From positions 9,052,001 to 9,116,000 of the forward strand of contig NZ_CP108394.1 in assembly GCF_041435215.1 (NCBI RefSeq): a stretch of DNA of 64,000 nt, read 5' to 3'. This document shows positions 1-64,000 of this stretch, one piece after another. Source of the DNA: Streptomyces sp. NBC_01314 (lineage in GTDB: Bacteria > Actinomycetota > Actinomycetes > Streptomycetales > Streptomycetaceae). A program made the position numbers and the translations under genes. The notes under the pieces are model-generated. The model did no database searches. It was not told the origin of the DNA and saw only the letters and a list, made by a program, of their open reading frames with translations. Within the stretch, counting starts at the first letter, position 1, and the number at the start of each line of letters is the position of its first letter.

Positions 1-498
1 CTGAAGGCAGGCGGCCGCACCGCTCTGCCCGCCTTCACCTCCACCGACTCCCTGGCCCGCTGGGACCCCGCCGCCCGCCCCGTCGCCGTACCCCTGCACC
101 AGGCCCTGCAGGCCGCGGCGCACGAGAAGGCCGACACGATCGTCCTCGACCTCGCGGGCCCCGTCCCCTACGAGCTGACCGGCCGTGCCCTGCTCGCGCT
201 CGCCGAGGGACGCACCACCACCGACCCGCTCGCCGATCCCGCCGTCCTCGACGCCGTACGCTCCGCCGTCGCCGCCGAACCGGCCGTGCTCCGCGCCCAC
301 CTCGGCCCCGGCCAGGCCGACGGCACCCTCGCCCTCGTCCTCGACCCGTCCGCGGGCCCGGCCGAGGCCGCGCGGTCCGTGGCGGGCCGCCTCGCCGCCG
401 ACGAGACACTGCGGGCCCGCCTGGTACGCGGCCTCGACCTGGCACTGCTGCCGGCCGGGGCGACGCCACCGGGCGAGCCCTTGTACGTACGCCAGTGA
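1..498 (+). CDS. SseB family protein, 3' part
   Basis: The reading frame is open from the first base and ends at TGA 496-498, so the start lies outside the window; 165 residues are visible. The visible part is acidic and Ala/Leu-rich, with SseB-type features such as the stretch ALPAFTSTDSL followed by a helix LHQALQAAA. SseB-family proteins are small cytosolic proteins; the family's actinobacterial role is unknown, and I infer none. It lies tail-to-tail with the DUF1844 gene, with 16 bases between stop codons. The family call rests on the C-terminal part only and on its usual position upstream of infC. Confidence 0.65.
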   Translation: MKAGGRTALPAFTSTDSLARWDPAARPVAVPLHQALQAAAHEKADTIVLDLAGPVPYELTGRALLALAEGRTTTDPLADPAVLDAVRSAVAAEPAVLRAHLGPGQADGTLALVLDPSAGPAEAARSVAGRLAADETLRARLVRGLDLALLPAGATPPGEPLYVRQ

Positions 499-514
499 GA
501 GCGGGACCGAAGGC

Positions 515-871
515 CTAGCCGTAGACCGGACCCGTGTACTTCTCGCCCGGGCCCTGACCCGGCTCGTCCGGGACGACCGACGCCTCGCGGAACGCCAGCT
601 GCAGCGACTTCAGACCGTCGCGCAGCGGGGCGGCGTGGAAGGAACTGATCTCGGTCGCGGACGCGTCCAGCAGACCGGCGAGGGCGGCGACCAGCTTGCG
701 GGCCTCGTCCAGGTCCTTGTACTTGTCGCCCTCCTCCGTCAGGCCGAGCTTCACCGCGGCGGCGCTCATCAGGTTGACGGCGACCGTCACGATCACCTCG
801 ACCGCGGGGACCTCGGCGATGTCGCGGGTCATCGAGTCGAAGTCGGGGTTCTCAGGAGGGGTCTCACTCAT
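515..871 (-). CDS. DUF1844 family protein
   Basis: 118-residue small soluble protein. The core is a helical stretch with the typical DUF1844 pattern DFDSMTRDIAEVPAVEVI then a hydrophobic VTVAVNLMSAAAVKLGL, followed by a LDEARKLV helix. Function of the family is unknown. I chose the ATG at 871 giving MSETPPENP; a GTG three codons upstream (880) is possible and has a GGGG tract at better spacing. It is transcribed away from infC, so the 872-1267 gap carries promoters for both directions. Confidence 0.8.
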   Translation of the reverse strand: MSETPPENPDFDSMTRDIAEVPAVEVIVTVAVNLMSAAAVKLGLTEEGDKYKDLDEARKLVAALAGLLDASATEISSFHAAPLRDGLKSLQLAFREASVVPDEPGQGPGEKYTGPVYG

Positions 872-931
872 GCCCCACACGATAGGCCCCGGCGCGTCCG
901 CCCCGACCTGCGGGAGCCCACCGCACTCCGA

Positions 932-961
932 TTGGCACGTCAGGTTTCAACCCGGTATGGT
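932..961 (+). promoter_or_regulatory. Probable housekeeping promoter for infC operon
   Basis: TTGGCA (932-937), 18-base spacer, TATGGT (956-961): a good match to a HrdB-type promoter. It also contains an inverted repeat, TTGGCAC (932-938) with GTGCCAA (963-969), which spans the -10 and could be an operator. A start near 968 would give infC a leader of about 300 nt. Confidence 0.55.
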
Positions 962-1149
962 GGTGCCAACGACCGGCTGGACACCTGTGTGTCCGGCCCG
1001 CAAGTGGAGGCTCCGAACTCCCACCTGACTGTCCCCCCGGGACGGCAGGTCACCCGGTCAGACGGCCCCCACCGTTCCGTACGGACGGTGGAGTCGTCCG
1101 AGTTTGCGCCCCGCGGTACACCCGCGGCGGTGCTCCGGCAGTACAAGGA

Positions 1150-1180
1150 GCCCCGCCTGTGTCCCGTCCGGGGCATTTTT
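1150..1180 (+). terminator. Terminator-like hairpin in infC leader (possible attenuator)
   Basis: Perfect 6-bp stem GCCCCG (1150-1155) / CGGGGC (1169-1174) with a 13-base loop, followed directly by ATTTTT. It lies inside the presumed leader, 88 bases before the infC start, so it would act as an attenuator rather than an operon end. T-tailed hairpins are uncommon in this GC-rich genome. Confidence 0.55.
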
Positions 1181-1203
1181 CATGGCTCCTGACGGTTGGT
1201 CTC

Positions 1204-1220
1204 TATGTCAACCAGACATA
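1204..1220 (+). promoter_or_regulatory. Hairpin just upstream of infC
   Basis: Perfect stem TATGTC / GACATA with loop AACCA. It sits between the attenuator-like hairpin and the AGGAGG of infC and could affect ribosome access. Function inferred only from position. Confidence 0.4.
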
Positions 1221-1267
1221 ACACGGCGGTCCGCCAGACCGGCGTGTGGTGCTACCGAGGAGGATCC

Positions 1268-1981
1268 ATCAGCACCGAGCCCCGCATCAACGACCGGATT
1301 CGCGTTCCCGAAGTGCGACTTGTCGGTCCCAGCGGCGAGCAGGTCGGGATTGTTCCGCTTGCCAAGGCCCTGGAGCTTGCGCAGGAGTACGACCTCGACC
1401 TGGTCGAGGTGGCGGCGAGCGCGCGCCCGCCGGTCTGCAAGCTCATGGACTACGGGAAGTTCAAGTACGAGTCGGCCATGAAGGCCCGTGAGGCGCGCAA
1501 GAACCAGGCGCACACGGTCATCAAGGAAATGAAGCTCCGGCCGAAGATCGACCCGCACGACTACGACACCAAAAAGGGTCACGTCGTCCGGTTCCTCAAG
1601 CAGGGCGACAAGGTCAAGATCACGATCATGTTCCGTGGTCGCGAGCAGTCCCGGCCCGAGCTGGGCTACCGACTGCTGCAGCGGCTCGCAACGGACGTCG
1701 AGGACCTCGGGTTCATCGAGTCGAACCCGAAGCAGGACGGCCGGAACATGATCATGGTTCTCGGTCCGCACAAGAAGAAGACCGAGGCGATGGCCGAGGC
1801 CCGGCAGGCGCAGGAAGCCCGCAAGGCGGAAGCGAAGGCCAACCCCGGCAAGTCACAGAACGCCGCCGAGAGCGAGTTCGCCGACGCCGAGTTCACCGAC
1901 GCCGAGGACACCGACGCCGAGGACACCGACGTGGAGCACGTCGAGGCCGAGGCGCCGGCCGAGGAGCCTGCCGAGGCGTAA
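1268..1981 (+). CDS. infC: Translation initiation factor IF-3
   Basis: IF-3 binds the 30S subunit and checks start-codon/initiator-tRNA pairing. The protein has the IF-3 N domain ([44 protein letters not shown]) and C domain (VKEMK-type motif [28 protein letters not shown]), then an acidic tail of about 45 residues made of DAE/DTE-type repeats. I place the start at ATC 1268: AGGAGG lies at 1258-1263 and translation then begins at the family's normal N terminus. infC using a rare AUU/AUC start as an autoregulatory device is known in Escherichia coli. A GTG at 1244 in frame (MWCYRGGS...) would translate through the Shine-Dalgarno and is less likely. First gene of infC-rpmI-rplT; 237 residues from ATC. 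Confidence 0.95.
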
Positions 1982-2007
1982 GTCCCCAGGACGCGAGTCC
2001 GGGGGAA

Positions 2008-2028
2008 ACCCTGGACACCGTCCAGGGT
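2008..2028 (+). promoter_or_regulatory. Perfect hairpin between infC and rpmI (1)
   Basis: ACCCTGGAC / GTCCAGGGT, 9 bp, 3-base loop, 27 bases after the infC stop. No T tail, so a processing or mRNA-stabilising element, or a protein binding site, is more likely than a strong terminator. Confidence 0.5.
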
Positions 2029-2055
2029 GTCAACCGATAGAAATGACGTTCCGTC

Positions 2056-2079
2056 GTGCCCGGTTTCGCGACCGGGCAC
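2056..2079 (+). promoter_or_regulatory. Perfect hairpin between infC and rpmI (2)
   Basis: GTGCCCGGT / ACCGGGCAC, 9 bp, loop TTCGCG, ending 15 bases before the rpmI Shine-Dalgarno GAGGAG. Together with the hairpin at 2008 it could separate infC expression from rpmI-rplT or serve as an L20/L35 feedback site. Confidence 0.5.
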
Positions 2080-2111
2080 CGGAACGCCACTGACGAGGAG
2101 AGAACGGCGCT

Positions 2112-2306
2112 ATGCCGAAGAACAAGTCGCACAGCGGTGCCAGCAAGCGCTTCAAGATCACCGGCTCCGGCAAGGTGCTCCGTGAGCGCGCCGGCAAGCG
2201 CCACTACCTCGAGCACAAGTCGTCCCGCGTGACGCGTCGCCTCACCGGCAACGCCGAGATGGCCCCGGGCGACGCCGCGAAGATCAAGAAGCTTCTCGGC
2301 AAGTGA
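2112..2306 (+). CDS. rpmI: 50S ribosomal protein L35
   Basis: 64 residues, the normal L35 size, strongly basic. The family pattern is complete: [20 protein letters not shown] at the N terminus, then [17 protein letters not shown] and a C-terminal KKLLGK. A GAGGAG Shine-Dalgarno lies at 2095-2100. It binds 23S rRNA in the large subunit. Middle gene of infC-rpmI-rplT, separated from infC by two perfect hairpins and from rplT by 113 bases. Confidence 0.98.
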
Positions 2307-2419
2307 CACTACGGCGCCTGATCAACCGATCGAAGCGCGCCGTACGTACGTCAGGACCGGGACCCAATCGATTTCGGGTCGTGTGAGGACACCACGGCCC
2401 CGCTACAAGGAGTCAAAAA

Positions 2420-2803
2420 GTGGCACGCGTCAAGCGGGCAGTCAACGCCCACAAGAAGCGCCGGGCGATTCTCGAAGCCGCCTCCGGCTACCGCGGTCAG
2501 CGTTCGCGCCTGTACCGCAAGGCCAAGGAGCAGGTCACCCACTCGCTCGTCTACAACTACAACGACCGCAAGAAGCGCAAGGGCGACTTCCGTCAGCTGT
2601 GGATCCAGCGCATCAACGCTGCGGCCCGCCAGAACGGCATGACGTACAACCGCCTCATCCAGGGTCTGAAGGCCGCCAACATCGAGGTGGACCGCAAGAT
2701 CCTCGCGGAGCTGGCCGTCAACGACGCCACCGCGTTCGCCGCGCTGGTCGAGGTGGCGCAGAAGGCACTGCCTGCGGACGTGAACGCGCCCAAGGCTGCG
2801 TGA
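2420..2803 (+). CDS. rplT: 50S ribosomal protein L20
   Basis: 127 residues, full-length L20, needed early in large-subunit assembly. It starts with GTG giving [15 protein letters not shown] and contains [15 protein letters not shown], the conserved RRKRKGDFR-like segment (here [19 protein letters not shown]) and the C-terminal [19 protein letters not shown] precedes the start. L20 is the classical repressor of this operon in other bacteria, through leader or intergenic RNA. Operon end, followed by a strong hairpin at 2838. Confidence 0.98.
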
Positions 2804-2837
2804 CGCTCGCGCCGGCTCGAGCCGCGTGTGTTGTGAA

Positions 2838-2872
2838 CCGGACCCGCAGGTGCTCGCCGCCTGCGGGTCCGG
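2838..2872 (+). terminator. Terminator after rplT
   Basis: Perfect 13-bp stem CCGGACCCGCAGG / CCTGCGGGTCCGG with a 9-base loop, 35 bases past the rplT stop; followed by GCGTTCT, not a clean T run, as usual for Streptomyces terminators. Confidence 0.75.
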
Positions 2873-2914
2873 GCGTTCTGGGTGCGTTGTCGGGTGCGGG
2901 TGCGTGGGGCTTCT

Positions 2915-3008
2915 CGCGCAGTTCCCCGCGCCCCTGAAAAGCGGGGCTGCGCCCGCGCTTTTCGGCCCGCCAGGGCCGTTGTCCTTCAGGGGCGCGGGGA
3001 ACCGCGCG
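2915..3008 (+). repeat. Inverted pair of the dispersed GGGGCGCGGGGAAC repeat
   Basis: Two copies in opposite orientation: 2915-2938 and 2985-3008 are 24-base inverted repeats with one mismatch, enclosing 46 bases. Transcribed, this would fold into a very stable stem. The core matches copies at 8951, 37739, 41139 and 57998. It separates rplT from the TrmH gene. Confidence 0.85.
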
Positions 3009-3079
3009 ACCAGCCACCACCGGACCCGCGCTCGCCAACGAAACGAACCCCCCGAGCTCTCCGATCCAAAAGGTGACCC

Positions 3080-3922
3080 ATGCCCGCCCCCGAGTTGATC
3101 TCCCCGCGCTCCGCCCGTGTCTCCGCCGCCCGGCGGCTCGCGAAGCGGAACTCCCGGGGGAAGGACCGCCTGTTCCTGGCGGAGGGGCCGCAGGCCGTGC
3201 GGGAGGCCGCCGGGCACGCGGACACACTGGTCGAGCTGTTCGCCACGGTCGAGGCCGCGGATCGGTACGCCGACATCGTCGCGGTGGCCCGCGCGGCCGG
3301 CGCCCGCGTGCACCTCGCCGACGAGGCGGTCGTCGCCGACATCTCCACCACCGTCACCCCGCAGGGCCTCGTCGGGATCTGCCGGTTCCTCGACACCCCC
3401 TTCGAGGAGATCCTGAAGAGCCGTCCCAAGCTCGTCGCCGTGCTCGCCCACGTCCGTGACCCCGGTAACGCCGGCACCGTACTGCGCTGCGCCGACGCCG
3501 CCGGGGCCGAGGCCGTCGTGCTCACCGACGCGTCCGTGGACCTCTACAACCCCAAGGCCGTGCGCGCCTCTGTCGGGTCGCTGTTCCACCTGCCCGTCGC
3601 CGTCGGTGTGCCCGTCGAGGAGGCCGTGGCGGGGCTCAAGGACGCCGGGGTGCGCATTCTCGCCGCCGACGGTGCGGGGCAGGACGACCTCGACGACGAG
3701 CTGGACAAGGGGACCATGGGCGGACCCACGGCCTGGGTGTTCGGGAACGAGGCGTGGGGGCTGCCCGAGGAGACGCGGGAGCTGGCCGACGCCGTCGTAC
3801 GCGTACCGATCCACGGAAAGGCGGAAAGCCTGAACCTGGCGACCGCCGCCGCCGTATGTCTCTACGCGTCCGCCCGTGCACAGCGCGCCTTCGGAGGGTG
3901 CCGCACCGTCACGCCCAGCTAG
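3080..3922 (+). CDS. TrmH/SpoU-family RNA 2'-O-ribose methyltransferase
   Basis: 280 residues. Transfers a methyl group from S-adenosylmethionine to a ribose 2'-OH in rRNA or tRNA. The N-terminal substrate-binding domain has the typical RRLAKRNSRGKDRLFLAEGP; the C-terminal trefoil-knot SPOUT domain has HVRDPGNAGTVLRCADAAGA (motif 1), the motif FGNEAWGLPEE near residue 221 and the closing VPIHGKAESLNLATAAAVCLY (motif 3). The target base cannot be read from sequence; this position, beside rplT and pheST, is usual in streptomycetes and suggests 23S rRNA. It stands alone, with a short gap to the sensor kinase. A second TrmH-type gene lies at 57149. Confidence 0.9.
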   Translation: MPAPELISPRSARVSAARRLAKRNSRGKDRLFLAEGPQAVREAAGHADTLVELFATVEAADRYADIVAVARAAGARVHLADEAVVADISTTVTPQGLVGICRFLDTPFEEILKSRPKLVAVLAHVRDPGNAGTVLRCADAAGAEAVVLTDASVDLYNPKAVRASVGSLFHLPVAVGVPVEEAVAGLKDAGVRILAADGAGQDDLDDELDKGTMGGPTAWVFGNEAWGLPEETRELADAVVRVPIHGKAESLNLATAAAVCLYASARAQRAFGGCRTVTPS

Positions 3923-3975
3923 TAGGGTGACGGGCTCGGGGGCCCACTGCACAACGCGAGAGGTGGGGTACGGGG

Positions 3976-5112
3976 ATGAGGGTCGGCACGAGCAGCGCAC
4001 TGGGGGCACGGGACGTGCTCGCCACCTCCGCGGCCCGGCAGGATGATCTCGCCGAGCTCGGTATCGACCCCGACGACCTCCCCGACGGACTGGTCGTGGC
4101 CGACGAGAACGGCCGCGTGATCTGCTTCAACGCCGCCGCCGCCCGGATCACCGCCACCCCCGCCGCCGAGGCCCTCGGCCGCCCCCTCGAATGGGCCCTC
4201 CCCTTAGAAGACCTCGAAGGCCGCCGCTGGTGGCAGCTGACCGACCCGTACGGGGGGCTCGCGATCCGGGTCGGACAGCCCGAGCGGAACCTGCTCCTGC
4301 CCGGGGCGCGCGAGATCCTCGTGTCGGCCCGCTACATCCGGACGGAGCCGAAGGGCCCCGTCCGCCGGGTCGTCGTCTCCCTGCGCGACACCGAGGCCCG
4401 GCGCCGCACCGAGCGCAGCCACGCCGAACTGATCGCCACCGTGGCCCATGAACTGCGGTCGCCGCTGACGTCGGTCAAGGGGTTCACCGCGACGCTGCTC
4501 GCCAAGTGGGAGCGGTTCACGGACGACCAGAAGAAGCTGATGCTGGAGACCGTGGACGCCGACGCCAACCGGGTCACGCGGCTCATCGCCGAACTGCTGG
4601 ACATCTCCAGGATCGACTCCGGGCGGCTCGAAGTGCGCAGGCAGCCCGTGGACATAGGCGCGGCCGTCGGACGGCACATCCAGGCGTACGTCGCCGCGGG
4701 CCAGCCCGCCGACCGGTTCCTGCTGCGGATCGAGCAGCCGCTGCCCGCCCTGTGGGCCGACCCGGACAAGATCGACCAGGTGCTCAGCAACCTGCTGGAA
4801 AATGCGGTGCGGCACGGCGAGGGAACCGTCACGATTGACGTCATGCCCACGGCGTCCCCCCGGGAGGGGGAGGACACCGGTACGTCGGTCACGGTGAGCG
4901 ACGAGGGCAGTGGCATCCCGGAGGAGTCCATGAACCGCGTCTTCACCCGCTTCTGGCGGGGCAGCAAGCGCGGCGGCACCGGCCTCGGGCTGTACATCGT
5001 CAAGGGCATCGTCGAAGCCCACGGCGGCACCATCACGGTCGGACGCGCCCCCGTCGGCGGCGCCGAGTTCCGATTTACGCTGCCCGTGGCGGCCCCGGCC
5101 TATCTGGCCTGA
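3976..5112 (+). CDS. Cytosolic PAS-type sensor histidine kinase (orphan)
   Basis: 378 residues with no signal peptide or membrane segment. Order: PAS-like domain (about 35-140; DGLVVADENGRVICFNAAAA), dimerisation/phosphoacceptor box with His158 in VAHELRSPLTSVKG, then the HATPase with N box NLLENAVRHG (about 272), G1 SDEGSGIP, F box FTRFWRG and G2 GGTGLGLYIVKG. All catalytic motifs are intact, so it should autophosphorylate. No response regulator gene is adjacent, so its partner is elsewhere. GAGAGGTGGGG precedes the ATG. The signal is unknown; a soluble PAS domain suggests an internal redox or metabolite cue. Confidence 0.92.
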   Translation: MRVGTSSALGARDVLATSAARQDDLAELGIDPDDLPDGLVVADENGRVICFNAAAARITATPAAEALGRPLEWALPLEDLEGRRWWQLTDPYGGLAIRVGQPERNLLLPGAREILVSARYIRTEPKGPVRRVVVSLRDTEARRRTERSHAELIATVAHELRSPLTSVKGFTATLLAKWERFTDDQKKLMLETVDADANRVTRLIAELLDISRIDSGRLEVRRQPVDIGAAVGRHIQAYVAAGQPADRFLLRIEQPLPALWADPDKIDQVLSNLLENAVRHGEGTVTIDVMPTASPREGEDTGTSVTVSDEGSGIPEESMNRVFTRFWRGSKRGGTGLGLYIVKGIVEAHGGTITVGRAPVGGAEFRFTLPVAAPAYLA

Positions 5113-5264
5113 GCACCACGGGCGCGTTCGTTCACCCCCCACCCCGTTAGACTCGGCCTTTGGCACCTATGCGTCCCACAAACGTGTCCCAACAGCGGAG
5201 ACGGGTCGTCCGCGAGTCGCTGTGACGGGGACCTTCAGCCAGCCAACCGGAAGTACGGGAAGAG

Positions 5265-6386
5265 ATGTCGGCACCGAATAAGTCGTACGACCCTGTAGAG
5301 GTCGAGGCCTTGAAACCGGAAGAGATCGAGCGCATGCGGGACGAGGCGCTCGCCGCCTTCACCGCCGCGGACTCCCTCGACGCACTCCAGGAGGCCAAGG
5401 TCGCCCACACCGGCGGCACCTCTCCGCTGGCCCTCGCCAACCGCGAGATCGGCGCCCTGCCCCCGCAGGCCAAGGCCACCGCGGGCAAGCTGGTCGGCCA
5501 GGCCCGGGGCGCGGTGAACAAGGGCCTCGCCGCCCGCCAGACCGAGCTGGAGGCCGAGCGCGACGCCCGGGTGCTCGTCGAGGAGGCCGTGGACGTCACG
5601 CTGCCGTACGACCGCGTGCCGGCCGGCGCCCGCCACCCGCTCACCACCCTGTCGGAGCGCATCGAGGACATCTTCGTGGCCATGGGCTACGAGGTCGCCG
5701 AGGGCCCCCAGGTCGAGGCCGAGTGGTTCAACTTCGACGCCCTCAACATCGGCCCGGACCACCCGGCCCGGGGCGAGGCCGACACCTTCTTCGTGCAGGG
5801 CCCCGAGGGCGGCACCGAGTCCGGCGTCGTGCTGCGCACCCACACCTCGCCCGTGCAGATCCGCTCCCTGCTCGACCGCGAGCTGCCGGTGTACGTGATC
5901 TGTCCCGGCGTCGTCTACCGCACCGACGAGCTGGACGCCACGCACACCCCGGTCTTCCGCCAGGTCGAGCTGCTGGCCGTCGACGAGGGCCTCACCATGG
6001 CCGACCTCAAGGGCACGATGGACCACATGGTCCAGGCCCTGTTCGGCGAGGGCATGAAGACCCGGCTGCGGCCGAACTTCTTCCCGTTCACCGAGCCGTC
6101 CGCCGAGATGGACATGGTGTGCTACGTCTGCCGCGGCGAGTCCGTCGGCAACCCCGACCGCCCCTGCCGTACCTGCTCCAGCGAGGGCTGGATCGAACTC
6201 GGCGGCTGCGGCATGGTCAACCCCAAGGTGCTCACCGCCTGCGGCGTCGACCCCGAGAAGTACAGCGGATTCGCCTTCGGGTTCGGCATCGAGCGGATGC
6301 TGATGTTCCGCCACAACGTCGAAGACATGCGAGACATGGTCGAGGGTGACGTCCGGTTCACCCGGCCGTTCGGGATGGAGATCTGA
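5265..6386 (+). CDS. pheS: Phenylalanyl-tRNA synthetase alpha subunit
   Basis: 373 residues. Catalytic subunit of the (alpha-beta)2 enzyme that charges tRNA-Phe with phenylalanine. N-terminal coiled coil (about 1-100), then class II catalytic core: motif 1 around [20 protein letters not shown], motif 2 around [17 protein letters not shown], and motif 3 [13 protein letters not shown] near the C terminus. It has a Cys-rich insertion (about 285-330: [23 protein letters not shown]), common in actinobacterial PheS. Stop and pheT start overlap as ATGA-type, indicating translational coupling. No Phe-rich attenuator peptide is visible in the 150-base upstream gap. Confidence 0.97.
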
Positions 6387-8899
6387 TGCGGGTCCCGCTT
6401 TCCTGGCTGCGGGAGTACGTCGACCTGCCGGCCAACCAGACCGGCCGTGACGTCCAGGCCAAGCTCATCTCCGCCGGCCTGGAGGTCGAGTCGGTCGAGC
6501 AGCTCGGCGACGGCCTCAAGGGCCCCCTCGTCGTCGGCCGGGTGCTGACCATCGAGGAGCTGACGGAGTTCAAGAAGCCGATCCGCTTCTGCACCGTCGA
6601 CGTCGGCACCGCCAACGGCACCGGCGAGCCGCAGGAGATCGTCTGCGGCGCGCGCAACTTCGCGGTGGGCGACAAGGTCGTGGTCGTCCTCCCCGGCGCC
6701 GAACTGCCCGGCGGCTTCGCCATTTCCGCCCGCAAGACGTACGGCCGCAACTCGCACGGCATGATCTGCTCCAGCGACGAGCTGGGCATGGGCGACGACG
6801 GCACCAAGGGCATCATCGTGCTGCCGCCGGAGACCGAGGTCGGCAAGGACGCCGTCGAGCTGCTGGAGCTCGTCGACGAGGTCCTCGACATCGCCGTCAC
6901 CGCCAACCGCGGCGACTGCCTGTCGATCCGGGGCGTCGCCCGCGAGACAGCCATCGCCTATGGTCTGCCGCTGCGTGACCCGGCGCTCCTGGACGTGCCG
7001 GGCCCGAACGCGTTCGGCCACCCCGTCCAGGTCGCCGACCCGCTCGGCTGCGACCGCTTCACCGCCCGCACCGTCACCGGGCTCGACCCCGAGACGCGCT
7101 CCCCGATCTGGCTCAAGCGCCGACTGCAGAAGGTCGGCATGCGCCCGATCTCGCTCGCCGTCGACATCACCAACTACGTGATGATGGAGCTGGGCCAGCC
7201 GCTGCACGCCTACGACCGCTCCCTCGTCCAGGGCACGATCGGTGTGCGCCGGGCCGAGGAGGGCGAGAAGATCGTCACCCTCGACGGCACCACCCGCACC
7301 CTGCACGCCGAGGATCTGGTGATCACCGACGAGCGCGGCCCCATCGGCCTCGCCGGGGTCATGGGCGGCGCCAACACCGAGATCGCCGACCACGACGATC
7401 TGGAGAACGCCTCGGCCGACGTCGTCATCGAGGCCGCCCACTTCGACCAGGTCGCCATCGCGCGCACGGCCCGCCGGCACAAGCTGTCCTCGGAGGCGTC
7501 CCGCCGCTTCGAGCGCGGCGTCGACCCGCTGGCAGCGGCCGCCGCCGCCCAGCGCACCGTCGACCTGCTGGTGCTCCTCGCGGGCGGCACGGCCGACGCG
7601 GGCGTCACCGAGGTGACCGCCCCGTCCGCGCCGCACACGATCACCGTCCCGGCGAACCACCCGGACAGGGTCGCGGGCGTCGACTACGGCCGCGAGACCG
7701 TCGTACGCCGCCTCCAGGAGGTCGGCTGCGACGTCTACGGGAAGGACGACCTGATCGTCACCGTGCCGTCCTGGCGGCCCGACCTTGCCGAGGTCAACGA
7801 CCTCGCCGAGGAGGTCATCCGTCTGGAGGGCTACGAGAACCTGCCCTCCACGCTCCCCAAGCCCCCCTCGGGCCGTGGCCTGACCCACCGGCAGCGGCTG
7901 CACCGCCGGGTCGGCCGGGCGCTGGCCGGCGCCGGATACGTCGAGGCGCCCAACTACCCGTTCATCGCCGAGCAGGTCTTCGACCAGCTCGGCCTGGACG
8001 CCGACGACCCGGCCCGCCGTGTCGTCAAGCTGACCAACCCGCTCAACGACGAGGAGCCCGCGCTCCGTACGACGCTGCTGCCGGGCCTGCTCGGTGCGCT
8101 GCGACGCAACGACGGGCGGGGCTCGCACGACCTGGCCCTGTTCGAGACCGGGCTGGTGTTCCTCCCGCGCGCGGAGCAGCGCGTCGCCGTCGCGCTGCCG
8201 GTCGACCGCCGGCCCACCGACGAGGAGATCGCGACGCTGAACGCCGCGCTGCCCGAGCAGCCGCGTCACGTCGCCGTCGTCGTCGCCGGAGCCCGTGAGC
8301 AGGCCGGTTGGTGGGGCAAGGGCCGTCCGGCGGACTGGGCCGACACCGTCGAGGCGGGGCGCGCGATCGCGCGCGAGGCCGGTGCCGAACTGGTCGTCCG
8401 CAAGGGGCAGTACGGTCCCTGGCACCCGGGCCGGTGCGCCGAGTTCGTGGTCGTCGTGGACGGCACCGAGCGGGTCGTCGGCCACGCCGGTGAGCTGCAC
8501 CCGCGCGTGCTCAAGGCGCTCGGGCTGCCGGCCCGTACCGCCGCGATGGAGATCGACGTGGACGCGCTGGAGCAGGTGGGGGCCAGCACCCCGCAGGCGC
8601 CGAGCATCTCGTCGTTCCCCGTCGCCACGCAGGATGTCGCGCTGGTGGTCGACGCGTTCGTGCCGCACGCCGACGTGGAGGCCGCGCTGCGTGAGGGTGC
8701 GGGTGAACTGCTGGAGGGCATCCGGCTGTTCGACGTCTACGAGAACGCGGAGCAGTTGGGTGACGGGCGGAAGTCGCTGGCGTACGCCCTCCGCTTCAGG
8801 GCCGGGGATCGCACGCTGACCGTCGACGAGGCTTCGGCGGCCCGGGACGCGGCGGTCGCCCTCGCGGGCGAGCGTACGGGGGCCGTGCTTCGTAGTTAG
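6386..8899 (+). CDS. pheT: Phenylalanyl-tRNA synthetase beta subunit
   Basis: 837 residues, full length. Order: tRNA-binding OB domain (about 40-150; [21 protein letters not shown]), B3/B4 editing domain (about 215-400; [27 protein letters not shown]), B5 domain, class II-like non-catalytic core ([21 protein letters not shown]) and the C-terminal ferredoxin-fold anticodon-binding domain ([17 protein letters not shown]). Editing clears Tyr-tRNA-Phe. The ATG overlaps the last codons of pheS. Followed by a dispersed repeat copy at 8951. Confidence 0.97.
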
Positions 8900-8950
8900 G
8901 GCGCCCAGGGGGTGGGGGACTGCGCGTTGAGGGCGGCTGCGGGTTCGTCG

Positions 8951-8981
8951 TGGCTGGTCGCGCGGTTCCCCACGCCCCTTG
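8951..8981 (-). repeat. Dispersed repeat copy after pheT
   Basis: CTGGTCGCGCGGTTCCCC followed by ACGCCCCTTG is the reverse complement of the GGGGCGCGGGGAACTGCGCGACCAG family, with several changes. It lies 51 bases past the pheT stop in the 250-base gap before the phosphatase gene, a gap that otherwise shows only a small TCACTC/GAGTGA hairpin (9033-9048). Confidence 0.75.
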
Positions 8982-9149
8982 TGAGGGGGGCAAGTCCTCC
9001 ACGCCCCCCAACGAGCCCTCTCCGCAGACACCTCACTCATTCGAGTGACAACTGCGGGTGATCTCCCCAATCCGGGCATGCGGTGGACAGAATCGGACCG
9101 GCCTTTCGGGGCCGTACACGCTGTCCGGGCCTGATGGGGGGCCAACGGC

Positions 9150-10208
9150 ATGATTCGAATCAGGGCTGGGGCTCCTCGGCGGGCGCCGTACCGGGGGCGT
9201 GGTCTCTCCGGTCGGCGGTCCGTGCGGAGGGCGCTGATCGGTGCCCGGATCGCCGGCGGTGCCGTGTGCCTCGCGGTCGGCACCGGGCTGCTGCTGCACG
9301 TCAGGCAGGTGATGCTGCGGGAAGTGCGGCAGGCGCGCGAGGTCGCGGGCGCCGCGCGGAGCCTGCTGCTGCGGCCACTGCCCGCACGGATCGACGGGCT
9401 GGCCACCGCCGCCGCGCAGCTCTCCGCCGACCGGGGCGCGAGCGTCGGCGGCGACCTGTACGAGGTGATCGCCACCGAGCACGGCGTGCGGGTGGTGATG
9501 GGTGACGTACGAGGGCATGGCCTCGCCGCCGTCGGCACCGTCGCCGCCGTGCTGGGCAGCTTCCGCGAGGCCGTCCACGACGAGGCCGAACTCGCCGGGG
9601 TCCTGGCCCGTCTCGACCGCTCCCTCGCCCGGCACCTCCGCGACCGTGCCCGTACCGAGGACACCGAGGACACCGAGGACTTCGTGACCGTCCTCCTCCT
9701 GGAGATCGCCCCCGACGGCGAACTCCACGCCCTCAACTGCGGCCACCCCTGGCCCTACCTGCTCGGCGTCGGCCGGGCGGCACCTGTCGCCTGCGCCGAC
9801 CCCATGCCCCCGCTCGGCCTCTTCCCGCTGCCCGCCGAGCTCCCCGTCACCGCCTGCGGTCAACTCCTCCCGGGCGAGGCCCTGTTCCTCCACACGGACG
9901 GGGTGGAGGACGCGAGGGACGGGCAGGGCCGCTTCTTCCCCCTGGCGACCGCGTTGACGCGCGCGGTGAGGGCCCAGCCGATCTCCCCCCACTCCGTACT
10001 GCGAGGGGTGTTCACCCAACTCCTCCGCCACGCAGGAGGCAGGCCCAAGGATGACATCGCGATACTGGTGCTTCGCAACGACCGCCTCATCAGCCGTACT
10101 CCGGTTCTTCGGGGCGCGGGGCTGCATCAATCCGCGGCTCCGCCGCGGGGCGCGATCAGCCCCCACGCGCCGACGGCCGACAGTCCACCCGTCGCTCCGG
10201 CCCCGTAG
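9150..10208 (+). CDS. Membrane-anchored SpoIIE/PP2C-type phosphatase
   Basis: 352 residues. One N-terminal membrane segment (about 29-49) then a PPM/SpoIIE phosphatase domain: ASVGGDLYEV, MGDVRGHGLAAV, NCGHPWPYLL, HTDGVEDARD and KDDIAILVLR carry the metal-binding aspartates. Such enzymes dephosphorylate anti-anti-sigma-like proteins or Ser/Thr kinase targets; here no RsbV/RsbW-type gene is adjacent. There is no sensory domain between the membrane segment and the catalytic domain, unlike many relatives. The family normally ends near KDDIAILVLRN; the last 40 or so residues (from about 312) are encoded by a dispersed genomic repeat and look like accidental read-through. Confidence 0.9.
   Translation: MIRIRAGAPRRAPYRGRGLSGRRSVRRALIGARIAGGAVCLAVGTGLLLHVRQVMLREVRQAREVAGAARSLLLRPLPARIDGLATAAAQLSADRGASVGGDLYEVIATEHGVRVVMGDVRGHGLAAVGTVAAVLGSFREAVHDEAELAGVLARLDRSLARHLRDRARTEDTEDTEDFVTVLLLEIAPDGELHALNCGHPWPYLLGVGRAAPVACADPMPPLGLFPLPAELPVTACGQLLPGEALFLHTDGVEDARDGQGRFFPLATALTRAVRAQPISPHSVLRGVFTQLLRHAGGRPKDDIAILVLRNDRLISRTPVLRGAGLHQSAAPPRGAISPHAPTADSPPVAPAP
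10108..10165 (+). repeat. Dispersed repeat copy inside the 3' end of the phosphatase gene
   Basis: GGGGCGCGGGGCTGCATC, then CGCGGCTCCGCCGCGG and GGCGCGATCAGCCCCC. It matches the reverse complement of 44639-44695 (GGGGCGCGGGGCTGTATCG, CGCGGCTCCGCCGCG, GGCGCGACAAGCC). It contains a self-complementary CCGCGGCTCCGCCGCGG. Confidence 0.85.
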
Positions 10209-10330
10209 TCGCCCCCGGTCCGCCCGGCCGGGCCACCGCGCTGTAGGAGGGGGAGCCGACGGCCCGGCCGGCCTCTTGCGAGGCATTTCAGTCAACCGGT
10301 CCGACACTCTCCGCGACAGCGCGCACACGG

Positions 10331-10365
10331 CCCGAATTCGGGTATTCCGCTCACACCCCGTGTGA
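10331..10365 (+). promoter_or_regulatory. Two palindromes upstream of the NsdA-like gene
   Basis: A perfect 12-base palindrome CCCGAATTCGGG (10331-10342) and a perfect inverted repeat TCACAC-CCC-GTGTGA (10351-10365), 54 to 88 bases before the next gene's ATG. Candidate operators; the binding protein is unknown. Confidence 0.4.
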
Positions 10366-10418
10366 AAGGGGAGGCGCTACGCTGCCACTCGCCGGCACCG
10401 AGCCACCGGAGGGCCTCC

Positions 10419-11759
10419 ATGCAGCCCAACACCCTGCTCGACGCGATCCTCGACGAGGCCGGTATCTCCCACGCCGGTCTCGCCGCACACGTCAACCAGG
10501 CGGGGCGGGCCCGTGGGCTGGCGCTGAGATACGAACACACCGCCGTGGCCCGGTGGTTGAAGGGGCAGCGGCCGCGCGGCCAGGTGCCCGACCTGATCTG
10601 TGAGGTGCTCGCCGGGCGGCTGCACCGGACGGTCGCCCTCGACGACATCGGGCTCGGTGTGCCCGGCGAGCTGATCTCCCAGCACGGCGCCGGGCTCTCC
10701 GGCTTCGTGGAGCGCGCCACCGCCCTGTGGCGCTCCGACGAACAGCAGCGCGCGCACGTCCTCGGTGCGCCCGCCGTCACCGGGACGCCCGCCGTGATGC
10801 CCGTCTGGGAGTGGGAGAACCCGCCGGAGGACGTCGATGTGTCCCGTGGTGGACGGCACCGCGTCAGCATGGCCGACATCGAGATGCTGCGCTCGGCCCG
10901 TACGCACTACGAGCAGATGTACCGCAAGGCCGGGGGCGTCGCCACCCGCACCCGGATCGTCGGGTTCCTCAACGCGGAGGCCGCGCCGCTGCTGCGGGGC
11001 AGCTACACCGACGCCACCGGACGCCAACTGCACCGGGCCACCGGCGGGCTGGTGGCGATCGCCGGGATCTGCGCGTACGACTCCGACGCCCACGGGCTGG
11101 CCCAGCGCTACTTCCACCAGGCGCTGCGGCTGGCGAAGGCCAGCGGGGACCGAGGGCTCGGGGCGTACGTCATCGCGCTGCTCGTCAACCAGTCGCTGTT
11201 CATGCGGGAGCACCGGCAGGCCGTCGCCTTCGCCGAGGCGGCGCTGCGCACCGCGGGCAAGCACATCACCCCGGCGCTCGCCTCCGACCTCTACGCGATG
11301 CAGGCGAAGGCGTACGCGCACCTGGGCGACGGCACGAGTGCCCTGTCCTGCATCCGGCGGGCCGAGCAGGCCGCCGAGCACATCCGGCGCGGTCATGAAC
11401 CCGATGAGACCGGCTATGTCCAGCCGGGCCTGGTGAACGTCCAGGTGGCGGAGGCGTTGCTCAGCCTCGGCGACCTGACGGCCGCGGCGGAGCACGCCGT
11501 GGCCGCCGTCGACACCCCGGCGCACGACCGGGGGCGCGTGCACCGGCTCGCGATGCTCAGCCAGATCGAGCTGCGGCAGGGCAACGCGGACAAGGCGGTG
11601 GCCACCGCCGTGGAAATGGCCGAGCGGGCACGGGGAATGGAGTCCATGCGCCTGCGTGACAGACTGCGGGCGGTACGCGAACACCTCGTGCGCAGCGGCG
11701 GCGCGGGGACCTCCGAAGCCGCCGAACTCATCGACGGAGCACTGCGCGTACCGCTCTGA
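10419..11759 (+). CDS. NsdA-like regulatory protein with TPR-type repeats
   Basis: 446 residues from ATG 10419. The N terminus (TLLDAILDEAGISHAGLAAH then RYEHTAVARWLKGQRPRG) resembles an HTH/XRE-like module; the rest is an alpha-helical array of TPR-like pairs (for example HGLAQRYFHQALRLAKASGD, TPALASDLYAMQAKAYAHLG). This layout is that of NsdA/NsdB-type proteins, some of which repress antibiotic production and sporulation in Streptomyces. I infer only the family; no DNA target is visible apart from palindromes in its own upstream gap. Monocistronic. Confidence 0.65.
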   Translation: MQPNTLLDAILDEAGISHAGLAAHVNQAGRARGLALRYEHTAVARWLKGQRPRGQVPDLICEVLAGRLHRTVALDDIGLGVPGELISQHGAGLSGFVERATALWRSDEQQRAHVLGAPAVTGTPAVMPVWEWENPPEDVDVSRGGRHRVSMADIEMLRSARTHYEQMYRKAGGVATRTRIVGFLNAEAAPLLRGSYTDATGRQLHRATGGLVAIAGICAYDSDAHGLAQRYFHQALRLAKASGDRGLGAYVIALLVNQSLFMREHRQAVAFAEAALRTAGKHITPALASDLYAMQAKAYAHLGDGTSALSCIRRAEQAAEHIRRGHEPDETGYVQPGLVNVQVAEALLSLGDLTAAAEHAVAAVDTPAHDRGRVHRLAMLSQIELRQGNADKAVATAVEMAERARGMESMRLRDRLRAVREHLVRSGGAGTSEAAELIDGALRVPL

Positions 11760-11857
11760 CGCCGTGCGCCGGGTGCGGCCGTGCACCGGCTGTGCGCCTG
11801 CTGTCACCCAGCTCCTGCTGCGATATTGCCACTTACTCGGCGGAAGGTGGCAGAACC

Positions 11858-12403
11858 ATGCAGTGGACGAAACAGAGCGAACAAACTGTGTACTCGAACC
11901 GCTGGTTCAGCGTCAATCTCGCAGATGTCGCGTTGCCGGACGGGCGGCGCCTCGATCACTTCCTTATACGGCTGCGGCCCGTGGCCGTGGCCACCGTGAT
12001 CAACGAGGCCAACGAGGTGCTGCTGCTGTGGCGGCACCGCTTCATCACCGACAGCTGGGGGTGGGAGCTCGCGGCGGGCGTCGTCGAGGACGGCGAAGCC
12101 ATCGCCGAGGCGGCCGCCCGCGAACTGGAGGAGGAGACCGGATGGCGGCCGGGGCCTCTGCGCCACCTGCTGAGCGTCGAGCCCTCCAACGGGCTCACCG
12201 ACGCCCGTCACCACATCTACTGGGCCGACGAGGGCGCGTATGTCGGTCACCCGGTGGACGACTTCGAGTCGGACCGCAGGGAATGGGTTCCCCTCAAGCT
12301 CGTTCCCGACATGGTCGCCCGCGGCGAGGTCCCGGCCGCCAACATGGCGGCCGCCCTGCTCCTGCTGCACCATCTGCGTCTCGGGCAGGACGCCAGGCTC
12401 TGA
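11858..12403 (+). CDS. Nudix hydrolase
   Basis: 181 residues. The Nudix box is complete: G-x5-E-x7-REL-EEETGW within the segment starting GVVEDGE (about residue 77), so it should hydrolyse a nucleoside diphosphate linked to another moiety. The N-terminal part (VYSNRWFSVNLADVALPDGR) and length resemble ADP-ribose/ADP-sugar pyrophosphatases, but the substrate cannot be fixed. The start at 11858 is supported by GGAAGGTGG eight bases upstream. It follows the NsdA-like gene by about 100 bases and ends 28 bases from the end of a convergent gene. Confidence 0.85.
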   Translation: MQWTKQSEQTVYSNRWFSVNLADVALPDGRRLDHFLIRLRPVAVATVINEANEVLLLWRHRFITDSWGWELAAGVVEDGEAIAEAAARELEEETGWRPGPLRHLLSVEPSNGLTDARHHIYWADEGAYVGHPVDDFESDRREWVPLKLVPDMVARGEVPAANMAAALLLLHHLRLGQDARL

Positions 12404-12431
12404 ACGCCCCCTCGCGTCCCGCCCGGCGAAG

Positions 12432-12689
12432 CTAGCGGCCCAGCACCTGCCAGACGGACACCACCAGGGCGCCCAGGGCCGTGAGGGCCGCCACCGCGGG
12501 CAGAGGCCAGCGGGAGTGCTCCAGGGTGACGACCCGGGTGTTCAGGTCGTCCAGTTCCTTGGCGCTCTGTTCGGCGCGGTGGCTCAACAGGGTCAGCCCT
12601 CCTTCGACGCGTGTGTGCGCCACATCCAGGCGGCGGCGTAACTCTGCGAGTTCGCCGTGGTGCACGGGATGCTCGGGGTCGATGGCCAC
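12432..12689 (-). CDS. Small membrane protein with coiled coil
   Basis: 85 residues from GTG 12689, chosen because AAGGAG lies 7 bases upstream; a longer open frame lacks a ribosome site. The N-terminal two thirds form an amphipathic, charged helix (LAELRRRLDVAHTRVEGG, AEQSAKELDDLNTRVV), then one C-terminal membrane span (VAALTALGALVVSVWQVL). A tail-anchored topology with the coiled coil in the cytosol is likely. No family recognised with confidence; function unknown. Confidence 0.6.
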   Translation of the reverse strand: MAIDPEHPVHHGELAELRRRLDVAHTRVEGGLTLLSHRAEQSAKELDDLNTRVVTLEHSRWPLPAVAALTALGALVVSVWQVLGR

Positions 12690-12818
12690 GAGTCCGCTCC
12701 TTTCTGTAGTTGTTCCATCCCTTGCATGCGCACGTGAAGTCAACTCGCCTGGTGGGCGTGTGGGGAGAGTGTGCGGAAGGCATATGCGTGTCCGCCGCGC
12801 ACACGGTGTGTGAATACG

Positions 12819-12853
12819 ACGGGCCCGGCATCGTTCTCCGGTGCCGGGCCCGT
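12819..12853 (-). terminator. Terminator of the 3-hydroxybutyryl-CoA dehydrogenase gene
   Basis: Perfect 12-bp stem ACGGGCCCGGCA / TGCCGGGCCCGT with an 11-base loop, 57 bases past the minus-strand stop at 12910. Confidence 0.7.
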
Positions 12854-12909
12854 TCGAGGAAACAACTGACCGTCCGTAACGGCCTTTGGGGAATCAGGCG
12901 GACGACTGA

Positions 12910-13770
12910 TCAGGCGTACGAGTAGAAACCCGACCCCGACTTCCGGCCGAGCCTCCCTGCGTCCACCATGCGCTGGAGCAGCGGGGGAGCGGCGTACAGC
13001 GGCTCCTTGTACTCCTCGTACATCGAGTTGGCGATGGAGACGACGGTGTCCAGGCCGATCAGGTCGGAGAGCTTCAACGGGCCCATCGGGTGGGCGCAGC
13101 CCAGCTCCATGCCGTTGTCGATGTCCTCGCGGCCCGCTATGCCCGACTCGAACATCCGGATCGCGGAGAGCAGATACGGCACGAGCAGCGCGTTGACGAC
13201 GAAGCCCGAACGGTCCTGGGCGCGTACGGAGTGCTTGCCGAGCACCTTCTCGGCGAACAGCTGCGCCCGGCCGAGGGTGCCCTCGGAGGTGGTGAGCGCC
13301 GGGATCAGCTCGACGAGCTTCTGCACCGGGGCCGGGTTGAAGAAGTGGATGCCGATGACGTGGTCGGGCCGCGAGGTGGCGACCGCGAGCTTCACCAGCG
13401 GGATGGAGGAGGTGTTCGAGGCGAGGATCGCGTCCGGGCGGGTCACCACCTGGTCGAGCACCTGGAAGATCTGGGTCTTCACCTGCTCGTTCTCCACGAC
13501 CGCCTCGATGACGAGGTCACGGTCGGCGAACTCGCCGAGGTCGGTGGTGAAGCTGAGGCGCGCCTGCGTCTCGTCCCGCTCCGCCTCGGTGATCTTGCCG
13601 CGCTCGGCCGCCTTGGACAGGGAGTTGAACAGCCGGGTACGGCCGATCTCCAGGGCCTCGCCACTGGTCTCGGCGACCTTCACGTCCAGTCCGGCGCGGG
13701 CGCACACCTCGGCGATACCCGCCCCCATCTGGCCACAGCCCACGATTCCGACTCGCTCGATGTCGGTCAC
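12910..13770 (-). CDS. 3-hydroxybutyryl-CoA dehydrogenase
   Basis: 286 residues. NAD(P)-dependent interconversion of acetoacetyl-CoA and 3-hydroxybutyryl-CoA. The Rossmann motif VGIVGCGQMGAGIAEVCARAG opens the protein; ASNTSSIPL and HFFNPAPVQKLVELI (catalytic His) follow; the C-terminal 3HCDH domain has RSGFVVNALLVPYL and LGCAHPMGPLKLSDLIGLD. It is a stand-alone enzyme rather than part of a FadB fusion, consistent with roles in butyryl/ethylmalonyl-CoA supply or fatty-acid breakdown. Followed by its own terminator; no other beta-oxidation gene is nearby. Confidence 0.93.
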   Translation of the reverse strand: MTDIERVGIVGCGQMGAGIAEVCARAGLDVKVAETSGEALEIGRTRLFNSLSKAAERGKITEAERDETQARLSFTTDLGEFADRDLVIEAVVENEQVKTQIFQVLDQVVTRPDAILASNTSSIPLVKLAVATSRPDHVIGIHFFNPAPVQKLVELIPALTTSEGTLGRAQLFAEKVLGKHSVRAQDRSGFVVNALLVPYLLSAIRMFESGIAGREDIDNGMELGCAHPMGPLKLSDLIGLDTVVSIANSMYEEYKEPLYAAPPLLQRMVDAGRLGRKSGSGFYSYA

Positions 13771-13852
13771 ATCGTCCCTTTCGCTGGTCTACGTCCCTGG
13801 CAGACACCCCTGGTGTGGGCCTGTGCCAAACCTGCACGTTACCCGCGACGCC

Positions 13853-13864
13853 TACTGATCAGTA
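13853..13864. promoter_or_regulatory. Perfect palindrome TACTGATCAGTA
   Basis: Twelve-base perfect palindrome in the gap between two divergent genes (ends 13770 and 13946). A candidate operator for either gene; an ACACC-CCT-GGTGT element lies just before it (near 13804). Unassigned. Confidence 0.4.
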
Positions 13865-13945
13865 TTCCGGGTGTCACATGGAAGGCTGGCCGGGGAGCGG
13901 TCCGCGACGGGGCGGACGCGTGGGAAGCGTACGCGGAGGACGGCG

Positions 13946-15202
13946 ATGCATAGGAAGCCACGGATGTCACGACGGGCGTTCTGGGCGACCGCGGCGGCGA
14001 CACTCGTGGCGGCCGGCGGTGTGGCCGGTACCGCCATCGCCGGCGGGGAGCCGAGTCCCCGCCGCAGGGCTGCCGAGGGCGAGATGCGCGGCATGTGGCT
14101 GGCCACCGTCGTCAACCGGGACTGGCCCTCCGCGCCCGGTCTGTCCGCCGCCAAGCAGCGCGCCGAACTCCTGGCCCACCTCGACACCGCAGTGGCCCGC
14201 CGCCTCAACGCGGTGATCTTCCAGGTCCGCCCCACCGCCGACGCGCTCTGGCCCTCCCCGCACGAGCCCTGGTCGCAGTACCTCACCGGTACTCAGGGCA
14301 AGAACCCCGGCTGGGACCCGCTGGGCACGGCGGTCGAGGAGGCCCACGCCCGGGGGCTCGAACTGCACGCCTGGTTCAACCCGTACCGGATCGCCCTCCA
14401 CACCGACCCGAGCCGTCTCGTCGCCTCGCACCCGGCCCGGAAGAACCCCGACTGGGTCGTCCCCTACGGTGGCAAGCTCCACTACAACCCGGGCATCCCC
14501 GCCGTCCGCGCCTTCGTGCGGGAGGCCATGCTCGACGCCGTACGGAAGTACCCGGTCGACGCCGTGCACTTCGACGACTACTTCTACCCGTACCCGGTGG
14601 CGGGCCAGGTCTTCAACGACGACGCGGCCTACGACGGGCACGGCGGGAGTTTCCCCAACCGGGCGGCCTGGCGGCGTGACAACATCGACAAACTGGTGCG
14701 GGAGACGGCGGCGGAGATCAAGGTGATCCGCCCCGGCACACAGTTCGGGATCAGCCCCTTCGGTGTGTGGCGCAACGCCGCGACCGACGTGCGCGGCTCG
14801 GACACCCGGGCGGGCGTGCAGACGTACGACGATCTGTACGCGGACACACGGAAATGGGTCCAGGAGAACTGGATCGACTACCTCGTGCCGCAGCTGTACT
14901 GGAACATCGGCTTCGCCGCCGCCGACTACGCCAAGCTGCTGCCCTGGTGGGCCGAGACCGCCCGGGGCAGCGGGACGCGGCTGTACATCGGGGAGGCCCT
15001 GTACAAGGCGGGCGACCCGGCGCAGCCCGCTGCCTGGCAGGACCCGGCCGAGCTGTCGGCGCACCTCACCCTGGCCCGCGACGTCCCGGAGGCGCGCGGA
15101 CATGTCTTCTTCTCGGCCAAGGAGGTGGGGCTCGACGGGATCGGTGCGATGGCACGGGTGGTCGCCGACCACTATCAGCGGCCGGCGGAACCACCACGCT
15201 GA
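13946..15202 (+). CDS. Secreted GHL10/DUF187-type glycoside hydrolase
   Basis: 418 residues from ATG 13946, with GGAGGA five bases upstream. A twin-arginine-type signal (MSRRAFWATAAATLVAAGG) suggests Tat export. The body matches the GHL10 (YngK-like) family: EMRGMWLATVVNRDWPS, LNAVIFQVRPTADALWPS, ELHAWFNPYRIA, VDAVHFDDYFYPYP, and ISPFGVWRN. These TIM-barrel proteins are thought to act on cell-surface or wall polysaccharides, but substrates are poorly known. The HFDD and QLYW motifs carry likely catalytic acids. Divergent from the dehydrogenase gene across the palindrome at 13853. Confidence 0.85.
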   Translation: MHRKPRMSRRAFWATAAATLVAAGGVAGTAIAGGEPSPRRRAAEGEMRGMWLATVVNRDWPSAPGLSAAKQRAELLAHLDTAVARRLNAVIFQVRPTADALWPSPHEPWSQYLTGTQGKNPGWDPLGTAVEEAHARGLELHAWFNPYRIALHTDPSRLVASHPARKNPDWVVPYGGKLHYNPGIPAVRAFVREAMLDAVRKYPVDAVHFDDYFYPYPVAGQVFNDDAAYDGHGGSFPNRAAWRRDNIDKLVRETAAEIKVIRPGTQFGISPFGVWRNAATDVRGSDTRAGVQTYDDLYADTRKWVQENWIDYLVPQLYWNIGFAAADYAKLLPWWAETARGSGTRLYIGEALYKAGDPAQPAAWQDPAELSAHLTLARDVPEARGHVFFSAKEVGLDGIGAMARVVADHYQRPAEPPR

Positions 15203-15230
15203 CCAGACCGGGTGAAGGGACGCGGGGTGA

Positions 15231-15428
15231 TTACCTCGGGTCCCCGGGGTGACGGACGACGGTGTCCGGGCCCGGGGCCATCAGCGCCTCGTGCCCGTCG
15301 TCCTCGAACCTGACCCGGTAGGGCGGGTTCCCGTTCTGGCCGAGCACCTCCAGGACCTGCGCGGTCCGGTCGTGGTGCCCGACGGTCCTGCCGTGCACCA
15401 GCAGGGTGTCGCCTACAGCTGCCTGCAT
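15231..15428 (-). CDS. DUF1918 family protein
   Basis: 65 residues from ATG 15428, with GAGGAGG six bases upstream. Matches the small actinobacterial DUF1918 beta-barrel pattern: VGDTLLVHGRTVG, RTAQVLEVLG, PPYRVRFEDDGHEALMAPGPD. Cytosolic, function unknown. It is convergent with the GHL10 gene, 28 bases between stops. Confidence 0.85.
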   Translation of the reverse strand: MQAAVGDTLLVHGRTVGHHDRTAQVLEVLGQNGNPPYRVRFEDDGHEALMAPGPDTVVRHPGDPR

Positions 15429-15529
15429 CGGGGGCCTCCTCGTCTCGCACAAGAGTGGCAATCCGTGACCGCAGTCTATTGCGGGCGGCGCCGGTTGAAC
15501 CGGTGTGCGTAACGGGCTCTCAGACGCTC

Positions 15530-16588
15530 TCAGGCGGAGGAGCGCTGGGTGACCGCGATGCAGACCAGCACGGCGGCGGCCGTCAGGGGCGCGGCCGGGG
15601 TGAGCTGCTCACCGAGGAGCAGCACCGCCCACACCAGTGTGAGCAGCGGCTGCGCCAGCTGCAACTGGCTGGCCTTCGGTATGCCGATCGCCGCCATGCC
15701 CCGGTACCAGACGACCAGCCCCAGGAACTGGGACCCGGCCGCCACCCACAGCAGCCCGGCCACACTGTGCGCGGTCAGCTGGACCGGCTCGTACGACAGG
15801 GCCAGCAGGGTGCCCGGCACGCTCAGCGGCAGACAGAGCACCAGGGCCCAGCCGATGACCTGCCAGCCCGGCATCACCCGGGCCAGCCGGCCGCCCTCGG
15901 TGTAGCCGGCCGCGCACACCAGCAGGGCGACGAAGAGGTAGAGGTCGGCCTTCGTGAGGGCGCCGCCGCTCTGTGTCACGGTGAACGCGAGGACGGCGGC
16001 GGCCCCGGCGAGGGCGGCGGTCCAGAAGGTGCGCGAGGGGCGGGTGCCCATGCGCAGCGCCGAGAACAGGGCGGTCGTCAGCGGGAGCAGGCCGACCACG
16101 ACGGCGGCGTGCGCGGTGGTCGAGGTCTGCAGCGCGAGCGTCGTCAGCAGCGGGAAGCCCACCACGACACCGGCGGCCACGACCGCGAGTCCCGCCCAGT
16201 GCCGACGGCCGGGCGGTCGCACCCTCCACGGTCGGCCGCGCCCGCGCGAGGGGACCCCCACCGCCAGCAGGCAGATCCCCGCGATGACGGCGGCGAGGAC
16301 GCTGCGCACGGCGACGAGGGACCAGGGGCCGAAACCCTCCAGGCCCCAGGCGGTGGCCGGGAAGGTGAGGGAGAAGGCGGTGACGCCGAGGGCTGCCTGG
16401 AGAGTGCCGCCGGTGCGGGCGCGGTGGTCGGTCCCGGGCGCGGCCGGGCTGGCGCCGGTGGCGTCGGAGGGGCGGATTCCGGAGGTGACCGGTCGTGGCC
16501 CGGTATGCGCCGGTCGCGGCCCGCTGCCCTCCGGGCCGCTGTCCACCGCTACTGAACCTCGGGCGATAGCGCTACTCTCTACTCTCAT
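15530..16588 (-). CDS. EamA/DMT-family transporter
   Basis: 352 residues with about ten membrane spans in two EamA halves (about 60-195 and 205-345), preceded by a Pro/Ser/Arg-rich hydrophilic N terminus that may be over-long. The ATG at 16588 shares a CATG with the start of the divergent MocR gene and has no Shine-Dalgarno; a GTG near codon 15 (reading VDSGPEGSG) is a credible alternative. DMT transporters export amino acids or other small metabolites. MocR regulators are often found divergent from such transporters and control them, so this is probably a regulator-target pair. Confidence 0.85.
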   Translation of the reverse strand: MRVESSAIARGSVAVDSGPEGSGPRPAHTGPRPVTSGIRPSDATGASPAAPGTDHRARTGGTLQAALGVTAFSLTFPATAWGLEGFGPWSLVAVRSVLAAVIAGICLLAVGVPSRGRGRPWRVRPPGRRHWAGLAVVAAGVVVGFPLLTTLALQTSTTAHAAVVVGLLPLTTALFSALRMGTRPSRTFWTAALAGAAAVLAFTVTQSGGALTKADLYLFVALLVCAAGYTEGGRLARVMPGWQVIGWALVLCLPLSVPGTLLALSYEPVQLTAHSVAGLLWVAAGSQFLGLVVWYRGMAAIGIPKASQLQLAQPLLTLVWAVLLLGEQLTPAAPLTAAAVLVCIAVTQRSSA

Positions 16589-18029
16589 GCAAGAGCGTAG
16601 CAGTGGCAGAGAACTGGCGGAACAGCTGCGGAGCGAGCTGAACCGCTACTCACCCGGTGGAAAGCTGCCGTCGAGCCGGGCGCTCGTCGAACGTTTCCGG
16701 GTGAGCCCGGTGACCGTCTCGCGGGCTTTGGCGCAGCTGGCCGCCGAGGGGCTCGTGGTGACCCGGCCGGGGGCGGGCGCCTTCCGGGCGCGGCCACGTG
16801 AGGGCCGGGCGGCCGTGGGGGACACGTCCTGGCAGGAGGTCGCGCTGAGCGCGGACGGCAGCGCCGAGCCGTCGCCCCGCACGGTGGACGCCTCCGGAGT
16901 GCTGGTCTCGCTCGCCTCTCCGCCACCCGGCGTGATCGAGTTCAACAGCGGCTATCTGCACCCGTCGCTGCAGCCGGAACAGGCCATGGGCGCGGCTCTG
17001 TCGAGAGCCGGACGGCGGCCAGGGGTGTGGGCGCGACCGCCGGTCGAGGGCGTGCCGGAGCTGCGCGAGTGGTTCGCGCGGAGCATCGGCGGGGCGATCA
17101 CCGCCGCCGAGGTGATCGTCGCGGCGGGCGGCCAGTCCGCCCTGACCACCGCCCTGCGTGCCCTCGCGCCGCCCGGGGCGCCCGTCCTGGTCGAGTCGCC
17201 CACCTACCCGGGCATGCTGGCGATCGCACGGGCGGCCGGGCTGCGGCCCGTTCCGGTGCCGGTGGACGCGGACGGGGTCAGACCCGCCCTCCTCGCCGAC
17301 GCGTTCAGGGCGTCCGGCGCCCGGGTCTTCGTCTGCCAGCCGCTCTTCCAGAACCCCACCGGTGCCGTCCTGTCGGCCGACCGCAGGGGTGAGGTGCTGC
17401 GGATCGCCCGCGAGGCGGGGGCCTTCGTCGTGGAGGACGACTTCGTACGCCGTCTCGTGCACGAGGACGCCGGACCGCTGCCCGGGCCGCTGGCGGCCGA
17501 CGATCCCGACGGCGTGGTCGTGCACGTCTCCTCCCTGACCAAGGCGACCTCACCCAGCTTCCGGGTGGGCGCCCTGGCCGCCCGGGGCCCGGTTCTGGAA
17601 CGGCTGCGCGCCATCCAGGTCGTCGACACCTTCTTCGTACCGCGCCCCCTCCAGGAGGCCGCCCTCGAACTCGTCGGCTCACCCGCCTGGCCCCGCCATC
17701 TCCGGGCGGTCTCCAGGGAGTTGAGGAACCGCCGGGACACGCTGACCGCCGAGCTTCGGATGCGCCTGCCCGAACTCGCCCTGCCCCACATCCCCTCGGG
17801 CGGCTACCACCTGTGGCTGCGCCTCCCCGACGGCACCGACGAGCCCGCGCTGGTCGCCGCCGCGCTCCGCGCGGGCGTGGCGGTCACCCCCGGTCGCCCC
17901 TACTTCAGTGCCGAACCCCCGGCCGGACACCTCCGGTTGAGCTTCGCCGGTGTCGCGGGCGCGGGGGAGATCGCGGAAGGGGTAGGGCGGCTGAGGGCGG
18001 CCGTAAAGGGTTCGACAGCGGGCTTCTGA
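16587..18029 (+). CDS. MocR-type PLP-dependent transcriptional regulator
   Basis: 480 residues. GntR-type winged helix at the N terminus (about 8-75; LPSSRALVERFRVSPVTVSR) fused to an aminotransferase-fold domain (about 110-475) with AAGGQSALTTALRALAP, QPLFQNPTGAVLS and the PLP lysine in SSLTKATSPSFRVGAL. Such proteins sense PLP or an amino compound and regulate neighbours. The ATG is directly downstream of a TACTCT-like -10, so a leaderless transcript is plausible. An imperfect inverted repeat GCTACTCT / AGAGCGTAGC surrounds both divergent starts and may be the operator. A GNAT gene follows 17 bases later. Confidence 0.9.
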   Translation: MQERSSGRELAEQLRSELNRYSPGGKLPSSRALVERFRVSPVTVSRALAQLAAEGLVVTRPGAGAFRARPREGRAAVGDTSWQEVALSADGSAEPSPRTVDASGVLVSLASPPPGVIEFNSGYLHPSLQPEQAMGAALSRAGRRPGVWARPPVEGVPELREWFARSIGGAITAAEVIVAAGGQSALTTALRALAPPGAPVLVESPTYPGMLAIARAAGLRPVPVPVDADGVRPALLADAFRASGARVFVCQPLFQNPTGAVLSADRRGEVLRIAREAGAFVVEDDFVRRLVHEDAGPLPGPLAADDPDGVVVHVSSLTKATSPSFRVGALAARGPVLERLRAIQVVDTFFVPRPLQEAALELVGSPAWPRHLRAVSRELRNRRDTLTAELRMRLPELALPHIPSGGYHLWLRLPDGTDEPALVAAALRAGVAVTPGRPYFSAEPPAGHLRLSFAGVAGAGEIAEGVGRLRAAVKGSTAGF

Positions 18030-18046
18030 CCTGCGAGCGTCCAGCC

Positions 18047-18493
18047 ATGAGCGACGAGTCGACCCTGCCCGGCCTGCCCGAGGGCTACGAGATGTCCGAC
18101 GACCCCGACCGCATCGACGTCGGACGGGTCCACCACTGGCTGTCCACCGACGCGTACTGGGCCCTCGATCGCTCCCGCGAGAAGCACGAGAGTGCGATCC
18201 GCGGATCCCTCAACTTCGGGGTGTACGAGGCGGGTTCGGGGGAGCAGGTGGCGTACGCGCGGGTGGTGACCGACCGGGCCACGTTCGCGTGGCTCTGCGA
18301 TGTGTACGTCGACCCGTCGGCGCGCGGAAAGGGGCTGGGCACCGCCCTGGTCGCGGCAGTGCGCGAGCACCTGCGGACGTACGGGCTGCGGCGCGTCCTG
18401 CTCGCCACGCACGACGCGCACGGCGTCTACGCGAAGCTCGGGTTCGAGCCGCTCGCCAAGCCGGACCAGTGGATGGCGCTCGTGTTCGAATGA
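18047..18493 (+). CDS. GNAT-family N-acetyltransferase
   Basis: 148 residues. Transfers an acyl group from acetyl-CoA to an amine; acceptor unknown. The acetyl-CoA pyrophosphate loop is seen as DPSARGKGLGTALVAAV (about 85-105), with the preceding strand WLCDVYV and the C-terminal VYAKLGFEPL typical of the fold. It starts 17 bases after the MocR stop and is probably cotranscribed with it, so MocR, transporter and acetyltransferase may serve one amino-compound pathway (inference). Confidence 0.85.
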   Translation: MSDESTLPGLPEGYEMSDDPDRIDVGRVHHWLSTDAYWALDRSREKHESAIRGSLNFGVYEAGSGEQVAYARVVTDRATFAWLCDVYVDPSARGKGLGTALVAAVREHLRTYGLRRVLLATHDAHGVYAKLGFEPLAKPDQWMALVFE

Positions 18494-18599
18494 GGGTGCC
18501 GGGTGCGGCGACGAGTACCCGCGGTGAGCGGCGGATACCCCGGGTAACTCCTGAGTGACGCCTCTTGACCTGCGCAGTCCACCGTTCCACCATCGCGGC

Positions 18600-19175
18600 A
18601 TGCCATTTCGGGTCACGTTCGTCGCCGCCGCGCGCTGCTCCTCGCTGCTCGCGGAGCGTTTCGAGGACGACCGGCCGCTGGACCAGGCCGGCTGGGACGA
18701 AGTGCAGCGCGTCGCCCATGAGCTGGTGCCGCTGGCGGCGGCCGAGCTGCGCTACTGCTCACCCACACCCCGCAGCCGGGCCACCGGTGACGCCCTCGGC
18801 TACGCGCCGCTGGGCCAGCCCGCGCTTCGGGACTGCGACATGGGCCGCTGGCGCGGCTTCACGCTCGGCGAGGCCATGGCCCGGGAGCCCTCGGCCGTGG
18901 ACGCCTGGCTCGCCGACCCGCGCTCCAATCCGCACGGCGGCGAGTCGCTGATCGCCTTCATCTCCCGCATAGGCGACTGGCTCGAAACCCGACCCGTGGG
19001 CGAGGGCGGCCGTATCGTCGCCGTGGCCGAGCCGTCCGTGCTGCGCGCCGCCCTCGTCTACGCGCTCAAGGCCCCGCCGTCGTCGTACTGGAACATGGAC
19101 ATCCGCCCCTTGTCGACGGTCACGGTCGCGGGCCACGCGGGCCGCTGGAACCTGCGGCTGGGGACCGCGCAGTAG
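18600..19175 (+). CDS. Histidine-phosphatase-fold protein lacking catalytic histidines
   Basis: 191 residues. The overall pattern follows the phosphoglycerate mutase/CobC-like superfamily: an opening strand, YCSPTPRSRATGDAL (the usual SxLxRAxxTA region), CDMGRWRGFTLGEA (usual D-x-G-x-WEG) and PHGGESLIAFISRIGDWLE. But the signature RHG is replaced by AAR in FVAAARCSSLLAER, and the second catalytic His region reads VAVAEPSVLRAAL in place of a VSHGxVIR. It is therefore predicted not to be an ordinary phosphatase. Monocistronic; partner unknown. Confidence 0.75.
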   Translation: MPFRVTFVAAARCSSLLAERFEDDRPLDQAGWDEVQRVAHELVPLAAAELRYCSPTPRSRATGDALGYAPLGQPALRDCDMGRWRGFTLGEAMAREPSAVDAWLADPRSNPHGGESLIAFISRIGDWLETRPVGEGGRIVAVAEPSVLRAALVYALKAPPSSYWNMDIRPLSTVTVAGHAGRWNLRLGTAQ

Positions 19176-19220
19176 GTCGGCCCAAGCTCTCGACGCCTGC
19201 GTTCGCCTGCGTTCGTGTGT

Positions 19221-19283
19221 GTGACCGGCGTGACCGGCGTGACCGGCGTGACCGGCGTGACCGGCGTGACCGGCGTGACCGGC
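19221..19283 (+). repeat. Tandem repeat GTGACCGGC x7
   Basis: Seven perfect copies of a 9-base unit, followed by a degenerate eighth. No start codon or ribosome site in frame supports translation as a peptide repeat. Confidence 0.95.
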
Positions 19284-19526
19284 GCGATCGGAGGGGTGCG
19301 GGGACGCTTCGCCAGGTGAAAGTTCAGGTTCCCGGTGGAGGAGACCGCCGGCGCCCGACTGGCTGAAAACGGACGTCCCCGTGACCTCCCCTTCCGCCCG
19401 CTCGCGGGACCCCGCACGGACCGCTGGACCCGCCACCCTCCGGGGAGGTGCGCCGGTGCATCGGGAACTGGCAGGAAAGCATCCACCCGTCCTTCACTTC
19501 CGACACTTTCGGTGCTGTGCGACCCG

Positions 19527-19556
19527 TTGACGCTGTCTCGGTCACCTCCCTATGTT
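19527..19556 (+). promoter_or_regulatory. Promoter of arabinofuranosidase gene
   Basis: TTGACG (19527-19532), 18-base spacer, TATGTT (19551-19556), the best housekeeping-type promoter in the window. The GTTCGA/TCGAAC inverted repeat just downstream would overlap the transcription start, as expected for a repressor of a sugar-induced gene. Confidence 0.65.
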
Positions 19557-19627
19557 GCCGTTCGATGTGCTGATCATTGTCTGATATTTCGAACTACGCC
19601 AGACCTCACCCGAGCCGCGGAGTATCC

Positions 19628-22111
19628 ATGTCACGCAGCACCCGCACCCGTTGGAGACTCGGCCTCACCGCCACCGCCTTCCTGGTGGCGACCGCCTCCG
19701 TCCCGGCCCCCGCGCACGCCGAGGACGTCACCGACTATGCGATCACCGTCGACCCGTCCGCCGACGGCGCGAAGATCGACGACACGATGTACGGCGTCTT
19801 CTTCGAGGACATCAACCGGGCCGCCGACGGCGGTCTGTACGCCGAACTCGTGCAGAACCGGTCCTTCGAGTACTCGACCGCCGACAACCGTGCCTACACC
19901 CCTCTCACCTCCTGGTCCGTCGACGGCACCGCGCAGGTGGTGAACGACACCGGCCGCCTCAACGAGCGCAACCGCAACTACCTCTCCTTGGGCGCCGGTG
20001 CCTCCGTCACCAACGCCGGCTACAACACGGGGGTCCGCGTCGAAGAGGGCAAGAGGTACAACTTCTCGGTGTGGGCGCGCGCCGAGAGCCGTACGACGCT
20101 GACCGTCACCCTCCAGGACGCCGACGGCACGCTGGCCGAGGCCCACCAGGTCGCGGTCAACGGCGGCTGGGCCAAGTACAAGGCCCGTTTCAAGGCGACG
20201 CGGACCAGCTCCGACGGCCGTCTGACCGTCTCCTCCGCCGGCGCCGCCGCCCTCGACGAGGTCTCCCTCTTCCCGCGCGACACCTACAAGGGCCACAAGA
20301 ACGGTCTGCGTGAGGACCTCGCGGAGAAGATCGCCGCGCTGAAGCCGGGCTTCGTCCGCTTCCCCGGCGGCTGCCTCGTCAACACCGGCTCCATGCAGGA
20401 CTACAGCGCGGCCTCGAACTGGGAGCGCAAGCGCTCGTACCAGTGGAAGGACACCATCGGCCCGGTCGAGACGCGCGCCACGAACTCCAACTTCTGGGGC
20501 TACAACCAGAGTTACGGCCTCGGCTACTACGAGTACTTCCAGTTCTCCGAGGACATCGGCGCGATGCCGCTGCCCGTGGTGCCCGCCCTCGTCACCGGCT
20601 GCGGCCAGAACAGGGCCACCGACGACGAGGCCCTGCTCCAGCGGCACATCCAGGACACTCTCGACCTCATCGAGTTCGCCAACGGGCCCGTGACCAGCGA
20701 ATGGGGCAAGAAGCGGGCGCAGATGGGCCACCCGGAGCCCTTCCACCTCACCCATCTCGGCGTCGGCAACGAGGAGAACCTGCCGAACGAGTTCTTCGCC
20801 CGCTTCCAGAAGTTCCGGGCCGCCATCGAGGCGAAGTACCCCGACATCACGGTGGTCTCGAACTCCGGCCCCGACGACACGGGCACCACCTTCGACACCG
20901 CGTGGAAGCTGAACCGCGAGGCGAACGTCGACCTGGTCGACGAGCACTACTACAACAGCCCGCAGTGGTTCCTCCAGAACAACGACCGCTACGACTCCTA
21001 CGACCGAAGCGGCCCGAAGGTCTTCCTCGGCGAGTACGCCTCCCAGGGCAACGCCTTCAAGAACGCCCTCTCCGAAGCCGCTTTCATGACCGGCCTGGAG
21101 CGCAACGCCGACATCGTGAAGCTCGCCTCCTACGCGCCGCTCCTCGCCAACGAGGACTACGTGCAGTGGAGCCCCGACATGATCTGGTTCAACAACCAGG
21201 CGTCGTGGAACTCCGCCAACTACGAGACCCAGAAGCTCTTCATGAACAACGTCGGGGACCGCGTCGTGCCGTCGACGGCCACCGGCACGCCGGCCCTCTC
21301 CGGCCCGATCACCGGAGCCGTCGGTCTCTCCACCTGGGCGACGACGGCGGCGTACGACGACGTGAAGGTGACCTCGGCGGACGGCGCGAGCCTGCTCACC
21401 GACGACTTCGGCGGTGACGCCTCGAAGTGGACCCACACCGGCAGGGGCAGCTGGAGCATCCAGGACGGACAGTACGTGCAGACCGACGTGGCCGCCGAGA
21501 ACACCATGGTCTCGGCCGGTGACACCGCCTGGCACGACTACGACCTGAAGGTGAAGGCCACCAAGAAGTCCGGCAAGGAGGGCTTCCTCGTCGCCTTCGG
21601 TGTCAAGGACACGGGCAACTACTACTGGTGGAACCTCGGCGGCTGGAACAACACCACCAGCGCGGTCGAGCAGGCCGTGGACGGCGGCAAGTCCTCGCTG
21701 ATCTCCAAGCCGGGCACGATCGAGACGGGCCGCACGTACGACGTCGAGGTCAAGGTGCGGGGGCGGCAGGTGACCCTGCTCCTCGACGGCAAGGAGTGGG
21801 GCAGCTTCACCGACGACAAGCCGGCGGAGCCGTTCCGGCAGGTGGTGACGCGTGACGCCGAGACGGGTGAGCTCATCGTCAAGGTCGTCAACGCGCAGGC
21901 CTCGGCGGCGCGTACGGCGATCGACCTCGGGGATGCGAAGGTGCGCTCCAAGGCCCGGGTGACCACGCTTTCGGCTGCGCCGGACGCGGTGAACACGGAG
22001 ACGGCCACGCCTGTTGCGCCGGTGACGTCCACGTTCAGCGGGGTGGCCGGGGAGTTCAGCTACACGTTTCCGGCCAACTCTGTGACGTTCCTGCGGATCA
22101 GAGAGCGGTGA
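19628..22111 (+). CDS. Secreted alpha-L-arabinofuranosidase (GH51-type) with extra concanavalin-like module
   Basis: 827 residues from ATG 19628. A Sec signal peptide ends near APAHA-E. Then a substrate-binding N-terminal part (YGVFFEDINRAADGGLYAELV), a CBM4/9-like stretch (about 85-205), the catalytic barrel with acid/base Glu in LGVGNEENLP and nucleophile Glu in VFLGEYASQG, and an interrupted C-terminal beta domain. The interruption (about 560-730; TDDFGGDASKWTHTG, YWWNLGGWNNTTSAVEQ) looks like a laminin-G/DUF1080-type module. It would release terminal arabinofuranose from arabinan or arabinoxylan outside the cell. Monocistronic with its own promoter. Confidence 0.9.
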   Translation: MSRSTRTRWRLGLTATAFLVATASVPAPAHAEDVTDYAITVDPSADGAKIDDTMYGVFFEDINRAADGGLYAELVQNRSFEYSTADNRAYTPLTSWSVDGTAQVVNDTGRLNERNRNYLSLGAGASVTNAGYNTGVRVEEGKRYNFSVWARAESRTTLTVTLQDADGTLAEAHQVAVNGGWAKYKARFKATRTSSDGRLTVSSAGAAALDEVSLFPRDTYKGHKNGLREDLAEKIAALKPGFVRFPGGCLVNTGSMQDYSAASNWERKRSYQWKDTIGPVETRATNSNFWGYNQSYGLGYYEYFQFSEDIGAMPLPVVPALVTGCGQNRATDDEALLQRHIQDTLDLIEFANGPVTSEWGKKRAQMGHPEPFHLTHLGVGNEENLPNEFFARFQKFRAAIEAKYPDITVVSNSGPDDTGTTFDTAWKLNREANVDLVDEHYYNSPQWFLQNNDRYDSYDRSGPKVFLGEYASQGNAFKNALSEAAFMTGLERNADIVKLASYAPLLANEDYVQWSPDMIWFNNQASWNSANYETQKLFMNNVGDRVVPSTATGTPALSGPITGAVGLSTWATTAAYDDVKVTSADGASLLTDDFGGDASKWTHTGRGSWSIQDGQYVQTDVAAENTMVSAGDTAWHDYDLKVKATKKSGKEGFLVAFGVKDTGNYYWWNLGGWNNTTSAVEQAVDGGKSSLISKPGTIETGRTYDVEVKVRGRQVTLLLDGKEWGSFTDDKPAEPFRQVVTRDAETGELIVKVVNAQASAARTAIDLGDAKVRSKARVTTLSAAPDAVNTETATPVAPVTSTFSGVAGEFSYTFPANSVTFLRIRER

Positions 22112-22148
22112 TGTTCGGGGCGGCCCGGGGTCGGTGAGCCAGGTCGGA

Positions 22149-22174
22149 CCGGCGGCCCCGTCAGGGGCCGCCGG
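22149..22174. terminator. Bidirectional terminator
   Basis: Perfect 11-bp stem CCGGCGGCCCC / GGGGCCGCCGG with loop GTCA, placed between the convergent ends of the arabinofuranosidase gene (22111) and the LysR-like gene (22176). Confidence 0.75.
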
Positions 22175-22175
22175 C

Positions 22176-22928
22176 TCAGGAGCGGCGGCGGGGCTTTCCG
22201 GCCTTGCCGCCGCTCTTCGGGTTCTTGCCGCTGCGGGGGTTTCGGGCGGTCGGCTTGCCCGTCGTGGGCCGGCGCGGGTGCTTGGCCTTCGGGGGCTGCT
22301 TCTCCTCCGGGGCCTTGGCACGGCCGCGTGAGCTGTTGACCGTGCGGCCCCGGACGATGCCGATGAGGTCCTCGACCAGGTCGGTGGTCGCGTCCTGCGG
22401 CCAGCACAGGGCGATGCGGGACTCGGGGGCGTCCGTGACCGGGCGGTAGGTGAGGTCCTTGCGGTGATGGAGCCGGGCGAGCGACTGCGGGACGACGAGC
22501 AGCCCGATCCCGGCCGCCACCAGTTCGATCGCGTCCACCGTGGTGGCGGGACGCTCGAACGCCGGCTCTCCCGGCGGACGCTCCCAGTCGAGGGTGTCGT
22601 CGAGCGGATGCAGCACGACCTCGTCCGCCAGGTCCTCGGCGCTCACCTCGTCGACCGCCGCGACGACGTGGTCCTTGGGGACCACGACCACCGTGGTCTC
22701 GGTGTAGAGGGGGATCGCGCTGAGGTCGGTGTCGTCCACCGGCAGCCGTACGAAACCGGCGTCGGCACCGCCGCCCCGCAGCACGCCGAACGCCTCGGTG
22801 GCGGACACCTGGAGGAGGGTCAGGGGGACGTCGGGCAACCGCTCGTTCCAGATCCGCACCCACTTGGTGGGCGTCACTCCCGGGACGTACGCGAGCCGGA
22901 ACGAAGGGGATGCTTCCGAACCTGTCAC
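22176..22928 (-). CDS. LysR substrate-binding domain protein without HTH, with basic tail
   Basis: 250 residues. Residues about 8-195 follow a type 2 periplasmic-binding fold as in LysR effector domains (FRLAYVPGVTPTKWVRIW, GGGADAGFVRLPVDD, VVVVPKDHVVAAVDEV, GIGLLVVPQSLA). There is no N-terminal helix-turn-helix and no signal peptide. The last 50 or so residues are rich in Lys, Arg, Pro (for example PRRPTTGKPTARNPRSGKNP) and could bind nucleic acid. Starts at GTG 22928. Divergent from the DUF5997 gene, a pairing that suggests a shared role. Not a standard regulator; function unknown. Confidence 0.8.
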   Translation of the reverse strand: MTGSEASPSFRLAYVPGVTPTKWVRIWNERLPDVPLTLLQVSATEAFGVLRGGGADAGFVRLPVDDTDLSAIPLYTETTVVVVPKDHVVAAVDEVSAEDLADEVVLHPLDDTLDWERPPGEPAFERPATTVDAIELVAAGIGLLVVPQSLARLHHRKDLTYRPVTDAPESRIALCWPQDATTDLVEDLIGIVRGRTVNSSRGRAKAPEEKQPPKAKHPRRPTTGKPTARNPRSGKNPKSGGKAGKPRRRS

Positions 22929-23129
22929 ATGACCAGGCTAACGGGCGGGGACACGGGCTCGGTCATCGCGGGCGGCCAGATCCCCGGTCGTCGGCCACGG
23001 TACGGCGACGGCCTGGTGCCGGCGACGGCCGGTGGACGGTCATGGGTACGGCGTCTGCCACGGGTGCGGCGACGGCCCGGTCGGCGGTCGTGGTCGGCGG
23101 TCGGGCACATGGTCGATACCCTTGACCTC

Positions 23130-23534
23130 ATGACGTCGCACCAGACCACCCAGACCATGAAGCCCGCCACCGCGGCGAAGAAGCTGGGTGTGTACCTCCA
23201 GGCCACCCCCGCCGAGTTCCAGGAGGGCGTCGTCACGCGCGCCGAGCTGACCGCGCTCCAGACGGACCCGCCCGCCTGGCTGGAGGAACTGCGCCGCAAC
23301 GGCCCGCACCCCCGCCCGGTGGTCGCCGAGAGGCTGGGCGTCTCCATCGCCGGGCTCGCGCGCGGCGGAGTCACCGAGGCCCTCACCACCGAGCAGATCG
23401 AGGCGCTGAGGCAGGACAGCCCCGAGTGGCTGCGGAAGGAGCGCGCCACCCAGGCCGAGGTCCGCAAGGAAGGCGCCCGCCTCAAGCAGCGCGAAGCGGA
23501 GCGGTCGGCCCAGTCGGACGACCGCCGTTCCTGA
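23130..23534 (+). CDS. DUF5997 family protein
   Basis: 134 residues. Recognised by MKPATAAKKLGVYLQATPAE, FQEGVVTRAELTALQ, PPAWLEELRRNGPHPRPVVA and the repeated-looking EQIEALRQDSPEWLRKERAT. Helical, soluble, Lys/Arg/Glu-rich C terminus. Family function unknown; it regularly accompanies the LysR-like effector-domain gene found here on the other strand. No Shine-Dalgarno is visible before ATG 23130 and a GATACC element lies about ten bases upstream, so a leaderless mRNA is possible; ATG 23109 (MVDTLDLM) is an alternative start. Confidence 0.8.
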   Translation: MTSHQTTQTMKPATAAKKLGVYLQATPAEFQEGVVTRAELTALQTDPPAWLEELRRNGPHPRPVVAERLGVSIAGLARGGVTEALTTEQIEALRQDSPEWLRKERATQAEVRKEGARLKQREAERSAQSDDRRS

Positions 23535-23620
23535 CCCGGTCCACCGAGTTCCGCCGGGACACTCGGCGGCACCTGGCCAACTGAACGCCCGCACCCGGCG
23601 AATTGAACGCCCGCCTCGGG

Positions 23621-23672
23621 CGAGCCGCCCGCCCGAGCCGCCCGCCCGAGCCGCCCGCCCGAGCCGCCCGCC
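23621..23672 (+). repeat. Tandem repeat CGAGCCGCCCGCC x4
   Basis: Four perfect 13-base units directly upstream of an in-frame ATG (23673) of the LRV-protein reading frame. A second short direct repeat, TGAACGCCCGC, lies just before it (23582 and 23604). Confidence 0.95.
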
Positions 23673-23735
23673 ATGACTGTCGTCCGGCGAAAATCCATGA
23701 GCCGCGCGGCCGGAGGGCCGGGCAGGATGCCCTGC

Positions 23736-25259
23736 GTGAACCATCTCCTGTGCGGACTCGCCGCCAACCCCGCCCTGCCGTCCGAGCTGGTCGACCGGCT
23801 GATCGCGGTGGCGGACGCCGACGTCGACCACGACCTCGCCGGCCGTGCCGACCTCAGCCGGGTTCAGGCGGTCACGCTGGCCTCGCGGGACGAGGGGAAC
23901 GGTGTGCTGCTGGCGTACACGGGCAGACTGACCGCCGCTGACGTCGATCCCACGGCACAGCCGCGCGTCGCCCTGGCCCTGCTCGACGAGGGCGTCGGCC
24001 CCCCGGAGTGGGCTCGCCTCCTCGCGGCGGATCCGGAGGTCGAGCACCGGGAGAAGCTGGCTTCCTGCCCCGGCCTGCCTCCGGAGGTGGTGGAGACACT
24101 CGCCGCGGACCCGGACGTACGGGTCGTCGCGGAACTCGCCCTGTGGGCCGCGTCGGACGTGGCCGCCCGGCTCGCGGAACATCCGCACGCCGAGGTCCGC
24201 CGGGCCGTGGCGGTCAACGAGGCGACGCCGCCGGACGTGCTGGCGGCGCTCGTCAGCGGCGAGGGGCTGCCGCCCGCGCGGCGCTGCCTGGTCTGCGACC
24301 GCGAGGAGCCGCCGTTCACGCACAGCCCGGACTGCGTGCGGCCCGACTGCGATCTGCGGCCGGGCGCCTCCTGCGACGGCTCCCACGAATCCACCGCGCA
24401 CGACATGCTGTGGGCGGCCCTGGAGAACCCGGCCACACCGGCCCAGGCGGTCGCGGGCTTCGCCGACCACCCGTCGATGCGGCTGCGGTGGGTGCTCGCC
24501 GCCCGTCCCGGTCTGCCCCCGGAGGCGTACGCGCGGCTCGCCGTGGATCCCACGCCCGGTGCCCGTGCCGACCTCGCCGAGAACCCCGCGATCGACGACA
24601 CCCTGATCCGCGCGCTGGCCGACGACGCCTCCCCCGACGTTCGGCGCGGGCTCGCGCACAACCCGCGGGTGCCGCTCGACGCGCTCACCCGCCTGGCCGC
24701 CACCACCAGGATCGGCGGCACCCTCCTGCCGCGGATCGCCTCCGCCACGGCCGCCGAGGTCGAGGAACTGGCGCGGTCACCGCACGCGGTCGTACGGATG
24801 CTCCTGGCGCGACGGCGTGATCTGCCGGCCGCGATCCGTGACGCGCTGGCCGACGACCCCGACGCCAAGGTGGCCAAGTCCATAGCCCCGCACCCCGGCC
24901 TCTCCGAAGCGCGGTCGCGGGCCATGATCGATCGGCACGGGGTCCAGGTCATCGCCGGGGTGGCGGCCAACCCGGACGCCACCCCCGCACTGCTGGAGCA
25001 CCTGTCCCGGCACAGGCCCCCCGCGCGAAGGGCTTTCCGCGAGATCGCCCGGCACCCCCACGCGACGGCCCCGGCGCTTCTCGCCTGCCTGGCGGACGAA
25101 CGGGCGAAACCGATCGCCGCCGGTCACCCCGCACTCCCGCCCGAGGTCATCACGGACCTGCTCACCGACACCGACCCACAGGTGGCGGAAGCCGCGGCCG
25201 CCAACCCGTCGCTCCCATCCGCCCTCATGGAGAGGCTGACGAGGGGATTGCTGTCCTAG
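23736..25259 (+). CDS. Leucine-rich-repeat-variant (LRV) protein with Cys cluster
   Basis: 507 residues from GTG 23736; ATGs at 23673, 23697 and 23727 are alternatives. Most of the protein is an array of about 24-residue helical units of the LRV type, each like LAENPAIDDTLIRALADDAS or LAAHPxLPPEVxxxLxxDxD. Near residues 183-215 there is a Cys-rich insert (CLVCDREEPP, CVRPDC, CDLRPGASC) with five or more Cys and several His, able to hold zinc or an iron-sulfur cluster; an LRV protein with a 4Fe-4S cluster is known from Azotobacter. No signal peptide. Probably an interaction scaffold; partner unknown. Confidence 0.8.
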   Translation: MNHLLCGLAANPALPSELVDRLIAVADADVDHDLAGRADLSRVQAVTLASRDEGNGVLLAYTGRLTAADVDPTAQPRVALALLDEGVGPPEWARLLAADPEVEHREKLASCPGLPPEVVETLAADPDVRVVAELALWAASDVAARLAEHPHAEVRRAVAVNEATPPDVLAALVSGEGLPPARRCLVCDREEPPFTHSPDCVRPDCDLRPGASCDGSHESTAHDMLWAALENPATPAQAVAGFADHPSMRLRWVLAARPGLPPEAYARLAVDPTPGARADLAENPAIDDTLIRALADDASPDVRRGLAHNPRVPLDALTRLAATTRIGGTLLPRIASATAAEVEELARSPHAVVRMLLARRRDLPAAIRDALADDPDAKVAKSIAPHPGLSEARSRAMIDRHGVQVIAGVAANPDATPALLEHLSRHRPPARRAFREIARHPHATAPALLACLADERAKPIAAGHPALPPEVITDLLTDTDPQVAEAAAANPSLPSALMERLTRGLLS

Positions 25260-25354
25260 CGGTGCTCCGGCCGTGCTCCAGTCGGCGTCACCGGTGCCGA
25301 GCGCCCGCCGACCGGTGTGCGGCGGGCGACCCCCTCTTGTCGGATCTTCTCGGA

Positions 25355-27583
<2,229 letters not shown>

Positions 27584-27587
<4 letters not shown>

Positions 27588-28492
27588 GTGCCACGCGGAA
27601 GCACACCGCCCTCCCGAAAGCCCGCATCCTCATCGAAGCGCTGCCCTGGCTGACCCGCCACAGCGGCAAGACGGTCGTCATCAAATTCGGCGGGAACGCC
27701 ATGATCGACGAGGACCTGAAGGCCGCCTTCGCCCAGGACGTCGTCTTCCTGCGGCAGGCCGGCCTCAACGTGGTCGTCGTGCACGGCGGCGGCCCGCAGA
27801 TCAGCGCCGCCCTCGACAGACACGGCATCGTCAGCGAGTTCAAGGCCGGTCTGCGCGTCACCACCGAGGACGCCATGGACGTCGTACGCATGGTGCTCGC
27901 CGGACAGGTGCAGCGCGAGCTGGTCGGGCTGCTCAACCAGCACGGGCCGCTCGCCGTCGGACTGACCGGTGAGGACGCGCACACCATCACCGCCACCAAG
28001 CACCAGCCCGAGATCGACGGCGAACTGGTCGACATCGGGCGGGTGGGCGAGATCACCGCGATCGACACGGGCGCGATCGAGGCACTGCTCGCCGACGGCC
28101 GCATCCCGGTCGTCTCGTCGATCGCCCGTAGCCAGGACGACCACCATGTCTACAACGTCAATGCTGATACGGCGGCTGCGGCACTCGCTGCTGCTCTGGA
28201 CGCCGAGACCCTCATGGTCCTCACGGACGTCGAGGGCCTCTACGAGGACTGGCCCAACAGCGACGAGGTGATCAGCCGCCTCACCGCTTCCCAGCTGGAG
28301 AAGCTGCTGCCGGAGCTGTCCTCCGGCATGGTGCCGAAGATGCAGGGCTGCCTGCACGCCGTACGCAACGGCGTCCAGAACGCCCGCGTCATCGACGGCC
28401 GGGTCCAGCACTCGATCCTGCTGGAGATCTTCACCGACGAGGGCATCGGCACGATGGTCGTGCCAGATGCGGAAGAGGGGGACGCTGTATGA
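27584..28492 (+). CDS. argB: Acetylglutamate kinase
   Basis: 302 residues. Phosphorylates N-acetylglutamate, usually the arginine-inhibited control step. Amino-acid-kinase fold: [12 protein letters not shown] (nucleotide site), [27 protein letters not shown], and the C-terminal [14 protein letters not shown]. An N-terminal helix ([15 protein letters not shown]) like that of arginine-sensitive hexameric kinases is present, so feedback inhibition by arginine is likely. Overlaps argJ and argD by four bases each. Confidence 0.97.
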
Positions 28493-29706
28493 CCGCCAAC
28501 GACGAGCTGACCCAGCGGTGGCAGGGCTCGCTCATGAACAACTACGGCACCCCGAAGCTGTCGCTCGTCCGCGGCGCGGGCACCAGGGTGTGGGACGCCG
28601 ACGGCAAGGAGTACGTCGACTACGTCGGCGGTATCGCGGTCAACGCGCTCGGCCACGCCCACCCGGCGATCGTCGAGGCCGTCAGCACCCAGATCGCCTC
28701 CCTCGGCCATGTCTCCAACCTGTTCATCGCCGAACCGCCCATCGCCCTCGCCGAACGGCTTCTCGAGCACTTCGGCCGCGACGGCAAGGTCTTCTTCTGC
28801 AACTCGGGTGCCGAGGCCAACGAGGGCGCCTTCAAGATCGGCCGGCTGACCGGGCGGACCCACATGGTCGCCACCGAGGGCGGCTTCCACGGCCGGACCA
28901 TGGGCGCCCTCGCCCTCACCGGCCAGCCCGGCAAGCAGACCGGCTTCCACCCGCTGCCCGGCGACGTCACCCACGTCCCGTACGGCGACGCGCAGGCCCT
29001 GGCCGCCGCGGTCACCGAGGAGACGGCCCTCGTCATCATCGAGCCCGTCCAGGGCGAGAAGGGCGTCGTGGTCCCGCCGGCCGGCTATCTGAAGGCCGCG
29101 CGGGCCATCACGGCCGCGACCGGCTCGCTGCTGGTCCTCGACGAGGTGCAGACCGGCGTCGGCCGGACCGGGCACTGGTTCGAGTACCAGGCGCACGAGG
29201 GCGTCCTGCCGGACGTCGTCACCCTCGCCAAGGGGCTCGGCGGCGGACTGCCGCTCGGGGCGACCGTCGCCTTCGGCCGGGCCGCCGACCTGCTCCAGCC
29301 CGGCCAGCACGGCACCACGTTCGGCGGCAACCCGGTCGCCTGCGCCGCCGGACTCGCCGTCCTGGAGACCATCCGGGCCGAGGGCCTGCTGGAGAACGTC
29401 AAGCGGCAGAGCGAGAAGCTGCGCGACGGAATCGAGTCCCTCGGCGACCCGATGATCGACCATGTCCGTGGTGCGGGCCTCCTGCTGGGTATCGTGCTCA
29501 CCGAGCCGCTCGCGCCCCTGGCGCAACAGGCCGCGCAGGACGCCGGTTTCCTGGTGAACGCGCCCGCCCCCGAGGTCGTACGGCTGATGCCCGCGCTCAC
29601 CATCGGGGACGCGGACGTGGATGCCCTCCTCCAGGCGCTGCCCGGCATCCTCGACGCGGCGCGGGCGGCGCACGAAGCCAGTGGGGACGGACGAGCCGGG
29701 GAATGA
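28489..29706 (+). CDS. argD: Acetylornithine aminotransferase
   Basis: 405 residues. PLP-dependent class III aminotransferase that converts N-acetylglutamate semialdehyde to N-acetylornithine with glutamate as donor. Seen: [32 protein letters not shown] (PLP phosphate), [18 protein letters not shown] and the PLP lysine in [14 protein letters not shown]. Typical length. Fourth gene of the operon; seven bases separate its stop from argR. Confidence 0.96.
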
Positions 29707-29713
29707 GACGACG

Positions 29714-30250
29714 ATGAGCCAGGCGCAGGAGCACGACCAGGCGGGGCCCGCCGTGCCACAGACCCGCACCGCACGCCACCGGCGGATCGTGGACATCCTC
29801 AACCGGCAACCTGTGCGGTCGCAGAGCCAGTTGGCGAAGCTGCTGTCCGACGACGGGCTGAGTGTCACGCAGGCGACGCTCAGCCGGGACCTGGACGAGC
29901 TGAACGCGGTGAAGATCCGCAACACCGACGGCGACCTGATCTACGCGGTGCCGAGCGAGGGGGGCTTCCGCACCCCTCGGGCGCCGCTGGGGGAGTCGGC
30001 GAAGGAGGAGCGGATGCGGCGGCTCTCCGCGGAGCTGCTGATCTCCGCGGAGGTTTCGGCGAACCTGGTGGTTCTGCGTACGCCGCCGGGGGCGGCCCAG
30101 TTCCTGGCCTCGGCCATCGACCAGGCGGAGCTGCACGACATCCTGGGGACCATCGCCGGTGACGACACGTTGCTGTTGATCAGCCGGGATCCCCTGGGCG
30201 GGCAGGCGTTGGCCGATCACCTGCTGCGGTTGGCACAGAACGGGCACTGA
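29714..30250 (+). CDS. argR: Arginine repressor
   Basis: 178 residues. N-terminal winged helix ([20 protein letters not shown], with [18 protein letters not shown] as recognition region) and C-terminal hexamerisation/arginine-binding domain ([20 protein letters not shown]). Longer N-terminal extension than the Escherichia coli protein, usual in Streptomyces. It should repress argCJBDR and argH through the ARG boxes at 25355 and 36149, and so its own synthesis. Last gene of the operon; converges on the ApbE gene. Confidence 0.96.
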
Positions 30251-30311
30251 GGGGCACTGAGGGGGTGCTTCGCGAGGACGACGACCGCAGGCGTGAGGGG
30301 AACGCCCCCGG

Positions 30312-31106
30312 TCAGCCCAGCCGCCGGGCCAACCCTCCCGTGCAGCGGACCTCGTCGCCCGCCGTGATGAGCAGTGCCTCCGTGTCGTCCAGGGACTCCA
30401 GCCAGGCCAGGCCCTCACGGGACCCCATCGCGAAGGCCGCGGTCGCCCAGCAGTCCGCCCAGGTCAGACGGGGGGCGACGACCGTCACCGAGACCAGGTC
30501 CGTCACGGCGGACCTACCGGTGCGCGGGTCGACGATGTGGGCGCCGCGCTCGGCCGTGCCGGAGGTGGCCACGGCGAGGCGGTCGGCACCGGCTGCGGTG
30601 ACGACGGCGGCGAGGCCCCCGGGGCGGAGGGGATCGGCCACGCCGACGCGCCACGGCCGCTCGGGTCCGGGGACACCGCACAACTGGACGTCACCGCCCC
30701 CGTTCACGCTCACCCCGGTCGCCCCGGCCTCGACCAGACGCCGGGCGGCCCGTTCGGTGGCCCACCCCTTCACGAGCCCGGTCGGATCGAAGCGGCCCTC
30801 GTACGTGGCGCTGAACCAGCCGCCGCTCAACCGCTCGGCCTCGGCGCACAGTTCGAGCACCTCGCCGACCTCGGGACGGCACTCCTCGATCGTCACCTCG
30901 CCCCGGGCCAGCCGGGAGATCTGACTGTGCTCGCGGTAGGTGCTGAACACCTCGTCCACGGCGTGGAGTCCGGCCACCGCCTCGTCGAGCGCGGCCCTGA
31001 CCGCCGCGGGCTCGCCTCCTCGGACGTCGAAGGAGAAGACGGTGCCCATGACCTCCTCGGCGTGCCGCAGCTGGGAGAGCGCGGCGGCCCCGGCGGGTTC
31101 GGCCAC
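30312..31106 (-). CDS. apbE: FAD:protein FMN transferase (ApbE family)
   Basis: 264 residues from GTG 31106. ApbE cuts FAD and attaches FMN covalently to Ser/Thr in FMN-binding domains. Seen: MGTVFSFDVRGG, VDEVFSTYREHSQISRL, FDPTGLVKGWATERAA, VNGGGDVQLCG, and ATSGTAERGAHIVDPRTG (Mg/FAD site). No signal peptide or lipobox, unlike many ApbE proteins, so it may act in the cytosol before export of the target, or the true N terminus differs. Its start lies four bases from the stop of the triple FMN-binding protein gene, its evident substrate. Confidence 0.9.
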   Translation of the reverse strand: MAEPAGAAALSQLRHAEEVMGTVFSFDVRGGEPAAVRAALDEAVAGLHAVDEVFSTYREHSQISRLARGEVTIEECRPEVGEVLELCAEAERLSGGWFSATYEGRFDPTGLVKGWATERAARRLVEAGATGVSVNGGGDVQLCGVPGPERPWRVGVADPLRPGGLAAVVTAAGADRLAVATSGTAERGAHIVDPRTGRSAVTDLVSVTVVAPRLTWADCWATAAFAMGSREGLAWLESLDDTEALLITAGDEVRCTGGLARRLG

Positions 31107-31110
31107 CGGA

Positions 31111-32193
31111 TCAGCCGGCCTGGTCCAGCGCGGACTGGAGGGACTGCTTGTAACCGCCGCTGGTGTATGTGGCGCCCGAGACAGCATCGATGTCAGCGCT
31201 CCCTGCCGAGACGGCGTTCTGGTTGAGCTTGGGGATGGCGGTACCGCTGATCTGGGTGGAGCGACCGCCGGTGGGCTGCTGCAGCGCCTCGGCGTTGGTG
31301 ATCTTGCCGTCGATGACCGTGACACGGACCTGGACCGGTCCGTAGTCCGTCTTGATGGCGGAGCCGGTGAGCACCTGGGTGCCCGTCGACTGCCCGGCCC
31401 CGGACTTCTCGGCACCCTCGGCGTCGCCGCCCGTGTCCTGCGCGTCGCCGCCCGCCTCGACCTCGGTGCCCGAGTCCTGCGCCTTGCCGGCCTGGTCCAG
31501 GGCGGACTGGAGGGACTCCTTGTAGCCCGCGCTGGTGTAGGTGGCGCCGGAGACGGCGTCGATGTCGGCGCTGCCCGCGGCCACGGCCGCCTGGTTGAGC
31601 TTCGGCACCGAGTCACCGGTGATCTGGGTGGAGCGACCACCGCTCGGCGCCTGCACGGCCTCGGCCTTGGTGATCTTGCCGCCGCTGACCGTGATCCGGA
31701 CCTGGACCGGCCCGTAGTCGGTCGTGACGGCGGTACCCGTGAGTACCTGGGTGCCCGAGTCCTGCGCCTTGCCGGCCTGGTCCAGGGCGGACTGGAGGGA
31801 CTCCTTGTAGCCCGCGCTGGTGTAGGTGGCGCCGGAGACGGCGTCGATGTCGGCGCTGCCCGCCGCCACGGCCGCCTGGTTGAGCTTGGGGATGGCGTCG
31901 CCGCTGATCTGGGTGGAACGGCCGCCACTGGGCTGCTGCACGGTCTCGGCGTTGGTGATCTTGCCACCGTTGACGGTGATCCGGACCTGGACCGGGCCGT
32001 ACTCGGTCGTGACGGCGGTACCCGTCAGGGTCTGCGCACCGGCCGCCACCCCGCCCTGTGCCGAAGGCGCGCCCCCTGCCGCCTGCACCGATCCGGCGTC
32101 CGACGCCGGCTTCAGCGACAGCAACAGCACGATGCCGGACACGGTGGCGGCGGTGGCGAGCAGGGTCCGCCGGATGGGGTGGCTCTTCTTCAT
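31111..32193 (-). CDS. Exported protein with three tandem FMN-binding domains
   Basis: 360 residues. N-terminal signal/anchor (basic MKKSHPIRR then one hydrophobic span to about residue 30), Ala/Gly linker, then three FMN-bind domains of about 90 residues (about 55-141, 150-236, 274-360). Each ends with the flavinylation motif DAVSGATYT; predicted FMN-accepting threonines are Thr125, Thr220 and Thr344. Linkers between domains are short and Ala/Gly/Asp-rich. It would carry three covalent FMN groups outside the membrane, in line with the neighbouring ferric-reductase-like protein and ApbE. The domains are near-identical in sequence, pointing to recent duplication. Confidence 0.88.
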   Translation of the reverse strand: MKKSHPIRRTLLATAATVSGIVLLLSLKPASDAGSVQAAGGAPSAQGGVAAGAQTLTGTAVTTEYGPVQVRITVNGGKITNAETVQQPSGGRSTQISGDAIPKLNQAAVAAGSADIDAVSGATYTSAGYKESLQSALDQAGKAQDSGTQVLTGTAVTTDYGPVQVRITVSGGKITKAEAVQAPSGGRSTQITGDSVPKLNQAAVAAGSADIDAVSGATYTSAGYKESLQSALDQAGKAQDSGTEVEAGGDAQDTGGDAEGAEKSGAGQSTGTQVLTGSAIKTDYGPVQVRVTVIDGKITNAEALQQPTGGRSTQISGTAIPKLNQNAVSAGSADIDAVSGATYTSGGYKQSLQSALDQAG

Positions 32194-32347
32194 CGCTCCT
32201 TCAGCTCCTGAGGTGTGAAGTCTCGCGGGGGAGACCCGTGGGGCGAACCCGTGGGAAACCCATGGCAGAAGTCGGGGTGGGGCGGTCGTGGAGACCTACG
32301 GCTGGGACGGTCGGGCGGGTGGGACCGGCGGCGAGCGGTCCCGTCGC

Positions 32348-33727
32348 TCACATCTCGAACGACTCGTGGTGGATACGGCGGGTCGGGACGCCCGCGCCGC
32401 GCAGCGCCTCGTAGACGCCCTGGGCGAAGCCGGGCGGCCCGCACAGGAAGACGTCGTGGCTCTCGATGTCCGGGATCTTGCGGCGCAGGGAGTCCGGCGA
32501 GATGTCGGGGCGTTCGCCCTCCGGGCTGTTCACCGCGTACATCAGGCGCGCCCCGCGCTCCTCCGCGATCTGCGCCAACTCGTCCCACAGGGCCAGGTCC
32601 TGGGTGGTGTTGGCCCGGTAGAGCAGGGTCAGGTCACCGGCCGCGCCGGGCAGCGTCTCGAACAGGGCCCGCATCGGCGTGATGCCCACACCGCCGGCCA
32701 CCAGCAGCACCTTGCCCCGGCTGCGCTTGCCGGCCGTGAGCGCCCCGTACGGGCCCTCGGCCCACACGCGGGTGCCGGGCTCCAGGTCGCGCAGGGCCGA
32801 GCTGTGGTCGCCGATCGCCTTGACCGTGATGCGCAGCATGTTGGGCCGGGGCGCCGCCGACAGCGAGTACGGGTGCGAGCTGAACCGCATGCCCGGCGCG
32901 AGGAACCGCCAGCGGAAGAACTGCCCGGCCTCCGCGCCCATCCGGTGCAGCTTGCGTCCGCTCATCAGCACCGAGACGATGCCGGGCGACTCCTCGATGA
33001 CCGCCTCGACCCGCAGCCGGTGCTTCACGTTCAGCTTGATCGGGACCATGATCCGGTACCAGACCACCAGCGCGGTCACCGAGCCGTACAGCGCGTACCA
33101 GCCGGTCTTCGCGGCGGGTGTGGCGGCGAACTCGTTGCCGGTGGTGATCTGGTGCCAGAACGTCAGGAACGTGGCCGCGTACGTCAGCAGGTGCGTGTGG
33201 TACCAGAGGTCGTACGGGATGCGCTTGCGCACCGGGCCGATCGAGATGAGCCCGATGAACACCAGCAGACCGGTGCCGATGGCGGCCTTGCCCATGTCCG
33301 GCAGCTGGTTGATCGAGTCGATCGTCTGCTGGAGGATCGCGGTGTGGGTGAGGCCGGCCTGGAGGGCGTACCCGTACATCGTGAGGACGACGTGCGCGAC
33401 GACCAGGCAGAGCGTGTAGCGGCCGGTCATCGCGTGCCAGCGGGCCACCCGGTCGGAGCCGACCCGGCGCTCCAGCGCGGGCACCCGGGCCATCTGGAGC
33501 ACCACCAGGGCCATCAGGTACCCGCCGAGCAGGCCTGTGATCCGCCCGGCGTTGACCATCTTGCTGCCCTGGTCCGCGATGGACGGGGTGTTGTCCCACC
33601 ACAGCCACACCACCGCGGCCGCGCCCGCCCAGAAGGCGATCAGCAACGGGACTGCGGGGGAACGACGAGGTCGGATGCGGCGCATCGTCTGGCGGCGCGC
33701 TGCGCGACCTCCGGCGATCGTGGACAC
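32348..33727 (-). CDS. Ferric-reductase-like transmembrane flavoprotein
   Basis: 459 residues from GTG 33727, with GGAGG four bases upstream. Six or so membrane spans (about 20-240) with paired His residues for haem b (WHAMTGRYTLCLVVAHVVL, WYHTHLLTYAATFLTFWH), then a cytosolic ferredoxin-reductase domain with FAD motif (HPYSLSAAP), NAD(P) motif LLVAGGVGITPMRALFE and C-terminal VFLCGPPGFA. It should pass electrons from NAD(P)H across the membrane. First gene of a minus-strand cluster with the triple FMN protein (154-base gap) and ApbE, which points to an extracytosolic flavin electron acceptor. Confidence 0.88.
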   Translation of the reverse strand: MSTIAGGRAARRQTMRRIRPRRSPAVPLLIAFWAGAAAVVWLWWDNTPSIADQGSKMVNAGRITGLLGGYLMALVVLQMARVPALERRVGSDRVARWHAMTGRYTLCLVVAHVVLTMYGYALQAGLTHTAILQQTIDSINQLPDMGKAAIGTGLLVFIGLISIGPVRKRIPYDLWYHTHLLTYAATFLTFWHQITTGNEFAATPAAKTGWYALYGSVTALVVWYRIMVPIKLNVKHRLRVEAVIEESPGIVSVLMSGRKLHRMGAEAGQFFRWRFLAPGMRFSSHPYSLSAAPRPNMLRITVKAIGDHSSALRDLEPGTRVWAEGPYGALTAGKRSRGKVLLVAGGVGITPMRALFETLPGAAGDLTLLYRANTTQDLALWDELAQIAEERGARLMYAVNSPEGERPDISPDSLRRKIPDIESHDVFLCGPPGFAQGVYEALRGAGVPTRRIHHESFEM

Positions 33728-33900
33728 GGTTCCTCCGTGGTGGGCTGGACCCTTGGCCCACACGTACGTGCAGGGAGTGCCGCGTGTTCAACCGAGTGAA
33801 CAACTGCCTCGCGGAACGCGCGGTCCCGGGTGACGGCCGCGGGCCCGACAGCCGCCCCGATCGCGAGGCGCGGCTTTCGTCCCGCTACGCGAACGGGCGC

Positions 33901-34488
33901 TCAGGCGCCGGAGGGCGGCAGCGGCAACGGCAGTCCGGGCAGTCCGTCCAGACTGGTCGCGATGTGGTCCTTGGAGTCGAAGTAGGCGCTGAGCGAGTCG
34001 TCGTCCTCGCGCGCGAAGCGTCTGCCGTGCAGGTCGCGGTCGTCCTCGTACGCCATGAACGGCACGGCGTACCCGCAGCTGTCGCGGATGCGCTCCGCCC
34101 GGACCACGATGACGGCGCGCAGGCCGTGCGGGGTGGGGTCGATGTCGGGGAAGCGGGCGAGGAGTCCGGTGAAGCGCGGGTCGTCGCGGAAGACGGCCTC
34201 ACCCGTGCCGTGCACCCGCACGATGTTGGGCGGGCCCTGGAAGGCGCACCACATGAGGGTGATCCGGCCGTTCTCACGCAGGTGCGCGATCGTCTCCGCG
34301 TTGGACCCCGCGAAGTCCAGGTAGGCGACGGTCAGTTCGTCGAGGATCACGAAGGAACCCCGCAGGCCCTTGGGGGAGAGGTTGACCGTGCCGTCGGCGG
34401 ACAGCGGCGCGGTCGCGGTGAAGAAGAGGGGCTGGGCCTCGATGAACGTACGCAGGCGGCCGTCGATGCTCTCGTAAGTCTTTCCCAT
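33901..34488 (-). CDS. PPOX-fold (pyridoxamine 5'-phosphate oxidase family) flavoprotein
   Basis: 195 residues. FMN- or F420-binding split-barrel: FFTATAPLSADGTVNLSPKG, VAYLDFAGSNAETIAHLREN and RITLMWCAFQGPPNIVRVHG match the family; PNIVRVHGTG is the usual second-strand region. Substrate unknown; such proteins act as oxidoreductases on small or quinone-like compounds. Lies upstream of the redox cluster on the same strand with a 173-base gap, so it may have its own promoter. Functional link to the flavin module is an inference. Confidence 0.85.
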   Translation of the reverse strand: MGKTYESIDGRLRTFIEAQPLFFTATAPLSADGTVNLSPKGLRGSFVILDELTVAYLDFAGSNAETIAHLRENGRITLMWCAFQGPPNIVRVHGTGEAVFRDDPRFTGLLARFPDIDPTPHGLRAVIVVRAERIRDSCGYAVPFMAYEDDRDLHGRRFAREDDDSLSAYFDSKDHIATSLDGLPGLPLPLPPSGA

Positions 34489-34569
34489 GTCTAACGATTA
34501 TCGACGGTAACGCTTCGCCTGTCTAAGGGATTGGGCTCTGATCTGAAAGAGCTGGGCCCGAAAACGCGA

Positions 34570-34607
34570 ATTCCGGGTGGACCCCATCGCTGGGATCCAC
34601 CCGGAAT
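34570..34607 (-). terminator. Terminator after the three-repeat secreted protein gene
   Basis: Perfect 12-bp stem ATTCCGGGTGGA / TCCACCCGGAAT, extended inside by CCCA/TGGG. On the minus strand it is followed by TTCGCGTTTTCG, a T-rich tail. The 263-base gap also has a doubled GAGCTGCCGGACTAC (34724 and 34741). Confidence 0.75.
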
Positions 34608-34751
34608 CAGGTCTTCCATGGCCGTCCCGGGCCCGCCGACCGTGGCACCGGACCGGTGACCGAGCCGGTCGACCATCGATCGGGGCGGTCACCTACTGGG
34701 CGAGCCGACGATCGATGGTTGAGCTGCCGGACTACGGTTCGAGCTGCCGGA

Positions 34752-36014
34752 CTACTGGTTGAGCTGGCAGGGGGCGAGGGCTTCGAGGCCCTCGGGCTTG
34801 GCGGCGGCGCGGCCGATCGCGGTCTCGATGCGGTTCAGCGTGGCGACGCGCTTGTCCTCCAGCGGGCCGAGGATGGCGTTGTCGACGAAGTTGGCGCCGC
34901 CCTGGCCGACGGTGTCGATGAGGCGCTGGTTGGCCTCTGCGATCTGCGTGTCGAGGAGGGCCAGGTTGCGGTCGACCTCGGCCTGCGCGGAGGCGGGGAT
35001 GGCCGGGAGGCTTCCCTCGACGGCCGGGCAGGTGATGGTGCCCGCGGCACCCGCGGCACCCGCGTCGCCCTCGGCACCGGCGTTGCCCGCTTCGGCGCCG
35101 GCCTCGCCCGCGCCCGCTTCCTCGCCGGCTCCGGCCGCCGCACCGGCGTCCGCCTCTTCACCGGCGCCTGCGGCGCCGCCCTCGTTGAGCTGGCAGGGGG
35201 CGAGGGCTTCGAGGCCCTCGGGCTTGGCGGCGGCGCGGCCGATCGCGGTCTCGATGCGGTTCAGCGTGGCGACGCGCTTGTCCTCCAGCGGGCCGAGGAT
35301 GGCGTTGTCGACGAAGTTGGCGCCGCCCTGGCCGACGGTGTCGATGAGGCGCTGGTTGGCCTCTGCGATCTGCGTGTCGAGGAGGGCCAGGTTGCGGTCG
35401 ACCTCGGCCTGCGCGGAGGCGGGGATGGCCGGGAGGCTTCCCTCGACGGCCGGGCAGGTGATGGTGCCCGCGGCACCCGCGGCACCCGCGTCGCCCTCGG
35501 CACCGGCGTTGCCCGCTTCGGCACCGGCCTCGGCGCCGGCACCGGCCTCGGCGGCCTCGCCGGCGCCCGCGGCGCCGCCCTGGACGAGCTCACAGGGGGC
35601 GAGGGCTTCGAGGCCCTCGGGCTTGGCGGCGGCGCGGCCGATCGCGGTCTCGATGCGGTTGAGCACGGCGACGCGCTTGTCCTCCAGCGGGCCGAGGATG
35701 GCGTTCTGGACGAAGTTGGCGCCGCCCTGGCCGACCGTGTCGATGAGGCGCTGGTTGGCCTCCTGGATCTGGGTCTGCAGCTGGGCGAGGTTGTTGGTGA
35801 CCTCGGCCTGCGCGGAGGCGGGGATCGCCGGGAGGCTTCCCTCGACGGCCGGGCAGGAGATGGTGCCGGGGGACGCGGCGTCCTGCCCGTTGTTGTTGGC
35901 ACCCTCACCGGCGAGGGCGGAACCCGCGATGACCGCTCCGGAGAGCACGACCGCGGCGGCGCCGCCGATGATCCCTACGCGACGCTTGTTGTACTTCGGA
36001 AGAGCCCTGGACAT
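34752..36014 (-). CDS. Secreted protein with three ~93-residue Cys-paired repeats
   Basis: 420 residues. N-terminal basic segment and hydrophobic signal (VGIIGGAAAVVLSGAVIAG) ending at SALA-GE, so exported. Three copies of a helical domain (about 51-143, 184-276, 326-418), each from T-I-S/T-CPAVEGSLPAIPAS to EGLEALAPC, with one Cys at each end likely forming a disulfide; the middle reads ANQRLIDTVGQGGANFV. Linkers of 40 and 49 residues are Ala/Gly/Glu-only. I recognise no named family. Copies 2 and 3 are identical over 339 bp of DNA, copy 1 is more diverged. Followed by a terminator; divergent from argH. Confidence 0.85.
   Translation of the reverse strand: MSRALPKYNKRRVGIIGGAAAVVLSGAVIAGSALAGEGANNNGQDAASPGTISCPAVEGSLPAIPASAQAEVTNNLAQLQTQIQEANQRLIDTVGQGGANFVQNAILGPLEDKRVAVLNRIETAIGRAAAKPEGLEALAPCELVQGGAAGAGEAAEAGAGAEAGAEAGNAGAEGDAGAAGAAGTITCPAVEGSLPAIPASAQAEVDRNLALLDTQIAEANQRLIDTVGQGGANFVDNAILGPLEDKRVATLNRIETAIGRAAAKPEGLEALAPCQLNEGGAAGAGEEADAGAAAGAGEEAGAGEAGAEAGNAGAEGDAGAAGAAGTITCPAVEGSLPAIPASAQAEVDRNLALLDTQIAEANQRLIDTVGQGGANFVDNAILGPLEDKRVATLNRIETAIGRAAAKPEGLEALAPCQLNQ
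34758..35096 (+). repeat. 339-bp direct repeat, copy A
   Basis: By eye identical base for base to 35184-35522 (offset 426). It encodes repeat domain 3 plus part of the preceding linker of the secreted protein. Confidence 0.9.
35184..35522 (+). repeat. 339-bp direct repeat, copy B
   Basis: Partner of copy A, encoding domain 2 and linker. Outside these limits the two sequences diverge at once (for example GCGCCGG versus GCACCGG at the far edge). Confidence 0.9.
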
Positions 36015-36141
36015 GCGGATGCCTCACTCGGGTCGGGTGTGGTCTGTGTGAACTAACGCGGCGCCTGCGTTCGGGGAGAGTTACGGGTAAGCGGTTTCGT
36101 TTGTTCAAACCTTTCTCTGCATCTCTCAAAGTTCTCCCAGA

Positions 36142-37729
<1,588 letters not shown>

Positions 37730-37738
37730 GGGTAAGCG

Positions 37739-37830
37739 CCCTGAAAGGGGCGCGGGGAACTGCGCGACCAGCCCCCACCGAACCCGCACCTGGGGGGTCG
37801 AAGGGGCGCAGCCCCTGAAGGACGGGACGG
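37739..37830 (+). repeat. Dispersed repeat copy after argH
   Basis: CCCTGAAAGGGGCGCGGGG then AACTGCGCGACCAGCCCCC, followed by a second half GGGGCGCAGCCCCTGAAGGA. The two halves can pair in part (CCCTGAAAGGGGCGC region). It occupies most of the 209-base gap before the aldo/keto reductase gene. Confidence 0.85.
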
Positions 37831-37938
37831 GTAGGGGCGGCGGGGGCGAAAACTCCCCGGAGCCACCACACCACTCAACGAAGGTCGTCGCGGGTTACGT
37901 TGGTCGAGCCCCAAGGAGCCGACCGAACGGAGCCCGCG

Positions 37939-38910
37939 ATGCCCTTCGCCCGACTGGCCGCAGCGACAACCCCCACCTGCCACCTCGGACTCGGCCTCGC
38001 CGCAGTCGCCCGCCCCGGCTACATCAACCTCGGCCGCGACGCCGACCTCGGAGAGACCCGCACCGTCGAGGCCCTCCGCACCCGCACCCACGAACTCCTC
38101 GACGCCGCCCACGCCCAGGGCGTCCGCTACTTCGACGTGGCCCGCTCGTACGGCCTTTCGGAGGAGTTCCTCGCCGACTGGCTGAGGTCCCGCCCCGACA
38201 TCGGCGACATCGTCGTTGGCAGCAAGTGGGGCTACACCTACACGGCCGACTGGACCACCGACGCCGAGAAGCACGAGGTCAAGGACCACAGTCTCCAGAC
38301 GTACGAGCGGCAGCGCGCCGAGAGCGCCGAACTGCTCGGCGACCGGCTCGACCTCTACCAGATCCACTCGGTGACCCCGGACAGCCCGGCCCTCACCGAC
38401 AAGGAACTCCACGCCAGGCTGGCGGAGGCCGCCGCCCAGGGCGTCACCATCGGCTTCTCCACCAGCGGTCCGGCCCAGGCGGAGGCCATCCGTACCGCCC
38501 TCGCCGTGACCGTGGACGGCGAACCCCTCTTCCGTGCCGTCCAGTCGACGTACAACGCGCTGGAGACCTCCGCGGCGCCCGCCCTCGCCGAGGCGCACGA
38601 CGCCGGGCTCACCGTGATCGTCAAGGAGGGCATGGCCAATGGCCGGCTGGCCGGCCCGCACGCCCCGGCCGCGCTCAGGTCCGTCGCCGAGCAGACCGGG
38701 CTCGGCTGCGACGCGGTCGCCCTGGCGGTGGTCCTGCGACAGCCGTGGGCCGGCGTCGTCCTCTCCGGCGCCGCCACCACCACGCAACTCGCCTCCAACC
38801 TGCACGCGGCGGTCGTGGACCTCGACGACGAGCAGCTGACCGGCCTCGCGGACCTGGTCGAGGACCCGCGGACGTACTGGGAGAAGCGCGGACAGCTGCC
38901 CTGGCACTGA
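37939..38910 (+). CDS. Aldo/keto reductase family oxidoreductase
   Basis: 323 residues. Predicted NADP-dependent carbonyl reductase of TIM-barrel fold. Seen: VRYFDVARSYGLSEEFLADW (catalytic Asp and Tyr), VGSKWGYTYTADW (Lys), LDLYQIHSVTPDSP and the C-terminal cofactor region LSGAATTTQLASN. In VARSYG the usual DTAxxYG becomes D-VARSYG, still with Asp and Tyr. Substrate unknown. Precedes a TetR-MFS pair by 125 bases on the same strand; cotranscription is unlikely because that pair has its own operator region. Confidence 0.85.
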   Translation: MPFARLAAATTPTCHLGLGLAAVARPGYINLGRDADLGETRTVEALRTRTHELLDAAHAQGVRYFDVARSYGLSEEFLADWLRSRPDIGDIVVGSKWGYTYTADWTTDAEKHEVKDHSLQTYERQRAESAELLGDRLDLYQIHSVTPDSPALTDKELHARLAEAAAQGVTIGFSTSGPAQAEAIRTALAVTVDGEPLFRAVQSTYNALETSAAPALAEAHDAGLTVIVKEGMANGRLAGPHAPAALRSVAEQTGLGCDAVALAVVLRQPWAGVVLSGAATTTQLASNLHAAVVDLDDEQLTGLADLVEDPRTYWEKRGQLPWH

Positions 38911-38976
38911 GAACCGCCGCCCCGAGCACGGAAAGACCCTGCTGAACCCTGCTGAGTGCCTCACCGGGACAGTCAA

Positions 38977-39038
38977 CATGAGACGTCCATGCCCGCGATG
39001 AGACATAGATGTCTCAAATGGGCTATGGTCGTCTCATG
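38977..39038. promoter_or_regulatory. Nested palindromic operator of the TetR-MFS pair
   Basis: Central perfect palindrome TGAGACAT-AG-ATGTCTCA (38999-39016), flanked by CATGAGACG (38977-38985) and its reverse complement CGTCTCATG (39030-39038), which includes the ATG of the regulator gene. All four half-sites share TGAGAC. Strong candidate for autoregulation by the adjacent TetR-type protein. Confidence 0.8.
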
Positions 39039-39620
39039 GCCGTCGATCGTGAACACGTGCTGCGCAGCGCAGCCGCCCTGCTGACCCGCAAGTCCACAGC
39101 GACGATGGACGAGGTCGCGAAGACCGCCGGGATCAGCCGGGCCACGCTGCACCGCCATTTCGCCGGGCGCGACGCGCTCGTACGGGCGCTGGAGGCGCTC
39201 GGTATCGCGGAGTGCGAGGCCGCGCTCGATGCGGCCCGCCCGACCGACGGACCGGCACCCGAGGCCGTACGACGGCTCGTGCGGGAGATCGAACCGGCCG
39301 CGGGCCTTCTCGCCTTCCTCTACACCGAGAACCAGCTGTTCGAGGGGGAGCAGCAGCACGAGGGCTGGTCCCGGATCGACGACCGTGTCGCGGCCCTCTT
39401 CAAACGCGGCCAGGCGGCCGGCGAGTTCCGTATCGACCTCACCCCGGCCTGGCTCACCGAGGCGCTGTACGGCCTGCTGGCCTCCGGCGCCTGGGCGGTC
39501 TCGGAAGGCCGCGTGGCCTCCAAGGACTTCACCTTCATGATCGCCGAGCTGCTGCTCGGCGGCGCACTGCGTCATCCCGAACAACCGGGACATGCCGAAA
39601 AACCGAGAGAGGAATCATGA
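39036..39620 (+). CDS. TetR-family transcriptional regulator
   Basis: 194 residues. N-terminal HTH: VLRSAAALLTRKSTATMDEV then AKTAGISRATLHRHFAGRDA, typical TetR. C-terminal helical ligand-binding domain (about 60-180), ending with WLTEALYGLLASGAWAVSEG. Its ATG lies within the outer half-site of a nested palindrome, fitting autorepression. Stop overlaps the MFS gene start (ATGA), so it is cotranscribed with its probable target, an efflux pump. Confidence 0.92.
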   Translation: MAVDREHVLRSAAALLTRKSTATMDEVAKTAGISRATLHRHFAGRDALVRALEALGIAECEAALDAARPTDGPAPEAVRRLVREIEPAAGLLAFLYTENQLFEGEQQHEGWSRIDDRVAALFKRGQAAGEFRIDLTPAWLTEALYGLLASGAWAVSEGRVASKDFTFMIAELLLGGALRHPEQPGHAEKPREES

Positions 39621-41140
39621 CCAGCACCCTGCAGCCGGCCCGCACGACGGAGGCGGAGAAGAGGCCGGGCCGTTGGCTCGCGCTCTCCGTCCTCGTGCTC
39701 GCCGTGCTGCTGGTGGCCGTCGACGCGACCGTCCTCGGTCTCGCGACCCCCTACATCAGCGAGGACCTCAAGCCCTCGGGCACCCAGCTCCTGTGGATCG
39801 GTGACGTCTACTCGTTCGTCATCGCGGGCCTGCTCGTCTCGGCCGGCAGCCTCGGCGACCGCATCGGCCGCAAGAAGCTGCTGCTCGTGGGAGCCACGGC
39901 GTTCGGCGCGATATCCGTGCTCAACGCCTACGCCACGACGCCCGAGATGATGATCGTCGCGCGGGCGCTGCTGGGCGTCGCGGGCGCGACCCTGATGCCC
40001 GCCACCCTCGCCCTGATCCGCAACCTCTTCCACGACCCGCGCGAGCGCAGCCTCGCCATCGGCATCTGGGGCGCCACGGCCTCCGCCGGCACGGCGGTCG
40101 GCCCGGTCGTCGGCGGGTTCCTGCTGGAACACTTCTGGTGGGGCTCGGTCTTCCTGATCAACCTGCCCGTGATGGCCGTCCTCGTCCTCGTCGGCGTCAA
40201 GCTGCTGCCCGAGTCCCGCCACCCGAGCCCGGGCCCGTGGGACGTGCTCAGCGTCGGCCTGTCGCTGGTCGGCATGATCGGTGTCGTGTACGCGGTGAAG
40301 GAGACCGCCACCCACGGCGTCGACGGCAACGCGCTCGCCGCGGGCCTCTTCGGCATCGCTGGACTGTCCCTCTTCGTACGCCGTCAGCTCACCCTGCCGC
40401 ACCCACTGCTGGACATGCGCCTGTTCCGCAACCGGGGTTTCTCCGGCGCCGTCCTCGCCGACCTGCTGACCATTCTCGGCCTGTCCGGCCTGGTGTTCTT
40501 CCTCTCGCAGTTCCTGCAACTCGTCCAGGGGCGACGCCCGTTGGAGGCAGGCCTCGCCGAACTGCCGGCGGCCGTCGGCGCGGTGGTCGCGGGCCTGCTC
40601 GCCGGAGCCGCCGCCCGCCGCTTCTCGGTCCGCTCCGTGGTCGCGGGCGGCCTGGCGGCCATCGGCGTGGCCCTCGCCCTGCTCACCCTGGTCGACCGGT
40701 CCACCGGCTATCCCCTGATCGGCGCTGCGCTGCTGATCGTCGGCGTCGGCGCGGGCTTCTCCTTCACCGTCACCGCCGACGTCATCCTCTCCAGCGTCCC
40801 GAAGGAACAGGCGGGGTCGGCTTCGGCGGTCTCCGAGACGGCGTACGAGTTGGGGGCCGCCCTGGGCATCGCGGTCCTGGGCTCGATCGTCACGGGCGTC
40901 TACCGCGACTTCGCCGCACCCGCGGGCACCCCGGCCGAGGCCCGCGAGTCACTGGGCGGAGCGATGGAGGCGGCGGCGGGCATGCCGTCGAACGCGGCGC
41001 AGGAAATGCTGGCATCGGCTCAAGCGGCCTTCGTCGACGGCCTGGCCATCGCCGCCGGCGCAGGCGCGGCTGTTCTCCTGGCAACAGCAGCGGCAGCTTG
41101 GTTCCTGCTTCGCGGCCAACGGTTGGACAGCAGGGCTTAG
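39617..41140 (+). CDS. MFS drug efflux transporter (DHA2, 14-span type)
   Basis: 507 residues with about 14 membrane spans. Motif A appears as GSLGDRIGRKKLLLVGA between spans 2 and 3; motif C-like GATASAGTAVGPVVGGF lies in span 5, marking an antiporter of the QacA/EmrB type; LDATVLG-like start reads VAVDATVLGLATPYI. Proton-driven export of a drug or metabolite; substrate unknown. Coupled to the TetR regulator. The TAG stop (41138-41140) is the first part of a dispersed repeat. Confidence 0.92.
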   Translation: MTSTLQPARTTEAEKRPGRWLALSVLVLAVLLVAVDATVLGLATPYISEDLKPSGTQLLWIGDVYSFVIAGLLVSAGSLGDRIGRKKLLLVGATAFGAISVLNAYATTPEMMIVARALLGVAGATLMPATLALIRNLFHDPRERSLAIGIWGATASAGTAVGPVVGGFLLEHFWWGSVFLINLPVMAVLVLVGVKLLPESRHPSPGPWDVLSVGLSLVGMIGVVYAVKETATHGVDGNALAAGLFGIAGLSLFVRRQLTLPHPLLDMRLFRNRGFSGAVLADLLTILGLSGLVFFLSQFLQLVQGRRPLEAGLAELPAAVGAVVAGLLAGAAARRFSVRSVVAGGLAAIGVALALLTLVDRSTGYPLIGAALLIVGVGAGFSFTVTADVILSSVPKEQAGSASAVSETAYELGAALGIAVLGSIVTGVYRDFAAPAGTPAEARESLGGAMEAAAGMPSNAAQEMLASAQAAFVDGLAIAAGAGAAVLLATAAAAWFLLRGQRLDSRA

Positions 41141-41180
41141 GGGCGCGGGGAACTGCGCGACCAGCCCCCACCCACCCGCA
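41138..41180 (+). repeat. Dispersed repeat copy at the MFS stop codon
   Basis: TAGGGGCGCGGGGAACTGCG then CGACCAGCCCCCACCCACCC. The TAG stop of the MFS gene is part of the element. The same junction (TTAGGGGCGCGGGG) ends the minus-strand gene at 44689. Confidence 0.85.
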
Positions 41181-41232
41181 GCCAACGAACGACCGAAGAC
41201 CCCCGCACCCCCAGCGGAGCGGCGTCGCGGAG

Positions 41233-41907
41233 CTACGCCGCCTCTTTCGCCTTCGACGCATACATGTCCACGTACTCCTGCCCCGACAGCCGCATGACCT
41301 CGGCCATCACGGAATCGGTCACCGCCCGCAGCACATACCGGTCCCGGTCCATGCCCTCGTACCGGGAGAACTCCATCGCCTCACCGAACCGCACAGTCAC
41401 CCGATGCGGCCGGGGCAACCCCGCACCCCCCGGCTGGATCTTGTCCGTCCCGATCATCGCGAAGGGGACCACCGGCGCCCCGGTCATCAGCGTCAGCCGG
41501 GCGATCCCCGTGCGCCCCCGGTACAGCCGGCCGTCGGGCGACCGCGTCCCCTCGGGGTAGATGCCGAACAACCTGCCCTCGTCCAGCACCCGCCGCCCGG
41601 TCATGAGCGCGGCCACCCCGCCCCGGCCGCCGTCGCGGTCGACGGGGATCATGCCGACGCCGGTGAAGAACCAGGCCATCAGACGGCCCTTGATCCCCTT
41701 GCCGGTGACGTACTCGTCCTTGCCGATGAAGAAGACCTGCCGGTCGCAGACCAGGGGCAGGATCATCGAGTCGATGAAGGTCACATGGTTACCGGCGAGG
41801 ATCACCGGACCGTCTCCCGGAATGTGCTCCACGCCCTCCACCCGGGGGCGGAACATCAGGCGCATGATCGGTCCGAGCACTGCCTTGATGAGCACGAAGC
41901 GGGACAA
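41233..41907 (-). CDS. 1-acyl-sn-glycerol-3-phosphate acyltransferase family protein
   Basis: 224 residues. PlsC family: catalytic His-Asp in GNHVTFIDS (H-x4-D, about residue 40), substrate motif IYPEGTRSPDGRLYRGRTG, and VPFAMIGTDKIQP. Would acylate lysophosphatidic acid or a related lysophospholipid at the membrane. Streptomyces carry several paralogues, so which acceptor is used is uncertain. Divergent from the GlpQ1-like phosphodiesterase gene across a 331-base gap. Confidence 0.88.
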   Translation of the reverse strand: MSRFVLIKAVLGPIMRLMFRPRVEGVEHIPGDGPVILAGNHVTFIDSMILPLVCDRQVFFIGKDEYVTGKGIKGRLMAWFFTGVGMIPVDRDGGRGGVAALMTGRRVLDEGRLFGIYPEGTRSPDGRLYRGRTGIARLTLMTGAPVVPFAMIGTDKIQPGGAGLPRPHRVTVRFGEAMEFSRYEGMDRDRYVLRAVTDSVMAEVMRLSGQEYVDMYASKAKEAA

Positions 41908-42238
41908 CAGGCCCTCCCATGTCTAGCGTTCCGGTACAAGTCTGTGCAGGTGAGGACGATACTCCCGGCTCACGGGCCGGCGCACATCGGGTTCACCGAG
42001 TGGATACCAACAATTGACACGGCTTTACCTGCGCTGCCGTCCAGGTGGCGGGCTGTCACTCCCAGGAAATATGTGACGGACATCGCGTCACCGAACCGAC
42101 ACTCTGTCAAATTCCGCCTCTCGGGCGACACAAGGCGTCTTCCGCGTGTTCTGTCCCAGGTCTCCCGACGGTCACCTCAGGACACCTACGATCGTCCCGC
42201 TTTGACAGGTGCAGGGCATCACGGTGGAGGAGCCGGTC
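41908..42238. other. Divergent regulatory gap plsC-type / glpQ1
   Basis: 331 bases without a gene. Holds a PHO-box-like pair of 11-base units at 41991-42012, TTGACA at 42014-42019 without a clear -10, a second GTCACCGAACC (about 42087-42097) and GGAGGAG just before the glpQ1-type ATG. Confidence 0.5.
41991..42012 (+). promoter_or_regulatory. PHO-box-like direct repeat
   Basis: GTTCACCGAGT followed by GGATACCAACA: two 11-base units, the first matching the PhoP direct-repeat consensus of Streptomyces (GTTCACC). PhoP control of glpQ1 under phosphate limitation is established in S. coelicolor; identity of this site is inference. Confidence 0.55.
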
Positions 42239-43429
42239 ATGGGGACGCAGGAGTCACGGAAGTCGCAGGACTCGGACGAGCAGGGACGCGGAGCGGGCCG
42301 ACGGGCGCTGCTGGGCGCCGCGATGCTCGGCGCGGGCGGAGCGGTCCTCGGGCTGCCGGCCACGGCGAGAGCCGACGGGGCCGAGCCGAGTGCGCAGTCG
42401 GGCGGCGGCTACCGGGGCCTGCCGGTGCCGACGATCATCGCGCACCGCGGCGCCAGCGGCTACCGCCCGGAGCACACGCTCGGCTCGTACCAGCTCGCCC
42501 TCGACCTGGGCGCGCACGTCATCGAGCAGGACCTCGTGCCCACCAAGGACGGCCATCTCGTATGCCGGCACGAGAACGACATCACCGGCACGACCGATGT
42601 CGCGGCGCACCCCGAGTTCGCCGCCCGGAAGACCACGAAGGCCGTCGACGGCGTCTCCTACACCGGCTGGTTCACCGAGGACTTCACCCTCGCCGAACTG
42701 AAGACCCTGCGTGCCAAGGAGCGCATCCCGGGCAACCGCCAGGAGAACACCCTCTACGACGGCCGCTGGGAGATCCCCACCTTCGAGGAGGTGCTGCGCT
42801 GGGCGGACAAGGAGGGCAGGAAGCGGGGCAAGCGGATCTGGCTGCACGTCGAGACCAAGCACCCCTCCTACTTCCGCAAGCTGGGCCTCGGGCTGGAGGA
42901 GCCGCTCGCCAAGCTGCTGCGTAAGTACGACCGTCACAAGAAGAACGCGCCGGTCTTCCTCCAGTCGTTCGAGCCGAGCAGCATCCAGCGCCTGAACCGC
43001 CTGGTCGACAGCCCCCTCGTCGTCCTGCTCTCCGGCGCCGCCACCCGCCCCTGGGACTTCGTCGAGGCCGGTGACCCGCGTACCGTCGCCGACCTGGTCA
43101 AGCCGGACGGGCTCGGCTGGATCGCCTCGTACGCCAACGGCATCGGCCCCACGCTCGACCTGATCATCCCGCGCGACGCGGGCGGCAACCTCACCACGCC
43201 GACCACCCTCGTCGCGGACGCGCACGCCAAGGGCCTGATCCTGCACCCCTACACCATGCGCAACGAGAACGCCTTCCTGCCGGCGAACTTCCGCAGGGGC
43301 ACGGACGCCAACGCCTACGGCGACGCCTTCGGCGCGTTCAAGGTGTACTTCGACACCGGTATCGACGGCATCTTCACCGACAACGCGGACACGGGCCTGC
43401 TGGCCCACGCGGACTTCGTCAACGACTGA
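42239..43429 (+). CDS. glpQ1: Secreted glycerophosphodiester phosphodiesterase
   Basis: 396 residues. Twin-arginine-like signal (GRGAGRRALLGAAMLGAGG) ending near ATARA-DG. GDPD barrel: IIAHRGASGYRPEHTLGSY (catalytic His, metal Glu), EQDLVPTKDGHLVCRHE (metal Asp/second His), WLHVETKHP, VFLQSFEPSS and GIDGIFTDNADTG. Releases glycerol-3-phosphate from glycerophosphodiesters (deacylated lipids, teichoic acid) outside the cell. Its place and PHO-box-like upstream site fit the phosphate-regulated GlpQ1 of S. coelicolor; symbol given by that analogy. Confidence 0.9.
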   Translation: MGTQESRKSQDSDEQGRGAGRRALLGAAMLGAGGAVLGLPATARADGAEPSAQSGGGYRGLPVPTIIAHRGASGYRPEHTLGSYQLALDLGAHVIEQDLVPTKDGHLVCRHENDITGTTDVAAHPEFAARKTTKAVDGVSYTGWFTEDFTLAELKTLRAKERIPGNRQENTLYDGRWEIPTFEEVLRWADKEGRKRGKRIWLHVETKHPSYFRKLGLGLEEPLAKLLRKYDRHKKNAPVFLQSFEPSSIQRLNRLVDSPLVVLLSGAATRPWDFVEAGDPRTVADLVKPDGLGWIASYANGIGPTLDLIIPRDAGGNLTTPTTLVADAHAKGLILHPYTMRNENAFLPANFRRGTDANAYGDAFGAFKVYFDTGIDGIFTDNADTGLLAHADFVND

Positions 43430-43529
43430 CCCGTGGAATCGAACGTCAACGGATGACGCCCGTGCCCCGGTTGGGGTGACTCCCGTCCGCCCCGGCAACC
43501 CCTGCCGGGGCGGACGCGTCCCGGGGCAT

Positions 43530-44036
43530 ATGACACAAGACATGCTCACCACCCTCCGCCCCCTGCTGGTCGCGGAGGTGTCGGCCGAGGCCTACGCGGC
43601 CGGCGCCGAGGCGGGGGACCTGGAACAGGCGGTCTGGCTGCGTCTGCTGGAACGGCTCGACGCCGACGGCCCACCCGCGGACCCCGAGGGCTGGCTGCGC
43701 AGCGCCGTCCGCTTCGAGGCCCGCCTCAGCCGCCGCACGGCCCGGCTCGAACAGCCCTACGCCGCCGAGCCCGCCGACGAGCAAGCGCCCGGCCCCGAGC
43801 AGGAGGCCATGACGGCCGCCCGCCGCCGCGCGCTGTACGCGGCCGTGCGCCGGCTCCCCGGCCGCTGCCCCCGGCTGCTCGCGGCCCTGCTGTCCCCGAA
43901 GGACCTCACCTACCGTGAGATCGCGGGCGAGTTGGGTATCTCACAGGGCAGCCTCGGTCCGGAACGCTCCAGATGTCTGGGATGTCTTCGACGATTGCTG
44001 ACCGCGGAGGTTGCGGCACGCGAACCACGGGGATAG
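43530..44036 (+). CDS. Sigma-70-family-like RNA polymerase sigma factor
   Basis: 168 residues from ATG 43530. Region 4 is recognisable: RRLPGRCPRLLAALLSPKDL then TYREIAGELGISQGSLGPER, an HTH as in ECF factors. The region 2 part is short and divergent (SAEAYAAGAEAGDLEQAVWL, DPEGWLRSAVRFEARLSRR) and lacks an obvious -10 recognition helix pattern, so it may be a specialised or weakly active factor. No anti-sigma gene adjacent. A GNAT gene follows 45 bases on. Confidence 0.75.
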   Translation: MTQDMLTTLRPLLVAEVSAEAYAAGAEAGDLEQAVWLRLLERLDADGPPADPEGWLRSAVRFEARLSRRTARLEQPYAAEPADEQAPGPEQEAMTAARRRALYAAVRRLPGRCPRLLAALLSPKDLTYREIAGELGISQGSLGPERSRCLGCLRRLLTAEVAAREPRG

Positions 44037-44081
44037 GAGTGAAGGACATCGGGTGAGCAGGTGAGCGGGAGGCGTGCACAC

Positions 44082-44579
44082 ATGGGCATGAGCGTGACCA
44101 TCTCGGTGGCGACCGGGCAGGACGCCGAGCAGATCTTCAGGCTGCAGTACCTGTGCTTCCAGAGCGAAGCGGCACTGTACGGCAACTACCGCATCGATCC
44201 GCTCGTCCAGAGCCTCGACTCGGTCCGTGAGGAGGTTGCCTCGGACTGTGTGTTCGTGGCCCGGCTGGGTGACGAGGTGGTCGGCTCCGTGCGCGGCGCC
44301 CTCGACGCCGACGGCACCGCGGCCATCGGCAAACTCTGCGTCCACCCGCGGCTCCAGGGCCACGGCATCGGCGCGAGGCTCCTGCGTGCCGCCGAGTCGG
44401 CCCTCGCGGAGGAGCGCGGCGCCACCAAGTTCCGCCTCAGCGCCGGTCACCGCAGCGAGGGCAGCCTCCGGTTGTACCGCCGGGTCGGCTACGAGACCGT
44501 GGGCACCGGCCAGGGCCGGGACGGCGTACCGATGGTGATCCTGGAGAAGCCGGCGGAGGCGTACGCCGCTACGGCGTGA
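44082..44579 (+). CDS. GNAT-family N-acetyltransferase
   Basis: 165 residues from ATG 44082 (GGGAGG nine or so bases upstream; GTG 44061 and ATG 44088 are alternatives). Acetyl-CoA-binding segment IGKLCVHPRLQGHGIGARLL (about 85-105) and C-terminal LYRRVGYETVGTGQ are clear. Acceptor unknown. On the same strand as the sigma-like gene 45 bases upstream, so possibly cotranscribed. Confidence 0.87.
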   Translation: MGMSVTISVATGQDAEQIFRLQYLCFQSEAALYGNYRIDPLVQSLDSVREEVASDCVFVARLGDEVVGSVRGALDADGTAAIGKLCVHPRLQGHGIGARLLRAAESALAEERGATKFRLSAGHRSEGSLRLYRRVGYETVGTGQGRDGVPMVILEKPAEAYAATA

Positions 44580-44638
44580 AGGGGCGCGCGGCAGAGGGCG
44601 CCGCGTCAGGTCCGTCCGGCGGCCGACCGGTCCGCCGT

Positions 44639-44700
44639 GGCTTGTCGCGCCCACGCGGCGGAGCCGCGGTCGATACAGCCCCGCGCCCCTAACGGGGCGC
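44639..44700 (-). repeat. Dispersed repeat copy at the stop of a membrane protein gene
   Basis: On the minus strand: TTAGGGGCGCGGGGCTGTAT, then CGCGGCTCCGCCGCG and GGGCGCGACAAGCC. The TAG of the minus-strand gene ending at 44689 is part of it. Closest relative in the window: 10108-10165. Confidence 0.85.
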
Positions 44701-45120
44701 CCGCGCACCCTTTCGCAACCAGTACATCGCCGTGACCGGAAGAATCACGGGAATGAACAGATACCCGATCCCGTAGTCCGACCACACCGTCCTGTCCGGA
44801 AACGCCGACGGCTCGACCAGCGTCCACGTGCCCACGATCAGCACGCCCGCCAGTTCCACCGCGCAACAGATCCGGGCCGCCCTCCGGGCGAACTCCCCGC
44901 CCCGCACCAGTGAGTACGTGATGAAGCCGTACACGACCCCGGCCGCGGCGGACAGCGAGTAGGCGAGCGGCGCGTGCTCGAACTCGGTCGAGATCTGCAC
45001 GGCGGACCGCGACACCGCCCCGACCACCATCACGCCGTACAGCCACACCAGCAGCATGCCCGGCCCACTGATCAGCCGGGCCCGCTCGTTCTCCCGCGGC
45101 TCGTGGTCCGTGGTGGTCAC
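44689..45120 (-). CDS. Four-span membrane protein, function unknown
   Basis: 143 residues from GTG 45120. Hydrophilic N terminus, then spans near LLVWLYGVMVVGAV, YSLSAAAGVVYGFITY, CAVELAGVLIVGTW and GYLFIPVILPVTAMYW. Arg/Lys-rich C terminus (LRKGARAPR), stop codon supplied by a dispersed repeat. Translationally coupled to the upstream small membrane protein gene (stop 45122, one base between). No family recognised with confidence; Streptomyces-specific conserved protein by context. Confidence 0.75.
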   Translation of the reverse strand: MTTTDHEPRENERARLISGPGMLLVWLYGVMVVGAVSRSAVQISTEFEHAPLAYSLSAAAGVVYGFITYSLVRGGEFARRAARICCAVELAGVLIVGTWTLVEPSAFPDRTVWSDYGIGYLFIPVILPVTAMYWLRKGARAPR

Positions 45121-45121
45121 G

Positions 45122-45481
45122 TCAGCCTCCCCAGATGTCGTAGAGCCGCACCTGCAGCACGGCGAGCACCACGCCGCCGGCCGCGACGGTCACGCTGCCC
45201 CAGCGGGTGCGCTCCGCCAGTGACATGAACCCGGTCACCGGGACGCAGACGAACGCCCCGAGGAGATAGGAGACGAAGATCGTGGTCCCCTGTTCCGGCT
45301 TCTCCCCGCGCGCCAACTGCACGATCCCGACGACCAGTTGCGCCAGGGCCAACACCGACACCACGGCCATGCCGATGAAGTGCCGGTCCTTGGTCGACTG
45401 ATCGCGATACGCGGCCCAGCCGCACCAGGCGGCGAGCAGAAGCGCGGCGACGGCGGTCGTCACCGTCAGGGCAACAAGCAT
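45122..45481 (-). CDS. Four-span membrane protein, function unknown
   Basis: 119 residues. Spans near LTVTTAVAALLLAAWCGWAA, GMAVVSVLALAQLVVGIVQL, VSYLLGAFVCVPVTGFM and VTVAAGGVVLAVLQV. No catalytic motif. First of a two-gene minus-strand unit with the 44689 gene; the pair probably forms one membrane complex (inference). Confidence 0.78.
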   Translation of the reverse strand: MLVALTVTTAVAALLLAAWCGWAAYRDQSTKDRHFIGMAVVSVLALAQLVVGIVQLARGEKPEQGTTIFVSYLLGAFVCVPVTGFMSLAERTRWGSVTVAAGGVVLAVLQVRLYDIWGG

Positions 45482-45686
45482 GCCGCGACCCTATTACGGC
45501 CCAAAACCCCGCCGCGCCCGGCCCCGGGCCTTGAAACCCGGGGGCCACGCATCGTGGCCTTGGCCACAACGGCAGGTGCCCGCATGGTGGACGTCACCTC
45601 GCGCACCTGCGGATATGCCTCTCAGGGCCGTCCGCTATACGGACAGGCCTCTCACACCTGCTTCATACATCTGCTTTACTGATCTC
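45482..45686. other. Gap with hairpins before the met leader
   Basis: Contains an imperfect GGCCCCGGG / CCCGGGGGCC hairpin (about 45520-45546), GTGGCC/GGCCAC, a GTCCG-CTATA-CGGAC inverted repeat (about 45630-45645) and a direct repeat GCCTCTCA (45617 and 45648). TTTACT (45675-45680) lies six bases before the leader-peptide ATG. Confidence 0.5.
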
Positions 45687-45773
45687 ATGACCACGACGAG
45701 CTACCGCACCCTTGCGACCGAGGCGACGATGACGCCCGGTGCTCGTTGTATGTGTCGAATGTGCGCCTTCTAG
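45687..45773 (+). CDS. Cys/Met-rich leader peptide upstream of metNIQ
   Basis: 28 codons ending in GARCMCRMCAF before TAG: three Cys and two Met in the last eight codons, after an unremarkable MTTTSYRTLATEATMTP. There is no Shine-Dalgarno; TTTACT at -12 to -7 would fit a leaderless transcript starting at the ATG. Cys-rich upstream ORFs act as ribosome-stalling attenuators of sulfur genes in other actinobacteria; the Cys-Met-Cys-Arg-Met-Cys end here fits sensing of both sulfur amino acids. It lies 156 bases before the preferred metN start. Function is inferred. Confidence 0.7.
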   Translation: MTTTSYRTLATEATMTPGARCMCRMCAF

Positions 45774-45929
45774 AAGGCCCCGTACGCCGTTCCGCGTGAC
45801 GGACCGAGCCTCCCGCGCATGTTCTCCCCCGGTTCCCTCGCCACCGCGAGAACCGTGTCGCGTCCCTGACAGCCTGCACCCGTGCCCGGGCACACCCACG
45901 CCCGCGTACTCGACAGTGACGGAAATCCA

Positions 45930-46973
45930 GTGATCACCACATCGGGCCTGACCAAGGTCTACCGAGGTCGCGGCCGCGAGACGACCGCTCTCGACGGCGT
46001 CGATCTGCATGTACGCGAGGGCGAGGTGTACGGCGTGATCGGCCAGTCCGGCGCCGGCAAGTCCTCGCTGATCCGCTGCGTCAACCTCCTCGAACGCCCC
46101 ACCTCCGGAACCGTGACCGTCGCGGGCCAGGACCTGACCGCCCTGGCCGGCCGCGGCCCCCGCGCCGGCCGGGAACTCCGCCGGGCGCGCAGCCGTATCG
46201 GCATGGTCTTCCAGCACTTCAACCTGCTGTCCTCCCGCACCGTCCAGGACAACGTCGAGCTGCCCCTCGAAATCCTCGGCAGGTCCGGCAGGGACCGCTC
46301 CCGCAGGGCCCTGGAACTGCTCGACCTCGTCGGCCTCGCCGACAAGGCGAAGGCCTACCCGGCCCAGCTCTCCGGCGGCCAGAAGCAGCGCGTCGGCATC
46401 GCCCGCGCGCTGGCCGGCGACCCGAAGGTGCTCCTCTCCGACGAGGCCACCAGCGCCCTCGACCCGGAGACCACCCGCTCGATCCTGACGCTGCTGCGCG
46501 ACCTGAACCGGCAACTGGGCCTGACCGTCCTGCTCATCACGCACGAGATGGACGTCGTCAAGACGATCTGCGACTCGGCCGCCCTCATGGAGAAGGGCCG
46601 GATCGTCGAGTCCGGCACGGTCAGCGAACTGCTCGCCACCCCCGGCTCCGAACTGGCCTCCGCCCTCTTCCCGGTGGGCGGCGAGGCCACCGGCGACGAC
46701 CGGACGGTCCTCGACGTCACCTTCCAGGGCGAGACGGCGACCCGGCCGGTCATCTCGCAGCTCTCCCGTACGTACAACATCGACATCTCGATCCTCGGCG
46801 CCGCCATCGACACCGTCGGCGGCCTCCAGATCGGCCGGATGCGCATCGAGCTCCCCGGCCGCTACGAGGACAACGTCGTCCCCGTCGGATTCCTGCGCGA
46901 GCAGGGCCTGCAGATCGACGTGGTCGGCCGGGACATCCAGGCGTCCACGCTCGCGAAGGAAGGTGCCAAGTGA
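45930..46973 (+). CDS. metN: Methionine import ATP-binding protein
   Basis: 347 residues from GTG 45930 (ITTSGLTKVY); a GTG at 45882 would add 16 residues. ABC ATPase: Walker A GQSGAGKSS, Q-loop MVFQHFNL, signature LSGGQKQRVGIARAL, Walker B VLLSDEATSALDP, H-loop LLITHEMDVV. A C-terminal NIL (ACT-like) domain (about 265-345; ISQLSRTYNIDISILGA) binds methionine and trans-inhibits transport. Powers MetI/MetQ uptake of methionine. Overlaps metI by four bases; preceded by the Cys/Met-rich leader. Confidence 0.95.
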   Translation: MITTSGLTKVYRGRGRETTALDGVDLHVREGEVYGVIGQSGAGKSSLIRCVNLLERPTSGTVTVAGQDLTALAGRGPRAGRELRRARSRIGMVFQHFNLLSSRTVQDNVELPLEILGRSGRDRSRRALELLDLVGLADKAKAYPAQLSGGQKQRVGIARALAGDPKVLLSDEATSALDPETTRSILTLLRDLNRQLGLTVLLITHEMDVVKTICDSAALMEKGRIVESGTVSELLATPGSELASALFPVGGEATGDDRTVLDVTFQGETATRPVISQLSRTYNIDISILGAAIDTVGGLQIGRMRIELPGRYEDNVVPVGFLREQGLQIDVVGRDIQASTLAKEGAK

Positions 46974-47701
46974 CCTGGACCGAGATGTGGCCCCTGCTGG
47001 AGCAGGCGTGTTGGGACACGCTCTACATGGTCGGCTGGTCCACCCTCATCGCGATCGTCGGCGGTCTCCCGCTCGGCATCCTGCTCGTTCTCACGGACCG
47101 GGGCGGCCTGCTGCAGAACGTCCTCGCCAACAAGGTCATCGGGCAGATCGTGAACATCGCCCGCTCGATGCCCTTCATCATCCTGATGGTCGCGCTGATG
47201 GGCTTCACCCGCTGGGTCACCGGCTCGACGATCGGCCGCGAGGCCGCCATCGTGCCGCTCGCCATCGGCGCGATCCCGTTCTTCGCGCGCCTCGTCGAGA
47301 CGGCCGTCCGCGAAGTGGACCACGGGCTCGTCGAGGCCGTTCAGGCCATGGGCGGCAACACCTGGACCGTCGTCCGCAGGGTCCTCGTCCCCGAGTCGCT
47401 GCCCTCGCTGATCTCCTCCGCCACCACGACCGTCGTCGCCCTCATCGGCTACTCGGCCATGGCCGGCACCGTCGGCGCGGGAGGCCTCGGCGACATCGCC
47501 ATCCGGTACGGCTACCAGCGCTTCGAGACCGAACTGATGTGGATCACCGTGGCGGTCCTCGCGGTCGTCATCTCCGTCATCCAGTTCGCCGGTGACCACG
47601 CCGCCCGCGCCCTCCACCGGCGCGGCAGCCACACGGGCGCCGCACCGAGGCTTCGGCTGCTGAAGACCGAGCCCACCGCACCGACGGCCACCAAGGTCTA
47701 G
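46970..47701 (+). CDS. metI: Methionine ABC transporter permease
   Basis: 243 residues from GTG 46970. Five membrane spans; the permease coupling loop EAVQAMGGNTWTVVRRVLVP (EAA motif) interacts with MetN, and MAGTVGAGGLGDIAIRYGYQ is a MetI hallmark. C-terminal Arg/Thr-rich tail in the cytosol. Four-base overlap with metN; metQ follows after 78 bases containing a CCCGTC/GACGGG hairpin (47729-47748). Confidence 0.95.
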   Translation: MTWTEMWPLLEQACWDTLYMVGWSTLIAIVGGLPLGILLVLTDRGGLLQNVLANKVIGQIVNIARSMPFIILMVALMGFTRWVTGSTIGREAAIVPLAIGAIPFFARLVETAVREVDHGLVEAVQAMGGNTWTVVRRVLVPESLPSLISSATTTVVALIGYSAMAGTVGAGGLGDIAIRYGYQRFETELMWITVAVLAVVISVIQFAGDHAARALHRRGSHTGAAPRLRLLKTEPTAPTATKV

Positions 47702-47779
47702 CCCGCACCGCGGGTACCCGCAAATTTTCCCGTCCCACCCAAGACGGGATCACTCCGCCCAAAAGGAAAGGCACTTTTC

Positions 47780-48613
47780 GTGCGTAACACCACCAAACTG
47801 GCAACCGCCGTACTTACCGTCGGAGCCCTCACCCTCGGACTCACCGCCTGCGGCGCGGACAAGGCCGACAACGCCTCCGACACGAGCGGTCCGCTGGTCG
47901 TCGCCGCCAGCCCCACCCCGCACGCCGACATCCTCAACTTCGTGAAGGCCAACCTGGCCAAGGACGCGGGCCTGGAGCTGGAGGTCAAGGAGTTCAGCGA
48001 CTACGTCCTGCAGAACCCGGCCACGGAGGACGGGTCCGTCGACGCCAACTACTTCCAGAACCAGCCGTACCTCGACGACTACAACAAGAAGAACGGCACC
48101 GACATCGTGCCCGTCGTCACGGTCCACCTGGAACCCCTCGGCCTGTACTCGAACAAGGTCGAGAGCGTCGGCGCCCTCAAGAGCGGTGCGAGCGTCGCCA
48201 TCCCGAACGACACCGTCAACGAGGCGCGTGCCCTGCGGCTGCTCGACGCGAGCGGGATCATCACGCTCAAGGACGGCGTCGGCATCGACGCGACCCCCGC
48301 CGACATCACCGAGAACCCGAAGAAGCTCCAGTTCAAGGAGTTGGAGGCGGCCCAGACCCCGCGCTCCCTGGACGACGTCGACGCCGCGGTGATCAACGGC
48401 AACTACGCTCTCGAAGCCGATCTCTCGCCCGCCGACGACGCCCTCGCCGTCGAGCCCGCCAAGGACAACCCGAACGGCAACTTCCTCGCCGTCAAGAAGG
48501 GCAACGAGGACGACCCGCGCGTCGAGAAGCTCGCCAGGCTCCTCACCTCCGACGAGGTCAGGAAGTTCATCGAGGACAAGTGGAGCAACGGCTCCGTCAT
48601 CCCTTCCTTCTGA
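47780..48613 (+). CDS. metQ: Methionine-binding lipoprotein
   Basis: 277 residues from GTG 47780 with AAAGGAAAGG upstream. Lipoprotein signal with lipobox LTAC (Cys24), then a NlpA/MetQ fold: VVAASPTPHADILNFV, VKEFSDYVLQNPA, VDANYFQNQPYLDDY, IPNDTVNEARALRLL and AAVINGNYALEADL. Captures methionine at the outer face of the membrane for MetNI. Last gene of metNIQ. Confidence 0.95.
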   Translation: MRNTTKLATAVLTVGALTLGLTACGADKADNASDTSGPLVVAASPTPHADILNFVKANLAKDAGLELEVKEFSDYVLQNPATEDGSVDANYFQNQPYLDDYNKKNGTDIVPVVTVHLEPLGLYSNKVESVGALKSGASVAIPNDTVNEARALRLLDASGIITLKDGVGIDATPADITENPKKLQFKELEAAQTPRSLDDVDAAVINGNYALEADLSPADDALAVEPAKDNPNGNFLAVKKGNEDDPRVEKLARLLTSDEVRKFIEDKWSNGSVIPSF

Positions 48614-48795
48614 TCGGCCCTCCGGCCGTTCCTCTCGCCGCTCTTCCGAATCGGCGGCACGTATACGGCGTATCGCCACGCATGGGGTCCGCTCCCTCAC
48701 GGGGAGTGGGCTCCATGGTGCGATTGAGTGCTTTCATGCTGCATGCTGGGCAGTTCAGCAGGCTCTCAAAGTTTTCGAAGGTTACGGAGCGGCGC

Positions 48796-49434
48796 ATGAT
48801 GAGGACCTTTCCCGACATCTCCATCAGCACGGATCGGTTGGTTCTGCGCCCGTTCGACGAGGACGACATCCAGGCGTTCATCGAGATGATGAACGACGAA
48901 CAGGTGATGGCCTGGACCGATGTCCCGCAGCCCTTCACCGAACGTGAGGCGCGTACCTGGACCACGGAGTACGCGCCCGCCGAACGCACCTCCGGACGCG
49001 GCCTGGACCTCGCGGTCACCGAGTTCCTCACCCAGCGACTGGTCGGCCTCATCCAGCTCACCAAGACCGACTGGCACGTGCGGTCAACGGAACTGTCGTA
49101 CGTCGTCGCCCCCTGGGCGCGCGGTGAGGGCTACGCCTCCGAGGCCGCCCTCGCGACCGCCCAATGGCTGTTCCGTGAGCAGAAGTTCGAACGGATCGAG
49201 CTGCGCACCGCCGCCGACAACACCGCCTCCCAGCAGGTCGCGCAGAAGATCGGCTGTATCAGCGAGGGTGTGCTGCGCAACGCCTGTATAGCGCGCACCC
49301 GAACCGCCGAGGACGGCTGGACCGAGGTCCGCACGGACTTCATCGTCTGGAGCCTCCTCCCGGAGGACATCGAGGGCGTCGGCGAGGAACTGGCCGACAG
49401 TGGTGGTTTCGGCTCCTACTCGGACTGGAACTGA
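48796..49434 (+). CDS. RimJ/RimL-type GNAT N-acetyltransferase
   Basis: 212 residues from ATG 48796, with GGAG six bases upstream. RimL-like features: ISTDRLVLRPFDEDDIQAFI at the N terminus, ELSYVVAPWARGEGYASEAA (acetyl-CoA loop) and the C-terminal IELRTAADNTASQQVAQKIG. Acidic C-terminal tail. May acetylate a protein N terminus or a small amine. Between metNIQ and cobL, without clear operon link. Confidence 0.87.
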   Translation: MMRTFPDISISTDRLVLRPFDEDDIQAFIEMMNDEQVMAWTDVPQPFTEREARTWTTEYAPAERTSGRGLDLAVTEFLTQRLVGLIQLTKTDWHVRSTELSYVVAPWARGEGYASEAALATAQWLFREQKFERIELRTAADNTASQQVAQKIGCISEGVLRNACIARTRTAEDGWTEVRTDFIVWSLLPEDIEGVGEELADSGGFGSYSDWN

Positions 49435-49561
49435 ACAACCCACGGGTACACCTGAGGCCGTAAGCCCGGAAACCGGGTCCCACCGCGTCACCAGGTACTC
49501 TCACGGGACCCTGCGCGGGCATTCCCGACGACCTGCGAAGACCCTCTGGAGACTGACGACG

Positions 49562-50773
49562 ATGGCCGACCGGGTCACGGTGATCGGCTGGGACGGCTCC
49601 CCCCTGACCGCCGCGGCGCGCTCCGCCCTCGCCGCCGCCACGCTGGTGGCCGGCGCGGCCCACCACCTCGCACTGCCCGAAGTGCCCCCGCCCGCCGAAC
49701 GCATCCGCCTCGGCAGTGTCGCTCTCGCCGCCCGCCGCATCGCCGGCCACCGAGGCACCGCCGTGGTCGTCGCCGACGGCGACCCGGGCTTCTTCGGCGT
49801 CGTCCGCACCCTCAGGTCCCCCGAGTTCGGCCTGGAGGTGGAAGTCGTCCCCGGCGTCTCCTCCGTGGCCGCCGCCTTCGCCCGCGCGGGCATGCCCTGG
49901 GACGACGCGCAGGTGGTCGTCGCCCACCGCCGTACGCTGCGCCGCGCGGTGAACGTGTGCCGTGCCCACACCAAGGTCGCCGTCCTCACCTCACCCGGCG
50001 CCGGACCCGCCGAACTGGGCCTGCTCCTCGACGGAGTTCTTCGCACCTTCGTGGTCTGCGAGGAACTCGGCACGGAACGCGAGCGGGTCACCGTCGTCAC
50101 CTCCGACAAGGCTGTCGACCGCACCTGGCGCGACCCCAACCTCGTCATCGTCATCGGCGGTCACGCCGGCGCGACCGAGGACGGCGGCTGGCTCGCCGGC
50201 CGTGACCCCGGCACCGGACCCCGCGGCTGGGCCCTGCCGTCCGGCGTCTACGGCGACACCATGGGCGAGGGCGAGGCCGAACTGCTGCGCTCCTCCCAAC
50301 TGGCCCGCCTGGGACCGCGCGTGGGCGACCTCGTGTGGGACATCGGCTCCGGCAGCGGCGCCTTCGCCACCGACGCGGCCCGCTGCGGCGCCGCCGTCAT
50401 CGCCGTCGACCGCGACTGGGAGGCCTGCGCCCGTACGACCCTCGCCGCCCGCCGTTTCGGCGTACAGCTCCAGGTGGTCCACGGCGCCGCCCCGCACATC
50501 CTGGAAGATCTCCCCGAACCCGACGTCGTGCGCGTCGGCGGCGGGGGAGCGGCGGTGGTCTCCGCCGTCGCCGACCGCCGCCCGCAGCGCATCGTCACCC
50601 ACGCCCTGACCCGCCCCGCCGCCGAGCGTGTAGGACGGGACCTGAACGAGCACGGGTACGAGGTCCGCTGCGACTTCGTCCAGTCCGTGGAACTCGATAC
50701 AAGAGCCTGGACGGAGCGGGAACGGAGTGTCGCGTTCCTGCTCAGCGGGACGCTGCCCGAACGTTCCCTGTGA
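49562..50773 (+). CDS. cobL: Precorrin-6Y C5,15-methyltransferase / decarboxylase (CbiE-CbiT fusion)
   Basis: 403 residues. N-terminal CbiE domain (about 1-205; VTVIGWDGSPLTAAARSAL, VVVADGDPGFFGVVRTL, VVPGVSSVAAAFARAGMPW) methylates C5 and C-terminal CbiT domain (about 235-403; LVWDIGSGSGAFATDAARCG, AVDRDWEAC) methylates C15 and decarboxylates, both with S-adenosylmethionine. The GSGSG loop is intact. Corrin ring synthesis in the cytosol. First of the cobL, bluB-cobT, cobA group; no cobalamin riboswitch seen upstream. Confidence 0.93.
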   Translation: MADRVTVIGWDGSPLTAAARSALAAATLVAGAAHHLALPEVPPPAERIRLGSVALAARRIAGHRGTAVVVADGDPGFFGVVRTLRSPEFGLEVEVVPGVSSVAAAFARAGMPWDDAQVVVAHRRTLRRAVNVCRAHTKVAVLTSPGAGPAELGLLLDGVLRTFVVCEELGTERERVTVVTSDKAVDRTWRDPNLVIVIGGHAGATEDGGWLAGRDPGTGPRGWALPSGVYGDTMGEGEAELLRSSQLARLGPRVGDLVWDIGSGSGAFATDAARCGAAVIAVDRDWEACARTTLAARRFGVQLQVVHGAAPHILEDLPEPDVVRVGGGGAAVVSAVADRRPQRIVTHALTRPAAERVGRDLNEHGYEVRCDFVQSVELDTRAWTERERSVAFLLSGTLPERSL

Positions 50774-51120
50774 TTCGGTTGTCGTACCGGCGCGGTAGGC
50801 TGGCCGACTGTTGTACCGCACTTCGACACCCGGCACTTCGTCGGTCAATGTCCTAAAAACGCGCCCGTTTTGGGAGCGTGTGTGGTACGGCGAAACGGGG
50901 AGGATGCGCAACGTGGCGCAGTCCACAGCGGACCGTCGCGGACCAAGCTGTCGCGACGGCGGGACGACCGGGACAATGGCCCTTCAATGGCTTTGTCGAT
51001 ATGCAGCCGGGTCGTCACGTGCCGCTGGGCACGCACGCTCGTTCTTCACAGTGGGGCGGTAGGTGCGCCGTTCCCGGGCCAGCTGGCATGGAGGCACTAA
51101 CCGATGGGCGAGGGGTACGC
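50774..51120 (+). other. Gap between cobL and bluB-cobT
   Basis: About 350 bases. Holds a terminator-like hairpin AAAACG-CGCC-CGTTTT (50856-50871), a possible small ORF (50913-51062) and GAGGGG before the next ATG. No conserved B12-box element was recognised. Confidence 0.5.
50913..51062 (+). CDS. Possible small protein, 49 residues
   Basis: GTG 50913 has GGGGAGG nine bases upstream and the frame runs to TAG 51062, reading AQSTADRRGPSCRDGG... and ending SFFTVGR. Contains two Cys. No family recognised. It may equally be chance in a GC-rich leader, since other frames are also open here. Confidence 0.25.
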   Translation: MAQSTADRRGPSCRDGGTTGTMALQWLCRYAAGSSRAAGHARSFFTVGR

Positions 51121-54100
51121 ATGACCGACACCGGCCAGGTCCCGGGCGAGGGACTGCCGGAGAGCGCAGGCATGGTGGAGCAGCCGGGCGTCCCTGCGCC
51201 GGGTGCGTACACCTACCTCTCCGAAACCGCCGCCGAGGACGAAGACCTCCTGCTGCCGGGTGCCCAGGGCGCGTGGGGCAACGAGATGCCGCCGCCGGCC
51301 CCCGAGCCCGTCGTCCAGGTCGTCCACGAGCCCGTCGTCCACGAGCCCGTCGTCCACGAGCCGGGCCCGCACGAGATGTCCGGCCGGGACAGCGGCTCGC
51401 TCGACCTCGGCGCCGTCCGCGCCACCGTCGCTACCCCGGTCCCGCAGCCGCCTGTGGCCCGCCGTCCGCTGCATCTCGGCCCGCTCACCCCCGACGCCTC
51501 CGCCAGCCCGGTCCGCTCCCTCGCCGACCGCGGCCCGGCGGGTGCCCCCGTCCCGCCCGGCGCCGTACGCCAGCCCGGCCCGCCCACCACCGGCCACGAG
51601 TACCTCGACGTGCCCCAGCAGCCGGTGTCCCAGTGGGTCGGCGCCCCCGCCACGGCCGCCCCGGAAGTGGCTGTCGGGGGAGCGGCCGCAGAAACGGTCG
51701 TTCCGCAGGAGGCGCGGCTTTCCGTGGCCGTGGCGGAGACACCGCCGGCCGTGGAGTCACCGCAGGTCGCGGACGTGTCGGAGGAGTTCCAGGACGCCGA
51801 GGCCCTCCACCGGGCCCAGGACGCCGCCTACGCCCTGGCCCAGGAGGCCGCGGCCGCGCAGTTCCGAACCCCGGAGGCGGTGGGGACCCCGGTCGCCGCG
51901 CAGTTCCAGGTTCCGGAGGCGGCTGAAGCGCCGACCGCCGCGCAGACCGAGGTTCCGGAGGCGGTCGAGGCACAGGCCCACGCCCCGGAGATCGCGGAAG
52001 CGCCGGCCGCCGCTCAGGCACAGGTCCCGGAGAGCGTCGAAGCCCCCGAGCCGGCCCCGGAGACAGCCGTGGAGCCCTCGGCACCCGAGGCCGCCGAGAT
52101 CGCGTCCGTAGTGGAGGCCTCGCCGTCCGAGGCTCCGCAGGGCCCCGAGCCGGTGGCGACGGCACCCGAGGCGCCGGCCTTCGAGGAGGCCGCGCCTGTT
52201 GCCCCGGCCACGCAGGTACCGGACGCGACGCCCTTCCCCCCGGCCGCCCAGAACCCCGAGCCGGTCCAGGCCGGGCCCGTCGTCGCGGCCCAGGACATCT
52301 CTCAGGTTCCCCAGGAGCCCGAGGAAATCACCGAGCCCGTCGACGCGTCCGTTCCGGCCCGCCTCACCGAGGCCGACGCACCGCCGCAGGCCGACACCGC
52401 GGCCGTGTCGCCCGCACCGGCCGACGCGGCCGTGGCGGAGCACACCGAGCAGGCGGTCGCCCCCGAGCAGCAGGCGCCGACCGCCGTTGCCGTTGAGCAG
52501 GCAGACTCCGGCGTGCCGGACCCGCAGTTCGCGACCGCCGCGCCGGACGAGCAGAGCGCCCTCGCGTCCCCGGACGAGCGCGCCGCCGACGCCGTACCGG
52601 ACACCGCACAGGACGCCGCCCTCGCGCAGGACCCGCAGCAGCCGACGGAGGCCACGGTCCCCGAGGAGCCGCAGCTCACGGAGGCCGGGGCAGTCGAGGC
52701 CGGCACGTCGGAAGCCCTGACGGAGGCCGCACAGCCCCAGCACCCGGCCGAGGAGCCCCAGCCGTCGGCGCCCACGCAGCCGGAACCACCCGCGGTGCAG
52801 GGCCCTCAGGCCGCCGAGCCGGTCACACCCGCCGCGGACCAGGACCAGGATCACGACGAGAACGAGAACCAGAACGAGGACCGGCACGAGTCCGCGACGG
52901 CCCGGTCCGCCGAGACCGCTCCGCAGCCGGAGGCTGCTCAGCCGACCATGCTCGAAGCCGTAGTCGAGCCCGAGGTCACGGATGTGAACACGGCGGACCG
53001 GTCGGCCGAGGGCGCGGAGGCCCAGGAGGCCGCCCCCACCGACCTGTTGACCGGCGAGGCTTCGTCCGACCTGTCCGCCCCTTCGGAGCCCGCAGCCGAC
53101 CAGGCGACCGAAGACCCCGCGCATGAAGACCCCGCGCATGAGGACCCCGCGCATGAGGACCCCGCGTCCGTGGCCCTCTCAGCCGCCGAGCCCCTCGCCG
53201 CCGATGCCCCGATCCCCGTGGCCTTCCAGATCGACGCCCCCCAGGGCGCCGTGGTCCAGCCCCTGACCGAGCCCGCCCCCGGCGCCGCGCTCGCGGGAGC
53301 CCTCCAGGAGCCCGCGCCCCAGGCCGACGCCGACCTGCGGCTGGGCCGGTCCGTGCCCGTCGGCGGCTCCGTGCCGACCACCCCGCACCCGGCCCCGACC
53401 CCGCCCCACGGGATGGTGGTCCCGCCGCTGCCCGCGGACGACCGGCAGACGCCCGTGGTCACCGAGTTCCCGCCGGCCGAGGGACAGGCGGAGGCAGCCG
53501 AGTCCACACCCGCCCCGGAGACCGCGGCCACGGTTCCCGCCCCCCGGGACTCCGAGGCCGAGACGATCGTCGTACCGCAGCCGCTCGTGGCGGCCGACGC
53601 GCACCCGGACGTCGTCCAGAACGCCGAGGACCTGGACACCAGGGCCGCCGACCAGGAGGACGGCGAAGCGGTGACGCCGGAGACAGAAGCAGTGGAAGCA
53701 GCGGCCGAAGAGAGCACGGCACCGGTGGAAGAAGCACCCGAAGGCGTACGGGAAGACGTAAGGGAAGAAGTACGGAAACCCACGGGCCCGGCCGCGCCCC
53801 CCTACGACGACGCCGAACGCGAGGCCGTCCTCAAGGTCATGCGTGAGCGCCGGGACATCCGCAACGGCTTCCGCGACGACCCGATCCCGCACGACGTGCT
53901 GCTCCGCGTCCTGGAAGCAGCCCACACGGCACCCTCCGTCGGCCACTCGCAGCCCTGGGACTTCGTCGTCATCCGCTCGGCCGAGACGCGCCGCACGATG
54001 CACGAACTCGCCCAGCGCCAGCGCGAGGCGTACGCGAAGTCGCTGCCGAAGGGCCGGGCGAAGCAGTTCAAGGAACTGAAGATCGAGGCGATCCTCGACA

Positions 54101-55518
54101 CCCCGGTGAACATCGTCGTCACCGCCGATCCGACCCGCGGCGGCCGCCACACCCTGGGCCGTCACACCCAGCCGCAGATGGCCCCGTACTCCTCCGCCCT
54201 CGCGGTCGAGAACCTGTGGCTCGCGGCCCGCGCCGAGGGCCTCGGCGTCGGCTGGGTCAGCTTCTTCGACGAGCGCGAGATGGTCCGCGCCCTCGGCCTG
54301 CCCGACCACCTGGAAATCGTGGCCTACCTGTGCGTCGGGTACGTCGACGAGTTCCCGGAGGAGCCCGAGCTGATGCAGGCGGGCTGGGCCAAGCGCCGCC
54401 CGCTGTCCTGGGTCGTCCACGAGGAGACGTACGGCCGCCGCGCCCTGCCCGGCGCCGAGCCGCACGACCTGCTCGCCGAGACCGTCGCCGGTATCCGCCC
54501 GCTGGACGCCAAGGCGCTCGGCGAGGCGTGGGAGCGCCAGAAGCGGATGACCAAGCCGGCGGGCGCGCTCGGCATGCTGGAGATCATCTCCGCCCAGCTG
54601 TCCGGTCTGTCCCGGCAGTGCCCGCCGCCCATCCCGGAACCCGCGGCCGTCGCGATCTTCGCGGGCGACCACGGCGTCCACGCCCAGGGCGTCACCCCCT
54701 GGCCCCAGGAGGTGACGGCCCAGATGGTCGCCAACTTCCTCGGCGGGGGAGCGGTCTGCAACGCGTTCGCCAACCAGGTGGGCGCCGAGGTATGCGTCAT
54801 CGACGTGGGCGTGGCGAGCGACCTCCCGGCCACCCCCGGGTTGCTGCCGCGCAAGATCCGCGCCGGTACGTCCGACATGACCACCGGTCCCGCGATGACC
54901 CGCGAGGAGGCCAAGCAGGCCATCGAGGTGGGCATCGAGACGGCCCGCGACCTTGTCGCGGCCGGCAACAAGGCGCTCCTCACAGGCGAGATGGGCATCG
55001 CCAACACCACGGCGTCCGCCGCCCTGATCGCCGTCTTCACCGGCGCGGACCCCGCCGAGGTCACCGGCCGGGGCACCGGCATCAACGACGAGACCCTCGC
55101 CCGCAAGACCGATGTCGTACGCCGTGCCATCGAGCTGCACCAGCCGGACCCCGCCGACCCCATCGGCGTCCTGGCGGCGATCGGCGGCTTCGAACACGCC
55201 GCCATCGTGGGTCTCCTCCTGGGCGGCGCCTCCTTGCGTACGCCGGTGATCCTCGACGGCGTCAGCGCCGGCGCCGCCGCGCTGGTGGCCCGCGCCATCG
55301 CCCCCGAGGTCCTCGCTGCCTGCATCGCAGGCCACCGCAGCGCCGAGCCGGGTCACGTGGCCGCCCTCCAGAAACTGGGCCTGCGCCCCCTGGTCGACCT
55401 GGACCTCCGCCTGGGCGAGGGCACCGGCGCCCTCCTGGCCCTCCCGGTCGTCCAGAGCGCGGCCAGGGCGATGCACGAGGTGGCGACGTTCGACTCGGCG
55501 GGGGTAACCGAGAAGTAG
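51121..55518 (+). CDS. cobT: Giant BluB-CobT fusion with ~890-residue disordered N-terminal region
   Basis: 1465 residues from ATG 51121 (GAGGGG upstream). Residues 1 to about 890 are low-complexity, rich in Ala, Pro, Glu, Val and Gln, very acidic, with short tandem repeats (VHEPV x3 near 63-80; EDPAH x4 near 663-682). About 892-1100 is a nitroreductase-fold BluB domain (AVLKVMRERRDIRNGFRDDP, APSVGHSQPWDFVVIRS, GLGVGWVSFFDEREMVRALG) that makes 5,6-dimethylbenzimidazole from FMNH2 and oxygen. About 1115-1465 is CobT (GALGMLEIISAQLSGLSRQC, FAGDHGVHAQGVTPWP, GEMGIANTTASAALIAVFTG), which joins the base to nicotinate mononucleotide. Substrate channelling between both is likely. Role of the N-terminal region unknown. 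Confidence 0.93.
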   Translation: MTDTGQVPGEGLPESAGMVEQPGVPAPGAYTYLSETAAEDEDLLLPGAQGAWGNEMPPPAPEPVVQVVHEPVVHEPVVHEPGPHEMSGRDSGSLDLGAVRATVATPVPQPPVARRPLHLGPLTPDASASPVRSLADRGPAGAPVPPGAVRQPGPPTTGHEYLDVPQQPVSQWVGAPATAAPEVAVGGAAAETVVPQEARLSVAVAETPPAVESPQVADVSEEFQDAEALHRAQDAAYALAQEAAAAQFRTPEAVGTPVAAQFQVPEAAEAPTAAQTEVPEAVEAQAHAPEIAEAPAAAQAQVPESVEAPEPAPETAVEPSAPEAAEIASVVEASPSEAPQGPEPVATAPEAPAFEEAAPVAPATQVPDATPFPPAAQNPEPVQAGPVVAAQDISQVPQEPEEITEPVDASVPARLTEADAPPQADTAAVSPAPADAAVAEHTEQAVAPEQQAPTAVAVEQADSGVPDPQFATAAPDEQSALASPDERAADAVPDTAQDAALAQDPQQPTEATVPEEPQLTEAGAVEAGTSEALTEAAQPQHPAEEPQPSAPTQPEPPAVQGPQAAEPVTPAADQDQDHDENENQNEDRHESATARSAETAPQPEAAQPTMLEAVVEPEVTDVNTADRSAEGAEAQEAAPTDLLTGEASSDLSAPSEPAADQATEDPAHEDPAHEDPAHEDPASVALSAAEPLAADAPIPVAFQIDAPQGAVVQPLTEPAPGAALAGALQEPAPQADADLRLGRSVPVGGSVPTTPHPAPTPPHGMVVPPLPADDRQTPVVTEFPPAEGQAEAAESTPAPETAATVPAPRDSEAETIVVPQPLVAADAHPDVVQNAEDLDTRAADQEDGEAVTPETEAVEAAAEESTAPVEEAPEGVREDVREEVRKPTGPAAPPYDDAEREAVLKVMRERRDIRNGFRDDPIPHDVLLRVLEAAHTAPSVGHSQPWDFVVIRSAETRRTMHELAQRQREAYAKSLPKGRAKQFKELKIEAILDTPVNIVVTADPTRGGRHTLGRHTQPQMAPYSSALAVENLWLAARAEGLGVGWVSFFDEREMVRALGLPDHLEIVAYLCVGYVDEFPEEPELMQAGWAKRRPLSWVVHEETYGRRALPGAEPHDLLAETVAGIRPLDAKALGEAWERQKRMTKPAGALGMLEIISAQLSGLSRQCPPPIPEPAAVAIFAGDHGVHAQGVTPWPQEVTAQMVANFLGGGAVCNAFANQVGAEVCVIDVGVASDLPATPGLLPRKIRAGTSDMTTGPAMTREEAKQAIEVGIETARDLVAAGNKALLTGEMGIANTTASAALIAVFTGADPAEVTGRGTGINDETLARKTDVVRRAIELHQPDPADPIGVLAAIGGFEHAAIVGLLLGGASLRTPVILDGVSAGAAALVARAIAPEVLAACIAGHRSAEPGHVAALQKLGLRPLVDLDLRLGEGTGALLALPVVQSAARAMHEVATFDSAGVTEK

Positions 55519-55589
55519 GGGGACCGGAACCGCCTTCAGGGCTGTGGGCAGTCGTTCCGCCAGGGCGGAACGGGTGGGCACAGCCCGCC

Positions 55590-55665
55590 CATGGGGCCGC
55601 ACGTCCGGCTCCGCCGTGTGCGGAGCCCCCACGCGGCGGAGCCGCATAGTGTTGCAGCCGGGAAG
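55590..55665 (+). repeat. Degenerate dispersed repeat after bluB-cobT
   Basis: Copies of GGCTCCGCCGTGTGCGGAGC and CCCCACGCGGCGGAGCCGC followed by GTGTTGCAGCCGGGAAG resemble the 44639 element (CCCACGCGGCGGAGCCGCGG, ATACAGCCC). It fills much of the 289-base gap before cobA. Confidence 0.65.
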
Positions 55666-55807
55666 GGCCGGGTAGGGGGAGCAAAACCCCACCCCGCCCC
55701 CGCCACCCACTCACCCGCATCTTAAAATCCGCACGTCAGGGCCCACTCCAAAGCCGCAGGGGCTCCGTCTCGCACCGCCGCCCGCCAGCCCGAGGAGCCG
55801 CACCCTC

Positions 55808-57040
55808 ATGGCCGAACATCCCGCCTACCCCGTAGGCCTCCGCCTCACCGGCCGCCGAGTGGTCGTCATCGGCGGCGGCCAGGTCGCCCAGCGCCGCCTC
55901 CCCGCCCTGATCGCGGCCGGCGCCGACATCCTCCTCGTGTCCCCGAGCGCGACCCCCTCCGTGGAGGCGATGGCGGACGCGGGCGAGCTGACCTGGGAGA
56001 AGCGCAGGTACGAGGAGGGCGACCTCGCCGAGGCCTGGTACGTCCTGATCGCCACCGGCGACCCGCAGGCGAACGCGCGCGCGTCCGCCGAGGCGGAGCG
56101 GCACCGCATCTGGTGCGTCCGCTCGGACAACGCCGAGGAAGCCACCGCCTGGACCCCGGCGACCGGCCACAGCGAAGGCGTCACGGTCGCCGTGCTCACC
56201 GCCAACGCCCAGGGCCGCGACCCCCGCCACACCGCCGCCATCCGCGACGCGGTCGTCGAGGGCCTGCGCGACGGCACCCTCGTCGCCCCCCACCACCGCA
56301 CCCGCACCCCAGGCGTCTCCCTCGTCGGCGGCGGCCCCGGCGACCCCGACCTGATCACCGTGCGGGGCCGCCGCCTCCTCGCCGAGGCCGACGTCGTCAT
56401 CGCCGACCGCCTCGGCCCGCGCGACCTGCTCGCCGAACTCCCGCCGCACGTCGAGGTGATCGACGCGGCGAAGATCCCGTACGGCCGTTTCATGGCGCAG
56501 GAGGCCATCAACAACGCGCTGATCGAACACGCCAAGCAGGGCAAGTCGGTCGTGCGCCTCAAGGGCGGCGACCCGTACGTCTTCGGCCGCGGTATGGAGG
56601 AGCTGCACGCGCTCGCCGAGGCCGGCATCCCCTGCACGGTCGTCCCCGGTATCTCCAGCTCGATCTCCGTCCCGAGCGCGGCCGGTATCCCCGTCACCCA
56701 CCGGGGCGTCGCCCACGAGTTCACCGTGGTCAGCGGCCATGTGGCCCCCGACGACGAGCGTTCCCTGGTCGACTGGCCCGCCCTCGCCCGGCTGACCGGC
56801 ACCCTCGTCATCCTCATGGGCGTCGACAAGATCGGCAGGATCGCCGAGACCCTGGTGGCGAACGGCAAGTCCCCGGACACCCCGGTCGCCCTGATCCAGG
56901 AGGGCACCACGGCCGCCCAGCGCCGGGTCGACGCGACCCTCGCCACGGTCGCCGAGACCGTGCGCGCGCAGGAGGTCAGGCCGCCGGCGGTCATCGTGAT
57001 CGGCGAGGTCGTGAAGGTGGGGCCCCGGTCGAACACGTGA
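55808..57040 (+). CDS. cobA: Uroporphyrinogen-III C-methyltransferase fused to precorrin-2 dehydrogenase
   Basis: 410 residues, CysG-like two-domain protein. N-terminal Rossmann domain (about 10-155; VVVIGGGQVAQRRLPALIAAG) dehydrogenates precorrin-2; C-terminal methylase (about 168-405; VSLVGGGPGDPDLITVRGRR, VVRLKGGDPYVFGRGMEELH, VVPGISSSISVPSAAGIPVTH) makes precorrin-2 from uroporphyrinogen III using S-adenosylmethionine. Feeds both sirohaem and cobalamin. The conserved Ser-containing linker and ferrochelatase part of full CysG is reduced, so final iron insertion is uncertain. Same strand as bluB-cobT, with a repeat-filled gap between. Confidence 0.92.
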   Translation: MAEHPAYPVGLRLTGRRVVVIGGGQVAQRRLPALIAAGADILLVSPSATPSVEAMADAGELTWEKRRYEEGDLAEAWYVLIATGDPQANARASAEAERHRIWCVRSDNAEEATAWTPATGHSEGVTVAVLTANAQGRDPRHTAAIRDAVVEGLRDGTLVAPHHRTRTPGVSLVGGGPGDPDLITVRGRRLLAEADVVIADRLGPRDLLAELPPHVEVIDAAKIPYGRFMAQEAINNALIEHAKQGKSVVRLKGGDPYVFGRGMEELHALAEAGIPCTVVPGISSSISVPSAAGIPVTHRGVAHEFTVVSGHVAPDDERSLVDWPALARLTGTLVILMGVDKIGRIAETLVANGKSPDTPVALIQEGTTAAQRRVDATLATVAETVRAQEVRPPAVIVIGEVVKVGPRSNT

Positions 57041-57148
57041 TCCCCCGGGCGGCGATCCCGGACCGTGGGGGAGCGGAACCGTAACCACCGGTAACCCAAC
57101 CCGTCCCAAGCCGTTGGCACCACACCCAGGACAAGGCAGTATCACCCT

Positions 57149-57970
57149 GTGGCCGATCTCATCACCGTTGAGGACCCCGACGACCCGCGCCTGCGCGACT
57201 ACACCGGCCTGACCGACGTGGAGTTGCGCCGCAGGCGCGAACCCGCCGAGGGCCTGTTCATCGCCGAGGGCGAGAAGGTCATCAGACGGGCCAAGGAAGC
57301 CGGCTACGAGATGCGCTCGATGCTGCTCTCCGCCAAGTGGGTCGACGTCATGCGCGACGTCATCGACGAACTCCCGGCCCCCGTCTACGCGGTCAGCCCC
57401 GAACTGGCCGAACAGGTCACGGGCTACCACGTCCACCGGGGAGCCCTCGCCTCCATGCAGCGCAAGCCCCTGCCCATGGCGGACGAGCTGCTGGTGGGAG
57501 CCGCCCGCCGGGTGGTGATCATGGAGTCGGTCAACGACCACACCAACATCGGCGCCATCTTCCGCTCGGCCGCCGCGCTCGGCATGGACGCGGTCCTGCT
57601 CTCCCCGGACTGCGCCGACCCGCTCTACCGCCGCAGTGTCAAGGTCTCCATGGGCGCGGTCTTCTCCGTGCCGTACGCCCGTCTGGACACCTGGCCCAGG
57701 GGCCTCGACGCGGTCCGCGACGCCGGCTTCACCCTGCTCGCCCTCACCCCGGACGAGAAGGCGAAGTCCCTCGACGAGACCGCCCCGCACCGTATGGACC
57801 GCGTCGCCCTCATGCTCGGTGCCGAGGGAGACGGCCTGTCCACCAAGGCCCTCATGTCCGCCGACGAATGGGTCCGCATCCCCATGGCCCACGGCGTCGA
57901 CTCCCTCAACGTGGGCGCGGCGGCGGCAGTCGCCTTCTACGCGGTGGCGACAGGCAGGCCGCAACCCTGA
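57149..57970 (+). CDS. TrmH/SpoU-family RNA methyltransferase
   Basis: 273 residues from GTG 57149. N-terminal part RRREPAEGLFIAEGEKVIRR is the substrate-binding domain; the knot domain has MESVNDHTNIGAIFRSAAAL (motif 1), LMLGAEGDGLSTKAL (motif 2) and IPMAHGVDSLNVGAAAAVAF (motif 3), all with the key Asn, Arg and Gly residues. RNA target unknown. Distinct from the 3080 paralogue (only motifs shared). A dispersed repeat remnant follows its stop. Confidence 0.9.
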   Translation: MADLITVEDPDDPRLRDYTGLTDVELRRRREPAEGLFIAEGEKVIRRAKEAGYEMRSMLLSAKWVDVMRDVIDELPAPVYAVSPELAEQVTGYHVHRGALASMQRKPLPMADELLVGAARRVVIMESVNDHTNIGAIFRSAAALGMDAVLLSPDCADPLYRRSVKVSMGAVFSVPYARLDTWPRGLDAVRDAGFTLLALTPDEKAKSLDETAPHRMDRVALMLGAEGDGLSTKALMSADEWVRIPMAHGVDSLNVGAAAAVAFYAVATGRPQP

Positions 57971-57997
57971 GAGGGCCGCATCCCGGCCCCGACAAGG

Positions 57998-58025
57998 GCG
58001 CGGGGAACTGTGCGATCACCTCCTC
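57998..58025 (+). repeat. Dispersed repeat remnant
   Basis: GGGCGCGGGGAACTGTGCGA then TCACCTCC: the GGGGCGCGGGGAACTGCGCGACCAG core with two or three changes, 27 bases past the TrmH stop. Confidence 0.7.
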
Positions 58026-58098
58026 CACGACCCGCGGTGTGCGACCGAGCCGCAGTCCGAGTCATGTCTTCTTCGGCACTCTTGTCACCGGCCGACCG

Positions 58099-59415
58099 TC
58101 AGCCGCCGTCCGACTCCACGAATGACTGCTCCTGCCGGAGGCCACCGCCGAGCCCACGCGACGGTCCCTGGCACCCCTGCGCCGTAGCGATCCCGAGCGC
58201 GGCCAGCAACGTCACCACGACGAACACCACGAGCCGCTGCCGCAGCAAGCGCGGATTGGCGGGCCGCCGCCCGGTCCCGTTGGTCCGCGGCCCCGGCCGC
58301 CCCGCACCACTGCGCGGCGCGGGCCGCTTCCCGGACCCGGTCGAGTTGCGAGACGGCGCGGGGCGCGCACCGGGCCGTGAGCCACCACCGGTCCGCGAAC
58401 CGCCACTACTGCCGCCGCCCGTCCGGGAGCCCCCGGCCCGGGGCGGTGGCGTACCCGACGCCCCCGGCTGCGACCGGCGCGTGTCCGGCGGCTGCCGCAA
58501 CGTGCGCTGCTCGACGTACTGCTCCGCGAGCCGCCCCGAAGGCCGGTCCGGATCCGTACGCGGCGCGGGCGGCCGGACGTCGGACATCCCCTGTGCCTCA
58601 CGGGAGGCGATCTCCTTGAGCCGCAGCGACAGTTGCAGCGTGCTGGGCCGCTCCTCCGGATCCTTCGCCAGACAGGCGCGGACCAAGGGGGCGAGCGCGT
58701 CGGGTACCCCGCGCAGCTGCGCCTCCTCGTGCACCACCCGGTAGAGCATGACCTCCGAACTGCCGTGTCCGAAGGGCGAGTCGGAGGTCGCCGCGTAGGC
58801 GAGCGTGGCACCGAGGGAGAAGACGTCCGTGGCCGGCGTGACGGCGGCCCCGCGCACCTGTTCGGGCGCGAGGAAGCCGGGCGATCCCACGGCCGTACCG
58901 ACATGGGTCAGGGTCGAGGCCCCGGTCGCCCACGCGATACCGAAGTCGATGATCCGCGGCCCCTTCGGGGACAGCAGGATGTTGGACGGCTTCAGGTCCC
59001 GGTGAACGACACCTGCCTCGTGCACGGCGACGAGCCCCTCGGAGAGGGCGGCACCGACGGCGGCCACGTCGGCGGCCGACATGGGGCCCTCGTCGGCGAC
59101 CTTGTCGTGAAGCGAGGGTCCCGGCACGTACTGCGTGGCGAACCACGGCCGGTCCGCGTCCAGATCGGCGGCGACCAGCCGGGCGGTGCACCCGCCCCTG
59201 ATCCGCCGCGCCGCCGAGACCTCGCGCGCGAACCGTGACCGGAACTCCTGATCCTCCGCCAGGTCCGGCCGGATGACCTTGAGCGCGACGCGCTGTCCAC
59301 GCCGGTCGGAGCCCAGGTAGACGACGCCCATCCCGCCCGCGCCGAGCCGTCTGTGGATCCTGAACGAGCCGACGACGCGCGGGTCCTCGCGCCTCAGGCG
59401 CATCATCGCCATGTT
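58099..59415 (-). CDS. Transmembrane Ser/Thr protein kinase
   Basis: 438 residues from ATG 59415; a GTG at 59448 would add 11 residues and neither has a good ribosome site. Kinase domain (about 8-265): glycine loop RRLGAGGMGVVYLG, VAIK-type ALKVI, catalytic loop VVHRDLKPSNILL, DFG in IIDFGIAWA, and APE in GFLAPEQVRG, all intact. Then a long Pro/Arg/Gly/Ser linker (about 290-390), one membrane span (LVVFVVVTLLAALGIATA) and a short outer tail with one Cys. No PASTA domains, so the sensed cue is not obvious. Confidence 0.92.
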   Translation of the reverse strand, partial: NMAMMRLRREDPRVVGSFRIHRRLGAGGMGVVYLGSDRRGQRVALKVIRPDLAEDQEFRSRFAREVSAARRIRGGCTARLVAADLDADRPWFATQYVPGPSLHDKVADEGPMSAADVAAVGAALSEGLVAVHEAGVVHRDLKPSNILLSPKGPRIIDFGIAWATGASTLTHVGTAVGSPGFLAPEQVRGAAVTPATDVFSLGATLAYAATSDSPFGHGSSEVMLYRVVHEEAQLRGVPDALAPLVRACLAKDPEERPSTLQLSLRLKEIASREAQGMSDVRPPAPRTDPDRPSGRLAEQYVEQRTLRQPPDTRRSQPGASGTPPPRAGGSRTGGGSSGGSRTGGGSRPGARPAPSRNSTGSGKRPAPRSGAGRPGPRTNGTGRRPANPRLLRQRLVVFVVVTLLAALGIATAQGCQGPSRGLGGGLRQEQSFVESDGG

Positions 59416-59614
59416 CATCCCCGCTGCCCGTTCCGTCTGACGAGCCACAGCTTACGTTTCCACGGCCGGGCGTGCGCAGAGGCCGCGCCCTCCCGACCCG
59501 ATGGATTGTCAGTGCCGGGTGAGAAACTTGAAGAGTGGTCAGGGAACAGGAGTTCGGGACGGAGTTGGGCTGACCGTGATCCCAACCAGCCGCCACAGAA
59601 GGGGGATTGAACCC

Positions 59615-59854
59615 GTGAAGGGTGACCGAGTGGAGATAGTCGTGGACGCAGGGGACACGACGCGCACCTACGAGGTGATCGCGAGCAGGGCAGGCCGCCG
59701 GGTGGAGACGGCGGTACGGCGAGGCGTGGTGGAAGTGAGCGAAGTCACCCGGAACGGCTCGGTGGTGCGTACGGCCAGGTTCATGGCGAACCGGGTCCTC
59801 GCACTGGTCGAGCAGCCGGTGCCCCGCGAGGACGGTTCGGAGCGGAACGGGTAA
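59615..59854 (+). CDS. Small conserved protein, function unknown
   Basis: 79 residues from GTG 59615, with AGAAGGGGGA eight bases upstream. Reads KGDRVEIVVDAGDTTRTYEV, then RRVETAVRRGVVEVSEVTRN and RTARFMANRVLALVEQP: alternating beta pattern, probably a small beta-barrel or SH3-like fold. Not assigned to a named family. Divergent from the kinase gene. Confidence 0.7.
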   Translation: MKGDRVEIVVDAGDTTRTYEVIASRAGRRVETAVRRGVVEVSEVTRNGSVVRTARFMANRVLALVEQPVPREDGSERNG

Positions 59855-59990
59855 CAGATGGGGCAGACCGGGCGTCCCTTCCGGGAAGACCCCGAGACGT
59901 AGGACCTCGTCTCCACCCTGGGGAGTACGCCGCAGGTCATCGCTCATCCTCCGGGAGGCCCGGCAATAGGTACGAGGGCATGACGACCCA

Positions 59991-60030
59991 CACCCGCCGC
60001 GCGCCTAGATTTGAGGTCAAGCGGCGGGTG
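59991..60030. promoter_or_regulatory. Inverted repeat upstream of a small membrane protein gene
   Basis: CACCCGCCGC (59991-60000) and GCGGCGGGTG (60021-60030), perfect 10-bp arms, with TAGATT (60006-60011) in the 20-base loop. Looks like an operator around a -10 element, about 80 bases before the gene at 60109. Confidence 0.45.
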
Positions 60031-60108
60031 ACAGCACTCGTCCCCCGAGGTCAGGCACCCGCCGCTGCCAAAGACAAGCAACACCGACGAGAGATCAGAG
60101 GAGGGACC

Positions 60109-60309
60109 ATGGCCCACACGGCACCGCGGACCGCGATCCGCACACGGGAGCGCAGAACGTTCACCGCCGACCGCCGGCCGGGTCGTCGTCACCCCTTGGT
60201 GGCGACCGCGATGGTCCTCCCTCTGGCGGCCCTGCTCGTGTACGCCTTCGGCGGCTGGGAAGCAGTGGTCACACAAGCGTCGTCCGTGGGTGTGATGCTG
60301 GGGCGCTGA
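60109..60309 (+). CDS. Small single-span membrane protein
   Basis: 66 residues from ATG 60109, with AGAGGAGGG ideally placed. Arg/Thr-rich N terminus (TAPRTAIRTRERRTFTADRR) and one span (LVATAMVLPLAALLVYAFGGW), short outer tail. No family recognised; expressed as a single gene with a terminator-like hairpin at 60364-60379. Confidence 0.7.
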   Translation: MAHTAPRTAIRTRERRTFTADRRPGRRHPLVATAMVLPLAALLVYAFGGWEAVVTQASSVGVMLGR

Positions 60310-60660
60310 GCGGCGACCCCAGGCCCGGAAGAGCGGTCCGGGCGGGGACATCCACCCATGAAACCCCGTGGGGACGGGGGTGCGGCGGACGGCAATAAAC
60401 GCCCGCGCAGCTGGGGAGCTGCGCGGGCGTTGCCATGTCCGGTCCCACCTGGCCGCGGGCAGCCTGTCTCCCTGACCCACCTCGCTCCCTGACCCGCCTG
60501 AGGCCCTGCGGGCAATCGCGCCGCCGGGGCGATGGGGGAGGGAGGGCGCAGCGGCGTCTCGTATCCCCGAGCCGCGGAACCTCCCCCGGCCCACCCCTGG
60601 CAAGGCGCACCCGAAACGTAGGCTCACCGACAGCGCCGTACGCCCAAGCAGGGGGACCCC
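60310..60660 (+). other. Gap with two GGGG-loop hairpins
   Basis: 350 bases without a gene. Holds a 6-bp hairpin CCCCGT-GGGG-ACGGGG (60364-60379) and the 15-bp hairpin at 60398-60431; a purine-rich AGCAGGGGGA precedes the next ATG. Nothing else recognised. Confidence 0.55.
60398..60431. terminator. Strong terminator hairpin
   Basis: Perfect 15-bp stem AACGCCCGCGCAGCT / AGCTGCGCGGGCGTT with loop GGGG, in the gap after the 60109 gene; no T run. Confidence 0.75.
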
Positions 60661-61608
60661 ATGACCACCACAGCCGACGCCGACGTGCTCCCCGCCCTCA
60701 GGGCCAAGGTACGCAGCACGGCCCACCCCGAATCCACCCCCTGCTCCCACCCCGACTCGGTCCTCGCGGAACGGGCCGACGGCACAGTCGTCCGCCACGC
60801 CGACACCGTCGCCAAGGCCCACGCCCCCGGCACCGACCCCACCCACCTGACGCTCCGCCTGACCGTCGCCACCTCCCACCCCGACACCCTCCTCGCTCCC
60901 CTCCACCCCGTCCCGGCCCAGCTCCACGACCGCCTCGTCACGTTCTGGCCGTACGGCACCCCGGTCGACCCCGAGACCCCGGAAGCCGCCCCCTGGGAGG
61001 AGGCGGCCACCCTCCTCGCCCGTCTCCACCGGCAGCCACCGCCCCAGGGCCTGCCGGCCATGCGCGGCCCGGCCAAGGCGGCCCAGGCCGTCGCCCGCCT
61101 CGAAGCCGCCGCACCGCACCACCCCGCCACGGCCTCGGTACTCCGCGCCTGGCACACCCTCCCCGCCTGGGCCAGGGCCGAGGCCCCCATGCCCGACACG
61201 GCCACCCTCTGCCACGGCGACCTGCACCTCGGCCAGCTCGTCCGTCACCCGGTGACCACGGGCCCCTGGCGACTCATCGACGTCGACGACCTCGGCGTGG
61301 GCGTCCCCGCCTGGGACCTCGCCCGCCCCGCCGCCTGGTACGCCTGCGGCCTCCTCCTGCCCGACGAGTGGACCCGCTTCCTCACCGCCTACCAGCGGGC
61401 CGACGGCCCGGCGGTCCCCGCGCACGACGACCCCTGGCCCGTACTGGACGTACCGGCGCGCGCACTCACCGTGCAGACCGCGGCCCTCGCGATCGCGAAG
61501 TCCACGATGGCCGCCCGGCCCCTCGACGACGCGCAGCAGTCCGTTGTGGACGCATGTGACCGAATGGGAGGCATCCCGCCGGAGTTGACCGACGCTTTCC
61601 CGAAGTAG
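60661..61608 (+). CDS. APH-family phosphotransferase (kinase-like)
   Basis: 315 residues. Aminoglycoside-phosphotransferase/choline-kinase fold: ADTVAKAHAPGTDP region for ATP, LARLHRQPPP, catalytic loop LCHGDLHLGQLV (about residue 180) and metal Asp in LIDVDDLGVGVPAWDLARPA. The loop ends in Gln where most APH proteins have Asn; the same Gln occurs in maltokinases, so this may be a sugar kinase rather than a resistance enzyme. No maltose or aminoglycoside genes nearby. Substrate not assigned. Confidence 0.82.
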   Translation: MTTTADADVLPALRAKVRSTAHPESTPCSHPDSVLAERADGTVVRHADTVAKAHAPGTDPTHLTLRLTVATSHPDTLLAPLHPVPAQLHDRLVTFWPYGTPVDPETPEAAPWEEAATLLARLHRQPPPQGLPAMRGPAKAAQAVARLEAAAPHHPATASVLRAWHTLPAWARAEAPMPDTATLCHGDLHLGQLVRHPVTTGPWRLIDVDDLGVGVPAWDLARPAAWYACGLLLPDEWTRFLTAYQRADGPAVPAHDDPWPVLDVPARALTVQTAALAIAKSTMAARPLDDAQQSVVDACDRMGGIPPELTDAFPK

Positions 61609-61689
61609 GGTGCAACCGACCGCAGCCGGACAGTGTCTGTCCTGGCGTAACGCGAAGCAGGACCGAAGGCCGAGGAGTTGAGCCGAACC

Positions 61690-62001
61690 ATGCACATGCA
61701 GTGTCCGAAGTGCCATGCGCCGATGCACACCTACAACCGCAGTGGCGTCCAGATCGAACAGTGCAGCGGCTGTCGCGGGATCTTCCTCGACTACGGCGAG
61801 CTGGAGGCGCTGACCCGCATGGAGGGCCAGTGGGGCGGCGGCCCGGCCGTTCCCCCGCCGCCGGCCGCTCCGCAGTACCCGTCGGGCGGCGGTCACAACG
61901 CTCCGGCCTGGGGCGCCCCGCACGGTGGTCACCAGGGGGGCCACCACGGGGGCCACGGGGGCCACAACCGCGGCTTCGGCCACATGCTGTTCTCCAGCTG
62001 A
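61690..62001 (+). CDS. Zinc-ribbon (TFIIB-type) protein with Gly/His tail
   Basis: 103 residues from ATG 61690; TTG 61678 is an alternative start. Two CxxC knuckles, MQCPKCHAPM and EQCSGCRGIFLDYGELEAL, match the zf-TFIIB family. After a Pro-rich linker the last 45 residues are Gly/His-rich (GGHQGGHHGGHGGHN), a possible metal (Ni, Zn, Cu) reservoir. Small, cytosolic; role unknown. Followed by a terminator before the tRNA cluster. Confidence 0.85.
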   Translation: MHMQCPKCHAPMHTYNRSGVQIEQCSGCRGIFLDYGELEALTRMEGQWGGGPAVPPPPAAPQYPSGGGHNAPAWGAPHGGHQGGHHGGHGGHNRGFGHMLFSS

Positions 62002-62039
62002 GCCGCGCGCAGGGTGCACTCGCGCCCTGAGCACGACGA

Positions 62040-62069
62040 AGCCCCCGGCCGTAGGAACGGCCGGGGGCT
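62040..62069. terminator. Bidirectional terminator (zinc-ribbon gene / tRNA cluster)
   Basis: Stem AGCCCCCGGCCG / CGGCCGGGGGCT, 12 bp, 6-base loop, between the zinc-ribbon stop and the last minus-strand tRNA. On the minus strand followed by TCGTCGT. Confidence 0.8.
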
Positions 62070-62078
62070 CGGTGTGTG

Positions 62079-62150
62079 TGGACGATACTGGGATTGAACC
62101 AGTGACCTCTTCCGTGTCAGGGAAGCGCTCTCCCGCTGAGCTAATCGTCC
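62079..62150 (-). tRNA. tRNA-Val (GAC)
   Basis: 72 nt, full cloverleaf: acceptor GGACGAT/ATCGTCC, D arm AGCTCAGCGGGAGAGC, anticodon arm CTTCC-CTGACAC-GGAAG, T arm ACTGG-TTCAATC-CCAGT, A73. CCA is not encoded. Last tRNA of the minus-strand cluster. Confidence 0.96.
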
Positions 62151-62184
62151 TCGGGATCACAGCACCACGGCTGTGGATCTTGCG

Positions 62185-62256
62185 TGCGCGATACTGGGAT
62201 TGAACCAGTGACCTCTTCCGTGTCAGGGAAGCGCTCTCCCGCTGAGCTAATCGCGC
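62185..62256 (-). tRNA. tRNA-Val (GAC), variant acceptor
   Basis: 72 nt, same as its neighbours except the acceptor stem: GCGCGAT/ATCGCGC instead of GGACGAT/ATCGTCC. Both strands of the stem changed together, so pairing is kept. A73 present, CCA not encoded. Confidence 0.96.
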
Positions 62257-62297
62257 GGGTCGAAGCCTCGCGGGCTCCAGAAGCCCTGAGGCCTCAG

Positions 62298-62369
62298 TGG
62301 ACGATACTGGGATTGAACCAGTGACCTCTTCCGTGTCAGGGAAGCGCTCTCCCGCTGAGCTAATCGTCC
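62298..62369 (-). tRNA. tRNA-Val (GAC)
   Basis: 72 nt, identical to the copy at 62079-62150. Anticodon loop CTGACAC. CCA not encoded. Confidence 0.96.
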
Positions 62370-62373
62370 TTGG

Positions 62374-62444
62374 AGGTGGAGACGGGATTTGAACCCGTGT
62401 AGACGGCTTTGCAGGCCGTTGCCTCGCCTCTCGGCCACTCCACC
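62374..62444 (-). tRNA. tRNA-Cys (GCA)
   Basis: 71 nt; acceptor GGTGGAG/CTCCACC with U73 (a tRNA-Cys identity base), anticodon loop CTGCAAA, T arm ACGGG-TTCAAAT-CCCGT. Only four bases separate it from the following tRNA-Val. CCA not encoded. Confidence 0.96.
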
Positions 62445-62484
62445 AGGAGTGCGGGGATTCGGGAAGATCCCCCGCTTTCCAGCG

Positions 62485-62557
62485 AGCGGACGACCAGGTT
62501 CGAACTGGCGACCTCAACCTTGGCAAGGTTGCGCTCTACCAACTGAGCTACGTCCGC
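62485..62557 (-). tRNA. tRNA-Gly (GCC)
   Basis: 73 nt; acceptor GCGGACG/CGTCCGC, anticodon loop TTGCCAA, T arm GCCAG-TTCGAAC-CTGGT, U73. First tRNA of the cluster, behind the promoter at 62600. Confidence 0.97.
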
Positions 62558-62599
62558 TTGTCGGTTCCGGCCCGCTTGCGCGGCCCGGCGACGAGTTGA

Positions 62600-62641
62600 A
62601 CTCTAGCGGATTCCCGGGCCAGCACAAAAACGCGTTTGTGC
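62600..62641 (-). promoter_or_regulatory. Promoter of the tRNA cluster
   Basis: On the minus strand TTGTGC (62627-62622), 16-base spacer, TAGAGT (62605-62600), 42 bases ahead of tRNA-Gly. An inverted repeat GCACAAA / TTTGTGC (62622-62641) covers the -35. Confidence 0.65.
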
Positions 62642-62714
62642 AGCGTGCTGCGGTGCGTCCGGTCCGCGACCCGGCCGGGCCCGCCCGCAGGTCACCCGTC
62701 CTAGACTCGACTGC

Positions 62715-63758
62715 GTGCCCGACCTCCCTCCGCTCGCCCGCTTCGGCAACCTCGTGGCCACCGGTCTCACCGATGTGACCAGCGACGCCGCCGCCCTGGA
62801 CTCCTCCGGCTTCTGGTCCGTGTGCGCGGACTACGAGGGCGGTCTGGTGTGCGCGCGCTTCGGTGACGTACGTCGCGAGCCCGCACCCGCTCCGGTGCCG
62901 GGGGCGTGGCACGGGCCGGGTGTCGGTGACTGGACGTCGTCCCTCGACCGCGCCGCGTACGCGGCGGGTGTCCGCCGGATCCGTGAGCACATCGCCGCCG
63001 GCGAGGTGTACCAGGCGAACCTGTGCCGGGTGCTGTCCGCGCCCGTGGCGCCGGACGCCGACGTGGACGCCCTGTCCGCGCTGCTGGCCCGTGGCAACCC
63101 GGCACCCTTCGCAGGAACGATTCGCCTCCCGGGGTACGGGGTCGAGATCGCCACCGCCTCCCCGGAACTCTTCCTGCGCCGCGACGGCCGGGTCGTCGAG
63201 TCGGGCCCGATCAAGGGCACCGGCCGCACCGAGGCGGACCTCCTGGAGAAGGACTACGCCGAGAACGTCATGATCGTCGACCTGGTCCGCAACGACATCG
63301 GGCAGGTCTGCGCCTCCGGCACCGTGACCGTGCCCGACCTGTGCGTCGTCGAGAAGCATCCGGGGCTCGTGCACCTGGTGTCGATGGTGCGCGGCGACCT
63401 GCGCGACGACGCCGGCTGGCCGGAGCTGCTCGCCGCGGCCTTCCCGCCCGGCTCCGTCACCGGCGCGCCCAAGTCGAGTGCTCTGCGCATCATCGACGCC
63501 CTGGAGACCGTCCCGCGCGGCCCGTACACCGGCGGCATCGGCTGGGTCGACGCCGACCGGGGCACGGCGGAGCTGGCCGTGGGGATCCGTACCTTCTGGA
63601 TCGACCGGGAGGCGGGCGAACTTCGCTTCGGCACGGGCGCGGGCATCACCTGGGGGTCGGACCCCGAGGCCGAGTGGCTGGAGACCGAGCTGAAGGCCGC
63701 CAGGCTGCTCGCGGTAGCGTCGGGGACGTACGAGGCGAGTGGGAGGACCCTTACGTGA
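62715..63758 (+). CDS. pabB: Aminodeoxychorismate synthase component I-like chorismate-binding enzyme
   Basis: 347 residues from GTG 62715. Chorismate-binding fold: GEVYQANLCRVL, IATASPELFLRRDGRVVESG, the signature PIKGTGRT (catalytic Lys), NVMIVDLVRNDIGQV, and PGSVTGAPKSSALRIID. It aminates chorismate toward p-aminobenzoate for folate or secondary metabolism; the glutaminase partner is not in the window. Shorter at the N terminus than full PabB. TAGACT ends seven bases before the GTG with no Shine-Dalgarno, suggesting a leaderless mRNA. Overlaps pabC by four bases. Confidence 0.88.
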   Translation: MPDLPPLARFGNLVATGLTDVTSDAAALDSSGFWSVCADYEGGLVCARFGDVRREPAPAPVPGAWHGPGVGDWTSSLDRAAYAAGVRRIREHIAAGEVYQANLCRVLSAPVAPDADVDALSALLARGNPAPFAGTIRLPGYGVEIATASPELFLRRDGRVVESGPIKGTGRTEADLLEKDYAENVMIVDLVRNDIGQVCASGTVTVPDLCVVEKHPGLVHLVSMVRGDLRDDAGWPELLAAAFPPGSVTGAPKSSALRIIDALETVPRGPYTGGIGWVDADRGTAELAVGIRTFWIDREAGELRFGTGAGITWGSDPEAEWLETELKAARLLAVASGTYEASGRTLT

Positions 63759-64000
63759 AGATCTGGCTCGACGGCGGACTGCAGGACATCGACTCCGCAC
63801 GTGTCTCCGTCCTCGATCACGGGCTGACCGTGGGCGACGGCGTCTTCGAGACCGCGAAGACCGTCGACGGGCGGCCGTTCGCGCTGACCCGCCACCTCGA
63901 CCGGCTGGCCCTCTCGGCACGCGGACTCGGCCTGCCCGAGCCCGACCTCGACGAGGTGCGCTGCGGCTGCTCCGCCGTCCTGGCGGCCAACCCGGTGGCG
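63755..64000 (+). CDS. pabC: Aminodeoxychorismate lyase (class IV aminotransferase fold), 5' part
   Basis: 82 codons visible, cut by the window end. GTG 63755 overlaps the pabB stop (GTGA) and has GGGAGGA upstream. Reads KIWLDGGLQDIDSARVSVLD then HGLTVGDGVFETAKTVDGRP and LTRHLDRLALSARGLGLP, typical of fold-type IV PLP enzymes; the PLP lysine lies beyond the window. Coupling to pabB argues for lyase releasing p-aminobenzoate and pyruvate rather than a branched-chain aminotransferase. Confidence 0.88.
   Translation, partial: MKIWLDGGLQDIDSARVSVLDHGLTVGDGVFETAKTVDGRPFALTRHLDRLALSARGLGLPEPDLDEVRCGCSAVLAANPVA

Follow-up and report, generated by a model that had tools for sequence, protein, structure and literature searches.

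The window, the whole stretch of 64,000 nt that was analyzed, is a segment of a Streptomyces chromosome (9052001-9116000), and its close relatives also belong to Streptomyces. It carries the methionine-uptake operon metNIQ, preceded by a short leader ORF that we refer to as metL. The main features are as follows.

45672-45680, plus strand: extended -10 element, TGC-TTTACT, 6 nt 5' of the ATG, with a geometry for leaderless transcription.
45687-45773, plus strand: leader ORF metL, MTTTSYRTLATEATMTPGARCMCRMCAF, 28 codons, with an ATG start and a TAG stop.
45747-45764, plus strand: putative control-codon stretch TGT ATG TGT CGA ATG TGC (Cys-Met-Cys-Arg-Met-Cys).
45756-45761, plus strand: CGA-ATG, a nearly invariant codon pair (in 183 of 186 leaders, the last Met is preceded by CGA).
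45930-46973, plus strand: metN, GTG start, ABC_tran and NIL domains (Pfam).
46970-47701, plus strand: metI, BPD_transp_1 (Pfam).
47780-48613, plus strand: metQ, Lipoprotein_9 (Pfam).

The metL peptide terminates in Arg-Cys-Met-Cys-Arg-Met-Cys-Ala-Phe, with three Cys and two Met in codons 21-28, and its stop is separated from the metN start by a gap of 156 nt. NCBIfam and Pfam searches with the leader peptides returned no match. The earlier note on this DNA had described a 28-codon ORF with a Cys/Met-rich end upstream of a methionine operon, and this observation was confirmed at 45687-45773; its interpretation as a sulfur amino acid sensor was partly supported. The comparisons described below support the view that metL is a real, translated-looking leader ORF dedicated to metNIQ, with the promoter geometry expected of a leaderless transcript.

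The leader is very widely conserved in Streptomyces. The 401-nt region at 45560-45960 matched 142 of the 150 Streptomyces genomes sampled (source genome counted), and the best match spanned the promoter, the ORF and its stop in most of the matching genomes. Six of the eight genomes with no leader match also had no MetN at E<=1e-60. MetN was present in the remaining two (G050 and G008), both fragmented assemblies in which no leader was seen: MetN is located at base 6 of a contig in G050, so that the leader would fall off the contig, and its alignment begins only at residue 43 in G008. The motif CGAATG[TC]G was absent from both of these metN loci. A covariance model built on the first 66 nt matched 96 of 101 genomes strongly (E<=1e-10), at a single place per genome except in G002, in which two contigs were matched; among the matches listed, the next-best places were at 6.8e-6 and weaker. 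The element co-occurs with metN.

We gathered 147 metN loci, 30 from the leader-region search, 17 (of 80) and 100 from further searches, and a leader was found by alignment at 146 of them; the exception, an Actinomadura locus (L047), has the leader MTAARSCLAHRSLTQRAGRMCCRRMCDR. A MetN search of 61 genomes of the family was positive in 50 at E<=1e-120. Forty further non-Streptomyces loci of the family (20 + 20) yielded 39 leaders, identified via the promoter hexamer ahead of the ATG and all with Arg-Met close to the stop, and no leader was obtained at the one other locus (L265). The total set comprised 186 leaders with 146 distinct ORF sequences, some genomes being represented twice (e.g. L044 and L276). 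Among 197 genomes of the class, 33 were MetN-positive at E<=1e-90, including 16 of Streptomyces, and 14 loci were read from the 17 non-Streptomyces genomes. Two of these loci, outside the family (L336 and L337), have clear Arg-Met-Cys-rich ORFs upstream of metN, a few others have weaker Cys- or Met-containing ORFs, and no such ORF was seen at the rest of the 14. Five other actinobacterial loci (L049, L087, L098, L100 and L103) had no leader, and other distant actinobacterial loci were screened solely for C-x-C-x-x-C endings. A strict DNA pattern for the leader ending was found in 0 of 394 genomes of the class; this pattern also misses Streptomyces leaders and says little. In another genus (L346 and L348), a different Cys-containing short ORF (..RRCVPLPGGRCR..) was read by eye upstream of metN.

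The promoter hexamer TTTACT lies at 45675-45680 with TGC directly 5' of it. Among the 186 leaders, the hexamer was TTTACT in 168, TTTAAT in 9, TTAACT in 5 and another sequence in 4, with TGN directly 5' in 181 and a spacing to the ATG of 6-8 nt in all; 40 of these leaders had been picked by a hexamer at most 13 nt from the ATG, and only the spacing is informative for them. The -10-like element that the earlier note had considered to be placed for a leaderless transcript was found again in relatives at a preserved spacing. A leaderless transcription start was reported for metL of S. lividans TK24, the ortholog, in the part of PMC8079986 that describes it. This disagrees with a start downstream of 45773, the outcome against which the earlier note had set its claim, for the ortholog only. 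The arrangement of TTTACT 6-7 nt before an ATG occurs at five places in the genome, metL among them, and the frames at the other four were rejected as sibling leaders because they are not Cys/Met-rich.

The frame and the ending of the ORF are both preserved. In 142 of 143 leaders, the ATG and the last CGAATG share a reading frame (L043-L045 are omitted from this count and the single exception has no hexamer), and they do so at seven distances, which argues that the ORF is very probably translated. The distance from the stop to metN takes every value modulo 3. On a metN tree (146 loci, 540 nt, FastTree), parsimony gave 19 changes in ORF length and 16 in the residue that follows the last Arg-Met, counts that tree errors could inflate. 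All 186 leaders have Arg-Met close to the stop. The last 12 codons contain at least one Cys and at least one Met in every leader (means, 2.9 Cys and 2.0 Met), with Cys ranging from 1 to 5. The Cys/Met enrichment, which the earlier note had judged to be far from chance, is upheld by its presence in all 186 leaders, by the preserved CGAATG frame and by its linkage to metN. The part played by individual Cys codons stood less well. Met and Cys near the stop were found in 186/186, but the last Cys is replaced by Arg in 44. metL is not simply a Cys sensor, because the last Arg-Met is followed by Cys in 140 leaders, by Arg in 44 and by His in 2. Around Arg-Met, C, R or H follows and insertions precede; the third Cys of the leader in the window is not conserved, and the first is less often variable. 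The window has no contiguous Cys run (C-M-C-R-M-C), and runs occur in some relatives, such as RCMCCCRMC in L277. In metN of relatives, 1 Cys codon in 146 is TGT, and CGA is rare, with 49 of 2439 Arg codons. The first two leader Cys are mostly TGT (122/139 and 126/139), and the last is mostly TGC (78 TGC and 21 TGT; n=143).

Constraint on nucleotides is as striking as that on the peptide, and both the peptide and the RNA are conserved. Streptomyces leaders hardly vary at synonymous sites: at 4-fold degenerate sites, the mean share of the commonest codon was 0.991 over 10 leader columns (residue kept in at least 85%) versus 0.731 over 7 metN columns (residue kept in at least 95%). The third base of codon 9 is T in 125 of 140 leaders even though the residue varies. 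RNAalifold, applied to 136 distinct sequences, predicted a three-way junction within the ORF; its elements, which rest on RNAalifold and pair counts, are as follows.

45693-45701, plus strand: 5' arm of P1 of the predicted junction, codons 3-5.
45705-45716, plus strand: P2 hairpin, codons 7-10.
45717-45740, plus strand: P3 hairpin, ACCG-a-GGCG / CGCC-CGGT, codons 11-18.
45741-45749, plus strand: 3' arm of P1, codons 19-21, overlapping the first Cys codon.

The junction pairs are nearly invariant, with 95% of cells pairing versus 24-44% when the arms were slid. In P2, A-T changes to G-C on both sides in 2 sequences, and P3 has a nearly invariant stem and a loop that varies at codons 14-15. We rejected covariation as proof of the junction. 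Only 3 double-sided pairs were found in 45 chosen sequences, and letter shuffles reached the observed covariation in 1-8 of 500 trials on four measures and in 258 of 500 on a fifth. The junction is not proven by covariation because arms slid by -2 columns scored as well, with equally many double-sided pairs and more cells. Independent support for folding came from a comparison with synonymous resamplings, for which a codon table was assumed: the first 22 codons were more stable in Streptomyces, with a mean z of -2.45 (83% below -1.64; 109 sequences), and far less so in non-Streptomyces, with a mean z of -0.88 (27% below -1.64; 37 sequences).

Two further hairpins, H2 and H3, were found 3' of the leader stop. 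H2, with the near-invariant loop GCCCCGAA, occurs in 161 of the 186 leaders. Its five inner pairs are formed in 96-100%, and one pair changes from T-A to C-G on both sides in 6. GGGC directly after the stop tracks H2 (both in 155, neither in 20, H2 only in 6 and GGGC only in 5); the tree of 146 loci shows 5 changes of H2 and 8 of GGGC, and the relatives are not independent. The window itself (45774-45840) has neither GGGC nor H2, and L113 and others also have no H2. The 14-mer of the H2 core occurs in 0-4 copies per genome in 41 genomes versus 0-3 for a reversed control; we rejected it as a genome-wide element since its copies beyond metL are mostly chance. An H2-like stretch, CCTCGCG..CGAAGC, follows the Arg-Met-Cys-rich ORF in L336 and L337. 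The sequence between the leader and metN comprises the following.

45774-45929, plus strand: C-rich spacer to metN, 68 C and 41 G in 156 nt, a candidate Rho-loading region.
45882-45909, plus strand: H3 hairpin, GTGC-c-CGGGC / GCCCG-c-GTAC, ending 20 nt before the metN start.
45910-45932, plus strand: conserved metN ribosome-binding region, TCGACAGTGACGGAAATCCAGTG, with TCGACA in 131 of 146 loci.

H3 covaries strongly. Alternative pairs occur among the 132 loci with TCGAC, for example C-G in 88 and G-C in 37 at one position, and the arms of the same locus pair at -14.97 kcal/mol versus -13.01 (sd 0.15) for arms swapped between species, the swapped arms being worse. The spacers of relatives average 0.445 C and 0.285 G, with C exceeding G in 146/146; the control region upstream of the promoter has 0.368 C and 0.344 G, with C exceeding G in 83/146. 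A search of 45600-45960 revealed no intrinsic terminator. The spacers are U-poor, an 8-mer with at least five T occurring in just 12 of 146, and neither RNAalifold nor pairing comparisons identified a mutually exclusive antiterminator helix with covariation. A C-rich spacer of this type would fit Rho-dependent attenuation.

The spacer also bears on an alternative at the level of translation, in which the metN ribosome-binding region would be base-paired to leader codons 19-27 and released by a stalled ribosome; translation attenuation has been described for Cys genes of M. smegmatis in the available text of PMC13236596. In the window, CTCGTT, TGTCGA and GTGCGC lie opposite GCGTACTCGACA-gt-GACGG, and RNAalifold predicts the TGTCGA/TCGACA part of the pairing. 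In Streptomyces, leaders paired with their own metN region at -24.0 kcal/mol versus -21.0 for base-shuffled partners; however, species-swapped partners paired equally well (-24.3). In other genera, own pairs (-24.3) were slightly better than swapped partners (-23.5, sd 0.45). Pairing of equal strength was obtained with 28.8% of 5770 other segments of the window and, in 50 sampled relatives, with a median of 26% of the segments located downstream. Averaged over 46 sampled leaders, simulated ribosomes near the leader end raised the unpaired fraction of the Shine-Dalgarno zone from 0.37 to 0.44-0.46, but a ribosome at the stop gave the same rise, the metN start codon stayed closed and, in the window itself, the simulated ribosome lowered the opening of this zone. 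Leader variants such as CGCCGA and CTCCGA have no compensation at metN. We rejected the long-range TGTCGA/TCGACA helix, predicted but uncompensated, and also the anti-Shine-Dalgarno pairing, which beats base shuffles but neither other genomic segments nor swaps within Streptomyces. Control by such pairing appears improbable to us. Since the spacer is C-rich with no intrinsic terminator and sequestration of the ribosome-binding site does not exceed background, we favor a Rho-type ribosome-mediated attenuator.

We consider metL to be probably, but by no means certainly, a ribosome-mediated attenuator of the methionine-uptake operon, most likely one that senses the charging of Met- and/or Cys-tRNA, perhaps through Rho. 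Translation, stalling, the identity of the sensed aminoacyl-tRNA, Rho and the direction of the switch are all steps that we infer. Transcription would begin at the A of the ATG or beside it, allowing a ribosome to load immediately on the leaderless ORF and to trail RNA polymerase through the structured coding region with its three-way junction, up to the Cys, Met and Arg(CGA)-Met codons ahead of the stop. When Met-tRNA and/or Cys-tRNA are charged, the ribosome would complete the ORF and depart; the RNA 3' of the stop would then fold or load Rho, and transcription would terminate in the C-rich spacer. When they are uncharged, the ribosome would stall on the control codons, which in the window lie 3 to 8 codons ahead of the stop, and its front edge would mask the stop-proximal RNA, such that termination fails and metNIQ is expressed. 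The occurrence of the Arg-Met-type ending in Actinomadura as well as in 39 of the 40 further non-Streptomyces loci supports this attenuator. Arg in place of the last Cys in 44 of 186 leaders, and the missing GGGC/H2 module in the window, which would suit a switch, speak against it. CGA is decoded slowly. A more elaborate form, with CGA-AUG(-UGY) as a slow step that senses both Met-tRNA and Cys-tRNA and is coupled in most species to GGGC, H2 (possibly a pseudoknot) and H3 for family-wide control of methionine uptake, is an idea that we put forward tentatively and consider doubtful.

The near-frozen synonymous sites are also compatible with an RNA acting on its own. The conserved unit may then be a ligand- or protein-binding, riboswitch-like element in which the junction, GGGC/H2 and H3 sense and the ORF is secondary. 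The contrast between leader and metN at 4-fold sites, the fixed third base of codon 9, the fold stability of Streptomyces ORFs above synonymous controls and the almost invariant H2 loop are consistent with this explanation; however, the reading frame is kept, Rfam gave no match, and the excess stability is weak beyond Streptomyces, yet the Arg-Met ending persists there. We regard such an element as unlikely. The constancy of Arg-Met near the stop, of CGA in 183 leaders and of the short distance to the stop may instead reflect nascent-peptide arrest, with an Arg-Met-Cys/Arg end and a slow CGA halting the ribosome in response to methionine, SAM or another small molecule. Arrest peptides described so far are generally stricter in sequence, whereas the residues flanking Arg-Met vary a lot, and we give this reading little credence. 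The Cys-rich end in the window may also suggest a functional micropeptide, for example one that binds a metal or responds to redox via C-x-C; however, the variation of Cys from 1 to 5 in the last 12 codons and synonymous sites constrained as much as the peptide make this highly improbable.

The leader itself is already published as metL in one species. PMC8079986 lists metL of S. lividans TK24 (SLIV_29928) as a candidate methionine-dependent attenuator with "several methionines and threonines" and several unspecified downstream hairpins, and states that there is no typical Rho-independent terminator and that termination is unclear. The S. lividans gene is the ortholog, with the leader MSTTSDRTPATEATTTPGARCMCRRMCAF before metNIQ and a leaderless start. 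The account of it in the text available names Met and Thr codons rather than Cys, and does not include cross-species conservation, CGA-AUG, a junction within the ORF, H2 or H3. We found no further description of this leader in the titles and abstract openings of the open-access papers that our literature searches listed.

Related systems differ in several respects. The classical ribosome-mediated attenuator shares with metL a short leader ORF with Met (and Cys) codons, found here in 186/186, but has a U-tract intrinsic terminator, of which none was found at 45600-45960. The E. coli tna leader works by nascent-peptide arrest with free tryptophan; its likeness to metL would lie in the proposed logic, in which a ribosome retained close to the stop blocks Rho. 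Polycysteine leaderless ORFs of mycobacteria are mentioned in PMC9031893, PMC13236596 and PMC9094748 (original, Canestrari 2020). As described in the available parts of these papers, they are short leaderless ORFs with Cys codons before sulfur genes, similar to metL with its promoter geometry for a leaderless start, and act as elongation-speed sensors. However, their Cys are contiguous, whereas in metL Cys alternates with Met/Arg before a Met transporter, and the RNA folds are conserved. Cys leader peptides before cys/cbs operons of other actinobacteria were reported by Seliverstov 2005 (PMC1262725), which suggests Rho-dependent attenuation for them and names the E. coli tna leader. Similar to metL, they have Cys codons near the stop and no conserved terminator. 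The sections of that paper available to us report no conserved RNA structures before methionine operons, whereas the metL leader has conserved folds.

Searches of Rfam 15 gave no match in the leader, either at the gathering threshold or at E<=5, and the absence of a SAM riboswitch asserted in the earlier note holds for known families. The Streptomyces-metH and Streptomyces-metK RNA families had no match in the leader; both occur elsewhere in this genome, and a scripted search found no Cys/Met-rich short ORF at either locus. Oxidative stress raised metN, metI and metQ 5.2-, 3.5- and 2.3-fold, respectively, in wild-type S. coelicolor, and cysteine-synthesis genes rose together with metNIQ (PMC4991794, in the portion available), a co-induction that is compatible with a Cys signal. 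According to the same source, this induction was lost in an hbpS-senS-senR mutant, a SenR site is predicted before metN, and the operon depends on the SenR redox system; ordinary transcriptional control by SenR may act on metNIQ too.

metL lends itself to a clean test of simultaneous reporting on two amino acids by a single ribosome, and it bears on attenuation in GC-rich actinobacteria with no obvious U-tract terminator. Elsewhere in the window, positions 968-1181 match the Streptomyces sRNA Scr1601 in Rfam (176 bits), and five clustered tRNA genes lie on the minus strand at 62079-62557.
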